A DNA stretch of 54,700 bases from Patescibacteria group bacterium (lineage in GTDB: Bacteria > Patescibacteriota > Patescibacteriia > WFTA01 > S139-112), in contig WFTB01000015.1 of the NCBI GenBank assembly GCA_015485695.1, positions 1-54,700 of the forward strand, given 5' to 3'. The notes under the pieces are model-generated. The model had not been told where the DNA came from. It worked only from the letters and a program-made list of their open reading frames with translations, and ran no database searches. A program made the position numbers and the translations under genes. This document shows positions 1 to 54,700 of this stretch, piece by piece (the first letter of the stretch is position 1; the number at the start of each line of letters is the position of its first letter).

Positions 1-152
1 GCATATATGTATTGTCGCTTTAAGTTGGAAATTAGTTTTGCTTATATTAGCCAAATATACATTGTGACATGGTGTTTTGTCTGTTCTGATTGACAATAAT
101 CATAACAAAAACTATTATACAAACACATATACAAACGATTGAAAGTGGCAAT

Positions 153-941
153 ATGATCGACCGCAACACAATAAAAGAACAACTGGGATTGAGCGACAAG
201 GAGGCGCGCGTGTATTACGCTCTTTTGCGGGAGGGGTCCGGGTATGCTTCCGTTATTGCCGTGGAGTCCGGAGTTAAACGCTCCACCGCGTATCAAATAC
301 TTGATAAGCTGCATTCCTACGGACTGGTGCACAAATACATAAAGGGCAACAAATTTTATTACACTCGATCAAAGTCCGATGATGTGTTGCAATTCCTAAA
401 AGACAGAGAGAGTATGGCGAAAAAGCGAATCTCTCAATTTGAGAAAATGCTTCCAGAGTTGCAAATATATTATTCTGACAGAGAAAAAAAGCCGAAACTC
501 GAGCATTATGATAATAAAAAACAGGTGGAAGACCTGCTTATTAAAACATTGCGTGTTCCCGAGTCCGACGGGGTATTTGGATTTTTGTCGGTCGAATCGT
601 TTATTAGGCATGTTGGAAGCGGTGTGCTTGTAAAATTCGCGGAAGAGATTGCTTCACGGGAATTGTCTGTTAAACTGCTGAATTTTAACGAAACCGGAAA
701 AGCAAAGAAAGAATCGCGTTTATGGGTGAAAAAACATTTCGGCGCGTTGCCTAAAAATCTTCAGCCCAAGATAAAAGGAATAGACAGCAATCAAGAGCTT
801 TCCGCATTTACTTTGATATCCGGAAACAGTGTTTTTCTTATAGACATCACACCGCCCGAATACATGGGAACGGTCATATCAAACAAAGACATGGTTCAAG
901 GAATACGAACGGTGTTTGACAATCTTTGGAGGCGATTGTAG
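153..941 (+). CDS. TrmB-like HTH transcriptional regulator
   Basis: N-terminal winged-helix motif (LGLSDKEARVYYALLREGSGYASVIAVESGVKRSTAYQILDKL) typical of TrmB family; start at internal Met (MIDRNT) preferred over ORF start 90. Confidence 0.75.
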   Translation: MIDRNTIKEQLGLSDKEARVYYALLREGSGYASVIAVESGVKRSTAYQILDKLHSYGLVHKYIKGNKFYYTRSKSDDVLQFLKDRESMAKKRISQFEKMLPELQIYYSDREKKPKLEHYDNKKQVEDLLIKTLRVPESDGVFGFLSVESFIRHVGSGVLVKFAEEIASRELSVKLLNFNETGKAKKESRLWVKKHFGALPKNLQPKIKGIDSNQELSAFTLISGNSVFLIDITPPEYMGTVISNKDMVQGIRTVFDNLWRRL

Positions 942-1035
942 GTGTAAAGTGAAAACCGTGCACACATGACGGCGTATGCCAATTCTTGTGGCGCGGTCTT
1001 TTTGTGTCGGTTCAAAAGATTTAACATTGTCACTC

Positions 1036-1064
1036 TTGACACCCCGTGGGGGTGTGTGTATAAT
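1036..1064 (+). promoter_or_regulatory. Sigma70-type promoter with embedded CsoR/CstR-type operator
   Basis: TTGACA (1036-1041), 17-bp spacer, TATAAT (1059-1064); perfect inverted repeat ACACCCC-GTG-GGGGTGT at 1039-1055; start codon at 1073. Confidence 0.8.
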
Positions 1065-1072
1065 GTATTCGT

Positions 1073-1342
1073 ATGAGTAAACATTCGCAACAGACAATCA
1101 ATGAGCAAGTTATAAGACGCATCAATAATGTGAACGGGCAATTGTCCGGCATCGTTCGCATGATAGAGCGTGGCGATGATTGTGTGTCGGTTTTGGTGCA
1201 GTTTAAAGCCGCAAAATCAGGTATCGGCAGAGCTCTTTCCTTGTTTTTGAAGGAAAACATGAAGCAGTGTGTTGGAGCGGAGAAAATGAGTGAAAAGAAA
1301 GAAAAAGACCTGGAAAAAATGCTGGACGAATTGGCAAAATAA
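1073..1342 (+). CDS. Metal/persulfide-sensing repressor, CsoR/CstR (DUF156) family
   Basis: RINNVNGQLSGIVRMIERGDDCVSVLVQFKAAKSGIGRAL...KQCV matches the family; two conserved Cys, but Asn where copper CsoRs have the His ligand (ENMKQC). Confidence 0.85.
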   Translation: MSKHSQQTINEQVIRRINNVNGQLSGIVRMIERGDDCVSVLVQFKAAKSGIGRALSLFLKENMKQCVGAEKMSEKKEKDLEKMLDELAK

Positions 1343-1372
1343 TTTTTAATTTATAAGTTTAATATTATTTAT

Positions 1373-1597
1373 ATGAGTGTATTCAAACTCGAAACAAACA
1401 GATGGCACATAGTCAGGGTCGTATTTTTATTAGCTTCCGTTTTGACTTTCGCTTCGGTGTGCTTGACGGTATATACCGGATCTTTGTGGTGGCTCGCATT
1501 GGCGGGATTTGTCGCGATAATGCAATTTATATTTGCAATAACCGGATACTGTCCGTCTGCCATCATACTCGACAAGTTGGGTGTACCCAGAAAGTAG
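1373..1597 (+). CDS. DUF2892 (YgaP-like transmembrane) protein
   Basis: Two hydrophobic segments, TGYCPSAIILDKLGV C-terminal signature. Confidence 0.7.
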   Translation: MSVFKLETNRWHIVRVVFLLASVLTFASVCLTVYTGSLWWLALAGFVAIMQFIFAITGYCPSAIILDKLGVPRK

Positions 1598-1619
1598 AGG
1601 GAGTTCGTTTTTTCAGTAA

Positions 1620-3293
1620 GTGCTTATTATGAAGAACAAGAAGACGCTATTTTTGATTTTATTGTTTGTCGTTTCCGCGATACTCGTCTATGCGTTTGCG
1701 TATGGAAAACGTGGAGATGTAGATTATGCTTTAACAAGCAAAAAAAAATTAAGCGAAGGTAATCTTAGCGGCGCGTTTACTCTAGGGTCGGCCTCAAAGT
1801 CGGTACCGGAAATTTCCGTAACGGGAACGCTTTTGCCGGTTGAGCGCGCGGATGTTTTTGCCGTTGTTTCCGGAACGATAACTTCGTTTAACGCGGTGGC
1901 GGGCAAATTCGTGCGACGTGGCGATGTTATAGCGCGTATTGATTCTCCGTCTTTGCGTTCTTCGTTGTCTGTTGCCAATGCGACGTATGAAAAGGCGCTT
2001 GCGGATTATGAATATCAACGAATCATGAGTGAGACGTCCGGAATCCGTTCGGACGTGGATGTCAAAAGCGCGGAGATAGACAAAGAAAATCAAATAAAAT
2101 CGGCGCAACAACAGCTGAACGAAGCGTATGTTGGAGCGTTTAGCGCGATAAGACAATCTTTTGATGATGCGATCTCCGCTCTTGCAACCATGATTGACGG
2201 TAAATCGCTTGCATACGGAAACGCAAGCATGAGAGACACTTTATCCGGCGTGGAATACGAACAACTCCGCGCAGGGAAAATATTATTGGGAGCGTCAAGC
2301 GATACGGCGCGATGGGAAAGCGAATTCGTGCTAGGACTTAACGGAGGGTTGCGAGAAAAAATTTCCGCGATAAATACGGTCGCTGGAAGCACAAAAGAAA
2401 TAGATAATATACGGTCGGAACTTTCGGAAGCTCTTGAATATGTGTCCGTTGGGCTTGGTTATTCGAGAGAGATAGCGTCATCGTTTGGCGATAAAAATCA
2501 AATAGAGAATGTCGATCAGATGATAACCAGAATAAATTCAGCGATTGCGCGCATTCAAGGCGCGGAACAAAACATAAAAACGGCTAAGATATATCTTGAT
2601 TCCGTTATGTCTCAAAAAGACGTCGCGCTTGAGAAAAACATTGCGATACAGAGTGACACAAAAGAGAGGTACGACGCGCTTTTGGAGTCAACGGCTCGCG
2701 CGGTTGAGTCTGCCAGAGTTTCCGTGTCTCGCGCGAAGTCGCTTTTGGAAGATACCGTTGTTCGAGCCCCGTTTGACGGTGTAATCGAGGACGTGTTCGC
2801 TTCAGTAGGCGATGTTGTTATGCCGGGCGCGCCATTGGTGTCTGTTTCCACTTCCGACAAATGGAAAGTTGAATTTACGGTATCGGACAGGTTCAATGAA
2901 TATATAAAAACAGGGACTCCGGTTAAGCTGTATATAGGGGGCGACTCGGGTTCATTTGAAGCCTCTATAGACAAGATAGTTCCGGCGGTGGATTTTAATT
3001 CAAAGAAAATTCGTTTTGAGACTTATTTGAACAGTTCTCCGGAGTCGGCTCGATCGGGTCTTGTGGTGAAGGGGAACATATCTCCTTCTTATAAAGAAAA
3101 GTCTGAAGAGAGTTCATCTACCGTGTTTTCAATCCCGAACAAATATGTGGGATACGGGTATAACGGAACGTATGTGGTTTCAAAAGACGAAAAAAACATT
3201 CCAATAACCATAATATCTCGCAACAAAAACGAGTCACAGATATCCGGACAGGGTTTGTTTGAGGGACTTGAAATAATCGTTCCGATATTTTGA
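1620..3293 (+). CDS. RND efflux periplasmic-adaptor-like (HlyD/MFP) protein
   Basis: N-terminal TM, biotinyl-lipoyl-like halves (GTITSFNAVAGKFVRRGDVIARID / VRAPFDGVIEDVFASVGDVVMPGAPLVSV), long coiled-coil. Confidence 0.85.
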   Translation: MLIMKNKKTLFLILLFVVSAILVYAFAYGKRGDVDYALTSKKKLSEGNLSGAFTLGSASKSVPEISVTGTLLPVERADVFAVVSGTITSFNAVAGKFVRRGDVIARIDSPSLRSSLSVANATYEKALADYEYQRIMSETSGIRSDVDVKSAEIDKENQIKSAQQQLNEAYVGAFSAIRQSFDDAISALATMIDGKSLAYGNASMRDTLSGVEYEQLRAGKILLGASSDTARWESEFVLGLNGGLREKISAINTVAGSTKEIDNIRSELSEALEYVSVGLGYSREIASSFGDKNQIENVDQMITRINSAIARIQGAEQNIKTAKIYLDSVMSQKDVALEKNIAIQSDTKERYDALLESTARAVESARVSVSRAKSLLEDTVVRAPFDGVIEDVFASVGDVVMPGAPLVSVSTSDKWKVEFTVSDRFNEYIKTGTPVKLYIGGDSGSFEASIDKIVPAVDFNSKKIRFETYLNSSPESARSGLVVKGNISPSYKEKSEESSSTVFSIPNKYVGYGYNGTYVVSKDEKNIPITIISRNKNESQISGQGLFEGLEIIVPIF

Positions 3294-6200
3294 TAATACG
3301 GCATACTATGTCTCATTTGCACATAAAAGAAGGATTGGCTTCAAAAATAGTAAAAGCGTTCACGTTTAACAGACCGCTTTCTTTTATTATCCTTATAGGA
3401 GTTTTGGCGTTCGGAGCGCTTTCTTATCTGATGACGCCAAAACAATATAATCCGGAAATCATCAGACCCGCGTTTTCCGTGGTTACGGAATATCCCAACG
3501 CGAACGCAGAAGAAGTTAACCTGTTCATAACAAATGAGCTCGCCGAAAAAATAAACGACATACGAGGTGTTGACGAAATAGTAGCGCGGTCATACGACGG
3601 AGGCCTGTCTGAGATTACGGTCATATTTGACGTTGGGGAAAACTTGGAAGACGCCAAGGTTCGTTTGTACACCCGATTGATGAGATTTGAACCGTTCGCA
3701 AGCGGTAAAATTCGAGAACCGTCAATACTTGCCATAAGTCCCGATGATGTCCCTATAGTTACAGTGGCTCTTTATTCTGACACAATGTCCCAAAACGACG
3801 TGCGTGAACGCGCCATTGGCATAATGAATAAAATCAAAGAAGTCGATAATGTTGCCAATGTGTCGATTCATGGAGGGGAAAGCAGGGCTCTTTCCGTTCG
3901 TGTCGATATTGGGGCGATGCGTGAGCGCGGTATTTCGGTTGAGGACGTGCAACGAGCGATACTGAGGAGCAATGTAAAAAACAATTCAGGTTCATTTAGA
4001 GACGGAAACGAGCTAATCGTTATAGACTTGGACAATACCATATCGTCCGCAGACGATATTCGTTCGGTGGTTATCTCGCCGGGAGTTGAGCTTGCGGACA
4101 TTGCCACGGTGGAAGACGGTTGGCAAGAAAAACAATCCTTTGTTTTGTTTTATGCAAAGGAAGGTCCGCCAAAAAAAGCCGTGTATTTGTCTGTTGCGAA
4201 AAGACCGGGATCCAACGCCCCTTCAGTATCCGCCGATGTGCGCGCAAAACTTGATGGTGTGATGCGGGACGGTGAATATTCGGAAATAAAAAGCGTCATA
4301 GTGCGAGACGACGGACTCGTCGCGCAAAAAGAAATAAATCGTCTGGGACTTAACTTGCTTCAGAGTATATTGATAGTGGGCGTTGTTCTTGTGTTTTTCT
4401 TGTCTTTAAGACCGGCATTGGTGGTTATGACCGCAATACCGCTTACATTGCTTCTTGTGTTTGCCGTTGCCTTTGTCGCGGGTGAAACCATAAACAGAAT
4501 TACTCTATTTGCTCTTATTCTGTCTTTGGGTTTGCTGGTGGACTCCGCAACGGTTGTGGTGGAAAACGTTCACAGGCACATGAAAAAATCCGATAATCGC
4601 GAAGCGTCTGTTGTGCGCGCGGTGCAACAAGTGGCTATGGGGTTGGTGCTTTCCACCGTGACTTCGGTTGTGGTGTTTTTGCCGATAAAATATATAACCG
4701 GCATGATGGGACCGTATATGGGACCGCTTTCGTTCTTTGTTCCGGTTGCGTTAATTATGGCGCTGGTGGTTGCTTTTATAATAACTCCGTTTTTAACGTA
4801 TACCATTTTGAGGTCGGACAAAGAAGATTCCGGAATTGTCGGCGCCGAAAAAGCGGAAAGCGGAATATTCGAAAAGATAACAGCCATATATGCAAGAGTG
4901 TTGCGTTTTTTGCTTTATAGCACGAAGCGCCAGAATAAACTTATTGTTCTGGCTGTGATAATGCTTGTTGTTTCTATTGCTTTGCCCGCAACGGGTCTTG
5001 TGCATTTTCAAATGCTCCCGAAGGCGGACAAAGAACAATATTATGTTTATATAGACATGCCTGTCGGTACCGACATAGTACGAACAAAGAAAACCGCTGA
5101 TTCGATAGCGGAAGTTGTGCGAGGAGAAACATACACCAAGTCTTTGCAAGTGTTCGTTGGCGAACCGCCGGTTGTGGATTTTAACGGCATGTTCAAAGGC
5201 GTCATGGGTCGTGTCGGGGCAAATCAGGCGACAATACGGGTGAATATAACCGAACCGGAATCGAGAAATGTCGCTTCTTCGGAAATCGTTTCCAAGGCGC
5301 GGACGGCCATACTTGAAAAAGCGGATATCGATGTCGGAACATCGGTAAAAGTTCTCGAAGACCCGCCCGGTCCTCCGGTTGTCGCCACGTTTGTAGCGAA
5401 AGTTTTCGGTCCGAATATTGACAAGCGAGAATCAATAGCAAGATCAATTCAAGAGACCGTACGCTCAATCGACGGCGCGGTTGATATTGACACAAGCATA
5501 GAGGAAGCGGGCCCGAGAATACGCATTGACATAGATTCGGACCTTGCCCGAGCATACGGTGTCACCGCCGAATCGGTATCAAGGACAATTTCGTTTCTTT
5601 TTGGGCCGGTTAATGTCGGGCAATATCATGCGAACGGATTGAGCGAATACGCTCCGATAGAATTGGCACTCCCTAAATCACTTCGTGAAAACCCTGAAAT
5701 TTTGGACGACATTGACGTTAGGACAATTAACGGTTCTCTTATACCTCTGTCGTCAATTGCCACATATAAGTGGTCGAGAACCGTTCCATCTATTGTAGAA
5801 GAATCTCAGAAAGAGGTTTCATACGTTACCGCCGAAGTTGATGGCAGGTCGATAGTGTACGTGATGATAGACACAATCAAAAGCCTTCTTGACAATGGTG
5901 ATTATTCCGAATATATAAGCGACTGGAACTTGTTTGGCATGACATATACGTTTCCGGACGGAGAAACCTACACCGTTCGTTGGGGAGGTGAGTGGGAAAT
6001 GACATTGGAAAACTTCAGAGATCTGGGAATAGCCATGCTGGTGGCGTTGTTCCTTGTGTACGGAATATTGGTTGCTCAGTACAGCTCTTTCAGGGTGCCG
6101 GCGCTTATAATGAGCACCGTTCCGTTCGGATTGGTTGGAATACTGCCGGGGTTTTTTGTGCTCGATTCCACAGCCGGTATTTATCTTACGGCGACGGCGC

Positions 6201-6514
6201 TTATAGGGTTTATCGCTCTTATAGGTATTGTGGTGAACAATGCGATATTGTTTATGGAATATTTTGAAGAGATAAAAGAAAAAACACCGGACATGGACAA
6301 TCGCGACGCTCTTATACAAGCGGGGAGCACGCGACTTCGTCCTATTTTGCTCACGTCTCTTACCACCGTGCTTGGAAGCATTACAATTGCGTCGGATCCA
6401 GTTTGGTCGGGACTTGCGTGGTCGATTGTGTTTGGATTGTCATTGTCAACCATATTGACTCTTGTTATATTTCCGGTGCTTTATATACGAACACAAAAAA
6501 GGACCGACGCATAA
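3290..6514 (+). CDS. RND superfamily efflux permease (AcrB/CusA-like)
   Basis: 1074 aa, duplicated TM architecture, TM4 motif GLLVDSATVVVENVHRH and TM10 motif GIVVNNAILFMEYFEE. Confidence 0.9.
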   Translation: MIIRHTMSHLHIKEGLASKIVKAFTFNRPLSFIILIGVLAFGALSYLMTPKQYNPEIIRPAFSVVTEYPNANAEEVNLFITNELAEKINDIRGVDEIVARSYDGGLSEITVIFDVGENLEDAKVRLYTRLMRFEPFASGKIREPSILAISPDDVPIVTVALYSDTMSQNDVRERAIGIMNKIKEVDNVANVSIHGGESRALSVRVDIGAMRERGISVEDVQRAILRSNVKNNSGSFRDGNELIVIDLDNTISSADDIRSVVISPGVELADIATVEDGWQEKQSFVLFYAKEGPPKKAVYLSVAKRPGSNAPSVSADVRAKLDGVMRDGEYSEIKSVIVRDDGLVAQKEINRLGLNLLQSILIVGVVLVFFLSLRPALVVMTAIPLTLLLVFAVAFVAGETINRITLFALILSLGLLVDSATVVVENVHRHMKKSDNREASVVRAVQQVAMGLVLSTVTSVVVFLPIKYITGMMGPYMGPLSFFVPVALIMALVVAFIITPFLTYTILRSDKEDSGIVGAEKAESGIFEKITAIYARVLRFLLYSTKRQNKLIVLAVIMLVVSIALPATGLVHFQMLPKADKEQYYVYIDMPVGTDIVRTKKTADSIAEVVRGETYTKSLQVFVGEPPVVDFNGMFKGVMGRVGANQATIRVNITEPESRNVASSEIVSKARTAILEKADIDVGTSVKVLEDPPGPPVVATFVAKVFGPNIDKRESIARSIQETVRSIDGAVDIDTSIEEAGPRIRIDIDSDLARAYGVTAESVSRTISFLFGPVNVGQYHANGLSEYAPIELALPKSLRENPEILDDIDVRTINGSLIPLSSIATYKWSRTVPSIVEESQKEVSYVTAEVDGRSIVYVMIDTIKSLLDNGDYSEYISDWNLFGMTYTFPDGETYTVRWGGEWEMTLENFRDLGIAMLVALFLVYGILVAQYSSFRVPALIMSTVPFGLVGILPGFFVLDSTAGIYLTATALIGFIALIGIVVNNAILFMEYFEEIKEKTPDMDNRDALIQAGSTRLRPILLTSLTTVLGSITIASDPVWSGLAWSIVFGLSLSTILTLVIFPVLYIRTQKRTDA

Positions 6515-6621
6515 TCTTTTGTTGTTTGTTAAAAACCACACTGAAATTATGCTACCAAGCTGACGGTCATTCGTTATGTTTCTCATCTTAATCATGTAAC
6601 TCTACTTGTCTTGATTGATAC

Positions 6622-7545
6622 TCAGTCATTGGTACGTTGATTTATTTGGTGTATTTTATCGTACCATGATATATATTTTTTTAGACCATCACGCAATGTT
6701 GTTGTTGGATAAAATCCAAGTTTTTTAGCTTTTGATATATTGCCTCGTATCTTCATTATCTCGTTCGGGCGAGGGTCAGTATATTCTAACGATAAGTCGC
6801 TATTCATTATCGATAATATTTTTCGAGCTAGCTCATTGATTGATACGTCGGTTCCGGTGCCTATGTTGACAGGGTCACATGTATCATATAGCGTCATGAG
6901 CTCATATCCTTTTAATGTGTCATCTATATACATAAAATCCCTCGTTTGCTTTCCGTCACCCGTGATAATTGGAGGTAGTCCGTCAGATATTCGCCTAACA
7001 AATATCGGTATCACAGAACCGTATTGTCCGTTGTTTTGGAATGGTCCGTATGTGTTGAAGTTTCTTAATACTGATACGTTCGTGCCGTATCTACCACTAA
7101 AGTGTGCACACAATTTCTCGGCTTCCCATTTGCTCTCAGCGTATGGGTTTTGAGGGTGTATTCTGTGTTCTTCTGACATCGACTCTTCTTGTGATGTACC
7201 GTACACCTCAACACTACTTGGGAACACGACTTTCGAGTTGTGTTTTGTGCACAGCTCAAGAATTATTTTTGTTCCTTCAACATTGACGTCGAAAGTTAGT
7301 TGCCTTTCTACGTATGATCTGTCTACATGAATTTGTGCTGCCAAATGATACACGATATCGCAACCCGCAATTAATTCGTCCATTAGAGAGCGATTAAGGA
7401 TATCTCCTTTTACGCATTGTATGGGTGCTCCACACGGATGATCAAAGTTATCAACCCCGATAACGCTGTGTCCTTTACGGATCAGTTTATTGTGAAGATG
7501 ATATCCGATGAATCCAGCGACACCGGTGATGAGTATTTTTTTCAT
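6622..7545 (-). CDS. NAD-dependent epimerase/dehydratase (extended SDR)
   Basis: ILITGVAGFIGYHL Rossmann motif, YAESK catalytic motif, GDGKQTRDFMYIDD. Confidence 0.85.
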   Translation of the reverse strand: MKKILITGVAGFIGYHLHNKLIRKGHSVIGVDNFDHPCGAPIQCVKGDILNRSLMDELIAGCDIVYHLAAQIHVDRSYVERQLTFDVNVEGTKIILELCTKHNSKVVFPSSVEVYGTSQEESMSEEHRIHPQNPYAESKWEAEKLCAHFSGRYGTNVSVLRNFNTYGPFQNNGQYGSVIPIFVRRISDGLPPIITGDGKQTRDFMYIDDTLKGYELMTLYDTCDPVNIGTGTDVSINELARKILSIMNSDLSLEYTDPRPNEIMKIRGNISKAKKLGFYPTTTLRDGLKKYISWYDKIHQINQRTND

Positions 7546-7598
7546 ATTAAGTATAGATGTGAGATTGTAGTAAGATTATTTTTCATTAAAGTGATTTT

Positions 7599-8249
7599 TT
7601 AACTAAAATTTATGTATCGCTTTTCCACATCTTCAACAAACGTCTTTTTATGATTGTCGTACAAGAAAAGACAGACTGTCAGATTAGTTATGTTAAACTT
7701 TGTCCCAATCAGTGGAGCGTACGCGCTTCTGATTTTATCGTCAACGCGTTCGTCCGTATTGTCCGTAACCCCGAGTGTTATGTGCGGATGAAAGTTATCA
7801 AGCACTCTGTATGAGCCGTATCGTTTGAGGTATGACATCTCTTTCGCGTTCAACTTTCCCTCAGATTGGCGTATTATGTCTTTTTCTCTCAATAAGTCGC
7901 CTCGCAGATTATTCGCGACTTTTAGAACACGTTCATGAAGTTTGAGCACCGGTTCCGGATTGGCGAGGCGCATGGTATAGAAAACTTTATCGCGCGAATC
8001 TGAATAATGACCGCAAATTTCTCCAAGCGTAACTTTAAAAGGTTCGATATTATGGAGCTCCAGATTGCGTACCAGAGTCGAAAACTTGTCCGGATTGAAT
8101 TTTGAGTAATACAAAGTGATGTGTGGCTCAAGTTCGCCACTTGGATGCGATATGCCAAAATCGCGCGATACGGATTTGATGGCGTCGGAAACTTTTCTTG
8201 GAACATCAATGTGAATGCCGATTTGGTGTTCTGTGCTCATGTCATGCAT
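7599..8249 (-). CDS. 2'-5' RNA ligase / 2H phosphoesterase superfamily protein
   Basis: Two HxT motifs: EPHITLYY and HPHITLGV. Confidence 0.75.
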   Translation of the reverse strand: MHDMSTEHQIGIHIDVPRKVSDAIKSVSRDFGISHPSGELEPHITLYYSKFNPDKFSTLVRNLELHNIEPFKVTLGEICGHYSDSRDKVFYTMRLANPEPVLKLHERVLKVANNLRGDLLREKDIIRQSEGKLNAKEMSYLKRYGSYRVLDNFHPHITLGVTDNTDERVDDKIRSAYAPLIGTKFNITNLTVCLFLYDNHKKTFVEDVEKRYINFS

Positions 8250-8327
8250 AGCGTACGGACAAATTTGAGATAGGCGTGTAGAGGTTGTGAATCAGGCACG
8301 AACTTACTTGTTAAATTTTACACATGG

Positions 8328-8358
8328 GACAATAAAAAACAACCCTGTCGGGTTTTTG
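8328..8358. terminator. Possible bidirectional terminator hairpin
   Basis: aaaaaacAACCCtgtcGGGTTttt; U-rich on both strands. Confidence 0.4.
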
Positions 8359-8398
8359 GGTAATCGTATTGAATAAGATTTTGACCGAACTCAAGCCC

Positions 8399-8461
8399 GC
8401 TTGCCACCGGCAACCGTCCTCGCTTGTTCGATTCCATTATTGTACTGAGCGGGTAGGGGGA
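8399..8461 (-). repeat. Orphan copy of tRNA-Gly 3' end (13 bp) plus tail element; att-like
   Basis: cgcttgccaccggcaaccgtcctcgcttgttcgattccattattgtactgagcgggtaggggga matches 10813-10875 with two adjacent mismatches; the tRNA body is absent. Confidence 0.85.
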
Positions 8462-8589
8462 CGTTAGAAATGCTATATCACAAATGGGAGAGACTTGATT
8501 CTAGTGCGCCGGTATTATACGAATATATTCACACAAGTTGTTTGTATTTATGTGATTTTTTTAGAATCCGATTGCTTGGGTTTGATTAG

Positions 8590-8994
8590 CTAAATTAAAG
8601 GATTCAAAGCAACAATTCCAGCTGTGACGAAGGCAATCGTGCGGGAAAACCATTGACGAGCCAAAAGATACACGAGCGCCACAATGCCAAATCCAAACAA
8701 TGCATACGAAAGCCGCAACGCCCACACATTCGCTCCGCCGATCAGCAGAAACACGTGCTGGATGAGAAATACAAGCGGCGGATGGTCATGGAAAGAAAGG
8801 TACGCCCACCACGGAATATTCGGATCCGGCAGCTGCCATGTGCTTGGTTGCGCAAGGGCAAAATCAAAATCCATCAAGCCGATTGACCGAAACCCGTAGA
8901 GCGCCTCGTCTGATATCACATCATCCCTCCCGAGCTGAAACAAACGAAGAAAAAGCGCAACCCACCGACGCCGTCCATATGTAAACCCTATGTC
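8590..8994 (-). pseudogene. N-terminal fragment of a GT39/PMT-like membrane glycosyltransferase
   Basis: Frame readable upstream of the ORF as GRRRWVALFLRLFQLGRDDVISDEALYGFRSIG...HDHPPLVFLIQHVFLLIG...NPLI*; ends after ~120 aa with no ATG and none of the remaining protein. Confidence 0.7.
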
Positions 8995-9096
8995 GCTGTT
9001 TTATCATATGGTATCCATTTAAAATAAAAATAACAGCTGAAATATGCCACTGTTATTCTATCACAAATATTACTCACTGTTTTTGCCAACGCGCGA

Positions 9097-10572
9097 TTAC
9101 TGGTGCAGAAACCGACGATACAAGAAATTGAGACGGTCCGCTTCTTTTCTGTCGCCTCTGCCAATCGCTTCCTGAAACCTCACTTTAAGATTCTCCTTCA
9201 CTTTCGGCACATAAGAAATAAAATATACGCTTCCGTTCTCCGCGACTTGAGCCCCTCTTCTTACATCTCCACCATACTCATCTCTGACATGCCGCACTTC
9301 TTTAATTTGTTCCATTAAATACTTCCGTTTTTGTTCAAGAGACCAGCCGTCTTCCGGATAATACGCATCGTCTTGAAAATCTTCTACAAACCCATTAAAT
9401 GTTTGGATTAAATCATACATATCTACTATGGTAATCAACTTTGTCTTATCATGAATCATGGCAAAAAATACGGTAATATTTGCTTTTTCTGCCTCCTGTG
9501 TCATCTGTTCCAGATTGCTGATATCAAAATCATTCACCCCTTCATCAGAAAGCACAAGCACGGCAGCAGGAGGTTCTTTGTCGCTGTTCCCTCGCCTGCT
9601 TTGAGTTAATCGGTCTATTGCGCTTTGAGCGACATGAAGCTGCCTTTCCTTACTTCCTTTAAACCTCATGCCGTCGACGAATGAACGCACATCATCCGGA
9701 CTCTGTATTCCCTTTTCTCTCGGATCAATTTCATAACTAAACGACGCCATTGTGCAATCATGAGTATTAAAAAAACCGCTATCATTCATAATCTTTTCAA
9801 TCAACTTATCGCGCAATAAAGCAGAATCATCACTCATTGACCCGCTGCGGTCTATCAAAATCCGCAACACGGGAAAGCGGGATATATATTCAACCAATTC
9901 CTCGTATTGCTTTTCTCGTTGCTGTTTTCTGTCGTTCTCAGAAGGTTGGACAATGTCCAAAGAAACAAATCTGCATTTGCCAAACAATTCCTCCCTAATC
10001 TCTTTGGGTAATTTCTCCGCCTCTTCTTCTCTGTAACGCTCTTTTGTATCCGGGTTTATTAAATCTGTAATCGCGGTAACCCCTTTTCCGTAGCGTGGAT
10101 TAACGGGAATATTGGTAATCACTCCAGCATTAAAAAAATCCTTCAGTGAAGGGTTTTTTTGGATAAACAACTCAACCACCTCATGGTAAATCCTTCTCAC
10201 TTCAGCAACCCTCGCTTGCGCTAATCCTTTATTCCCTTCTTCCCAGGTAATTGTTTGTCGCTCATCTGCAGAGGCCGATACGTTCACCCGCAAATGAGAA
10301 AGGGCGTCTTTATCCATCTTCGCAACCTCTTTCTCTAAAAAATAAAACAGTTCTGTTTTGAGTTTTTCTTCTTTCTCAGGGTTCATTTTTGCTTCATTCG
10401 TTGGAAAAGCGTCTGTCATGTCAAAATGAAACAAAAGTTTCTCTCCACTCTCCTTTTCAACATCTCCCTGTTCTGGACCGCACCCAAGCCCAAAACCAAA
10501 AGCAACAGCGCCAAACCCCAACGTCTTCATAAAATCTCTCCTGCTCCACCCTCTTCCTTCGTGATTATTCAT
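9097..10572 (-). CDS. von Willebrand factor A domain protein with Tat-type lipoprotein signal
   Basis: N-terminus GWSRRDFMKTLGFGAVAFGFGLGCG (twin-Arg + lipobox-like LGCG); MIDAS DRSGSMS. Confidence 0.8.
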   Translation of the reverse strand: MNNHEGRGWSRRDFMKTLGFGAVAFGFGLGCGPEQGDVEKESGEKLLFHFDMTDAFPTNEAKMNPEKEEKLKTELFYFLEKEVAKMDKDALSHLRVNVSASADERQTITWEEGNKGLAQARVAEVRRIYHEVVELFIQKNPSLKDFFNAGVITNIPVNPRYGKGVTAITDLINPDTKERYREEEAEKLPKEIREELFGKCRFVSLDIVQPSENDRKQQREKQYEELVEYISRFPVLRILIDRSGSMSDDSALLRDKLIEKIMNDSGFFNTHDCTMASFSYEIDPREKGIQSPDDVRSFVDGMRFKGSKERQLHVAQSAIDRLTQSRRGNSDKEPPAAVLVLSDEGVNDFDISNLEQMTQEAEKANITVFFAMIHDKTKLITIVDMYDLIQTFNGFVEDFQDDAYYPEDGWSLEQKRKYLMEQIKEVRHVRDEYGGDVRRGAQVAENGSVYFISYVPKVKENLKVRFQEAIGRGDRKEADRLNFLYRRFLHQ

Positions 10573-10650
10573 ACTGCTTGTGTTAAGCTAAACCCGGCAC
10601 TGAAAAAACTCTAAAAAAAATCTCTTCAAAAATTTGGTGGGCAATCACTT

Positions 10651-10861
10651 GCCACCGGCAACCGTCCTCGCCCGTTCGATTCCCTCATTAGTACTGAGCG
10701 GAAAGAAGAAATCACCTGGGCTTGCGGTCGCTTGCCACCGGCAACCGTCCTCGCCCGTTCGATTCCCTCATTAGTACTGAGCGGAAAGAAGAAATCACCT
10801 GGGCTTGCGGTCGCTTGCCACCGGCAACCGTCCTCGCCCGTTCGATTCCATTATTGTACTG
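10651..10861 (-). repeat. tRNA-Gly tail element, tandem copies with 83-bp period
   Basis: gccaccggcaaccgtcctcgcccgttcgattcc begins at 10651, 10734 and 10817 (83 bp apart). Confidence 0.9.
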
Positions 10862-10934
10862 AGCGGGTAGGGGGAATCGAACCCCCATCGCCAGCTTGGA
10901 AGGCTGGAGTAATAAGCCATTATACCATACCCGC
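10862..10934 (-). tRNA. tRNA-Gly(TCC)
   Basis: Cloverleaf GCGGGTA...CCAGC CTTCCAA GCTGG...GGGGGTTCGATTCCCCC TACCCGC, discriminator T; no encoded CCA. Confidence 0.95.
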
Positions 10935-11221
10935 ATGGGATTTTTATTGTCGCGATGAAGTGTTTTGCACCGCGTTTCGCCCAAAACGACTTTTACAGCA
11001 GGAAGGCTTCGGATAAATGGTAACGGACTAAAGCGTCGATGTCAATACATTTTAAGCGTTTTAAGGTTGTTTTTGCCGTGTCTTTATTGTTCAGTTTGTT
11101 GTAAATCGTTATTTTTTATTTGAATATTGACGTTTTTAGGTCATGACGTGAAATTATTGGATATTGTTCTTCGTTTTGTGGTATAATTGCGTGGTAAGTT
11201 TTTCTTGTATGGTGTGCGTTT

Positions 11222-11680
11222 ATGAAGGTTGAAGACGTGATGACAAAAGACGTGATTTCGGTTCAAGAAGACATGTCTGTTTTGCGCGTGGCGGATCTTA
11301 TGATGGAATCGGAAATTTCAGGTGTACCTGTTGTTGATTCCGAAAAAAAAATTATAGGCGCCGTGATTGAAGATGATTTGATTGTTGGAGGGGCTCATAT
11401 TCACTTGCCCACTTATATGAGTTTGTTGGAGCGTCTGCGTATATCGGAAAAGACCGGAGAAGGAATACGTGCGCATGTTGAACACATAGAAAACCTGAAC
11501 GCGAAAGACATAATGCGATCAGGTTTTGAGACGGTGTCAAAGAAAGATGATATACAAAAAGTAATAGAAATATTCGCGAACGGCACAACTCCTTCCGTGT
11601 TTGTCGTTGGAGATGACAAACGTATTGAGGGAGTTGTTTCGAAAACGGATATAATAAAATTATTCGCGGAGAATCGATAA
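11222..11680 (+). CDS. CBS-domain-pair protein
   Basis: VEDVMTKDVISVQEDMSV... and AKDIMRSGFETVSKKDDI... tandem CBS motifs. Confidence 0.85.
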   Translation: MKVEDVMTKDVISVQEDMSVLRVADLMMESEISGVPVVDSEKKIIGAVIEDDLIVGGAHIHLPTYMSLLERLRISEKTGEGIRAHVEHIENLNAKDIMRSGFETVSKKDDIQKVIEIFANGTTPSVFVVGDDKRIEGVVSKTDIIKLFAENR

Positions 11681-11691
11681 AACAGATTTAA

Positions 11692-12225
11692 ATGAAAAAA
11701 GATTCGCAAAAAAACAATAAAAAACAAAATCGATCCGTAGATAAGATGGTGGACCAATCTTTGCGTGAACTCGGTACGATGCGTTTTGTTACATTGCAGT
11801 TTTGGCTATCTTGGAAGTCTTTGTTGGTCGTTATGTTTTTGGCGGGCATGGCTTCGACCGTTTTGCTTGTTACGGATTGGTTTCCGATTTCTTCCGGTCA
11901 ACAACAGGCAAGAACAATAGAAAACACATCAAGGCATCAATTTGAATCCGAATCCGGACAAACATTCGGCCCTTTCAATTCAAACAATGTTTCTGTTCGC
12001 GTAATAAGTTCTTCAGACGCGCAACCGACTCCCAATCCAACCGGACCTCCGGATACGACACCGGCCCCGCCCGGTCAATGCATTGGCGGCAGTCCGGGTC
12101 TTGGAGGCGCCGGATTTCCGGATATTAATTCCGATGGCTGTGTGGATTTGTTGGATTTGTCCATGGTTTTGGCGTGTTGGGGGTATGGAGAAGGCGAGTG
12201 TTTTGCAAATATGGGGACTTATTAA
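11692..12225 (+). CDS. Membrane-anchored secreted protein with dockerin-like EF-hand repeat
   Basis: Single TM (SLLVVMFLAGMASTVLLV), PPDTTPAPP linker, DINSDGCVDLLDLSMVLACWG repeat. Confidence 0.6.
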   Translation: MKKDSQKNNKKQNRSVDKMVDQSLRELGTMRFVTLQFWLSWKSLLVVMFLAGMASTVLLVTDWFPISSGQQQARTIENTSRHQFESESGQTFGPFNSNNVSVRVISSSDAQPTPNPTGPPDTTPAPPGQCIGGSPGLGGAGFPDINSDGCVDLLDLSMVLACWGYGEGECFANMGTY

Positions 12226-12240
12226 TCAATACCGACTTGT

Positions 12241-14223
12241 ATGTTTCATGGCAATACAACAAAAGAGAATGCGATTAAAAAAACAAATAAGCGTTTTTGG
12301 GGTCGGTTATTTTGGGCGGTGTCCGTTCCGGCTTTGATTGCAGGATATGTCGCGATGTCGTCTTCGGGAATTCCGCTTGTTACGGATACGCCCGCTATAG
12401 CTCAACAAATTCCTCCTATTGTTGTTGATGGTAACCAACCAAGACAGCCAATAGACGGATTTGGGGCGACAATAGCCGACGGACACGTTGATTGGACGGG
12501 GAACAGCAAACAAGAACTTGCAGATTTTGTGGTAAACGAACTGGGAATGACTGTCGCGCGTATAGGGTTCCCGGACACGATAGAACAAACTCGACAGTGG
12601 CCGGATTATGTTTTTGTCAAAAACAACGACAATGACGATCCGTTCGATACCGATATTTTAAAATTCACCCAATGGATAGAAGACGGTGGAGATAATCAGC
12701 CTGACGTAGAATTGATGAGAGCGTTTAAGAATGCCGGGCTTAACCGATTTCAGTTGTCAATGTGGAATCCGGCGTTTTGGCTCAAGACGACAAACTCGGA
12801 CAGAACGGCGCCATGCGCGGTTCCAACCGAATACAGGGGTGGGCATTTGTGCATGAGAGAGAAAGATGAATTGGGCGAGCATGTCAGCGGATTTATACAG
12901 GCTCTCAGCATGCAAGGATTGAACGTAGAATGGTTTTCTCCTGTTAATGAAGCCGATTGGGGTCCCACGGAAGAGTATCCGGAGTCTATGCGAGATATAG
13001 TGGAACTGTTTCAAGACAGGTTCGCATTGGATAATTTGACAACTAAGGTGGTCGCTCCGGAGCTAACGCGCACGTTTAAACCGTATTGGGTAGACACGAT
13101 TAACAGCGGTCCTCGTGGAAGAATATTGGATTACGCGAGTTTCCACCAGTATCCTGACAGTTTCAGCGACCCTGAAAACCCAAATTATGTAAGCAATCTT
13201 GAAAGCGTCGGAAAATTATGGACGGACCAGGGAATCAAATTGATGCAGACGGAGATGTCTAATTTTTACGGAGCGGGTGGCGATCAAGCGATACAAGATA
13301 CGTATGAAGAAGGATTTTTAACCGCTTGGCACATGTATCAAGGGCTAACAAAAGCGAATTTCAGCATTTGGATGTATTGGGTGTTGCAAAGCGGTTGGCA
13401 CAGGGATGGAGTTCCCCCGGGAACCGAAGGTCAAACTTGCAGAAACAACACTCCTCCCAAACCGCCAAATCCAGCTCCGAATTATTATCATTGCGGACCG
13501 GGTCAACGATTGATAAGGACAATGCCCAATGGTGGAGGTTTTGTGAAAACTCCGAAATACTGGGCGTTTAGAATGTATTCGCGTTTCGTGCGTCCCGGAA
13601 TGACTCGATATGAGGTTACCGGAGCCCCGAATGATTTGAAAGTGTCTGCGTACAGCAATGACAGTGGAGAGGTTACTGTTGTCGTGCTTAATACAAGCTC
13701 GGAAGCGAGAGCCATGCCGGACATAAGTTTTAACGGCATAAGTCCTTCGAACGGATTTTTCAAATATCAGTATTCCTCGACCGATTACGCATCCAAATCA
13801 CAACAAAGAATCGCGGTTCAAAACAACATCGTCAGCGATTCGGAGTGGCTTCCAGGACGTTCGGTGACCACATATTCGACGATAGATGTCGCGGATGCCG
13901 TGGCGGACATACCAAACACACCTCCTCCGACCACACCTCCGCCGGACACGACATCACCGCCGGACACGACATCACCTCCGGACACCACAACACCGCCGTC
14001 GAACCTTCCAGAATTGAGGATGAACAAGGCAGACTTTGATTGTAGCGGTATGGTTGATGTCATTGACTTGGGTATATTTTTGTCGCGTCAAGGAGAATAT
14101 CCGCACAGCACAAGAGGGTTTTGGCCACCGTGCGGAGGGGGTCCGATACCAACAGCGATAGTTCCTCCGGAATGTCCCCCTGGTAATTCCATTTGTATAG
14201 GTGATGGCGGAGCCCTTGAGTGA
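12241..14223 (+). CDS. GH30-like glycoside hydrolase with C-terminal dockerin-like EF-hand repeat
   Basis: IDGFGATIADGHVDW; candidate acid/base in SPVNEADW and nucleophile in LMQTEMSN; PPDTT linker; ADFDCSGMVDVIDLGIFLSRQG. Confidence 0.75.
   Translation: MFHGNTTKENAIKKTNKRFWGRLFWAVSVPALIAGYVAMSSSGIPLVTDTPAIAQQIPPIVVDGNQPRQPIDGFGATIADGHVDWTGNSKQELADFVVNELGMTVARIGFPDTIEQTRQWPDYVFVKNNDNDDPFDTDILKFTQWIEDGGDNQPDVELMRAFKNAGLNRFQLSMWNPAFWLKTTNSDRTAPCAVPTEYRGGHLCMREKDELGEHVSGFIQALSMQGLNVEWFSPVNEADWGPTEEYPESMRDIVELFQDRFALDNLTTKVVAPELTRTFKPYWVDTINSGPRGRILDYASFHQYPDSFSDPENPNYVSNLESVGKLWTDQGIKLMQTEMSNFYGAGGDQAIQDTYEEGFLTAWHMYQGLTKANFSIWMYWVLQSGWHRDGVPPGTEGQTCRNNTPPKPPNPAPNYYHCGPGQRLIRTMPNGGGFVKTPKYWAFRMYSRFVRPGMTRYEVTGAPNDLKVSAYSNDSGEVTVVVLNTSSEARAMPDISFNGISPSNGFFKYQYSSTDYASKSQQRIAVQNNIVSDSEWLPGRSVTTYSTIDVADAVADIPNTPPPTTPPPDTTSPPDTTSPPDTTTPPSNLPELRMNKADFDCSGMVDVIDLGIFLSRQGEYPHSTRGFWPPCGGGPIPTAIVPPECPPGNSICIGDGGALE
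13939..13996 (+). repeat. ~18-bp tandem repeats encoding PPDTTS linker
   Basis: ccgccggacacgacatca-type units, about three in tandem. Confidence 0.8.
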
Positions 14224-14282
14224 GTTTGTTTATTGAATTTTGCATAACGTTAAAAGCGCGATATTTCTCTAAGATTTGTATT

Positions 14283-17200
14283 ATGTTAAATCCGAATCGT
14301 AAAAAAACCTGGTTGTTGCTTACCGCACTATCGACAATAGCCGTAGGCGCGGTCATGGCTTACGGTCCGTACGATGAACGAGCGAGCGCTCAGGTGTCAG
14401 GTTCATGGCAACCGCCTCAAGGGTCACCTTTGTCTAACAAAGAACATCCAAGACTGTTTTTTACGGCCGATTCAAAGCAAAAAATAATAGATAAAATAAA
14501 AACGTATTATCAAACCGATTTCAGAGATTTCGTGAACACTTTGGATGCGGATTACGGTACTTCGTTCTCGGGTTATGAGACTCAAAATCTTGGAATTAAC
14601 GCCGTCAGAAACTACGCGCTTTTGTGCCAAATCGAACCGTCTTCGGTTGGAGTATCCGGGTCTTACAGCAGACAAGAATATTGCGATGAATCCGTCCGTT
14701 TGGCAAAACAAATGGCTAGCGCTTTGCCGGACTACAGAGACAGCATACATTGCGCTCAAACTTGGGACGGGAAAAACTGCGGATTGTTTAACGTATCGTT
14801 GGCTGTGGCTTATGATTGGGCATACAATGACATGTCGGTTGCGGACAGACAATCTTTGCAAGGTTACATAGAGTCATCATTTGACCGGTGCAATGAAGAC
14901 TGCAAAGGTGAAAGGCCACTGATTATGAATGTCGCAACCACGGCGGCGTTTCATGGTGTCTTCCCTTTCTTGGCATTGTACGGAGACGGGTCTTCGAGAG
15001 AAGCTGAGATGACGGACTGGTATAAGAAAAATTTTCTGGACGGAATGCTGGCGGTGTCGGATTCTCTGTACGAGGGTTCGGCTTATCACAATGAAGGGGA
15101 TTCTTATTCTTTGGACGTGGTTTTGCCAATAGTTATGATGAGTAGCGCGTCATCACCCGCCCTTAACACAAATTTATTCGAAAAGCACGCATATTTGAGG
15201 TATATGCCGGATTATTTTTATTACACCACCATACCTCAGAAAACACCTTATGGAAGCGGAGGATACGCTGGAGAAAGAAACAATACGCACAGATACGGAG
15301 TGCAATGGATGCCGGATGAAACACCTTATATAGTGCTAAACGCGTCGGCGGCGGAGCTTGACGATGTGGACAGCGCTCAAGCCGGATTTGCAAAATGGCT
15401 TTCCGACGGACCGGGACCTTACGCTTTGGGAGGGATTGAAAACGTAAAGCGATACGACAGAAGACTGTATGATTTGTTCACCAAATTCATTTGGGGAACT
15501 CGACAAGTCCAGGTTCTGGATGCCGATTCCGCAAATAAAAATCTAATGCAAAATTTGGGTGGTCAAATCGTTATGCGTTCCAGTCACGATTCTGAGTCGG
15601 CGACAAGGGCCGTGTTTCATGCTTATGATTGGTTTTACGCTTCAAGTCATGACGATACGGAACAAGGCGCCATAGGAATATGGAAATACGGCCCTCTTAT
15701 ACTCGATAGTGTCGGAAATTCCAAAAACTCATCCAACATGAGAAGATGGACTACCAATAAAGGCCCCGCTCTTAACAGTTTGATGGGCGTGTTTAAACCG
15801 GGCGAAACTGACAAGGATGGATATAATTTTATGGAGTTTGACATAACTTGGCCAGGAGCGAGCACGATAAACGACCCGAGCCAATACTATGAAGGAAGTC
15901 AGATGGACAGAGGGGACAAAGTCATGGACAGAAAAGTAGATTTGTATGACTATGTGAATTATGATTACGGCAAAATGTATACCGACAAAGCGTCTTCGGC
16001 GAGGAGACAATACGTATATTTGAGGGGTCCGGAAAACAAAGAATATGTTGTGGTTTACGATCAGGTCGATTCCGCGTACGAGAAACGAGCGCTTTTTCAC
16101 AGCGGTGTCGATTGGCAGGCGATTGGAGGTTCGTGGGGTACGGAAGGAGTTTTCGACAGATTGATAGGAACAAGGACTGTAAAAATAGACAACAGTTCAT
16201 TGCCGTCGGGAAAAGGCGCGTTGTTTTTGAAAGTTTTAACTCAAAACGCGAATATATACAAACAAGGAGGACAGGCATATCCTTTGACGGACGTTGAGGG
16301 GCGCAACATATCGTACGGAGGCTCGGGGGATTATGAATATGAATGTTTTTCCATCGGTTGTTGGAGGATACAAGTCAGAACAAACGAGTCAAATCTCTTG
16401 ACGGCAATGCAAATAGGAGCATCGCAGACAATCGGACCGAATATGGTATCGACCGTTGCCGTTGATGGAGGGAACAGTGAAGGAGTGATGATTGGCGACA
16501 GGGTCGTGATGTTTTCAAGAACGAGCGGACAGCAAATGAGCTCGACCGGATACACCGTGTCAACAAGCGAACCGGTTACTCATATAATTGCGAATATGAC
16601 GCCCGATACGGAATTCGAAGTCGTGATAAACGGAGCGTCGCAAAACATAATTTCAAGCTCCGCGGGAGTACTCACTTTCCGAGATGACGGTACCGGGAAC
16701 AGGTCGGTTTCTATAGGTGGCGGCGTAAGCGTTCCACAGGATACCGAACCTCCGAGAGTGACGGTGTTTGCTGTAAATCCGGAAGCTCCTCAAGAAACCT
16801 CAAATACCGTGGAAATAAGTTGGACCGCATCTGACAACAAGTCTTTGGACAGGATTGAAATATGGAGGGCGGATTTTAACGGTACCGATTGTTCTGATTC
16901 CGATAAATCGGGATGTTCTTGGCGGAAAGTCCAATCAGTAAACGCTTATGGCTCAAAGCACTCGGGCTCTGCAACGGACAATCCTCCGGTTGGGACGTTT
17001 TGGTACGGCATACACGCAATCGACTCTTCCGGAAATATCGGATATGAGCCTAATCCGCCGGGGTCGCTTAAAGTTATAAAAATCGAATCGACGGATCCGG
17101 GAAACGGTGGCAACGACGGTGGTGGTAACGGAGGAAACGGAGATAACGGAGGTGGAAACACACCTTCAAACAACCCTCCCGATGCTGTGATATCGGCAAG

Positions 17201-20200
17201 CCCGACCGCCGGAAGCGCTCCGTTGGTTGTTGATTTCACGGGGACGAATTCGTCTGATTCGGATGGCACAATAGTTTCTTACTCTTGGGATTTTGGAGAT
17301 GGCTCGGGGTCAAGTATCGCGAATCCGACATACACATATCAGAGCCCGGGAACATTTACCGCAAGATTGACGGTTACGGACAATCAAGGAGCGATAGGGC
17401 AATCTTCGGTAATAATAACGGTCACCGAGCCAGCGTCCGGGAACGTGATATATGTAGACAACAGAGCCACTCAGGCGGGCGACGGTTCTCAAGCTAGCCC
17501 GTACCAATCAATCGCAAAGGGCATTGAGGCGATACAACCCGGGCAAACGATGATAATAGTCGGGGATGCGTCCGGAATAGGCAGGGTGTATGCGGAAGAC
17601 ATAGATTTATCCAAAAACGGTTCAGCGACCGCAATGTACACAATGAAATCTCAAGACGGAGAAACGGTTATCGTTCAACATTCAAACACCATTACTCCCG
17701 GCGATTATTGGGTGGTTAGAGGCATTGTTTTCGACCATCAGAATACTTCAAGTGACGCAATTCGAATATCCGGTTCGAATACGACGTTTGACGGAGTCAC
17801 TCTAAAAAACGGCAAAAGAGACGGATTCGAAATAGACGGGTCGGCAAGAGACATAACGATAAAAAATTCAAATATATATAATTTTGTTTGGCAACCCGGT
17901 TCGGACGCTCATTGTATAGTAATAGACCCGGGAGCCGGAGGAATAAACATAGATTCCAACACAATATACGATTGCGGAGGCGATGGTGTTCAGATTTTCG
18001 CAAATAGCGGAGACGAACCGTCAACTTACGCTAAAAACGTAACTATATCGAACAATACAATATATACAACACGCGGAACAGGAAGTGAAAACGCGCTCGA
18101 CATCAAAGGCGCCGTCGGATTAACCATTGACGGGAACACGATATACGGATTCGAAAACAAAGCTATTGTTATACAAAAGGGTCCGCAGAATGTTTCTTTC
18201 ACAAGAAACACGGTATATGATTCTTTGCAGGGGCTTGAGGTCAGGGGTGAGGGAGGATTTAATCCTATAAACGTAGATATAATCAATAACGTTTTTTATA
18301 ACATAACGGGAGAGTACGCTCTTAAATTCGACAATGTCGAAAACCTGAAAGCTCAACACAATACCCTGGTATCCATATCCGGTAATCCGTTTAGAATTGA
18401 ATTGGGAGGAGTGGTGTCGGGATATATACAAAACAATCTGATAAGTTCATCCGGCCAGAACAGTGTTTCCGGGACTCAGAACGCTATCGTGTCGCACAAC
18501 GGATGGTTTGACGGCGCGACATCTGGAAGTCTCGGAGGAACGAATGAGGTTGCTGGAGATGACGCGCAGTTCGTGGACGCGTCCGCTTTTGATTACAGAT
18601 TAAAGTCAAATTCCCTCGCAAAAGATTCGGGAAGAACTCTTTCACATGTTGCGACGGATTTTGACGGAACATCAAGACCGCAAGGTTCGGGATATGACTT
18701 AGGTGCGTATGAGGTTGCATCATCAAGCGGAAACCCAGAGGTGTATATAGACATGATATCCGACAAGACTGAAGTGTATGTTGGAGACAGCATAACTTAT
18801 ACATTAACTTACAGGAACAACTCGGATTATCCGGCTGTGAATTTAAGAATATACAACGACATACCTCCCGGAACAGAACTCATTCCCGGTTCAATAACCG
18901 GTGGAGGCATTGTCAATTCGGGAACAATAGAGTGGGTTCTGTCCAGAGTCGAAGCGCGTCAGTTTGGAGATTTGTCTTTTTCTGTCACCGTTTTGGAGGA
19001 AACACCGAACAATCCGAACGACCCTCCGCCTGACACCACGGACCCCGACAACCCTAATGACCCGAACAATCCGCCACCGGATACAACTGACCCTGACAAT
19101 CCGAACAATCCGAACGACCCTCCGCCTGACACCACGGACCCCGACAACCCTAATGACCCGAACAATCCGCCACCGGACAACGGCATTGTAGGTTCGTGCG
19201 TTGCTCCCGGGCAACGCGGTGGTGCGGTTGTGGTTTCCGGCGCGAATATCCCTTCATCCCTTGTCGGAAAACCGATAGATTCGGTGTATGGATACAGTTA
19301 CAAAAACAATGAATGGACCGCAGAGCCGATACAAATAGACGAGCGACGGCCGGCTCCGTCTCCAACAATCGCAACCGTATATGTGACTCCGTCGTCTCTT
19401 ACGGACACAGTACCCGAAAACGATTGGGCGGGAACAGATACCGAGCCTGGTATAGATAACGGTCAATATAGCGATGAAATAGTATTCGACTATTCATCTC
19501 TGGGACCAAGAGCTCCGGGTGGTGTGCCAAACCCCGAAGGAGCCAAGGGTACAAGGTATGAAGTGGCGGTGACCGATACGCTAACCGACACGACAAAATA
19601 CTTCTATTTATTCCAGACTAACAATTCATTGCAAAGGTCAACGGTAGATTTTGTGTCATACGATTATAACGTATCGGATTGTAACGGATATGCGTCCACA
19701 TGCGAAGACACAACCGCGCAATCGGCTTGTTATAGCACGCATTTCTCTTTAAGGTGGGTTCAAGACGAAATACGAATAAAACCCGAGGCGGGAGGAGATA
19801 ACACGGACATAATAGACAGGGTCATGGGCGCGGCCTATGCGACGTCTCCCGATGCTCCGTTCAGGGCGAGTGTCGGAGAAAACGAAGACCATAAAATGAA
19901 CGCGGCTATAGCATGTGGCGGGTGGTCGGTGTATGACCCTATTCATTACTATCTAGGGCATATCGATGGGCCCGTAAGAGCCATACGACAAATAAAAGGA
20001 GCTTGTTCATTCGAAGATTTGATAAGAATATGGAAATTCTCCGGCGCGCAGGTTGACGAAACGCTATCAATGCAGGGGCACTCGTTTGGCGTTAATAGTG
20101 GGGGCTACGGAATGAGAACAAACTACAGCAAAGACGCGGTTCCATTGACATACTACAGTGAATCTTTCCCCGACGGGATTAAGTTTGACGGAGAACCCGA

Positions 20201-20579
20201 TTTCGGAAGCGCGGTAAACATATCCGAGATAAACGAGGCGGAACACATGAGAGGGATATGGAGTCAAATTGACAGCGCTAGAGGGGGTCTCGTCAAATTC
20301 AGCAAACAGATAACACCATACGCCGATCCGTCAGTGAGCAGTTATTGGCTGTATATGCACGACGACGCGCAATTTACCGATGCGACCGGAGATCGCATGG
20401 GAATGTACGGTGGTGAAGGATTCAGATTGAGGAGTTTTGAGAACGCCAATGAAAGACCGATACTGTATGAGACCTCATACAGACCGACAGCCGCAAGCAT
20501 AGGAGTATCGGGGAACCAATTCGGAAATCTCATGAGAAACCCGCTACAAATAAACGTAACTCAGCAAACGGGATTATAA
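14283..20579 (+). CDS. Giant secreted heparinase II/III-like + PKD + right-handed beta-helix + DUF11-like protein
   Basis: Signal/TM KKTWLLLTALSTIAVGAVMAYG; lyase-like HPRLFFTADSKQKI...; PKD (PPDAVISASPTAGSAPLVVDFTGTNSSDSDGTIVSYSWDFGDG); beta-helix (VIYVDNRATQAGDGSQASPYQSIAKGIEAI); DUF11 (DKTEVYVGDSITYTLTYRNNS). ATG at 14283 preferred over GTG at 14220. Confidence 0.7.
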   Translation: MLNPNRKKTWLLLTALSTIAVGAVMAYGPYDERASAQVSGSWQPPQGSPLSNKEHPRLFFTADSKQKIIDKIKTYYQTDFRDFVNTLDADYGTSFSGYETQNLGINAVRNYALLCQIEPSSVGVSGSYSRQEYCDESVRLAKQMASALPDYRDSIHCAQTWDGKNCGLFNVSLAVAYDWAYNDMSVADRQSLQGYIESSFDRCNEDCKGERPLIMNVATTAAFHGVFPFLALYGDGSSREAEMTDWYKKNFLDGMLAVSDSLYEGSAYHNEGDSYSLDVVLPIVMMSSASSPALNTNLFEKHAYLRYMPDYFYYTTIPQKTPYGSGGYAGERNNTHRYGVQWMPDETPYIVLNASAAELDDVDSAQAGFAKWLSDGPGPYALGGIENVKRYDRRLYDLFTKFIWGTRQVQVLDADSANKNLMQNLGGQIVMRSSHDSESATRAVFHAYDWFYASSHDDTEQGAIGIWKYGPLILDSVGNSKNSSNMRRWTTNKGPALNSLMGVFKPGETDKDGYNFMEFDITWPGASTINDPSQYYEGSQMDRGDKVMDRKVDLYDYVNYDYGKMYTDKASSARRQYVYLRGPENKEYVVVYDQVDSAYEKRALFHSGVDWQAIGGSWGTEGVFDRLIGTRTVKIDNSSLPSGKGALFLKVLTQNANIYKQGGQAYPLTDVEGRNISYGGSGDYEYECFSIGCWRIQVRTNESNLLTAMQIGASQTIGPNMVSTVAVDGGNSEGVMIGDRVVMFSRTSGQQMSSTGYTVSTSEPVTHIIANMTPDTEFEVVINGASQNIISSSAGVLTFRDDGTGNRSVSIGGGVSVPQDTEPPRVTVFAVNPEAPQETSNTVEISWTASDNKSLDRIEIWRADFNGTDCSDSDKSGCSWRKVQSVNAYGSKHSGSATDNPPVGTFWYGIHAIDSSGNIGYEPNPPGSLKVIKIESTDPGNGGNDGGGNGGNGDNGGGNTPSNNPPDAVISASPTAGSAPLVVDFTGTNSSDSDGTIVSYSWDFGDGSGSSIANPTYTYQSPGTFTARLTVTDNQGAIGQSSVIITVTEPASGNVIYVDNRATQAGDGSQASPYQSIAKGIEAIQPGQTMIIVGDASGIGRVYAEDIDLSKNGSATAMYTMKSQDGETVIVQHSNTITPGDYWVVRGIVFDHQNTSSDAIRISGSNTTFDGVTLKNGKRDGFEIDGSARDITIKNSNIYNFVWQPGSDAHCIVIDPGAGGINIDSNTIYDCGGDGVQIFANSGDEPSTYAKNVTISNNTIYTTRGTGSENALDIKGAVGLTIDGNTIYGFENKAIVIQKGPQNVSFTRNTVYDSLQGLEVRGEGGFNPINVDIINNVFYNITGEYALKFDNVENLKAQHNTLVSISGNPFRIELGGVVSGYIQNNLISSSGQNSVSGTQNAIVSHNGWFDGATSGSLGGTNEVAGDDAQFVDASAFDYRLKSNSLAKDSGRTLSHVATDFDGTSRPQGSGYDLGAYEVASSSGNPEVYIDMISDKTEVYVGDSITYTLTYRNNSDYPAVNLRIYNDIPPGTELIPGSITGGGIVNSGTIEWVLSRVEARQFGDLSFSVTVLEETPNNPNDPPPDTTDPDNPNDPNNPPPDTTDPDNPNNPNDPPPDTTDPDNPNDPNNPPPDNGIVGSCVAPGQRGGAVVVSGANIPSSLVGKPIDSVYGYSYKNNEWTAEPIQIDERRPAPSPTIATVYVTPSSLTDTVPENDWAGTDTEPGIDNGQYSDEIVFDYSSLGPRAPGGVPNPEGAKGTRYEVAVTDTLTDTTKYFYLFQTNNSLQRSTVDFVSYDYNVSDCNGYASTCEDTTAQSACYSTHFSLRWVQDEIRIKPEAGGDNTDIIDRVMGAAYATSPDAPFRASVGENEDHKMNAAIACGGWSVYDPIHYYLGHIDGPVRAIRQIKGACSFEDLIRIWKFSGAQVDETLSMQGHSFGVNSGGYGMRTNYSKDAVPLTYYSESFPDGIKFDGEPDFGSAVNISEINEAEHMRGIWSQIDSARGGLVKFSKQITPYADPSVSSYWLYMHDDAQFTDATGDRMGMYGGEGFRLRSFENANERPILYETSYRPTAASIGVSGNQFGNLMRNPLQINVTQQTGL
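19021..19190 (+). repeat. 96-bp-period direct repeat encoding a Pro/Asp/Asn linker
   Basis: gaccctccgcctgacaccacggaccccgacaaccctaatgacccgaacaatccgccaccgga at 19021 and 19117. Confidence 0.9.
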
Positions 20580-20606
20580 TATTTAGAGTAGTTTTATAAT
20601 CGATTT

Positions 20607-20640
20607 CAAAATCCCCCGGTCAACGGATTGGGGGATTTTG
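20607..20640. terminator. Bidirectional intrinsic-terminator-like hairpin between convergent genes
   Basis: CAAAATCCCCC-12 nt-GGGGGATTTTG. Confidence 0.7.
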
Positions 20641-20678
20641 GTTTTCACATTGTTGATGTTGGAATCGAGCTTGGAAGC

Positions 20679-21002
20679 TCATGATAATTTCCATTGATAA
20701 GTAATCATATCGACTTTGAAAAGTTTATTTTTATTGTCCGCAGTTACCGTGACACCTTCGCTCTCAAGGAGAAGCTTTTGCGATTCGGCGGAAACATCGG
20801 GATGCGCGATGGTCAAATGCCCGCTTGACGACACTACTCTATGCCAGGGTATGTCTGAGTCAGGTACGGCGCGCAACGCCCAACCAACCGATCTTGCTGA
20901 CATGGGATTTCCGAGCAATGTCGCTATTTGCCCGTATGACGCGACATTTCCTTTCGGGATTTTTTTGACCGTCGCATACACTTTTTGATAAAAATCGGAC
21001 AT
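20679..21002 (-). CDS. Alkyltransferase-like (ATL) DNA-repair protein, MGMT family
   Basis: PKGNVASYGQIATLLGNPMSARSVGWAL...IPWHRVVSSSGHL; Trp replaces catalytic Cys of PCHRV. Confidence 0.88.
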   Translation of the reverse strand: MSDFYQKVYATVKKIPKGNVASYGQIATLLGNPMSARSVGWALRAVPDSDIPWHRVVSSSGHLTIAHPDVSAESQKLLLESEGVTVTADNKNKLFKVDMITYQWKLS

Positions 21003-21055
21003 TTTGCGTTATCTTAACTATATGATACGCTGTCATGGTATCATTAAACAACACT

Positions 21056-22384
21056 ATGGGAAAACCTACGGTAAGCATTATAGGATTTGGGCGGTTCGGA
21101 CAGCTCTGGGCGCGCGTTTTGAAAAATCACGCGGATATTCGAGTATATGACCAAGGAAACAAACTCTCTATCGCAGAGAAATTTGGCATAAGGCTCGCGA
21201 ACCTTGAAGAAGCGTGCGCGTCAGAGCATGTGTTTTATGCCGTGCCAATTTCGCAACTCGAATCCGTGGTGGAAAAGACAAAAAGATATTTCGCGTCCGG
21301 ACAAACCGTACTCGATGTATGTTCGGTAAAAGCGCACAGTCGTCGTGTGTTCGAAAAACACCTTTTAAACAGTGGGGCAAACCTAATCCTAACGCACCCG
21401 ATGTTCGGTCCGGACAGCGCGAGAAGCGGTTTAAACGGGCTTCCGATTATGATGTGTAATTTGCAATCAAGTGAAGATGCTTATGAGTTCTGGAAACGAT
21501 TATTTGCAAGCTTGGAGCTTGATGTTCAAGAAATGACACCGGAAGAACATGATTATCAGGCCGCGTTTTCGCAAGGAGTGACACACACAATCGGACGAGT
21601 GCTCGATGAAATGAAACTCAAACACACTTCAATCGACTCAAAAGGATTTAAAGCTCTAATGGAAGTCGCGGAGCAGACATGTCACGATTCGTGGGAATTG
21701 TTTCGTGATTTGCAGGTGTTTAATCCGTATACCAAAGAAATGCGAATGAAGTTGGAACAAGCGTTCGCAACCGTCAACAAAGCTCTGATTCCGGCATGCG
21801 AAGACCAAACGATAATTATAGGCATTCAAGGGGGCAAGGGAAGTTTTAACGAAGAGGCGTGCAAAGAACATTGCGCGCGAATAGGTCTGAAGGATTATCG
21901 TATAGAATACCTATACACTTCGGAGCGAGTGCTTACCGCCCTTGAGAACGGGGATATCGATCGAGGTCAGTGCGCGACCCAAAATTCCATAGGAGGAGTG
22001 GTAAGAGAGACGATTCACGCATTAAGCGAGCATAGAAGTTCGATTGTGGATGAGTTTGAGTTTATCGTGAATCACGCTCTTCTCGCAAGACCCGGCGTTA
22101 CGCTGGATCGAGTATCAACAATCATGTCTCACCCTCAAGCATTGGCTCAGTGTCAATCGACTCTTCCGGCGATGTTCCCGGACAAGAAACTCGTTCCGGG
22201 AACGGGCGATTTTGTTGACCAGGCAAACGCCGCGAAGAGTCTAAGTTGCGGGGACTTGCCTGATTCGACCGCGGTTCTAGCGTCTCGAGTTTGCGCAAAT
22301 TTGTACAATCTTGATATTTTGGCCGATAATTTGCAGGATAGACGGGATAATTACACGTCATTTATATGGTTGGAGAGAGTATGA
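21056..22384 (+). CDS. TyrA (prephenate dehydrogenase)-prephenate dehydratase fusion
   Basis: Rossmann VSIIGFGRFGQLWARVL; THPMFGPDSA; C-terminal IGIQGGKGSFNEEA and NYTSFIWLER dehydratase-like motifs. Confidence 0.75.
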   Translation: MGKPTVSIIGFGRFGQLWARVLKNHADIRVYDQGNKLSIAEKFGIRLANLEEACASEHVFYAVPISQLESVVEKTKRYFASGQTVLDVCSVKAHSRRVFEKHLLNSGANLILTHPMFGPDSARSGLNGLPIMMCNLQSSEDAYEFWKRLFASLELDVQEMTPEEHDYQAAFSQGVTHTIGRVLDEMKLKHTSIDSKGFKALMEVAEQTCHDSWELFRDLQVFNPYTKEMRMKLEQAFATVNKALIPACEDQTIIIGIQGGKGSFNEEACKEHCARIGLKDYRIEYLYTSERVLTALENGDIDRGQCATQNSIGGVVRETIHALSEHRSSIVDEFEFIVNHALLARPGVTLDRVSTIMSHPQALAQCQSTLPAMFPDKKLVPGTGDFVDQANAAKSLSCGDLPDSTAVLASRVCANLYNLDILADNLQDRRDNYTSFIWLERV

Positions 22385-22576
22385 GTGTCACGCGTTTGGC
22401 ATATCCTTTCCAATGGTTGTTTCTCGCGCGCATTAATCGATTTTTGGGTTGGTTTATCGAGTCGTCAAAATCAATTTGTATTGCATTCAGGCGAATACGC
22501 TCTATAATACATTTGGAGACCGTATAAAACACATGTTGTTTACCTTGCAAAGACTTTTTGGGCAGTCTATTTGATT

Positions 22577-23692
22577 ATGAATTTGATTATAAAAATTCGA
22601 AATATTATTCTCGGCGGTTTGTATCGACAGATACTTAAAAGAGCGCTGTTCATGATCAATCCGGAAAAAGTTCATGACAGATTTATAAAAGTCGGCAGTT
22701 ACATTGGAGCGTCCAAATCATTTCGTTTGGCAACTAAAGCTCTTTATGGATATTCGCACCCAAGCCTTTCTCAGACAATACTCGGCATCACGTTTGAAAA
22801 CCCGATAGGGTTGTCTGCTGGCTTTGATAAGAATGCGGTTTTGACAGATATTATTCCGTCCGTAGGTTTCGGTTTCGAAGAAATAGGTTCAATTACGGCG
22901 CGTCCCTACGAAGGCAATCCCGGAATACGTCTTTGGAGATTACCCAAAAGCAAATCGCTTGCGGTGTATTATGGATTGATGAACGATGGAGCCGATGCAA
23001 TCTCCGCAAAATTAAAAGACAAAAGATTCAACATACCGACAGGAATAAGCGTAGCCAAGACAAATTGCAAAGAAAATTGTGATGTGGATGAAGGAGTGAG
23101 GGATTATGTATACACTTATCGTTCTTTTTCCGGAATAGGGCATTATGACACCATAAACATTTCGTGCCCGAACGTATTTGGCGGTCAACCGTTCCATGAC
23201 TCGGACAGCCTCAAGAAGTTATTGGAAGGGTTGTCATCGGTTCCGAAAACAAAACCGATGTTTATCAAAATTTCACCGGATTTGTCCGCTGACGAGGTTG
23301 ATGGGATTATAAAAACATCAAAAATGTTTGACGTTGATGGATTTATAATAAGTAATTTAACAAAGCCGAGAAATAACCCGAATATAAAAGACGTCAATGT
23401 GCCCGATGTCGGAGGGTTAAGCGGAAAAGTCGTGGAACATCTTGCAAATAATCTTATAAAATACGTGCATTCTCGCGTTAAAGGCGAATTTATAATAATC
23501 GGTTGCGGAGGGGTGTTCAGCGCGGAAGATGCGTACAAAAAAATACGACTCGGGGCGTCGCTTGTCCAGCTCATTACCGGCATGATCTATCAAGGTCCGC
23601 AAGTTGTTTCCGAGATTAACCAAGGGCTTGTAAGGCTTCTTGAGAGAGACGGGTTTAAAAATATATCAGAAGCGGTTGGGGTTGATGTTTAG
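22577..23692 (+). CDS. pyrD: Dihydroorotate dehydrogenase, class-2-like architecture
   Basis: N-terminal extension, GLSAGFDKNA, EIGSITARPYEGNPGIRLWRL, NISCPNVFGG, GGLSGKVVEH. Confidence 0.85.
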   Translation: MNLIIKIRNIILGGLYRQILKRALFMINPEKVHDRFIKVGSYIGASKSFRLATKALYGYSHPSLSQTILGITFENPIGLSAGFDKNAVLTDIIPSVGFGFEEIGSITARPYEGNPGIRLWRLPKSKSLAVYYGLMNDGADAISAKLKDKRFNIPTGISVAKTNCKENCDVDEGVRDYVYTYRSFSGIGHYDTINISCPNVFGGQPFHDSDSLKKLLEGLSSVPKTKPMFIKISPDLSADEVDGIIKTSKMFDVDGFIISNLTKPRNNPNIKDVNVPDVGGLSGKVVEHLANNLIKYVHSRVKGEFIIIGCGGVFSAEDAYKKIRLGASLVQLITGMIYQGPQVVSEINQGLVRLLERDGFKNISEAVGVDV

Positions 23693-23783
23693 AGCGTTGT
23701 CGCGCTCTTATGATTTTTTATTGAGCTTGGTTTTCAGTATTTAGTTCGTAGATGCGCTTGATAAATATGTCCTTTGAGACTTT

Positions 23784-24581
23784 TTATTTTGCTTCGGTGT
23801 TTTGTTCTTCTTGCTTTGCGCTTTCCACCAAATCTTTCAGCACTTCGCGAAATATTGCTTCGGGCAGAAGCCCTGAAACCTTTTCTCCGTTTATGAAAAA
23901 AGTTGGAGTGCCCGCCGCTCCCGCCTTGACCGCCGTTTCAAAATCATCCATAACTTCCTTTGCGTATTTTCCGGTATCAAGACAAAGGTTGAATTGCCTT
24001 GTATTAAGTCCGACCTCCGCGGCGTATCTTTTAAGGTCGGGAGTAAACAGAGCTCTCTGGTTTATGAAAAGTTTATCGTGATATTCCCAGAATTTACCTT
24101 GTTCGTTCGCGCATTCCCCGGCCTCCGCGGCTTTTATCGCGTATGGGTGAATGTCATACAGAGGAAAATCGCGCCATATAAACAGCACGTCGTCTTTGAA
24201 TTCTTGCGCGAGTTTTCTGACAGTAACAAACGCTTGACGCGTAAATGGGCACTCAAAATCACCAAACTCAACAACAACCACTTTTGCGTCGGGGTTGCCA
24301 AACCATGGATCGCTTTTTGTTTCAAGTTCTTCTCTTGAAAGTGGTGTAGAGGTGTCTATAGCTCCTGAAAATTGAGTGAATCCACCAGCATCGTCTGCAA
24401 AAGAATCTATATTGCCGGTTCTGTAATCCTCCGTGATTTGATATACTTTGAATACAAACACGATTGCGAATATGACGATAATCGCGACAACAATTCGAGA
24501 GAACACCAAAAGAACCCGCTTATACCACGGCTCGATATAATTTGGTTCGGTGAATGTCGGGTATCTGTCCATATTCACCAT
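23784..24581 (-). CDS. Membrane-anchored DsbA-family thioredoxin-fold protein
   Basis: N-terminal TM, VVVEFGDFECPFTRQAF, FIWRDFPLYDIHPYAIKAAEAGECANEQGKFWEYHDKLF. Confidence 0.85.
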   Translation of the reverse strand: MVNMDRYPTFTEPNYIEPWYKRVLLVFSRIVVAIIVIFAIVFVFKVYQITEDYRTGNIDSFADDAGGFTQFSGAIDTSTPLSREELETKSDPWFGNPDAKVVVVEFGDFECPFTRQAFVTVRKLAQEFKDDVLFIWRDFPLYDIHPYAIKAAEAGECANEQGKFWEYHDKLFINQRALFTPDLKRYAAEVGLNTRQFNLCLDTGKYAKEVMDDFETAVKAGAAGTPTFFINGEKVSGLLPEAIFREVLKDLVESAKQEEQNTEAK

Positions 24582-24603
24582 TATAACAGAATTAAGCGAC
24601 CTC

Positions 24604-24631
24604 TTGAAATGTTCTTTGTATATGATATACT
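24604..24631 (+). promoter_or_regulatory. Putative promoter of tRNA-Arg
   Basis: TTGAAA-16-TATACT, about 40 bp upstream of the tRNA. Confidence 0.5.
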
Positions 24632-24671
24632 CCAGCCGTTGTTATGGTTTTCAGTATTTTGAGATTCATAA

Positions 24672-24745
24672 GCGCCCGTAGCTCAATTGGATAGAGCGTC
24701 TGGCTTCGGACCAGAAGGTTAGGGGTTCGAGTCCCTTCGGGCGTA
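24672..24745 (+). tRNA. tRNA-Arg(TCG)
   Basis: GCGCCCG acceptor, TCTGG CTTCGGA CCAGA anticodon arm, GGGGTTCGAGTCCC T-arm. Confidence 0.95.
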
Positions 24746-24951
24746 CAAGGCACAGCCTTGCTCTTATTGGACTCGAACGGGCGAGGAGTCTTGTTGGGGA
24801 CAAGACACCGCAAGCCCAGGTCCGGAACGGCGAGTCCCTTCGGGCGTACAAGGCACAGCCTTGCTCTTATTGGACTCGAACGGGCGAGGAGTCTTGTTGG
24901 GGACAAGACACCGCAAGCCCAGGTCCGGAACGGCGAGTCCCTTCGGGTTGT
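24729..24951 (+). repeat. tRNA-Arg tail element, two 103-bp tandem copies plus partial third
   Basis: gagtcccttcgggcgtacaaggcacagccttg... begins at 24729 and 24832, partial at 24935; each carries the 3' end of the tRNA gene. Confidence 0.93.
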
Positions 24952-25011
24952 TTTTGTTCGGTATTAGGGATTTGTCGGTTCACAAAACTGTTGTCAATTT
25001 AGATCTATCAT

Positions 25012-25084
25012 GCCCCTATAGCTCAGTTGGTAGAGCAGGAGACTCTTAATCTCTGTGTCCATGGTTCGAGTCCATGTGGGGGCA
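25012..25084 (+). tRNA. tRNA-Lys(CTT)
   Basis: GCCCCTA acceptor; GGAGA CTCTTAA TCTCT anticodon arm. Confidence 0.93.
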
Positions 25085-25220
25085 CAAACTTGCGCACGAT
25101 TGTTATGTGCGGTTTTGGAGTGAACGGTTTTCGGTATTTATATTATCTGATTGACGCATAACCATACTGCCTGGACTATTAGTTTGCGATTAAGTTTGTC
25201 GCGACATTTGTAGAATTTAT

Positions 25221-25478
25221 ATGCGCGTATTAATAGGTTTAATTGTGGCCGGAATAGGTTTTTTAATGGTTTGGAAGACGGACTGGATTGTTCGCAATTT
25301 CGGTTATATGGCATGGGCGGAGCGTTCCATGGGCATATTTGGAGGTACGAGAACAGTCATAAAGGTTATCGCGGTTATCGGAATTTTTTTTGGATTTCTC
25401 TATATGACAAACCAGTTGGACGGGTTTTTGGATTTTGTTTTCGGGTGGATATTGCCTGAAGCGTTGAAAAATAATTAA
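25221..25478 (+). CDS. Small membrane protein, conserved hypothetical
   Basis: 85 aa, two TM segments, coding-like composition. Confidence 0.6.
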   Translation: MRVLIGLIVAGIGFLMVWKTDWIVRNFGYMAWAERSMGIFGGTRTVIKVIAVIGIFFGFLYMTNQLDGFLDFVFGWILPEALKNN

Positions 25479-25554
25479 TTCCGTGCTAGAGTTGATTTCG
25501 TACCGTTTGAGCGGTACGAAAGAGTTTAACCAAAATAATCGGCAATCTCTATAA

Positions 25555-25628
25555 GGGCCTGTAGCTCAGCTGGCTAGAGCACCTGCTTTGCAAGCAGGGG
25601 GTCAAGGGTTCGAATCCCTTCAGGTCCA
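25555..25628 (+). tRNA. tRNA-Ala(TGC)
   Basis: CCTGC TTTGCAA GCAGG anticodon arm, GGGCCTG acceptor. Confidence 0.95.
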
Positions 25629-25775
25629 CAAACGCAATATGTTCTCAGTCTTGCGCGCAATCTGATTATGTGTAAACCGTGTATTGCGCGTTATGTTACA
25701 TAATCGGTTGCGAGCGCGCGTAACAATCGGAGTTAGTGGTTTTGAGGATTGTATTTTGCGATGTGTTCCTGATTA

Positions 25776-25847
25776 GCCTGGGTAGCTCAGTGGTAGAGCA
25801 CTGGCCTGAAAAGCCAGGTGTCGACAGTTCGATCCTGTCCCCAGGCA
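25776..25847 (+). tRNA. tRNA-Phe(GAA)
   Basis: CTGGC CTGAAAA GCCAG anticodon arm, GCCTGGG acceptor. Confidence 0.95.
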
Positions 25848-25864
25848 CAGTCAGAATGGTATAG

Positions 25865-25890
25865 AAAACTCCGCATCCACGGAGTTTTTT
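25865..25890 (+). terminator. Intrinsic terminator downstream of tRNA-Phe
   Basis: aaaACTCCGcatccaCGGAGTtttttg. Confidence 0.8.
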
Positions 25891-26016
25891 GTTTGCTATT
25901 ACTTTGGTATTTCTATATTATTATCGTATCGTAAACAGGTTGAAATCTCATTTTTAATCCGCGATAATTCCCAGATTCCTATTTTCGCGTAAAAACGAGT
26001 CAATAATAAGCGATTT

Positions 26017-26991
26017 TTGTTAGCGATAAATTTCCGGCGATTTTTGGAATATATGTTTTTTGTTCGACGGTTAAAGCACGAGTTGTTTAATATAAGGAAA
26101 GCTTTTTTGGATTTCGGAATAGGGTGGGAGTATTTATATTATAAGAACATAATATCTCGAAGAGTTGATTATTTTAAAGAGCCGATAGAGCGTCCGGTAA
26201 CTTGTGGCGATTTTTCCATGCATGTTTTGTTCGGGCATCGGTATGTTCACATGGCTTTATGGTCGCTTTTCAGTTTTTATTCGACTTCATCATGCATAGG
26301 TCTTCTTTATATACACAGCGATGGAACTCTTACGGACGCTGATTTGAGTTTGTTGAAACGTTTTTTCCCGAATGCGAAATTCATTAATCCGAAAACGGTA
26401 ATCGAAGACAACAAGAAAAAATTCGAAGAACACCCGATTATAAAAAAATTTCGCGAGAAACACGAGGACAGTTTCTTCGTAACGCAGTTAATCGACCCAT
26501 ACATGGTTTCGCAATCTCGGAATGTTCTTTTTTTTGATGTCGATATTTTGTGGTTTGCGGATTCGCGCGTCATTCGAGAAGCGGTTGAACATGGATGCCC
26601 CAACTCCTATCTTATGGATGCGGGTCGCGTATATGATTCGTGTCGATTGGAAAATACCGTAACATTTAAAGATGGCTCCGTGCTCAATCCGCTATATTCG
26701 AGATTCAACAGCGGTATTGTGCTTTTTAACAAGAAAAATTTCAACTTGGAGCGATTGTCGGATTTTGTTGACCGTATTGATATGATGAGACCGGAGAGCA
26801 GGCATTGGGTAGAACAGTCCGGATACGCCTACAGCCTTGAGAATCTGAAAACGTTCCCGATATCAAAATATATAATAAAAGGAGAAGTTAAAGATGGTAC
26901 GGTCGTAAAACACTACACCGGTCCCAGAAGAGTTGAGTTTTTCGCGAAGGGAATTCCAATTTTAATGAATTTGACATCAGATATCACATAG
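26017..26991 (+). CDS. Putative GT-A-fold glycosyltransferase
   Basis: NVLFFDVDILWF DxD-like motif; N-terminal start uncertain. Confidence 0.5.
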   Translation: MLAINFRRFLEYMFFVRRLKHELFNIRKAFLDFGIGWEYLYYKNIISRRVDYFKEPIERPVTCGDFSMHVLFGHRYVHMALWSLFSFYSTSSCIGLLYIHSDGTLTDADLSLLKRFFPNAKFINPKTVIEDNKKKFEEHPIIKKFREKHEDSFFVTQLIDPYMVSQSRNVLFFDVDILWFADSRVIREAVEHGCPNSYLMDAGRVYDSCRLENTVTFKDGSVLNPLYSRFNSGIVLFNKKNFNLERLSDFVDRIDMMRPESRHWVEQSGYAYSLENLKTFPISKYIIKGEVKDGTVVKHYTGPRRVEFFAKGIPILMNLTSDIT

Positions 26992-27047
26992 AGTCGGTTG
27001 CTTTTGTTGATTTTGAATTGTTTTAAATTTTACAGATAATTTATCGC

Positions 27048-28610
27048 ATGTTTCATAAAAAATATAAGCTCATAAGCGATTATTTTTTTCGACACCAATT
27101 CGCTCGTTTTGCGGTTGTCGGGAGTGTTTCCGCGATTGTTGACTTTGGAATACTTGCGTTATTGACCGAATTGTTCGGTGTGCACTACCTTGTTTCAGCG
27201 ACAATTTCGTTTGTTATTGCAAATGCCGTCAATTTTGTTCTGAGTAAATATTGGACATTTGCCGGAAATGACAATCGAATATCCAGACAATATCCGATAT
27301 TTTTTGCAGTTAGTGTTGCCGGTCTTTTGATAAATAACGGGATTCTTTTTATCGGTGTCGAGATTTTCTCGATTTATTATATTTTCAGCAAAGCAATAGC
27401 CACCGTCATCGTCATGTTTTGGAATTTCTTTATGAACAAGCACATAACATTCTCGGACAGCGAAAGAGTCGTGAAAGGAATGCGTATTTGTTTTTTCAAC
27501 ACCGGATTTTTACCAAGTATTGGCGGAGTAGCGACGTTTAGCCATGAATGGGCCATGGCAACGGTGGCGCACCCCGACGTTGAAAGCGTAAAGGTTATAG
27601 CGTTCGGAAACCCGAGCCCGAGAATAGAGAAGCGCAAGAACAATATGGAAATACGGACGTACAAGACAAGGTCGCCATTAGCGACCGGCGCGCTTGTTCT
27701 GAATCACATGATTAGAAATATTTCGCATGACGTATTTCACTCAACCAATCTTTTCCCGGTTGGTTTTTGGGTCGTGTTTTGGTCTAAGATTTTGAGAAAA
27801 AAAAGCGCAATAACATTTCATGGCACGGACGCTTGCACCGTTTCGGGTTCTCGAATCACAAAATTATTAAAGCGTTGGGCAATAGTTAGAGCGAACTATT
27901 CGTTTGCGGTAAGCGAATCAACGCGAGAAAAAGCGAAGCAAGCGCTTGGATATTCGAACGCCTCGGTCCATGTCGTGTACTCGGGAATACCGGTAAATAC
28001 TCTGAAATCAAACGCCTCGTACGAAAACACAAAGTGCATCATGGAAAAAGCGGGTATTTCGAACTCGGATTTTGTTGTTATGTGCGTAAACCAGCTAATC
28101 AATAGAAAAGGCGTGGATTATTTAATAAAAGCGATAGATTCGATTGACGATTTGAGCGTAAAACTGATTGTAATAGGAGATGGTCCCGAGAAGAATCGAT
28201 TGAGAGATTTGGTGTCGATTCTAAACCTCGAATCGCGTGTTGTGTTTCTCGGTAAAGTACCGAGCGTATTGCCATATTATAGAATCGCTCATGTGTGCGC
28301 GCTTGCGTCTTTTTCGATCGAAGAAGACGGAGATTATGAAGGCCTTGGTCTTTCATTGCTGGAAGCTCAATACATGGGAATTCCGGTTATCGGTACAAAT
28401 TCCGGAGGTATTCCGGAAGCGGTGCTTGACGGATTGTCCGGGTTTATCGTTCCGGAAAAAAACAGCAAAGCAATAGCCGAAAAAATAACACAACTGAAAA
28501 ACGACATGAATCTTTATAAAAAAATGAGTGACAAAGCAAAGGAATTCATATTAGAAGTATTCGACCCCCAACGAAACATTGATAAATATATAAAAATACT
28601 GTTAAATTAA
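27048..28610 (+). CDS. GtrA-like membrane domain fused to GT4 glycosyltransferase
   Basis: N-term FARFAVVGSVSAIVDFGILALL...NFVLSKYWTF (GtrA); C-term GGVATFSHEWA...VMCVNQLINRKGVDYLIKAI...GLGLSLLEAQYMGIPVIGTNSGGIPEAV (GT4). Confidence 0.85.
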   Translation: MFHKKYKLISDYFFRHQFARFAVVGSVSAIVDFGILALLTELFGVHYLVSATISFVIANAVNFVLSKYWTFAGNDNRISRQYPIFFAVSVAGLLINNGILFIGVEIFSIYYIFSKAIATVIVMFWNFFMNKHITFSDSERVVKGMRICFFNTGFLPSIGGVATFSHEWAMATVAHPDVESVKVIAFGNPSPRIEKRKNNMEIRTYKTRSPLATGALVLNHMIRNISHDVFHSTNLFPVGFWVVFWSKILRKKSAITFHGTDACTVSGSRITKLLKRWAIVRANYSFAVSESTREKAKQALGYSNASVHVVYSGIPVNTLKSNASYENTKCIMEKAGISNSDFVVMCVNQLINRKGVDYLIKAIDSIDDLSVKLIVIGDGPEKNRLRDLVSILNLESRVVFLGKVPSVLPYYRIAHVCALASFSIEEDGDYEGLGLSLLEAQYMGIPVIGTNSGGIPEAVLDGLSGFIVPEKNSKAIAEKITQLKNDMNLYKKMSDKAKEFILEVFDPQRNIDKYIKILLN

Positions 28611-28650
28611 TATAGCGTGAAATTAAACTTCAAATAACATAATTTAAATT

Positions 28651-29685
28651 ATGAAAAAAGCTCTTATCACAGGAATAACCGGTCAAGACGGTTTTTTTCT
28701 TTCCAAACAGCTCCTTGAAAAAGGGTACGAAGTACATGGTCTTGTCCGCAATGATTCGCGGCAGTGTCTTGGTTCACTCAGGTGTTTGCCACGCGAATTG
28801 AGTGATGAATTGTCACTTCATAAGTGCGATATTACGGACCATGAAACGGTAATGGTTATTCTAAAGGATGAGCAGTTTGACGAAATCTATCATTTGTCGG
28901 CGCAAAGTTTTGTGGGACATAGCTTTGACCAGCCACGTATTACGAACAACACAAACATTGGCGGTACGCAAAATGTCGTTGACGCCATCAGGCTTTTCTA
29001 TCCCCATACTAAGTTGTATTTCGCCGCTACGTCGGAACTCTTTGGTAGAGCGGTTGAGTCGCCACAAAACGAGAATACTCCATTTTACCCTAGGAGCCCA
29101 TACGGGATTAGCAAGCTCGCGGGATATTGGATAGTTAAAAACAACAGAGAAGGGTATGGTCTGTGGGGAGTTAATGGAATATTATTTAATCATGAATCAG
29201 AGTTGCGGGGAGAAAAATTTGTCACTCGCAAAATTACAAAATCGATTGCGTCGATTGTAACTGGCGCGCAAGATGAGCTTAGAATCGGAAACTTGAATAT
29301 AAAGCGTGACTGGGGGTTTTCCGGCGATTATGTAGACGCAATGTGGCGCATGTTGCAACACGATATTCCCGATGATTATGTTATTGCTACAGGGGAAAAT
29401 TACAGTTTGCGTGAATTTACGGAACGTGCGTTCAAAGTGGTTGATGTTGATATTGTTTGGGAGGGTGAGGGAGTAAATGAGGTGGGAAGAGATGCAAGCA
29501 CGGGCAGGGTGTTGGTCAGAGTTGACCCGGAATTTTTCCGTCCGGCCGAAAATGAATGTGTCTTGGGAGATTGCACGAAAGCGCGCAAGGTGCTTGGTTG
29601 GAAACCAACACTGGGCTTTGATCGATTAATCGAACGGATGGTAAAAGCCGATTTGAAATTTATGAAAAAAACATCATATGTTTAG
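28651..29685 (+). CDS. GDP-mannose 4,6-dehydratase-like SDR (divergent paralog)
   Basis: [41 protein letters not shown]. Confidence 0.8.
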   Translation: MKKALITGITGQDGFFLSKQLLEKGYEVHGLVRNDSRQCLGSLRCLPRELSDELSLHKCDITDHETVMVILKDEQFDEIYHLSAQSFVGHSFDQPRITNNTNIGGTQNVVDAIRLFYPHTKLYFAATSELFGRAVESPQNENTPFYPRSPYGISKLAGYWIVKNNREGYGLWGVNGILFNHESELRGEKFVTRKITKSIASIVTGAQDELRIGNLNIKRDWGFSGDYVDAMWRMLQHDIPDDYVIATGENYSLREFTERAFKVVDVDIVWEGEGVNEVGRDASTGRVLVRVDPEFFRPAENECVLGDCTKARKVLGWKPTLGFDRLIERMVKADLKFMKKTSYV

Positions 29686-29788
29686 ACTTGGAAAATATAC
29701 TCAATGGAGCGAACTGTTTTTTAAACACATGACAGTTGAAGAGGCGATTTTGCGATTGATTATTTTTTTGTAACGTATAAAATTATTT

Positions 29789-30904
29789 ATGGGAAAACAA
29801 AAAAAATATCGCGTACTGGCTCTTTCGAATAATCTTGACGAACACGCAGGATGGGGCAGATATTCATGGAATATTATCAAAAGACTTATCGATAATCGGG
29901 ACGTTGAAATACGCGTACTCGTAGCAAGAGGAAGTGATAAGGCGGTGGAAGAAGTGTGTTTGCCCGGGAGTTTCAACTTTTTGTCCATGCTTCGCGCGGT
30001 TAAGGACATTCGTCGCGCCGTTAAGTCGGTTGATATCGTCCACGCTTTTGACGGATTTCCTTACGGCGTGTTGGCTTATCTTGGCATTATGGGTATGCGC
30101 AACAAGCGACTCATTATCAATGGAGTCGGCACATACTCGGTACGACCGTTACTGAGTCCGGTGAAGGGGTGGCTTCTGAAAAAAGCGTATCGTCGCGCCG
30201 ACCATATTTTGTGCATTAGCAATTACACTTTGTCGCGTATAAAAAAATACGTACCCGAACTTTCAAATTTATCGGTGGTGCATCTTGGCGTTGACGCCAA
30301 TGTATTCACAGGCAATAAATCAAAAAAGAAAAAGAACAATAGTCCGCATTTGCTGGTTACGGGCGAAATTAAAAGTCGAAAAGGTCAATACTACACGGTT
30401 CGGGCGGTTGATATTTTGAAGAAAAAGTATCCCGACGTTAAACTTACCATTATAGGGTATATCGGATCCGGCGCATATTATAAAAAAATTCAAGACTATA
30501 TCGCAGAGCGTGATTTAAGCGGTAATATTCGTTTTTTGCGTGGGATTACGGACGAAGAATTGGCAAAAGAGTATCAGAGCGCGGATATCTATGTGATGCC
30601 ATCGCTTTCGCGCGGAGAGAATTTTGAAGGATTTGGTTTGGTGTACTTGGAAGCCGGTTTATACGGGGTTCCATCCATAGGCAGTCGCAACTCCGGCGCC
30701 GAAGACGCAATAATTGACGGCAAAACGGGGTATTTAATCGAGCAAGAATCCGCGGAAGAAATAGCGCGAGCCGTTGAGAAGATATTTTCGCGTGATAATT
30801 ACGACGCTTTGTCACAACAAGCGCGATTGTTTGCTCAAAAATTCACCTGGGATAAAACCGTTGCCGGATGTATTCAAGCCTATGAACATAGTAATAGCAA
30901 GTGA
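29789..30904 (+). CDS. GT4 glycosyltransferase
   Basis: LLVTGEIKSRKGQYYTVRAV ... GFGLVYLEAGLYGVPSIGSRNSGAEDAI. Confidence 0.88.
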   Translation: MGKQKKYRVLALSNNLDEHAGWGRYSWNIIKRLIDNRDVEIRVLVARGSDKAVEEVCLPGSFNFLSMLRAVKDIRRAVKSVDIVHAFDGFPYGVLAYLGIMGMRNKRLIINGVGTYSVRPLLSPVKGWLLKKAYRRADHILCISNYTLSRIKKYVPELSNLSVVHLGVDANVFTGNKSKKKKNNSPHLLVTGEIKSRKGQYYTVRAVDILKKKYPDVKLTIIGYIGSGAYYKKIQDYIAERDLSGNIRFLRGITDEELAKEYQSADIYVMPSLSRGENFEGFGLVYLEAGLYGVPSIGSRNSGAEDAIIDGKTGYLIEQESAEEIARAVEKIFSRDNYDALSQQARLFAQKFTWDKTVAGCIQAYEHSNSK

Positions 30905-32117
30905 CCAATTTCCGACCGAACAGTGTGGCGGAGCTGCAAGTGTTGCCGGTATGCACGCAAAAGAATTGGCTCGTCGAGGGTTAAATGTGCGCATATTCAC
31001 GACAACACAAAACAAATCTGACGTTGGAGTCGTTCGTTTTGACGGTATGGATGTTTTTCGCGCGTATTCCAAATATCCCGAACGTTGGCGCGCTTGGAGA
31101 AGTGTAAATAACCCTTCGGTCGTGAATAAATTCAAAGATATCCTTGATGACATGAAACCGGATATTGTTCACTTTCACAATGTTCACCATCACATATCTT
31201 ACGCTTCAATCAAATCCGCCAAGACGAGAAGTCCGAAAGTGTTTTTGACTCTGCACGATGTCATGAGTTTCCATTTTGGAAAATTGTGCGAAAAATCGTT
31301 TATTCGACCGGAAGATACGTCGGTAAGAGACGTGTTCGATTATAAGATAAGCGCTCTGGATAATATTCGCCTGTCCAAAAAACGATACAATCCGTTTAGA
31401 AACATGGCTATTAAAAAATATCTTGGCTTTGCGGACAAACTGATAGCGGTTAGCCGAGCGCTAAAAGACGCGGTTGGGCAAAACGGCATATCAAATGTTG
31501 AAGTTATTCGCAACGGCATAGATGCGGAAAATTGGGTAATTGACGAATCTGAAGCCACAAACCTAAAACAACAACTCAATATACGCGAAAGACCGACAAT
31601 CCTGTTCGTTGGTCGTCTGACCGGAGCAAAGGGTGGAGATGTTATGTTAAAGGCTCTCGATATGATAATCAGAAAAGTCCCAAAAGCGGTATTGCTGGTT
31701 GTCGGTGATGGTGGTCGCGCGTATAAGAATCGCTTTCAGGGCAAAATTGATTATGTGCGTTTCGTTCCGTCGGTTGCTTATTCGGAAATCAAAAAATACT
31801 ATCACTGCTCCGACGTCGTGGTTGTGCCTTCATTATGTTTTGATTCGTTCCCGACGGTCAATTTGGAGGCCATGGCATGCGCGAAACCGGTGGTTGCGAC
31901 TCACTTTGGCGGGAGCCCCGAAGCGGTTGAACACGAAAATACCGGATATGTGGTTAATCCTTTGAATATTGAAAGTCTGTCGAGTTGCGTAATTGATTTG
32001 CTTTTGGATACTGAAAAAGCCAAAAGGTTTGGGGAGGCCGGGCGACAAAAAGTTCTAGGGGAGCTTAATTTGGTTTCGCACGTTGATTCGCTTTACAACT
32101 TGTATAAATCCGTTTAG
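30882..32117 (+). CDS. GT4 glycosyltransferase
   Basis: Start MNIVIASDQFPTEQCGGAA; ILFVGRLTGAKGGDVMLKAL ... PTVNLEAMACAKPVVATHFGGSPEAV. Confidence 0.88.
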   Translation: MNIVIASDQFPTEQCGGAASVAGMHAKELARRGLNVRIFTTTQNKSDVGVVRFDGMDVFRAYSKYPERWRAWRSVNNPSVVNKFKDILDDMKPDIVHFHNVHHHISYASIKSAKTRSPKVFLTLHDVMSFHFGKLCEKSFIRPEDTSVRDVFDYKISALDNIRLSKKRYNPFRNMAIKKYLGFADKLIAVSRALKDAVGQNGISNVEVIRNGIDAENWVIDESEATNLKQQLNIRERPTILFVGRLTGAKGGDVMLKALDMIIRKVPKAVLLVVGDGGRAYKNRFQGKIDYVRFVPSVAYSEIKKYYHCSDVVVVPSLCFDSFPTVNLEAMACAKPVVATHFGGSPEAVEHENTGYVVNPLNIESLSSCVIDLLLDTEKAKRFGEAGRQKVLGELNLVSHVDSLYNLYKSV

Positions 32118-33057
32118 CCATTGCGTACGCGGACGGGAACGTTGACTTTATAATCCATCGCGCTTTTTTTACAAGCGAATTATTTACCCTGAATACGATT
32201 TTCATTGTTTTTGAATCGGCGCGCTTGTTGACGCAAATATCATTTGGGTGGCGAAGAGGAATGTCGATTGGAATCGATGGTTTGTTTGCAAGTTTGCTGG
32301 TTTTTGACGTTGAATGAGTGGCGTCGTCGCCAAATCCTATATTGGTAACCAGATTGGAAGACGGATTTATCGAGTATCCTTGATTGTACATACAGGTAAA
32401 CACCCATTGCGTGTCCCATGCCATTTTATGTATATTTTTACGGTAAGTGTTTTCGAACAAATATTTCCAATATTCGGCAGTTGGTGATTTACCGAACATG
32501 TTGCCGAGCATGTTTTGTTCTTTTGCTTTTGGCCACATTGACATTGACGCGTCGTACAAATTCCACGATCGGCGCCATGTCGCCCAGCCCCATATCTGGG
32601 GAATGCGAGAAAAATAATACGACTCGTTTATCGGTGTGTCGGAAAAATTAACCCCCGATATGTGCATAATGCGCGTTTCGTCTTCGTATTTTTTTAACAG
32701 TTCATCACAATACGCGAAAAACGTCGAATCCGGAACCGTGTCGTCTTCCAGTATGATTGCTCGATCGACATAATCAAACGCCCACGATATTCCGGAAGAC
32801 ACACTCTTGCGACATCCAATGTTTTGGTCGCGAAATATGGTTGATACATCACATTCCCAATTTACATTGGATACTATTTCTCGCACAGAATCGCATTTTT
32901 TTTTATCGTAATCGCCACGCGGTCCGTCGGCGATTATAAACAATCGATTCGGTTGAACATTTGATATGGCGTCAAACACTCGTTTGGTGTGCTCCGGTCT
33001 GTTGAATACCAAAAAAACTACAGGATTTAAGCACTTGTAATTTATATTTTTTTCCAT
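32065..33057 (-). CDS. GT2-like/HlpA-like glycosyltransferase
   Basis: PVVFLVFNRPEHTKRVFDAI...IADGPR...AIILEDDTVPDSTFFAYCDELL. Confidence 0.75.
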   Translation of the reverse strand: MEKNINYKCLNPVVFLVFNRPEHTKRVFDAISNVQPNRLFIIADGPRGDYDKKKCDSVREIVSNVNWECDVSTIFRDQNIGCRKSVSSGISWAFDYVDRAIILEDDTVPDSTFFAYCDELLKKYEDETRIMHISGVNFSDTPINESYYFSRIPQIWGWATWRRSWNLYDASMSMWPKAKEQNMLGNMFGKSPTAEYWKYLFENTYRKNIHKMAWDTQWVFTCMYNQGYSINPSSNLVTNIGFGDDATHSTSKTSKLANKPSIPIDIPLRHPNDICVNKRADSKTMKIVFRVNNSLVKKARWIIKSTFPSAYAMAKRIYTSCKANQRAKPN

Positions 33058-33917
33058 GATGCGTACAGATTAGTGTGAAAATCGTCAGATTTCGAAACAG
33101 GCCCAAAGAAGCTTCTTGTTTTCGAATCATACCTATAGACGCAATATCCGTATGAATTAAGCAGGCGTATCACTTCATCCGATGAAATTCCGGCTCCGCG
33201 AAGAGGTATCTGTGATATCTCGAACGATATGAAATTTATTTTTTTATTCTTTAGCATATCGGAAGATCCGGTCAGTACGTGTTTTTCGAATCCTTCGACA
33301 TCAATTTTTAAAAAGTCAATGCGGGATATGTTATTCGTCATGCAATAATCATCGAGAGTATCAACTTTTACATCGCAAGTCTCAATCGGTTTTATTCCGC
33401 CGAAATCCGGTTTCCCGAACGTATTCCACTCGTGCAAATGCCTGTCAAATATTTGCATTGTTTTTGTGCCTTGTTCGTTTGACAGAGCGATGTTTTCGGT
33501 TATTACGTTTTTACATTTATTGAGATGAATAGTCGCTTTCAGTTCTTGGAATGTTCGAAGGACGGGTTCGAACGCTCGCACTTTTCCATTATTGCCCGCA
33601 AGTCTGCTCATATATACTGAATGAATTCCCATATTCGCTCCGACATCAAACACTATATCGCCCGGGTTGATTAAGTTTTTAATCGCCGAAAACTCTTGCC
33701 TGTAATTTTCTCGGGGGATAAGCTTGTTAAATGTCGAACGGTCCCATGAATAATACCTGAATCGTATTCCATACGCGTCGCGAAGCACTCGGAACCCGTC
33801 TTTCCCGAAATATATGTTTCGCAGAGGTCCGTGAACCGCACTAAACCAAAATTTTCTCCACATGATTCGTGGCCATTTTATGAATATTTTATACGGTGTT
33901 ATGTTTCCGGTTTTCAT
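33042..33917 (-). CDS. FkbM-family methyltransferase
   Basis: IVFDVGANMGIHSVYMSRLAG...DFLKIDVEGFEKHVLTGS. Confidence 0.85.
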   Translation of the reverse strand: MKTGNITPYKIFIKWPRIMWRKFWFSAVHGPLRNIYFGKDGFRVLRDAYGIRFRYYSWDRSTFNKLIPRENYRQEFSAIKNLINPGDIVFDVGANMGIHSVYMSRLAGNNGKVRAFEPVLRTFQELKATIHLNKCKNVITENIALSNEQGTKTMQIFDRHLHEWNTFGKPDFGGIKPIETCDVKVDTLDDYCMTNNISRIDFLKIDVEGFEKHVLTGSSDMLKNKKINFISFEISQIPLRGAGISSDEVIRLLNSYGYCVYRYDSKTRSFFGPVSKSDDFHTNLYASWKKI

Positions 33918-33987
33918 CGGTGTCGTTTTGATTGTTTTGAAAATTCGTATTGTTTGCCAGAGTCAATATATGACATTATTGCCATAT

Positions 33988-34956
33988 TTAATTTTCTTTT
34001 ACCGTTTTTCCGAGAGACTTAACCTTAATTATCGCGTGTTTTTTGAACATAAGTTTTTTTCGCCTCGCGTAATATGGTAGAAGGACAGATTTATCTTCGC
34101 TATGTATTCGAAGATACGAGTGAAACAGTTCTTTGTGAAGCGAATGAGCGCGAACAATTTCTTTTACCGTCAAAATTCGACTTGGTTTTTTGATTATAAA
34201 CGCGTTTAGGAATATCTCATATTCTTCGTCAGACATTCTTTTGTACCGTGATATCATTTTTTTGATTATCGCGATGGCGTTTGCGTGAACCACTTTTTGA
34301 GACTCGGATGAAGATACTATTGATTTGGGGTTTATGCGGTATCGTATTAGGGCTTCCGGAATATTGGCAAGTTTATGTGTATCTCTAAGTCGTGAAAGCA
34401 GTTCATAGTCTTGAGCATGCTTGAAACTTTCATCGTATCCTCCGATATCGAGTATGGCGCTTTTTCGAAACATCAACGCGCTGTGATAAAAATTGTTTCC
34501 GAATATGAGCTCATAACGTATAACCCTCGAATCTGTCGGTGTTTTTCGCATACGCATGAATTTTCCGTTTTGATCTATATATTCCGCCCAGCTTCCGACA
34601 AGAGCGATGTCCTTGTTTTTGTTCAGGAATTTGCGTTGTTTTTCTAATCGTTCCGGCAATGCCATGTCATCGTCGTCCAGTCGAGCTATATATTCGCCAC
34701 GCGCTTTTTTGAGTCCTTTGTTGAGTGATTTTGTTATACCGATGTTGCATTCATTATCTATCACCCTAATCCTATCGTCATTATATGAACGTATGATATC
34801 CGGCGTTGAATCCGTTGAGCCGTCATTTATGATAAGCAATTCAAAATCGGAAAACGTCTGAGCGAGAACACTGTCAATGGCGGTACGAATATATCGTTCG
34901 CCGTTATGTGTCGGCATGAGAACGGTAATCATCTTTTTATGTTGTGAAATTATCAT
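33988..34956 (-). CDS. GT2 glycosyltransferase
   Basis: VLMPTHNGERYIRTAIDSVLAQTFSDFELLIINDGSTD...ARLDDDDMALPERLEKQ. Confidence 0.9.
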   Translation of the reverse strand: MIISQHKKMITVLMPTHNGERYIRTAIDSVLAQTFSDFELLIINDGSTDSTPDIIRSYNDDRIRVIDNECNIGITKSLNKGLKKARGEYIARLDDDDMALPERLEKQRKFLNKNKDIALVGSWAEYIDQNGKFMRMRKTPTDSRVIRYELIFGNNFYHSALMFRKSAILDIGGYDESFKHAQDYELLSRLRDTHKLANIPEALIRYRINPKSIVSSSESQKVVHANAIAIIKKMISRYKRMSDEEYEIFLNAFIIKKPSRILTVKEIVRAHSLHKELFHSYLRIHSEDKSVLLPYYARRKKLMFKKHAIIKVKSLGKTVKEN

Positions 34957-36732
34957 TTATTTATGGTAAATAGAATATTTTTCTAGCCATAATTCCAATA
35001 CAAGTAATATCCATATTCGGTAAGCTGTTTGGTGGTTAGGGTGTTTTCCGTATTGTTTTATAATACTCCTAATTTCTGATTTATTAAACAGAGCATATAA
35101 TTGTGTTGTCTCTCCCGTAAGCGTGTCACGAGCCAATGAATAGCAGTCCGGCGTTTTAAGCCATTCATGAACGGGGGCTCCAAAACCTTGTTTTTTCCTC
35201 CCAATAATATCTTTAGGTATAATGTCTCGAAATGCGTCTTTAATGATTCGTTTGCCGATTCGTTTGGTTTGTTTATATTTCACGGGTATATTGTATGCGA
35301 ATTCACATAATTGCCAGTCCAAAAATGGACTGCGAACTTCAAGAGACGCCATCATGGACGCACGGTCTACTTTGGTTAATATGTCACCTACAAGATAATT
35401 ATTTATATCATAATCGTTAATTTTTCTAATGGGATTATGCGATTCGGTAAAGATATCTTCCCCGGGTATATATGGTAACATGTCTTTATTCCACAGACGT
35501 TTACGATTTATAGGTGATAAATATGGTATTGTTGACAGATATTCATTGTAAGGATTAGACGATATTTTTTTCCAAATTCGTTCCATGCGTGGAATGTGAT
35601 GATGTCTTCGATACCATTTATATCCCATAAAAAATTCATCCGCCCCATCTCCGCTAAGCGCGACTGTAACATGCGATTTTGTTTCTTTTGATAACAGATA
35701 TGTGGGAACGCTGGACGAATCCGCGAACGGTTCGTCAAAGTACTGCGCCACGCGTATGATCGTATCTGTTAAATTGTGTTCGACATTAAGTATTACATGT
35801 TCCACTTCGTATTGCTTTGCCGCGGATTTTGCATAAGGTAATTCATTTATCGAATCTCCGAAACCAACTGAAAACGATTTTATGGGGTGGCCAATATTTT
35901 GTTTAGCCAAACCCGTAACCAGAGTTGAGTCAAGCCCGCCACTAAGGAAAGTTCCAATGGGAACATCTGAAACTAGACGTTTAGTCACTGCTTTAGTCAT
36001 TAGTTGTTTTAGTTGTGTTTGCGCTTCTTCATATGATATGTTAATCGGTCGGTATTTTAACTTCCAGTAGCGCGATATCGTAAAAGAAGATTCGCGCACC
36101 TGCATATAATGGGCAGGCGGAAGAGAGTGTATATTATTATATATATTTTGCGATGGTGGAACATATAGCAGTGTCAAATAGGCATCGATGGCTTTATGAT
36201 TTACCAGCCCTTTGACCGCGCCGGAAATCAGAAGTGATTTTATTTCTGATGCAAAGAATATGGTTTTATTATTATCGGGCGATGAGTAATATAATGGCTT
36301 TTGACCAAACCTGTCACGCGCCAGTGTTAGAATTTTTTTGGTATTGTCCCATATAGCGCATGCGAACATGCCGTCTAGTTCGTTAAATGCCTTTGTCCCC
36401 TTATCCGCAAATAAATATACTATTACTTCAGTATCTGAATTCGTTTTGAATTTATAGCCTTTGTTTAGCAGTCTTTTTTTAAGTTCTTGATAATTATATA
36501 CTTCTCCGTTGTATACTATTGTGTATCTTCCGGTAATATCGCTCATCGGCTGATTGCCGGAAAGTAAATCTATAACGGATAAGCGTGTATGCCCAAGAAC
36601 GCATTCTGAATTAGTGTAAACACCATTAGAATCGGGTCCTCTGAATTTGAGCTCTCTTATCATGTCGTTTATAATCTCGGATTTTACATGATGTTGTATG
36701 TTTTTTCCTGTAAATCCCGCTATTCCACACAT
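34957..36732 (-). CDS. asnB: Asparagine synthase (glutamine-hydrolysing)-like amidotransferase
   Basis: MCGIAGFTG (Cys2 nucleophile), RGPDSNG, FLSGGLDSTL. Confidence 0.9.
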   Translation of the reverse strand: MCGIAGFTGKNIQHHVKSEIINDMIRELKFRGPDSNGVYTNSECVLGHTRLSVIDLLSGNQPMSDITGRYTIVYNGEVYNYQELKKRLLNKGYKFKTNSDTEVIVYLFADKGTKAFNELDGMFACAIWDNTKKILTLARDRFGQKPLYYSSPDNNKTIFFASEIKSLLISGAVKGLVNHKAIDAYLTLLYVPPSQNIYNNIHSLPPAHYMQVRESSFTISRYWKLKYRPINISYEEAQTQLKQLMTKAVTKRLVSDVPIGTFLSGGLDSTLVTGLAKQNIGHPIKSFSVGFGDSINELPYAKSAAKQYEVEHVILNVEHNLTDTIIRVAQYFDEPFADSSSVPTYLLSKETKSHVTVALSGDGADEFFMGYKWYRRHHHIPRMERIWKKISSNPYNEYLSTIPYLSPINRKRLWNKDMLPYIPGEDIFTESHNPIRKINDYDINNYLVGDILTKVDRASMMASLEVRSPFLDWQLCEFAYNIPVKYKQTKRIGKRIIKDAFRDIIPKDIIGRKKQGFGAPVHEWLKTPDCYSLARDTLTGETTQLYALFNKSEIRSIIKQYGKHPNHQTAYRIWILLVLELWLEKYSIYHK

Positions 36733-36739
36733 AAAATTA

Positions 36740-37606
36740 CTATAATATTTTCCATGACGGAGGTATGATGCTAATTGAAGTTTGACCACTATTACTTCTA
36801 AACCATTTTTTCGGGGCTATGACAATCTTTTCCGGATTTGTGTTTAACCACGCGCCCCACCAGCTAAAGGAACTGTTGGCGATAATGTTGTGTTTGCATT
36901 TACTCATCAATATCATTTCTTCGAAGTCACGCATCCCGTCTCCGATTATATATGTTGTCGGGTATTCAAAAGATAAGTTTTGTTTCGCCCATTCAATATC
37001 ATCGGAAAACACGAATATTTCCAAGTTGGTGAGTTTTTGTTTTATAATGGATATGGCGTCTTTGTAATATTTCGAGTCCAGTTCTTCGTATGTTTTTTTG
37101 TATCGCGGATTATTGACATAATCCGATCGTCTTATATGCATGGAAACTGCGTTTGTTTGCCGTATTCTGTCCGCGATTTTCGCGGCTTTTTCCGACATGG
37201 GTTTTTTAAGTTTGAAATCGGAGATGATTATATCTCGAATGTCTTTGAAGTACTCTGCACTTTGCCAATTTCCGACAAGATACGCTCGTTTGCCTATTCG
37301 TAAGAAGTTCGGATCAAACTTATTGTATTCTTTGATAAGAGTTTTTTTGTAATACGGCTTGAACTTATTAAACAGACGTTCGATTTTGTTTTCTCTATAG
37401 CGATAAATTTCTTTGTCTGTCGCAAATGTTTCGTCTATATTGAACACGCCAAGACCGTACTCTCGCTTTGTGTCGTCGTTTGATATTTCTTCGTACCACT
37501 TGGTGTCCAGTTTTAATTTTGTTTCATTGCTGATGGCGGTTCGTCGTCCCATTGCGTATTGAAACATTTGATTCCCAAGCCCGCCGGTGAGTTTGGTGAT
37601 TATCAT
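36740..37606 (-). CDS. GT11 alpha-1,2-fucosyltransferase-like
   Basis: MIITKLTGGLGNQMFQYAMGRR; VSMHIRRSDYV. Confidence 0.88.
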   Translation of the reverse strand: MIITKLTGGLGNQMFQYAMGRRTAISNETKLKLDTKWYEEISNDDTKREYGLGVFNIDETFATDKEIYRYRENKIERLFNKFKPYYKKTLIKEYNKFDPNFLRIGKRAYLVGNWQSAEYFKDIRDIIISDFKLKKPMSEKAAKIADRIRQTNAVSMHIRRSDYVNNPRYKKTYEELDSKYYKDAISIIKQKLTNLEIFVFSDDIEWAKQNLSFEYPTTYIIGDGMRDFEEMILMSKCKHNIIANSSFSWWGAWLNTNPEKIVIAPKKWFRSNSGQTSISIIPPSWKIL

Positions 37607-37624
37607 ATTAAAACAATTTCTTTA

Positions 37625-38662
37625 TTATTTTTTCATTTTTAATTTTCTTTTGATAAGTTTTTTGATTCCGAATTTTTTGATTTCTTCTTCAGTGACAATG
37701 TTTGCTTTTGATATTGTTTTCTTTATCCCTTCCTTTATTTTTGCCGTGTGTTTTCCGATTACGGCTCTCGCGGTTTTCGGATTGTATCGTATCGGAAAAT
37801 ACATGTGAGACATTTTTGTACCGCGGTCTTTGACATAATCCACTTCGTTCTCGTTGATTTTTATGTCTTCGCTGTGCTTTATGTTTTGTCGCAAGTATTC
37901 TCTGTGATCACGGGCAAGTTGTTCGCAGTTTTTTCTGTTATTGATATCCCAAGACATTGTGGAATCCGATGAACGCGTTTTTCCAAGTTCTATGGGCGAA
38001 TAATAATCAATCCAGAATGAGCCAACGCGCCATTTATGCGACTCCCAAGCTCGCAACGACAAATCCGCCTCATCCAGCCATGCCGGCGCGTAGTTTTCGT
38101 TCAAATAATTCAGATTTTTAAGATACTCCACCCGAAATGCGACGGGTCCGCGATTTATTATGTCTCGAACGGCGAATATGTCTCTTGACAGAGTGCCTTT
38201 TTCTCTTGACGCCATGTTAACATAATCTTCCACTCCCGCTCCTATTTTTCGTATGTCATGCGCGCTTCTCGAAGTGACGGCCAAAACATCGTCAAATTTT
38301 CTGAGCGGATACGTAAGCCTTCTTTCCCAGCCCATTTCTTTTATAATCATGTCGTCCTGTAGCGTAATCATGTATTCTTCTTTTGAAAGTTTAAACCCGA
38401 TATTGTTCGCTTTTGTTTCATATACATTGTCGGCTTTTTCGACCGTCGTTGATATCAGGTTTTTGGGCTTGGTTTTTTTGATGTACGACAATGCCCTTTG
38501 TTCGGATTTGTCAGTGCATCCGTCAAATACGAGTATAAGGTTAAACGGAGTCGTGGTGTTTCGGAATATTCCAAACAAAACACGCTCAATAATGTGCTCC
38601 TGGTTAAACACGCTCATGACAATATCCAGTTTGTTTAATGGTTTGGTTGAATTTGTTTTCAT
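37625..38662 (-). CDS. GT2 glycosyltransferase
   Basis: LDIVMSVFNQEHIIERVLFGI...YMITLQDDMIIKEMGWERRL. Confidence 0.8.
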   Translation of the reverse strand: MKTNSTKPLNKLDIVMSVFNQEHIIERVLFGIFRNTTTPFNLILVFDGCTDKSEQRALSYIKKTKPKNLISTTVEKADNVYETKANNIGFKLSKEEYMITLQDDMIIKEMGWERRLTYPLRKFDDVLAVTSRSAHDIRKIGAGVEDYVNMASREKGTLSRDIFAVRDIINRGPVAFRVEYLKNLNYLNENYAPAWLDEADLSLRAWESHKWRVGSFWIDYYSPIELGKTRSSDSTMSWDINNRKNCEQLARDHREYLRQNIKHSEDIKINENEVDYVKDRGTKMSHMYFPIRYNPKTARAVIGKHTAKIKEGIKKTISKANIVTEEEIKKFGIKKLIKRKLKMKK

Positions 38663-39351
38663 ATTTGCTTTGAGTTATTTGTCTTACGTTCCCAATTATC
38701 CCAGACAAAGTCGTATGCGTACGTTGGCACATGTGTTCGTGATATTTTTTCCCGCGCAGTTTTCATTCGTTTTTGCGCGTTCGGAACAAAATCATGAAAC
38801 TGAATTTGTAAATTTTTTATTTTATGTATGAGTCCCGAATCAATGAAATGGTCGATAAGGTCGTATTCACTTCCTTCGCAATTGAGCGACATAAGGTCTA
38901 TCTCTTTTGTATCGGAGAAAAATTCACTGGCTTTGATAAACGGTAGTAATTTGCTTTCATCATACTTTTGAAACAGCGAAGAATGGTCTCCGTGTATCGC
39001 GAGTTTTAGCGATACATTGCTATTCCATAATCCATAGGGGTACACTTTTATTTTTGGATTATTTTGCACTTTTCGTTTTATCAATTCGTACTGATGGGGA
39101 ACAGGTTCAAATACGATTATATTAGGTTGGTGCATCGCAAATATCTCCGTGGCCCATTGACCTTTGTACCCGCCAACCTCAACTACCAGAGAATCTTGGT
39201 TCAAATCGTATTCATATCTCTTCCATTCGTTTTCTGGATTGGCGTGCCATTTCAAATTTGAAGGATTAGGTTTCTCAGAATATATAATTCGCGATATTCT
39301 GTCCAACACATAACTTCCTTTCTTAAATATCTTGTGTATTTTTTTTCTCAT
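38659..39351 (-). CDS. FkbM-like methyltransferase
   Basis: VVEVGGYKGQWATEI...IDLMSLNCEGSEYDLIDHF. Confidence 0.75.
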   Translation of the reverse strand: MRKKIHKIFKKGSYVLDRISRIIYSEKPNPSNLKWHANPENEWKRYEYDLNQDSLVVEVGGYKGQWATEIFAMHQPNIIVFEPVPHQYELIKRKVQNNPKIKVYPYGLWNSNVSLKLAIHGDHSSLFQKYDESKLLPFIKASEFFSDTKEIDLMSLNCEGSEYDLIDHFIDSGLIHKIKNLQIQFHDFVPNAQKRMKTAREKISRTHVPTYAYDFVWDNWERKTNNSKQI

Positions 39352-39386
39352 ATATTCGCGCGCAAATAATGTAGAGCATGTAATTA

Positions 39387-41399
39387 TTATATTGATTGTG
39401 AAAAATTTTCATTAAATGTACTCCAAGAGTGGTTTTTTACAATATACTCCCTCGCCTTTATACTCATCTTTTCCATCTTTTTTTTGTTTCGAACGAGGTC
39501 GATGATTCGTCTGCACACTCGCTCGGCATCGAATTCGCCCGCTTTTATCAATATTCCGTTTTCATTATTTTGTATCGGAATTCCGGATTCTTCCGTGATA
39601 ATCGGCACGCACCCGCAAGCCATTGCTTCGAGAACGCATCCGACTTGCCCTTCTTCAATGGAAAAATTTATAACTATTTGGCTCGATTGCAACAGAGTTT
39701 TGTATATTATATCAGATGAATCCACCCATCCCCAGTTTTTCACATTATCGTGCGTTTTCGCAAAACGTTCAATGTCGTCCGAGAATGATTTATTTCCTCC
39801 GATTATGGTTAATTCTATATTGTCATTTGATAATTTATTTATATAATTCCACACGTCGATTACGCGAAACAGCCCTTTTCGTATACCCATGTCACTTGCC
39901 GTGAAAATTATTTTTACCTTATCTTCAAAATAAAACTCTCTTTTCGGAGACAAATAATCCGTGTTTACTCCGCTGTTTATCAGTTTTATGTCATCCGTAT
40001 AGACTCCGTATGATTCGTAGCTTTGTTTGACGAACTCGTTTCCTATCATTATGGACTTGTCCGACACTTTCGATGCTCTCAGAAACGTGATCGGAGAAAC
40101 ATATTCACCCGGGGGTATCGGTTTTTTATGTGTTTTACTTTCTTTTAACAGCGCCTTTAGCCTATAGAGTGGATGGGAATTTACCAGGAATAAGATTTTC
40201 TTCGCTTTTGGGTTATTCTTTGCGTATTTGCGGTAGTTTTTGCATACAATTCCTATTATGGCGTCAAATTGTCCTTTATGTTTTTGGATATATTCGTTTT
40301 GATCCACATAAGTCACTTTTTTGCCCATATCAAGAAGCGTACGGTATATGTTCCTCGCCAGATTCGCCGCCGAACTGGCGGATAGCCTTCTTTGCGGGTT
40401 ATCGAATTTGGGGTCAAAATGATTTTTTGAGTAAATAAGCAAGACATTTTCTCCAATTCCATTTGAAAGAAATTTATTCTTATTTGTTTTTTGGGCCCTT
40501 TTGTAAAACGCCTTGATTGAGTTATAAAAAAAGTAAGCTAAAACATATCTGTATCTCCTCTTGAGAAATAGGTATGTCCATGTTTTTTTAGCGTACAACT
40601 TGAGACGTCTTATGACTTTTTGAACAAAAACTTTCGGTGTAAGTTTTACACTTTTGGCGTGCTGTCTTTCCTCGTATTTTTTTAGCAATTCTTTTTCATT
40701 GTGTTTTTTTAATACATATACATATTCTATTCCTCGAAGCGTTTTTCCGGTTATGTCTCCGGACGACATTTGATGCGGTCCGACGCGGTTTACCACATTT
40801 ATACTGCTTAGTATCTTCGGTTCACCGAATGTATCATAACACCTCTTATAATAGTCGCAGTCCATGAGCCAAATCAGGTTTTCATCAAAAAAAAGGGGAT
40901 TGCCATTCCGTATTGTCAAAACCGAAGGTGAGCTTATCGTATTTTTGCCGGTATGAATCTTGTCGTTATAGGATGGATAAAACGGTCTGTAGAAGTGCGC
41001 TCCATCTATCGTGTGTTCGCTCGCCGTTACCATCCAATTATCTTTTTTTATGTTAAAATTTTCCACTATGTCACGCAGAGAATTATTACCGTACAAAAAG
41101 TCGTCTTGAAACAATATCTTTATCAACGCGCCGTTCGCGTGACGAATCGCATTATTGATATTGGCCGAAGAGTTACCTCTGTTATTGTGGTTTCTGTAAT
41201 ACTGTATTGTTAATTTGTCTTTATATTCAGTACATACATTTTTTATCGCATCATCGCGAGAGTGGTCTGATATTACCACTTCAAAATCCTTGTATGTTTG
41301 ATTGACAAGCACATCAAAACTGTGCCTTAGGAATTTATACCCAAGACCATTCATCTCGTAAGTTGGAATACAGATTGATATGTGTGGTACGTGTTTCAT
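39387..41399 (-). CDS. Two-domain GT2-GT4 glycosyltransferase fusion
   Basis: N-term ISICIPTYEMNGLGYKFLRHSFDVLVNQTYKDFEVVISD (GT2); C-term IIFTASDMGIRKGLFRVIDV...GQVGCVLEAMACGCVPIITEESGIPI (GT4). Confidence 0.85.
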   Translation of the reverse strand: MKHVPHISICIPTYEMNGLGYKFLRHSFDVLVNQTYKDFEVVISDHSRDDAIKNVCTEYKDKLTIQYYRNHNNRGNSSANINNAIRHANGALIKILFQDDFLYGNNSLRDIVENFNIKKDNWMVTASEHTIDGAHFYRPFYPSYNDKIHTGKNTISSPSVLTIRNGNPLFFDENLIWLMDCDYYKRCYDTFGEPKILSSINVVNRVGPHQMSSGDITGKTLRGIEYVYVLKKHNEKELLKKYEERQHAKSVKLTPKVFVQKVIRRLKLYAKKTWTYLFLKRRYRYVLAYFFYNSIKAFYKRAQKTNKNKFLSNGIGENVLLIYSKNHFDPKFDNPQRRLSASSAANLARNIYRTLLDMGKKVTYVDQNEYIQKHKGQFDAIIGIVCKNYRKYAKNNPKAKKILFLVNSHPLYRLKALLKESKTHKKPIPPGEYVSPITFLRASKVSDKSIMIGNEFVKQSYESYGVYTDDIKLINSGVNTDYLSPKREFYFEDKVKIIFTASDMGIRKGLFRVIDVWNYINKLSNDNIELTIIGGNKSFSDDIERFAKTHDNVKNWGWVDSSDIIYKTLLQSSQIVINFSIEEGQVGCVLEAMACGCVPIITEESGIPIQNNENGILIKAGEFDAERVCRRIIDLVRNKKKMEKMSIKAREYIVKNHSWSTFNENFSQSI

Positions 41400-41427
41400 G
41401 GTGTATTATGTTGATTGCCCTCAAACA

Positions 41428-43218
41428 TCAATCAATATTAAGAATCGTGTGATAGTATGAATTTTTATCCTTCATAAGTTCGCGCGGAGAACCCTGTTCC
41501 GCTATACTTCCGTCGCACAGTACGAGCAACTGGTCGGCATTCGCCACCGTGCTTGGGCGATGAGCGATTATTATTACCGTTATCGAGCCTCTTAGAGATT
41601 CTATGGACTGTTGTATGAGAGCTTGGGACTCATTGTCGAGCGCGGATGTCGCTTCATCGAGTATTAGTATTGACGGATTGCGCGCGAGTACGCGAGCCAG
41701 AGCGATTCGTTGCCTTTGACCTCCCGATATCTCGGTGCCTCGTTCTCCGACAATTGTTTCGAGCTTGTCCGGTAGTTTGTTCGCAAAATCATAAACTCGA
41801 GCCGTTTTGGACGCTTTCATTATATCCTCGTCCGAGATTGACGGATCGTATAGTCTTATATTGTTCGCAATGGAATCGTTTACAAGAAATACGTCCTGGG
41901 GAACATATCCGACATTCTCGCGCCATTCGGAAAGTTTGATGTCATTTAAGTCAATATCGTCAATCCGCACCACACCGCCGGTTGGTTCTATGAGTCTAAG
42001 TAAAATATCGACCAATGTTGTTTTTCCTGACCCGCTTGGACCGATGATTCCCGTAATTTCGCCTTTTTTTATCGTTGCATTGATTTTAGATAGAGTTTCT
42101 TTTGCTTTCGGATATGCGAACGAGATGTCCGAAAATTTTATCTCTCTTTCCAAAGAGAACGGTTTTGTTCCATAGTCTTTCTCGCGATTCGCGATTGTGT
42201 CGTTTTCATGTTTTATGGCGGATTGTAAGAACGGATATAACGCCACCGCTTGATTGAGTTTTGATTGACCGGATTGCACGAAAGTGAACATTTTGTTTAT
42301 CGCATAGACCATGACAGCGAAAGACGCAAAATTGAATCCGGGACTTTTATAACTGAAAGCGAATATTCCAAGTATGACAACAATGCTTACGGGTTGCACC
42401 GCCGTGTATGTCAGGTTTTCTATGAATGCGAGCTTGACTATTATTTGCCTTAACTTTTCGAAATGATAAATCCCTCTTTGTATAACGTTTTTCTCCAGAT
42501 GCTCAGATTTTATTGTCTTCATTCCGATTAGGGTTTCGTTTATGTGGTGCGCGGTGTCTTTCATCAGATTTGTGCTGTTTTGCGCGATTTGTTTTGTTTT
42601 GTAAATCAGGGGTTTATATATCAAAAACATCAATCCGCCGAGTGCTAACGTTGATACCGTAATTATCGGAGAAATATTGAACGCGATTATGGTATATATG
42701 AGAACGTTTGTCGCTAGTATTATTGACGCGCTCATATGAGCTAGCAATCCTCCCCCCGCGTTTATGTCGGTCACTAGAACTTTTTCCAGATGACCGATTT
42801 TCTGTTTTGATAGAAACGGCCAATTTGTTTTCAGTGTTTCTTTGTATAGTCGTGAACGGGTATCATATATGTATTGAGCTTGTATTTTCGCGCTGATGTA
42901 TTTAGAAAAAAACAATGCGACCGCTTTGAGAAAAAACAACAATACGATAAAAACCAGTAAAAACTCCAACCGGTACTCTATATCAAGAGAAGCGAATATC
43001 CATTCGATGAATTTTGAAATCGGGTCTTGGGGCATGGCCGAGTCGCCCGAAACAAATGAAAAAAGAGGTATTATCGCGTTAATGCCAATACCTTCCAAAA
43101 TTCCGCTCAAAAAACCCATGCCAATCAGGGTTATAATCTGTCTTTTATAACCGCCGAACCCTTGGCGAGCCAGCCTCATCATGGATTTTATTCTTTGTCG
43201 CTCTCTTAAAAGATCCAT
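41428..43218 (-). CDS. ABC transporter, fused permease-ATPase (MsbA/PglK-like)
   Basis: Walker A GPSGSGKTTLVD, signature ISGGQRQRIALARVLARNPSILILDEATSALD. Confidence 0.92.
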   Translation of the reverse strand: MDLLRERQRIKSMMRLARQGFGGYKRQIITLIGMGFLSGILEGIGINAIIPLFSFVSGDSAMPQDPISKFIEWIFASLDIEYRLEFLLVFIVLLFFLKAVALFFSKYISAKIQAQYIYDTRSRLYKETLKTNWPFLSKQKIGHLEKVLVTDINAGGGLLAHMSASIILATNVLIYTIIAFNISPIITVSTLALGGLMFLIYKPLIYKTKQIAQNSTNLMKDTAHHINETLIGMKTIKSEHLEKNVIQRGIYHFEKLRQIIVKLAFIENLTYTAVQPVSIVVILGIFAFSYKSPGFNFASFAVMVYAINKMFTFVQSGQSKLNQAVALYPFLQSAIKHENDTIANREKDYGTKPFSLEREIKFSDISFAYPKAKETLSKINATIKKGEITGIIGPSGSGKTTLVDILLRLIEPTGGVVRIDDIDLNDIKLSEWRENVGYVPQDVFLVNDSIANNIRLYDPSISDEDIMKASKTARVYDFANKLPDKLETIVGERGTEISGGQRQRIALARVLARNPSILILDEATSALDNESQALIQQSIESLRGSITVIIIAHRPSTVANADQLLVLCDGSIAEQGSPRELMKDKNSYYHTILNID

Positions 43219-43230
43219 TATGGTTTCAAA

Positions 43231-44193
43231 TTAAGCATTTGACCGCATGACCTCTTTATACCATTCGTATGTCTTGGCGATTCCTTCGTCAAGCGAAGTG
43301 GTGCTGTGCCATCCTAGTTTTTTTAATTTAGACACGTCAAGCAATTTTCTGGGGGTTCCGTTCGGTTTTGTGGCGTCCCATACAATATTTCCTTTGTATC
43401 CGATGGTGTTTTTTATCAATTCCGCAAGCTCTTTGATCGTTATATCGATTCCGGATCCGAGATTGACAAATACATCACCGGACTCATTTTGCTCTTTTGT
43501 AGGATTGAAGTGTTCCATTACGAACAGGCACCCTTCAGCCATGTCGTCGACGTACAGAAACTCGCGAAGCGGACTCCCGGTTCCCCATAAGGTCACTTGC
43601 TGATTGTTGTTTTCTTTTGCTTCGTGAAATTTGCGTATAAGCGCCGGAATCACATGCGATGTCTCAAGGTCAAAGTTATCTCTCGGGCCGTACAGATTGC
43701 ACGGCATAACACTTACAAAATTTGTTCCGTATTGTCTGTTGTAGCTTTGACACATTTTAATGCCGGATATTTTCGCCACCGCATACGGAAGATTTGTCGG
43801 TTCAAGTTCTCCGGTCAGCAAACTGTCTTCTTTAATCGGTTGCGGAGCGTATTTTGGGTAAATGCACGACGATCCGAGAAAGAGAAGCTTTTTCACGTTG
43901 TGCAGATAAGATTGATGTATTACATTGCTTTGTATCATCAAGTTTTCGTATATGAATTGAGCAGGGAATTTGTCATTGGCGTTTATACCGCCTACCTTTG
44001 CGCCGGCCAAAAACACATATTCCGGCCGTTCTTTTTCGAAGAAAAGAGCAACATCTCTTTGAACGGTTAAATCCAATTCATCATGAGTTCTGTAAACCAG
44101 ATTGACAAATCCGCGTTGCTCAAGAGCCTGTTTAATGGCCGAACCGACAAGTCCCCTGTGTCCAGCTATGTATATTTTTGAATTTTTTTTCAT
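43231..44193 (-). CDS. fcl: GDP-L-fucose synthase
   Basis: [54 protein letters not shown]. Confidence 0.95.
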
Positions 44194-44204
44194 AGATTCC
44201 GGAT

Positions 44205-45233
44205 TTATTGACGATGTGATTGCGATTTGACCTCTTGTTCGGCAAGTTTTAAATCGTGGTTTACCATGATTTCGACCAGCCTGTTAAACGATACCGAAGG
44301 TTTCCAATTAAGCAATCTGGATGCTTTTGTCGCATCGGCGCATAAATGTTCAACTTCAGTCGGTCTATAGTAGCGCGGGTCTATTTCAACGTAATCTTCC
44401 CACTCGTCAAAGCCCGCTGTTTTGAACGCAAGTTCCAAAAACTCTCGTACGGTGTGGACTTCTCCCGTGCCAATGACAAAGTCTTCGGGTTCATCGAGTT
44501 GCAACATTCGCCACATGGCATCCACATAGTCCGGCGCGTAGCCCCAGTCGCGCTTCGCGTCGAGATTTCCAAGATAGAGTTTTTTGTCAAGTCCGAACTT
44601 GATACGGGCGACACCCCTGCTTATTTTCCTCGTTACAAACGTTTCACCGCGTCTTTCGGATTCATGGTTGAAAAGTATTCCGTTGCAGGCGAAAATCCCA
44701 TACGCTTCTCGGTAGTTTATGGTTGTGTGATATGAATATAGTTTCGCACACGCATAAGGGCTTCTTGGGTGAAATGGCGTTTCTTCGTTTTGAGGCGCGG
44801 GAGTTGACCCAAACATTTCCGAGCTGGAAGCTTGGTAGAACTTAATACTTTTTCCGGTGTTTTCTTGGTAATCTTTGATTGTCTCGAGAATTCTCAGCGT
44901 CCCAAGACCGGTAACGTCACCGGTGTATTCCGGTATGTCAAACGATACACGCACATGCGATTGCGCGCCGAGATGGTATATTTCATCCGGTTGGATTTTG
45001 TAAATGTGTTTTCGTATGGTTTCGGCGTTCACCAAATCGCCATAATGAAGGAACAATCGAGCGTCGTTGGTGTGCGGATCTTGATAAATGTGGTCGATGC
45101 GTGACGTGTTGAACGTGCTGGAACGGCGGATAATTCCATGAACTTCGTATTCTTTTTTGAGAAGGAGTTCGGCAAGGTATGACCCGTCTTGTCCGGTGAT
45201 GCCGGTGATTAGCGCTTTTTTCATAGTTACCAT
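44205..45233 (-). CDS. gmd: GDP-mannose 4,6-dehydratase
   Basis: [21 protein letters not shown]...[18 protein letters not shown]...[10 protein letters not shown]; likely start at the fourth residue (MKKALITG). Confidence 0.95.
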
Positions 45234-45475
45234 TTATTAATTTTGTTTACTACTTTTCCTTTGATTTTTTGATAAGTGTGTACCGCGCGTTGCTCGACTT
45301 CCGGAGAAATTAGACGCAGGATTTCTTTGCCGGCTATTCTGTAACGACCGCCGACCTTATTTGCTCGTATCAGTCCGCTTTTTATCCACCGTTTCATCGT
45401 GCTTTCGCTGATTTTAAGAAAATCACGAGTTTCCGCGGTGGTGTATAATTCATTTGTATGTATTTCCCGCTTCAT
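45227..45475 (-). CDS. Small MerR/excisionase-like (BldC-like) HTH DNA-binding protein
   Basis: [47 protein letters not shown], 82 aa, no effector domain. Confidence 0.8.
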
Positions 45476-45480
45476 GCAAA

Positions 45481-45520
45481 CATGGTATCACAAAGTATCA
45501 AAAGGTGTCAAAAGGTGTCA
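45481..45520 (-). promoter_or_regulatory. Four-copy 10-bp-period direct-repeat array upstream of the HTH gene
   Basis: catGGTATCA caaAGTATCA aaaGGTGTCA aaaGGTGTCA, ending 5 bp from the start codon. Confidence 0.8.
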
Positions 45521-45763
45521 CGTAGTACGTCGGAAAGTAGTTAACAAGTGTTACCGCCGGATGTAACCGTATAAACCATTGACAAGGGCCGATAAAACGG
45601 GATTTTAAGATTGTGTATGATAAAAACTTTTTGAACGCTATAGGCTTAGGTTTCATCTGTAAAATTTTGAGAGTATATTTTGGAAAGGAAAGGCGTCTCG
45701 TGCAATAAAATGCGAACACCGGCACAACATAAAACCAAAAAAAAATCGAGAGAAACAAAAAAC

Positions 45764-45813
45764 AAACCATTGCCTCAAAATACGACAATCGTGTTATTTT
45801 GAGGCAATGGTTT
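45764..45813. terminator. Long perfect hairpin (19-bp stem) with U-tract; terminator-like
   Basis: AAACCATTGCCTCAAAATA-cgacaatcgtgt-TATTTTGAGGCAATGGTTT. Confidence 0.75.
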
Positions 45814-45999
45814 TTTGGTTCTTTGTTTTTAGTGATAGGATGAATGGTTGTGTTATGAAGGAAAAGAAGTTGTGATGTCGTTTTGCATTCTGGTGAATAT
45901 TGGGTGATAAGACAATTGGGGGGTTGTGATGCTTACCGAATTGTGTCATTTTGCATTGTAAATTATGAAGATGGAGATTCGGTTTTTCGAAGTACGCTA

Positions 46000-47271
46000 T
46001 TACAAATACCTTACAAACAAATAAATTGTCGAAATAATCAGAGATATGACGGTCATGAGTAATCCGATTTTCATGTACTCGAAAAACGGTATTCCTCTTC
46101 CCTCGCGTTTTGCGATATCCGATACAACCACGTTCGCCGACGCGCCGACAAGAGTCGCGTTTCCTCCAAAATCCGCTCCCATGGCAAGAGCCCACCAAAG
46201 AGGTCCGGTCGGTATACCGGACTGCCCACCGATGTCTTTTATCAGCGGAATCATTGTCGCGACAAAAGGTATGTTGTCAACAACGGCCGAGAATATCGCA
46301 GACCCCCACAGTATCAGTGTTGAAAGCGCCTTGATGTTTCCTCCGGTGCTTTCAATCAAGTACGATGCGAGCATGCTTATCGCTCCTACGTGTTCAAGAC
46401 CCGTGACGAGTATAAACAATCCCACAAAAAAGAAAATCGTCGTCCATTCAACGTCTTTTAGGTGTTCTTCCGGATCATTCATAGTAAGCAACAAAAGCAA
46501 TGCGGCTCCGGCCAGAGCTATGGTTGCGCCTTCAAGATTTGTCATGCTGTGCGTAAAAAACCCCAACAAAACAATCCCTATAACAATCAGTGATTTGATG
46601 AGAAGTTTTACGTCGGTTATCGTGTCCATCGGATTGAATCTCATCACCGCCATTGTCGCGTCATCGGTTGTAACTAGTTTTTTTCTGTATATCAATAGAA
46701 ACACTCCCAACAACACAAGGGTTGTTACCACGGCGACAGGAGCCATGTTCGCGAGAAAATCTTGGAAACTCAGTCCCGCTGCCGATCCTATCAAAATATT
46801 GGGAGGGTCTCCGATGAGCGTAGCGGCTCCACCGGTGTTCGATAGAATAATGGTTCCAATCAAAAAAGGCTTTGGGTCAATCTTCAAATTGTTTGTTATA
46901 ACAAAAACGACCGGAGCTATGAGCAAAACGGTCGTTACATTATCCAAAAAAGCGGAGAACACGGCGGTAATCAATCCAAGTAGCACAAAAATACGAACAG
47001 GTTTGCCTTGACCTTTTTTGGCTGACCATATTGCGACATACTGGAACATGCCACTGTCTTTGGCGATTGCGACTATAATCATCATTCCGATAAGCAACCC
47101 CAGAGTGTTAAAATCAACGCCCTCGATGGCTTGTTCTTGGTTAATTATACCGAGCAGTATCATGAGTACCGCTCCAGCCAGCGCAACGACTGTTCTGTGG
47201 ACTTTTTCCGATACTATTATCAAGAATGCCAACAAAAACAATCCAACCGTCAAAAAAAATATCGCATCCAT
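46000..47271 (-). CDS. NhaD/ArsB-type (SLC13-like) ion permease
   Basis: Multi-TM; FSAFLDNVTTVLLIAPV, NTGGAATLIGDPPNILIG, SAVVDNIPFVATMIPLI, GADFGGNATLVGASANVV. Confidence 0.85.
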   Translation of the reverse strand: MDAIFFLTVGLFLLAFLIIVSEKVHRTVVALAGAVLMILLGIINQEQAIEGVDFNTLGLLIGMMIIVAIAKDSGMFQYVAIWSAKKGQGKPVRIFVLLGLITAVFSAFLDNVTTVLLIAPVVFVITNNLKIDPKPFLIGTIILSNTGGAATLIGDPPNILIGSAAGLSFQDFLANMAPVAVVTTLVLLGVFLLIYRKKLVTTDDATMAVMRFNPMDTITDVKLLIKSLIVIGIVLLGFFTHSMTNLEGATIALAGAALLLLLTMNDPEEHLKDVEWTTIFFFVGLFILVTGLEHVGAISMLASYLIESTGGNIKALSTLILWGSAIFSAVVDNIPFVATMIPLIKDIGGQSGIPTGPLWWALAMGADFGGNATLVGASANVVVSDIAKREGRGIPFFEYMKIGLLMTVISLIISTIYLFVRYL

Positions 47272-47309
47272 ATATTTGTAATGCGTTATGCTTTATTTAC
47301 TGATACTAT

Positions 47310-47786
47310 TTATGTGCCATCGTTTAAAATATCTCCTATGGCGTTTTTAACATGTGTTCGGTTTATATACCCTATCAACTGGTCGTTATCGTCAATGACC
47401 GGTAGTAACCTGACGCTTTTTTCAGTTAGCAGTATCGCGGCTTCTATCAGCGTGTGTTCTTTTTTTATCGTATGAGCGCCTCCGCTCATTGCTTTTTTGA
47501 TTGAATCTTCCGCCACCTCTTTGACCCTCTTTTCGAACAACTCCTCCGACGCGAATGTTGCCAAATGCACGTCGTTTTCCAAGTAATCCGGTATTATGTG
47601 ACGTATGATATCCCAGCTTGACAACATGCCCAAGACTTTTTTGTCGTCGTCGACCACTATGAGTCGGTTCGTTTCGTGTTCGATAAGATGCTCGACGGCG
47701 TCTCGTATGGACGCGTCAAGCCCTATGGTTACGGGATTCGGTTGCATGTAGTCTTCCACCGTTTTGAATGTGGATTTCTTTTCCAT
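47310..47786 (-). CDS. CBS-domain-pair protein
   Basis: VEDYMQPNPVTIGLDASIRDAVEHLIEHETNRLIVVDDDKKVLGMLSSWDII. Confidence 0.85.
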   Translation of the reverse strand: MEKKSTFKTVEDYMQPNPVTIGLDASIRDAVEHLIEHETNRLIVVDDDKKVLGMLSSWDIIRHIIPDYLENDVHLATFASEELFEKRVKEVAEDSIKKAMSGGAHTIKKEHTLIEAAILLTEKSVRLLPVIDDNDQLIGYINRTHVKNAIGDILNDGT

Positions 47787-48015
47787 GTGTAAAACAAAAG
47801 AATATACATCTCGAAGTTATCGTATCAGATAGCGAATATTTTGCAAGCGTTCTCGCATTATGAGGTTTGCTTGAATTGCCGGTTTGCTTTCGTGTTCGTT
47901 TTTGGGATTTGTTTCTTTTTTTCGACAAAAATCCGTATCGCGAGTAATCAGCGCCATTGTGATTCGGATATATGATTTTGGGATGTTATAACAACTCGGT
48001 TTTGCGGATTTGCAC

Positions 48016-48044
48016 TTTGCATGCATGTGTTTTTTTTGTATAAT
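48016..48044 (+). promoter_or_regulatory. Putative promoter of the Gld-like ABC operon
   Basis: TTTGCA-17-TATAAT; ATG at 48054. Confidence 0.6.
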
Positions 48045-48053
48045 GTTGGCACT

Positions 48054-48980
48054 ATGCTGGAGATAAACAACATATCAAAAGAATTTTTCGGAAAGAAAGT
48101 GGTAAACGACGTGTCGTTTAGAGTTTCTTCCGGAGAGGTTGTAGGTTTTTTGGGGCCAAACGGAGCCGGAAAAACGACGACCATGCGAATGATAGCGACC
48201 CTGCTCGAAGCGGAGTCCGGGACTATTACATTCAATGATAAGAATATTCGAGACAATCCGATGTATATTCGCGAGCGTCTGGGTTATATGCCGGAAAACA
48301 ACCCTCTGTACGAAGGCATGCTTGTTTCCGAATATCTTGAATACGTTGCTGATTTGAAGGGTTTGAGGAAGATTGATAAAACACAAGCAATAAAGCGAGC
48401 GGTCGGCGAGGTTGAAATAGAAGATGTATATCACAAGCCGATTATCGAACTTTCAAAAGGGTATAAGCAACGAGTCGGATTGGCTCAGGCGATAATGCAC
48501 AAGCCGGACCTTTTGATACTCGATGAACCCACGGAAGGGCTCGACCCGAACCAAAGGGTGAGCATAAGGAATCTGATTAAAAATCTCGGCAAAAACCATA
48601 CTGTCATTATATCAACCCACGTTCTTCAAGAGGTTACCGCAACGTGTTCGAGAATAATCATTATCAATGATGGAAAAATCGTTGCAGACGGAAAAACGGA
48701 AGATCTGATTGCCGGCGCTCAAGGAAAGCGCACGATTCATTTGGAGGCGGAAGGAGTGAGTGTCGATGCGTTAATGACGCTAAAAGGCGTCGAAAACGTT
48801 AAAGAAAAAACGACTGGACAAAAGACTTTTTTTGATATTTCGGTTGCGGGCGATTTGGATATAAGGGCGGACATATTTGACACGGTTAAAGGTTGTGGCG
48901 GACGTATTTGGGAATTGCGTCAAGAACGAGGGAGTCTCGAAGACGTGTTTCGAGAATTGACAAAAGAATCCGAATCTTGA
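48054..48980 (+). CDS. ABC transporter ATP-binding protein (GldA-like)
   Basis: GPNGAGKTTTMRMIATLL, ELSKGYKQRVGLAQAIMHKPDLLILDEPTEGLDPNQ. Confidence 0.9.
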   Translation: MLEINNISKEFFGKKVVNDVSFRVSSGEVVGFLGPNGAGKTTTMRMIATLLEAESGTITFNDKNIRDNPMYIRERLGYMPENNPLYEGMLVSEYLEYVADLKGLRKIDKTQAIKRAVGEVEIEDVYHKPIIELSKGYKQRVGLAQAIMHKPDLLILDEPTEGLDPNQRVSIRNLIKNLGKNHTVIISTHVLQEVTATCSRIIIINDGKIVADGKTEDLIAGAQGKRTIHLEAEGVSVDALMTLKGVENVKEKTTGQKTFFDISVAGDLDIRADIFDTVKGCGGRIWELRQERGSLEDVFRELTKESES

Positions 48981-49017
48981 CATCCGAGAAAGATTTTAGA
49001 ATTACGGGCAATTTTCT

Positions 49018-51237
49018 ATGTTTTCAATAATCAAAAAAGAGTTAAAACAATATTTTGATCACCCGACAGCTTATATTTTGCTCGTTGTGTTTTTGGTGAT
49101 TAATAATTTTTTCTATTTTCGCGGGATTTTGGTTCAAAACATAGCTGACATGAGACCGATGTTTGAGTTTTTGCCTTGGCTTTTGCTGTTTTTCATTCCG
49201 GCGATAACCATGAAAATGCTTGCCGAGGAAAAGCGTTCCGGAACTCTTGAATTGGAATTGGTTCAGCCGGTTGCGCCATGGAAAATTTTGACCGGAAAGC
49301 TTATATCAAGTGTCTTGTTTGTTGAGATTGGACTTGTGATAACGATGTTTGTGCCTATTATGCTGTCGACCGCGGGCTCTTTTGACTTTGGGCAGGTGAT
49401 AGCTCAATACATAGGCGCCGGTTTTTTGGCTCTAGGTCTGGCGAGTATAGGCATATTTTCATCATCGATAACGCGCAGTCAAGCGACTTCATTTATACTG
49501 TCTCTCGGTGTCGGATTTTTCTTCATTATGTCCGGAACCGAGATTGTAACGGTTGAGTTTACCGGAATGACACGCACGATTCTGGCTCAACTTTCGTTGC
49601 TGTCTCATTATCGAAACATGATTCGGGGAGTCGTCGATGTTCGCGATGTTTTGTACTTTGTAACGATATCTTTGAGTTTCGTGAGTATAAGTTATGTGTT
49701 GCTGGTGCGACCTTTGGTAAACGTCACGCGACGAGAGTTCCGTCAATTAAAAGCCGGAGTTGCCGGTATAGTTGTCATATCGCTGTTGTTGAACGCTTTG
49801 GGGTCGGGAATACCTGGAAGGCTAGACTTAACTCGAGGAAATATATACACACTCGATTCCGAGACGGTAAACGTGCTCGAAAATCTAAATGACATAGTTA
49901 CGATTAAGGTTTTTGAATCGGACAATCTTCCCCCGCAGATTACCCTGGCTCAACGCGATGTCAGGGACATGGTTCGTGATTTTGAACGAGTTTCGAACGG
50001 AAACGTGCGAGTCGAGTACATAATAGCCGGGGACGCGGAAGACGCCGATTTATTGCGGGAGGCGCAATCTTTGGGAATAGCTCCCGTTCAGTTTAACGTC
50101 GTAAGCCAGCAGGAGCTTAGCGTAAAACAAGGTTTTTTCGGATTATCGGTATTGTACGCGGGGGAATATGAATCCATACCGTTCATAGACAACACGGCAT
50201 CTCTCGAATACCAGCTCATAAGCTTCATCAAAAAACTCACATCGGACGAAAAACAGGTCGTTGGGTTCTTGGTTGGTCACGGAGAAAAGTCGCAGGCGTC
50301 GGATTTGCGGACTTTCGCTTTATCTTTGCAAGAGAGGTATGAAACAAGAGACGTAAGTCTCGTCGATGACGACATATCAAGCGTGGATGTTTTGGTTATT
50401 CCCGGACCTCAAGAAAAAATTCCCGAGTCGGAACAGGACGTACTGCGCGAGTTTATAGATAACGGAGGTTCCGTATTGTTCTTGATAGATGAAATTTTAA
50501 TCGACCCCCAAACTCTTAGGGCCTCGCCGAATTTGAGCGGTGTTTCGGATTTTGTCAGCGAATACGGCGTAAGAATCAGACCGGACGTGGTTTTTGATAT
50601 AAGGTCCAATGAAAGCGTTACATTCGGTGGGGGATTCGTGTCGTATGTGTTGCCGTATCCGTTCTGGCCGAGAATACCGACGGTTAAAAACAATCCAATC
50701 TCCGGAGATGTTCCTCATGTTGTAATGCCGTGGGCGAGTTCTTTGGAGCGTTCGGGAGAGTTTGGTGAAGCGTTTGATTTGCTTGTCACGACTCAATTCG
50801 CGGGGTCTCAGGAAGGTCAATTCAATTTGGCTCCCGATCAGAGGATTTCGGTCAGTGAAGATAATTTTGGTTCTCGCATCATGGCGATAGCGGTTAATCT
50901 TTATGACGAAGGCAACAAAGAAACGGACAATACGGATAATGGGCGTTTGATAGTTGTCGGTGATTCGGATTTTCTGACCGAACAGTTCGCTCGAGGAGCC
51001 GGCGCGGGGAATAATTTGATATTCGGGATAAACATGGTTGATTGGTTGGCGCAAGATGAAGCTTTGATAAACATCAGGTCAAAAAACCGTCAGCCGTCAC
51101 CGCTTGTTTTTGACAGTGAAAGTTCGATGTCCAGGATAAGAATTTTCAATGTGGTCGGTATACCTTTGCTTGTCGCGCTCTTCGGTGTCGCGCATCTTTA
51201 CAGGAGGAAGAAAAAATCAATGCGCACGGAACCGTGA
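49018..51237 (+). CDS. ABC-2 permease fused to GldG-like domain
   Basis: N-term ABC-2 TM region (AITMKMLAEEKRSGTLELELVQPVAPWKILTGKL); C-term GldG-like (LTRGNIYTLDSETVNVLENL...VGFLVGHGEK). Confidence 0.85.
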   Translation: MFSIIKKELKQYFDHPTAYILLVVFLVINNFFYFRGILVQNIADMRPMFEFLPWLLLFFIPAITMKMLAEEKRSGTLELELVQPVAPWKILTGKLISSVLFVEIGLVITMFVPIMLSTAGSFDFGQVIAQYIGAGFLALGLASIGIFSSSITRSQATSFILSLGVGFFFIMSGTEIVTVEFTGMTRTILAQLSLLSHYRNMIRGVVDVRDVLYFVTISLSFVSISYVLLVRPLVNVTRREFRQLKAGVAGIVVISLLLNALGSGIPGRLDLTRGNIYTLDSETVNVLENLNDIVTIKVFESDNLPPQITLAQRDVRDMVRDFERVSNGNVRVEYIIAGDAEDADLLREAQSLGIAPVQFNVVSQQELSVKQGFFGLSVLYAGEYESIPFIDNTASLEYQLISFIKKLTSDEKQVVGFLVGHGEKSQASDLRTFALSLQERYETRDVSLVDDDISSVDVLVIPGPQEKIPESEQDVLREFIDNGGSVLFLIDEILIDPQTLRASPNLSGVSDFVSEYGVRIRPDVVFDIRSNESVTFGGGFVSYVLPYPFWPRIPTVKNNPISGDVPHVVMPWASSLERSGEFGEAFDLLVTTQFAGSQEGQFNLAPDQRISVSEDNFGSRIMAIAVNLYDEGNKETDNTDNGRLIVVGDSDFLTEQFARGAGAGNNLIFGINMVDWLAQDEALINIRSKNRQPSPLVFDSESSMSRIRIFNVVGIPLLVALFGVAHLYRRKKKSMRTEP

Positions 51238-51374
51238 TTAAAACCGACGTGGGAAAGTTATTCGGGCTACAAACAAAAGCGTTCCGTATATCGGGATACG
51301 TTAAAAGAGTCGCTACCGAAAATGAGTCATAACCGATAACGATATTACAGACTTTTTCATCTTAAAGCAGTTGT

Positions 51375-52340
51375 ATGAATTCGAAAATATTTATAAGTAT
51401 AATAGGAATTTTGATTATATTGTCCGCCGTATGGGCCGGCGCGAAATGGGGTATAAAAGACGAAAGTCGCATGGATCTTTCCGTTATAGACATAGGGCCC
51501 ATCACAGAAGACCATGTTGATACCATTGTCATAGAAAAAGACGACATAAGAATAGAGTTGAGCAAACGCTCGGGAGAGTGGAAAGTCGGAGATCGCCCTG
51601 TCGACCCGGACAAAATAGAACTGATATGGGAAACGTTCAAAGGCATGACCATATCGGGACCGGTATCGAAAAACAAATCCAATTTCGATCGCTTCGGAGT
51701 CGGAGATTCCGACATGAGTGTCGTTTTCAGAAAAAGCGATCACGAACGTCGAATGAGGATAGGACTTAGAGCAACCACGTTCGACACGACTTACATACGC
51801 AATGCTGAGCAAAATGAAGTATACGTCGCGAATGCGAATTTAAGTTCTCTGTTTTCCACTCAAGTTGACGACTGGCGCGATAAAACAGTCATGCGAGTCA
51901 ATCCGCTTTCGGTTTTTGCGGTGGAAATAGAAAACGAAGGCGACATAATTCGTCTGAAGAAAGACGCGGAAGGCGCATGGTTTCTCGTGAATGGCGATGA
52001 GCGCGTGAAAGTTGAGCAATCAAAAGTAAGTGATATGTTGGCAAACCTAAACCCTCTAACGGCGCGCGCGATTGTCGGAGGTTCTGGGGCTCGTGAGTTT
52101 TCGAACAGGCAAGTAAGAAATGGAGTACGCTTGTATGGAGAAGACGACGTCCTTTTGCGTCAGCTTGATTTGGTGAAAGAAGGAGATTATTGGTGGGCGA
52201 GAGCGTCAGGAGACGATACCGTATTTGATTTGCAAAAATACAAATTGGCGAATGTGTTCGTATCAAAAGACGTTTTAATTGGCGATAACCCGGGCGAATC
52301 GGATAATGCGCCCGAAGGCGACTCGCAGGCAAATCAATAA
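51375..52340 (+). CDS. DUF4340-like protein of Gld-type ABC cluster
   Basis: N-term TM, IELSKRSGEWKVGDRPVDPDKIELIWETFKGMTIS; genomic context. Confidence 0.7.
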   Translation: MNSKIFISIIGILIILSAVWAGAKWGIKDESRMDLSVIDIGPITEDHVDTIVIEKDDIRIELSKRSGEWKVGDRPVDPDKIELIWETFKGMTISGPVSKNKSNFDRFGVGDSDMSVVFRKSDHERRMRIGLRATTFDTTYIRNAEQNEVYVANANLSSLFSTQVDDWRDKTVMRVNPLSVFAVEIENEGDIIRLKKDAEGAWFLVNGDERVKVEQSKVSDMLANLNPLTARAIVGGSGAREFSNRQVRNGVRLYGEDDVLLRQLDLVKEGDYWWARASGDDTVFDLQKYKLANVFVSKDVLIGDNPGESDNAPEGDSQANQ

Positions 52341-52529
52341 AAACGACGTCCAACATAATCCTTTCAATTACCGGTGGTTCGTTCGTACCGTAATCATCGC
52401 TAGATTCAAGTCACGGGATTCACCGACGACCCCACCACATTTGCAATCATATTTTTAATCTTGGTTTAGTAAAAACGAACAGTTGAAAATAATTTGAAAT
52501 TGTGATAGTTTGATGTAGTCATTTTATGA

Positions 52530-52602
52530 CGGAGCGTGGCCTAATGGCTAGGGCACTTGGTTTGGGACCAAGGGATTCCGAGTTCGAGTCTCGGCGCTCC
52601 GA
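52530..52602 (+). tRNA. tRNA-Pro(TGG)
   Basis: CTTGG TTTGGGA CCAAG anticodon arm, CGGAGCG acceptor. Confidence 0.95.
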
Positions 52603-52829
52603 CCATTCAATGCTTTATGAAAATTTGAAAGCGACCGATTGCTCGCCTCGCCCGTTCCGGGCGGAGTTTGTCTTATTGCGTTTTTTCGGACTTGTTAACG
52701 CGTTTTCGCCAATGATCTCTTGGTATTGGGTTGGGTTTTGGCTTTTCGCGTGACGTTTGCTTTAGATTTGGAAATTTGCAATACTGATGTTACGGAGGTC
52801 GTCAATTGGGCGACATAAGTTTTACTTGT

Positions 52830-53090
52830 ATGGGAATATTTTCTTCTTCAAAAGGAATAAGCGAACGTGAAATCGATAAATTGCTCAAAGGAATCAAGAC
52901 GCTTAATTCTGTTCAGCGCGCTTACATAAAAGGGCTTTTTGTGCAGTATCGTTCGGGAGGAATAACAGAACAAGAAATAGAAAAAGCGATAAGAGAGCTA
53001 AAGTCCAACAGCGGTGACGGCATAGACCGTAGAACGGCGGAAACGGTTCGTGGCATACTCGGCGATTATTTGCAGAAAAAATACAAATAA
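52830..53090 (+). CDS. Conserved hypothetical protein
   Basis: MGIFSSSKGISEREIDKLLKGIKTL..., charged helical small protein. Confidence 0.55.
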   Translation: MGIFSSSKGISEREIDKLLKGIKTLNSVQRAYIKGLFVQYRSGGITEQEIEKAIRELKSNSGDGIDRRTAETVRGILGDYLQKKYK

Positions 53091-53202
53091 CACAATAAGT
53101 ATTTTTCCGGCGCGTGATGCGCTGGATTTTTTTCTCTCTTGTCGTATACTGATTAGAGAGAGACAAGCAAAGGTCGAGCATGTTTATAAACCACCAACGC
53201 TT

Positions 53203-53661
53203 ATGAATATGAAAGTCAAAGACGTAATGAGCACCGAAGTTATAACGATAACTCCGGACACCACATACGAGGATGCTGCTAAGATGCTATACGAGAACAG
53301 GCACAGCGGATTTCCGGTTGTGGACTCCGGGGGGAATATCGTTGGCATGCTTTCAGAGAAAAACTTGTTCAGGGGAATGTACCCGTCGTATGAAGATTTT
53401 ATGGCGGATCTTGAAGGACATTTCTTAAGTCCGGAGAGCAGGGAAGAGCGCATAACGGAAATACGCACTCGTCCGGTAGCCGAATTCATGCTAAAGGACG
53501 TTGTAACGATACATCCGGACGCTCCGATTATGAGAGCCGGAGGAATTATGCTTGCCCGCGGTTTTTATCGCTTGCCTGTCGTGGAAGACGGTTCGATTGT
53601 CGGAATGGTAACTCGAGATAAGATATTCAGCAATATACTGAAGACGTATCTGCACTTCTAG
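53203..53661 (+). CDS. CBS-domain-pair protein
   Basis: MKVKDVMSTEVITITPDTTYEDAAKMLYENRHSGFPVVDSGGNIVGMLSEKNL. Confidence 0.88.
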   Translation: MNMKVKDVMSTEVITITPDTTYEDAAKMLYENRHSGFPVVDSGGNIVGMLSEKNLFRGMYPSYEDFMADLEGHFLSPESREERITEIRTRPVAEFMLKDVVTIHPDAPIMRAGGIMLARGFYRLPVVEDGSIVGMVTRDKIFSNILKTYLHF

Positions 53662-53783
53662 TATATTTTGCGCACGAGCGTCAAGAGTAATAATGTTTTG
53701 CGCGAACAAAACGGAATAAGGTTTTTTGCGGGCAAAAATTTATTACACGGAAACACCACTCACGATTTCGCGAACCCGTACAA

Positions 53784-54596
53784 TCACAAAGGGCTTTTAA
53801 TGTTTTTTAGTTTTGGATTCGTCACTTGAGTATAAATCTGTGTCGTGCGGATATTCGAGTGCCCCAATAATGCCTGCACATACCGCACGTCTATCCCGTT
53901 TTCGAGCAAGTGCGTTGCAAAAGAGTGTCGCAAGGAGTGGAAAGTTGCGTCTTTTTTAACGCCACTTTTTTTCAGTGCGTTTTGAAAAACTTTTTGAGCT
54001 GTGGAAGCGGTTAATTTTCCACCGCGATTGCTTTCAAAAACAAGACAATTGTTTTTCTTTCCGGCCATTAAATTTTGAAAATCAATTTTTAATTTTTCCG
54101 GGAAAACGGTTATCCTGTCTTTTTTACCTTTGGTGTTTTTAATATGAATTGTCAATTCTTCCAAATTTATATCTTTTACTTTAAGATTAATAATCTCACC
54201 AACTCTCAATCCGGCAGCGTATCCCAAAGAAATCATTAATTTATGCTTGGAATTTTCCATTTGAGAAATAATTTTTTCTATTTCTTTTCTTGATAAAATA
54301 ACTGGCAGTTTTTTGTTCCTCTTGGCGAATTTCAAATCAATTTTTTTAGATGATTTCAAAACTTCTCTGTATAAAAACTTTATGGAATTTAAGGCCAAAT
54401 TAATTGTCTGAGAAGATTGTTTTTTACCTTGTTTCTCCAGAAGATATTTTTCAATCGCCTCGTCTCTGTTTTTTAGATTTTTCTTTTTAGCAAAAACAAG
54501 ATACTCATTCGCATAGTGCAAATAACTTTTTACGGTTCTGGGACTATAACCCTTCAACTTCATTATGTTTTCCATTTTCTTCAAAATTGATTGCAT
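53784..54596 (-). CDS. Tyrosine recombinase/integrase (XerC/D-like)
   Basis: Catalytic motifs GYAAGLRVGEIINL, FHSLRHSFATHLLENG, LGHSNIRTTQIYTQV. Confidence 0.92.
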   Translation of the reverse strand: MQSILKKMENIMKLKGYSPRTVKSYLHYANEYLVFAKKKNLKNRDEAIEKYLLEKQGKKQSSQTINLALNSIKFLYREVLKSSKKIDLKFAKRNKKLPVILSRKEIEKIISQMENSKHKLMISLGYAAGLRVGEIINLKVKDINLEELTIHIKNTKGKKDRITVFPEKLKIDFQNLMAGKKNNCLVFESNRGGKLTASTAQKVFQNALKKSGVKKDATFHSLRHSFATHLLENGIDVRYVQALLGHSNIRTTQIYTQVTNPKLKNIKSPL

Positions 54597-54700
54597 ATTT
54601 TTATATAGTTTGTTACTTTGGAAGTAGATTCCTAGATAACATCATAATTCCGTATAACATACAAATTCCCTCTATTATCAACCACCTACTCCGCATAAAA

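Follow-up and report, generated by a model that had tools for sequence, protein, structure and literature searches.

The tRNA-Gly(TCC) and tRNA-Arg(TCG) genes of this Patescibacteria group bacterium are each followed by a structured tail that carries a complement of its own tRNA's T-arm, and the question raised by this locus is whether such a tail is a functional RNA or a mobile DNA element. The preliminary description of the window (the whole 54.7-kb stretch of DNA analysed) reported, 3' of tRNA-Gly(TCC), flanks shared with the Arg tail, a hairpin and a host-matched anti-T-arm. The sequence is present as given, with all three parts, but the description covered unit 1 alone, whereas the tail is a tandem array. 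According to TRF, the array comprises 83 bp x 2.7 copies at Gly and 103 bp x 2.1 copies at Arg (Table 1). Every tandem unit holds a copy of the 3' end of its own tRNA, diverged in Gly, so that the period consists of the 3' half, the spacer and the element. Besides the T-arm of the tRNA, the anti-T-arm may also pair with the 3'-half copy closing its own unit (Arg GGACTCG..CGAGTCC, Gln GGATTCG..CGAATCC, Gly GGAATC..GATTTC). Of the exact occurrences of TCGAACGGGCGAGGA in the window, three are at Gly and two at Arg, five in all; with up to two mismatches six occurrences were found, as against 0.12 expected by chance. A decayed copy lies 2.4 kb past tRNA-Gly(TCC).

Table 1. Features of the Gly and Arg tails and associated genes in the window
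Feature	Position	Strand	Basis
tRNA-Gly(TCC), intact host	10861..10934	-	ARAGORN; Rfam tRNA 65.9 bits
Anti-T-arm GGAATCGAAC of Gly unit 1, exactly complementary to the host's GTTCGATTCC	10840..10849	-	Sequence
Gly unit 1 body: P1, P2 GGGC/GCCC, hairpin TTGCC-GGT-GGCAA, AGG junction	10790..10850	-	Fold; R1 rank 2 in the window
tRNA-Gly 3' half, diverged copy (GATTTCTTCTTTCCGCTCAGTAC vs GATTCCCCCTACCCGCTCAGTAC)	10774..10796	-	Sequence
Gly unit 2 body	10707..10767	-	R1 rank 1 in the window; TRF array
Gly last unit, truncated; GGGCGA pairs with TTGCCC, then T-rich stretch	10639..10683	-	Sequence
491-aa VWA-domain protein, candidate cargo, between the Gly array and the decayed copy	9097..10572	-	ORF; Pfam VWA 2e-7
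Decayed copy: tRNA-Gly 3' half, spacer and left part of the element	8398..8460	-	Sequence
tRNA-Arg(TCG), intact host	24672..24746	+	ARAGORN
Arg unit 1; anti-T-arm GGACTCGAAC at 24769-24778	24768..24838	+	R1 match
tRNA-Arg 3' half, exact copy (CGAGTCCCTTCGGGCGTAC); overlaps P1 3' strand	24831..24849	+	Sequence, TRF
Arg unit 2	24871..24941	+	R1 match
tRNA-Arg 3' half, second copy, partial (CGAGTCCCTTCGGG)	24934..24947	+	Sequence, TRF
285-aa tyrosine recombinase, candidate enzyme	53787..54641	-	Nearest solved structure V. cholerae IntI4

Four of the 44 tRNAs surveyed in the source genome are followed by the element, at a spacer of 11-24 nt. On contig 31, tRNA-Gly(GCC) carries the same 83-bp unit as tRNA-Gly(TCC), followed by a final copy that has a third hairpin (GACAGTTGGGAGCTGTC), and on contig 6, tRNA-Gln(CTG) carries the anti-T-arm GGATTCGAAC, the exact complement of its own T-arm GTTCGAATCC. 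The variable base of the anti-T-arm in this genome is A, C or T and matches the host every time; since GTTCGANTCC is nearly invariant in tRNAs, this matching taken alone is weak evidence, and its significance comes from the class-wide permutation test given below. A second 3' half of the same tRNA was found downstream of 3 of 44 tRNAs in the source genome and of 11 of 33 in the sister genus, the second genus of the family; upstream, the sister genus had none and the source genome one chance-level match to a neighbouring tRNA-Ser. The 11 copies of the sister genus lie 75-213 nt downstream, begin in the T-loop and have one or two perfect hairpins, unrelated in sequence, before them. Several contigs of the source assembly (C2, C3, C31, C37 and C46) stop a few bases from the 3' end of a tRNA (Gln, Lys, Leu, Ser or Pro), as if longer repeats at tRNA tails had broken the assembly.

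A class-wide scan for orphan tRNA-Gly 3' halves revealed a second family, in which many tRNAs are followed by an anti-T-arm, a structured insert and a 3'-half copy. Seven sequences of this family, all from genera other than the source genus, were used to train the structure model R1; their consensus is a three-way junction, in which 19 of 36 pairs show two-sided changes (0/500 shuffles). The top four R1 matches in the window, with filters off, are the four complete Gly and Arg units, whose individual scores are weak (E 0.11-0.38). At E <= 0.01 the model gave 82 matches in 36 of 384 genomes of the class, a count that includes, by construction, the genomes that supplied R1. A phylum-wide sample added three genomes from one family of another class, all with the element beside tRNAs (Asn, Gln and Leu). 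The Leu case (G555) is a tandem pair of 105 bp x2 and another genome (G213) has a tandem array of 169 bp x3, the units being empty in both. A sequence pattern, CGAGGAN{10,38}ACCGCAAGCCC, was rejected as too loose for genome and viral contigs: among the loci fetched, its tRNA-adjacent matches were in the source genome alone.

At a locus, an intact tRNA is followed by a spacer, mostly of about 40-60 nt, then by an imperfect palindrome and finally by a repeat of that tRNA's 3' half from the T-loop onwards. P1, at the base of the palindrome, is reverse-complementary to the host's T-loop and T-stem and differs from tRNA to tRNA, whereas the body (P2, two hairpins and an AGGA junction) is common to the elements within a genome. 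Palindromes measure about 55-110 nt, and the whole insert, which in most cases carries no gene, is typically 100-200 bp. The hosts are tRNAs of 17 amino-acid types, with many tRNAs occupied per genome; bodies behind different tRNAs of one genome are 81-96% alike, and the conserved body GAAGGGCAG.AGYGA..CTGCCCAGGA is found again in many families as well as in another class. Rfam 15 gave no match above the gathering score other than tRNA, and a literature search found no published description of such a family. In viral contigs, TCGAACGGGCGAGGA had 28 single matches, about the chance level for that amount of sequence, and tighter patterns of the wider family had none.

Of the 73 R1 matches that were examined, 60 have a tRNA on the same strand no more than 400 nt upstream, in most cases at 40-79 nt. 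The remaining 13 comprise four that interrupt the D-loop of a partial 5' copy, with an intact tRNA directly downstream, three near contig ends, the second of a tRNA-Ser pair, and five isolated matches, four of which precede a tRNA-like 3' end; at least one isolated match, in G182, has no trace of a tRNA. Matching was assessed on 67 elements, namely the 60 linked ones and seven others. The 5' strand of P1 agreed with the host T-arm (C56-C63) with a total of 477, as compared with a mean of 412 and a maximum of 431 after permutation; with permutation within genomes the total was 375 (mean 343, maximum 363). The 3' end of the host (positions 62-73) is repeated directly past the element, with 12/12 bases in 41 of 67 cases and a total of 58.75 against a permuted maximum of 42.4. 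P1 varies in length (positions 62-66), and the displaced 3' half mostly stops at the tRNA end, sometimes retaining a CCA that the tRNA has lost. When the tRNA was compared with the downstream copy as partner of the anti-T-arm, the count was 34 to 3; this comparison was discarded, as many windows taken for the copy missed the true one further on and positions 56-58 are constant.

The expectation that copies match the T-arm of their host and adjoin tRNAs holds across about 40 genomes, and the few unmatched or unlinked copies that would speak against it are insertions into a D-loop next to a tRNA, elements at contig edges, decayed loci and loci with a swapped tRNA. The arm at tRNA-His of G228 corresponds to the displaced 3' half instead of the tRNA now present, as would be expected after a later replacement of that gene. 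This locus (L404) is one of three, with L455 in G012 (Tyr) and L487 in G054 (Gln), at which the functional tRNA is unlike the displaced 3' half behind it, which suggests that the tRNA gene was swapped after the insertion. In L463, L468, L500 and L508 (G225, G164, G178) and L476 (G139) the body is placed within the D-loop of an incomplete tRNA copy and has, where P1 would be, an additional GTC..GAC hairpin; in the first four an intact tRNA comes next. Three elements without a tRNA (L479 in G213, L485 in G025, L496 in G011) are adjoined by a -10-like box and then GTTCG, possibly a promoter fused to a T-arm remnant.

The tail might act as a functional RNA within the tRNA transcript, controlling tRNA maturation, the anti-T-arm serving either to sequester the T-arm or to shield the tRNA from the additional 3' half. 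Strong covariation, low folding energies, the complementarity of the anti-T-arm to 10 nt of the tRNA and the short, terminator-free spacers of the source genome would all agree with this. A fold selected as RNA is expected to favour G-T on the transcribed strand, and in the acceptor stems of the same tRNAs, used as a control, G-T indeed outnumbers A-C (31 and 5). The element stems show no such preference of one strand, having 65 G-T and 66 A-C pairs in an R1 alignment that is biased toward its own structure and should therefore, if anything, favour G-U over A-C. This near equality indicates that the fold is maintained as DNA and speaks against a functional RNA. Moreover, 18 of 54 spacers separating tRNA from element contain terminator-like signals, as against 5 of 66 control stretches, the hairpins of the sister genus are unrelated, and a gene lies between two copies in one relative (see below). 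The preliminary description had left the choice between a functional RNA and a mobile element capturing the T-arm of its target. Given the absence of an RNA strand bias and the terminator-like signals in a third of the spacers, the former is disfavoured and appears quite improbable; the latter describes the pattern well, capture being its presumed cause. A caution follows for annotation, as tRNA tails that look like conserved RNA can be DNA elements. A group I intron guide sequence was also considered, since the anti-T-arm is complementary to both flanks of the T-loop junction, and was rejected: an intron core is lacking, and some elements measure only about 60 nt.

At the level of DNA, passive repeat decay without any dedicated mobility could be imagined, in which replication slippage at the T-arm hairpin would give rise to the second 3' half, and the flanking complement would be produced by snap-back synthesis at an unrelated palindrome. 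Such a process requires no enzyme, would explain any target, and fits the variable length of P1, the tandem arrays and the D-loop cases. What makes it unlikely is the body, which recurs in conserved form in many families and in another class and is near-identical behind different tRNAs of one genome, so that copying of the body is needed.

The element may alternatively represent decayed att sites left by ordinary islands that integrate into tRNA genes; the 3' half would then be the classical displaced fragment and the palindrome an attP core. Crossover at the T-loop is a known subsite for such islands, and tandem arrays are known too (PMC4383910). Tyrosine recombinases are present, and the usual end of the displaced half at the tRNA end, with the occasional retained CCA, is in line with this origin. 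As in Islander-type islands, an intact tRNA is accompanied by its own displaced 3' fragment in direct orientation, exact in the 41 cases above. The inserts, however, are mostly short, gene-free and devoid of an internal integrase gene, and one palindrome with host-customised arms serves many tRNAs of the 17 types, whereas islands use one tRNA-specific attP each and one integrase per island; this origin is, accordingly, rather unlikely.

Integron attC sites offer another comparison. Similarities include the short paired outer arms, an unpaired asymmetric spacer (AA opposite AGGAC), a second paired box (P2) and a variable terminal structure, and the consensus fold with its covariation indeed describes a folded single strand with an asymmetric spacer and a variable terminus. 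The length range falls largely inside the 57-142 nt of attC (PMC2727003). Bodies are similar within a genome, a single gene lies between sites in one case, and the source genome has an IntI4-like recombinase. On the other hand, the R''/R' boxes RYYYAAC/GTTRRRY are absent, the arms GGANTCGAA / CGANTCC being those of the host T-arm; the platform is a tRNA gene, at many loci per genome, and not attI; no intI with attI is adjacent, the IntI-like gene lying about 29 kb from the Arg array; and the recombinase, which has no IntI-specific insert, does not track the element, the IntI-like gene being missing from several element-bearing genomes. Since the element departs from attC and from islands in at least one tested defining feature each, it was filed under neither.

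Other short repeats resemble it in part. REP/REPIN sequences (RAYT/TnpA-REP) are likewise short non-coding palindromes with conserved DNA folds, amplified within a genome, whereas the element is tRNA-bound, has a larger three-way-junction body, a host-matched base and a duplicated target, and does not show the GTAG/CGTC tag rule. In E. coli, the rtT tandem repeats past tyrT each contain a piece of the tRNA 3' end, although this is one locus with an unrelated 178-bp unit, in which no T-arm complement is known. Mitochondrial double-hairpin or repetitive hairpin-forming elements are mobile, insert in tandem and maintain their stems under substitution, but they are organellar, and the parts of the account consulted report neither host-matched arms nor duplication of a tRNA 3' half (PMC2800124).

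The tails are probably best regarded as a hitherto undescribed family of palindromic DNA insertions, customised to their targets, in the T-loops, sometimes the D-loops, of tRNA genes, att/attC-like and placed within duplicated tRNA-gene ends. The element looks like a mobile insertion, sometimes gene-carrying, that is re-tailored for each tRNA. The palindrome would act as DNA and be, or have been, a folded recombination or insertion site; insertion into the T-loop with duplication would leave the tRNA intact and let the insertion survive. The complement of the T-arm may be acquired from each target or adapted to it, and the repeats between units might permit both the expansion of arrays and the pick-up of single genes.

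Such a pick-up may be represented at tRNA-Ser of G054, where two near-identical copies 1.3 kb apart, each with an identical spacer and followed by the tRNA-Ser 3' half, enclose a complete eutH (Pfam E 2e-145). The 285-aa candidate enzyme stands between XerA and integron integrases, and aligns to IntI4 in two pieces flanking a stretch that it does not contain. A search of tyrosine recombinases did not separate element-bearing from element-free genomes; IntI-like recombinases are present in the latter, and four of the former (G025, G043, G161, G167) have one Xer-like tyrosine recombinase each. This protein is, therefore, not the general answer.

A more far-reaching proposal, advanced tentatively, is a tRNA-anchored cassette system in which folded single-stranded sites have an arm copied from the tRNA entered, so that nearly any tRNA gene could be a landing and storage platform for individual genes, eutH being an example, and the element family would carry no integrase itself. 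Mobile DNA lands most commonly in tRNA genes; to our knowledge, the known elements have one fixed arm and one tRNA, unlike near-identical bodies behind many tRNAs, each with a host-matched arm. Rewriting of the arm on arrival, if true, would imply an unknown insertion chemistry, and the system could provide bacteria with tiny genomes with a gene-cassette platform outside classical integrons.

At least two further types of insert on a T-arm-matched base were observed in G167 (L424, L428, L417, L422, L388): type B, CGCCGGAGCG..GAGGCGAAGCC, and type C, a long AT stem followed by GGCTGCGAAGGAG. At some of these loci two inserts stand in a row.

Follow-up and report, generated by a model that had tools for sequence, protein, structure and literature searches.

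The T-loop is a known crossover region of the integrative elements that target tRNA genes, and in integrons it is a folded single strand, attC, that serves as the recombination site, with arms that pair into a core and a terminal stem that varies, while the cassettes line up as arrays of units behind one anchor site. The ends of IS200/IS605 elements and the REP/RAYT systems carry hairpins with guide bases that pair to the target. The tyrT distal repeats of Escherichia coli (rtT RNA) form, at one locus, a tandem array behind a tRNA in which each repeat has its own copy of the tRNA 3' end, and we know of no anti-T-arm in rtT RNA. In Islander-type islands, as set out in one published account (PMC4383910), the tRNA gene is split by an insert that restores its 3' end, so that the original fragment comes to lie further downstream.

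In this article we discuss a tail that follows a tRNA-Arg gene in a 54,700-nucleotide stretch of DNA from a Patescibacteria group bacterium, the whole of which is called the window here (Table 1). A preliminary description made from the letters alone had stated that GGACTCGAAC in this tail is the exact reverse complement of GTTCGAGTCC in the tRNA, which we confirm to the base, and that two 103-nt copies plus a partial one follow the gene, which is equally correct, the two copies being 100% identical. The nested hairpin that it had drawn is present, with stem P2 (GGGC/GCCC) and the long hairpin P3, but the best fold adds an outer stem P1, in which the anti-T-arm GGACTCG pairs with the CGAGTCC that follows it, as well as P4, a small hairpin (CCGGAACGG). 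The outer stem had been overlooked, and so had the fact that the tRNA 3' end is duplicated as a whole, the orphan copy elsewhere in the window and the spread of the arrangement across isotypes. The best fold of the Arg unit has -30.3 kcal/mol, and 3 of 200 shuffles were equally good; terminator-like hairpins in the Arg units number two, against a shuffled mean of 0.9.

Table 1. Positions of the tRNA genes, tail units and their parts in the window
Feature	Position	Strand	Basis or remark
tRNA-Arg(tcg), host gene	24672-24746	+	ARAGORN and Rfam
Proximal (putatively restored) 3' end of tRNA-Arg	from about 24729 to tRNA 3' end	+	
T-arm of tRNA-Arg, GTTCGAGTCC	24725-24734	+	sequence
Junction C56/R57 (family-wide) in tRNA-Arg	24728/24729	+	boundary statistics, 36 loci
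Unit 1, 103 bp (tRNA 3' end, spacer, anti-T-arm, folded core)	24728-24830	+	exact tandem repeat
Unit 2	24831-24933	+	identical to unit 1
Third copy of tRNA 3' end, truncated, CGAGTCCCTTCGGG	24934-24947	+	
Weak terminator-like hairpin between tRNA-Arg and anti-T-arm	24746-24760, again 24849-24863	+	
Anti-T-arm (guide-like arm), GGACTCGAAC, exact complement of intact T-arm	24769-24778, again 24872-24881	+	
Folded core P1-P2-P3-P4, copy 1	24769-24837	+	covariance model R1, 96.7 bits (the model was itself built from this core), and covariation
Folded core P1-P4, copy 2	24872-24940	+	covariance model
tRNA-Gly(tcc), second host gene	10861-10934	-	
Gly tail copy 1	10791-10849	-	sequence and covariance model
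Gly anti-T-arm, GGAATCGAAC, complement of GTTCGATTCC	10840-10849	-	
Gly tail copy 2	10708-10766	-	covariance model
Gly tail copy 3, truncated	10617-10683	-	covariance model, 34 bits
Orphan tail copy with tRNA-Gly 3' fragment	8377-8455	-	

In this genome (G000) the same arrangement recurs at three further tRNAs, Gly(tcc), Gly(gcc) and Gln(ctg), each time with a 10-nt arm that exactly complements its own T-arm (at Gln(ctg), GGATTCGAAC against GTTCGAATCC), and this recurrence, together with that at tRNAs of related genomes, means that the arrangement behind tRNA-Arg is not due to chance. The orphan copy of the window lies 2.1 kb away from the Gly array, and a 491-aa open reading frame with a VWA-like look (9097-10572, minus strand) sits between the two. 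A further orphan tail of this genome, like the 3' end of tRNA-Ser(cga), is found 2.4 kb downstream of tRNA-Ser(cga), with several open reading frames in between (locus L242, 3487-6095, contig C33). Five contigs of the same genome (C2, C3, C31, C37 and C46) stop 0-7 nt beyond a tRNA 3' end (Gln-ttg, Lys-ttt, Leu-taa, Ser-tga and Pro-cgg), and a contig end abuts the 5' end of none of the listed tRNAs; such breaks suggest that the sequence behind these tRNAs varies or repeats, as it would with repeated or variable insertions.

The tail had been called a sequence of no recognised family, and this holds, in that nothing in the window except tRNA reaches the gathering score of an Rfam family; a lax scan of 18 related loci likewise gave nothing but tRNA above gathering, with no ribozyme and no match to rtT RNA, and a description of such tRNA tails was not found in open-access papers. 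Since the exact core pattern, run across 57 relatives, matched its own genome only, a covariance model was required, and the model search that had been proposed at the outset, once run, turned up tRNA-adjacent copies in related genomes. The first model, built from three sequences of this one genome, matched 17 of 380 genomes of the class (E <= 0.01), including a doubtful match in G049 that has no nearby tRNA, and the second matched 4 of 379 genomes of the phylum and all 4 genomes of one family. Of the roughly 700 related genomes, sampled at one per species, about 20 carry the family according to the covariance models, and this prevalence is underestimated because members go undetected by the models: Trp, Ser, Glu and Ala members in a scan of fetched tRNAs from two genomes, and several more in a DNA search within one genus. 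Among 33 strong matches examined, 28 have a same-strand tRNA no more than 420 nt upstream, most at 11-80 nt, and the host isotypes are Arg, Gln, Gly, His, Glu, Ser, Lys, Leu, Pro, Asp, Val and Trp; additional loci bring Ala and Met, and the family occurs at about 15 isotypes. Most tRNA-linked members score about 30-80 bits, and none of 49 unrelated control loci that had been preselected because they contain the core motif exceeds 25.7 bits with model R2. Exact-pattern searches of genome contigs gave 45 matches from many phyla, none of them beside a tRNA, which were taken as chance and likewise stay within 25.7 bits with R2; viral contigs gave four pattern matches, none near a tRNA, and no match to three further patterns, and phage and plasmid records had no match to the tail pattern. 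The tail is a member of a structured, tRNA-linked family that is absent from Rfam.

Where these units sit in the tRNA gene can be read from a second copy of the tRNA 3' end, present downstream in 36 loci and running from C56/R57 to the tRNA 3' end. The boundaries are sharp: identity between the proximal and distal copies is 0.08-0.14 at T54/T55, 0.81 at C56 and, over the stretch that starts at R57 and closes with the tRNA's final base, about 0.97, a value inflated by the search cut-off of at least 80% identity for duplicates, and is then about 0.4, which is raised by true tandem arrays; the 36 loci include a few duplicated or adjacent tRNA genes (e.g. L148, L170 with Ser(gct), and L228), and these only blunt the left boundary. 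In three loci (L133, L141 and L147) CCA is encoded by the distal copy and not by the proximal one, as would be expected if the distal end were the original and the proximal end had been brought in, and in non-tandem units the sequence after the proximal copy differs from that after the distal copy, with different terminators in L135, L141 and L144. The units are about 100-230 bp long and non-coding, with no integrase or other gene inside. The units thereby leave the classic footprint of an integrative element that enters a tRNA gene at the T-loop and restores its 3' end, as described for the Islander elements. Other rearranged loci were also seen: the 5' half of a tRNA-Pro is joined to a tail core just past the anticodon loop and followed by an intact tRNA-Pro (L134 in G209, L136 in G195), repeated or decayed copies of tRNA-Thr and tRNA-Trp are clustered around a tail-like element (L137 in G122), and behind one tRNA-Arg(tcg) lies a tRNA-Arg remnant whose anticodon arm and T-arm seem to be parted by a hairpin, with more tail units after it (L247, about 2650-3190, in G138).

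Across C56/R57 the arm is complementary to the uninterrupted T-loop TTCGANTCC, and the inserted state leaves GANTCC alone beside the core. That the anti-T-arm is specific to its own tRNA, an idea first raised for the Arg locus, is borne out by exchanging the tRNAs of 31 loci: the seven core arm positions are paired in 196 of 217 cases against 175 expected after exchange (p < 1e-4), and the variable T-loop base at position 59 pairs in 28 of the 31 loci against 10 expected (p < 1e-4). A weaker effect (p = 0.009) is that the spacer, too, tends to complement the acceptor strand, strikingly so in cases such as the Val locus L249. An arm subclass, GGACGAGAAG, keeps the ends and has GA in place of TC, and its P1-like stem is kept only by way of tandem G.A mismatches with CGAGTCC. 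Furthermore, a nearly invariant AA follows P1, so the complementarity to T54/T55 may in part be a structural constraint.

It was this complementarity that led the preliminary description to a switch on tRNA folding or processing, in which the anti-T-arm would pair with the T-arm in a tRNA-tail transcript and block folding or processing. In the form considered here the block would extend to 3' processing, and the distal T-arm copy would relieve it by competing for the anti-T-arm. The specificity for the own tRNA agrees with such a switch, as does an excess of G-T wobbles over A-C mismatches, and capture of the nascent T-arm is possible in silico: a 115-nt transcript that ends just past the anti-T-arm refolds with the T-arm captured, and the full 282-nt fold leaves the tRNA acceptor stem formed because the arm prefers, and pairs with, the distal T-arm copy. 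However, as a general function the switch is unsupported, given the terminators, the full fold, in which the acceptor stem stays intact, and the insertion footprints, namely the duplication from tRNA position 57 onwards, the displaced original CCA ends and the variable occupancy. A terminator-like hairpin separates tRNA and tail at many loci, though not at all of them (a spacer hairpin with a T-rich 3' arm was seen by inspection in at least 11 of 31, and the automatic criterion flagged seven), and with even the window unit having a weak one, co-transcription is probably not conserved and the switch becomes a minor rival; in addition, tails occur on a minority of tRNAs only, and on different tRNAs in each species, the GA arm subclass is not a perfect complement, and a switch does not account for the exactly duplicated tRNA 3' end. 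We therefore regard the switch as unlikely.

The fold itself, which the right end of the unit forms as a single strand, was examined in 39 aligned sequences, in which 92.8% of cells are paired, with the caveat that the alignments were fitted to the covariance model and so favour the structure, and 20 of 23 pairs change on both sides. Because P1 could inherit covariation from the tRNA, it was set aside, and P2-P4 by themselves have 94.6% of cells paired and a covariation of 0.581, against 0.168 when shuffled and at most 0.103 when slid. Covariation gives strong support to P1-P4, also without P1, and from the P2-P4 result it follows that one strand of the tail sequence is maintained. Imperfect pairs in P2-P4 are G-T in 20 cases and A-C in 7, a weak hint, from a model that itself favours G-U, that the tRNA-sense strand is the one that folds, be it as RNA or as DNA, and a conserved GG precedes P4. 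Just ahead of the arm, several loci of genus g3 (L249, L250, L283, L284 and L290) have a second hairpin that is variable in sequence and fixed in place, and at some loci of this genus the terminator stem reaches into the CCA end of the tRNA. Conserved junction nucleotides (the AA and the GG) and a top-strand wobble bias are also what one would look for in a separately functioning structured RNA, or in a ribozyme-like mobile element at the RNA level that would enter tRNA transcripts and then be copied back, its arm serving as an RNA guide; an arm that spans the junction much as an intron guide does, and a duplicate that stops at the tRNA 3' terminus, would fit as well. Yet short spacers leave no room for a promoter and no ribozyme family of Rfam matches, and we give this account a similarly small chance.

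Tails also differ between genomes and are shared between tRNAs. In one genome (G176) identity among four cores, those behind Ser(tga), Arg(tct), Arg(tcg) and Leu(cag), is 87-91%, and each has an arm and an end copy that fit its own tRNA; in another (G002) a near-identical unit is common to Gln(ttg) and Gln(ctg). Within one genus, Ser(tga) has a unit in G002 and none in G371, the arm GCAGGATTCGAAC behind Lys(ctt) is found in G371 and is absent in G002, and decayed remnants of tails persist at Ser(gga) and Ser(cga). Core similarity across tRNAs and variable occupancy speak for gain, loss and spread of units, but in this sample of one genome per species neither an autonomous version nor an excised form turned up, nor did an empty site at the level of strains. 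Of 36 genomes tested, 35 have tyrosine recombinases, whether the element is present or not, so that co-occurrence with it is uninformative, and no member of this recombinase family in the 36 genomes was found to be linked to the tails. A dependence on Y1 transposase was rejected, as this enzyme is absent from seven element-bearing genomes (G000, G028, G061, G176, G257, G371 and G002). A first reading of orphan tails as a sign of the element's own mobility was given up: at one locus (L155, 646-9990, in G061) a 9-kb island, which encodes a large serine recombinase of 606 aa, lies directly against tRNA-Lys(ttt) and parts it from its tail array, and there it is the island that accounts for the displacement. 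One could go further and see in the tails nothing but neutral relics, either shrunken remnants of tRNA-integrated prophages or islands or else local duplications, with similar attachment-site hairpins kept by chance, and tRNA 3' ends being integration hot spots, the island between tRNA-Lys and its tail and the decayed tails would all be in line with this; but the compact, repeated anatomy, the double-sided covariation in all four helices and the matching arms point to a maintained structure and make relics improbable.

The reading that we prefer, with moderate confidence, is that the tails are a family of miniature, gene-less integrative elements that target tRNA T-loops in Patescibacteria-like genomes, non-autonomous and with an attC-like fold. 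The insert would enter between TTC and GANTCC carrying its own tRNA 3' end and push the original 3' end downstream, and a recombinase acting in trans would recognise the single strand in its folded form, much as integrases recognise attC hairpins; the arm may be a guide that matches the target and that, once inserted, pairs with the displaced half-site, and tandem arrays could arise from repeated insertion or unequal crossing-over. Besides the lack of a linked recombinase and of an autonomous version, excised form or empty site in this sample, it counts against this reading that a unit moving to another isotype would carry the wrong tRNA 3' end with it, for which a plain integrase model has no explanation, and that the excess of G-T over A-C would also fit an RNA. 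The fit to a new isotype might come from compensatory change once the unit is in place, from copying in the course of insertion or from gene conversion. A bolder proposal, which we consider possible but rather doubtful, is a new kind of mobile element altogether, a gene-less folded strand of about 100-230 nt that picks its tRNA target by base pairing between a 9-10 nt arm and the uninterrupted T-loop on both sides of the insertion point, and that re-matches this arm at the next tRNA. If the tails are insertions of the preferred kind, they would rank with the smallest site-specific integrative elements and might even be a guide-directed insertion system found in nature, a minimal element that joins the insertion footprint left by tRNA islands, a folded site such as integron cassettes have and a guide-like, target-matched arm, and they would be a source of tRNA-gene turnover and of assembly breaks in a poorly cultivated group of bacteria with very small genomes; if the tail is an RNA instead, then it is a tRNA-linked structured family that Rfam is missing.

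How, then, does this family compare with the systems described before? The likeness to rtT RNA that had been pointed out is a fair one for the anatomy and extends no further, as there is no Rfam match to rtT. Unlike the guide bases of IS200/IS605 and REP/RAYT, the arm of the tail is 9-10 nt long and varies with its target, and seven element-bearing genomes lack the Y1 transposase. With attC the tail has in common an imperfect folded hairpin with pairing arms and a variable terminal stem, and arrays of units at one anchor, a resemblance of architecture only, whereas GTTRRRY/RYYYAAC boxes are absent from the tail junction and the distal copies lack the TT before C56 (identity 0.08-0.14); and unlike in integrons, the anchor is a tRNA, the arm tracks that tRNA and there are no cassette genes. 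With the tRNA-targeted integrative elements the tails share a duplicated tRNA 3' end and a crossover inside the tRNA (36 loci), but where Islander-type islands bear an integrase and are kilobases long, the tail units are gene-less, measure 100-230 bp and combine a conserved hairpin with an arm matched to the target.
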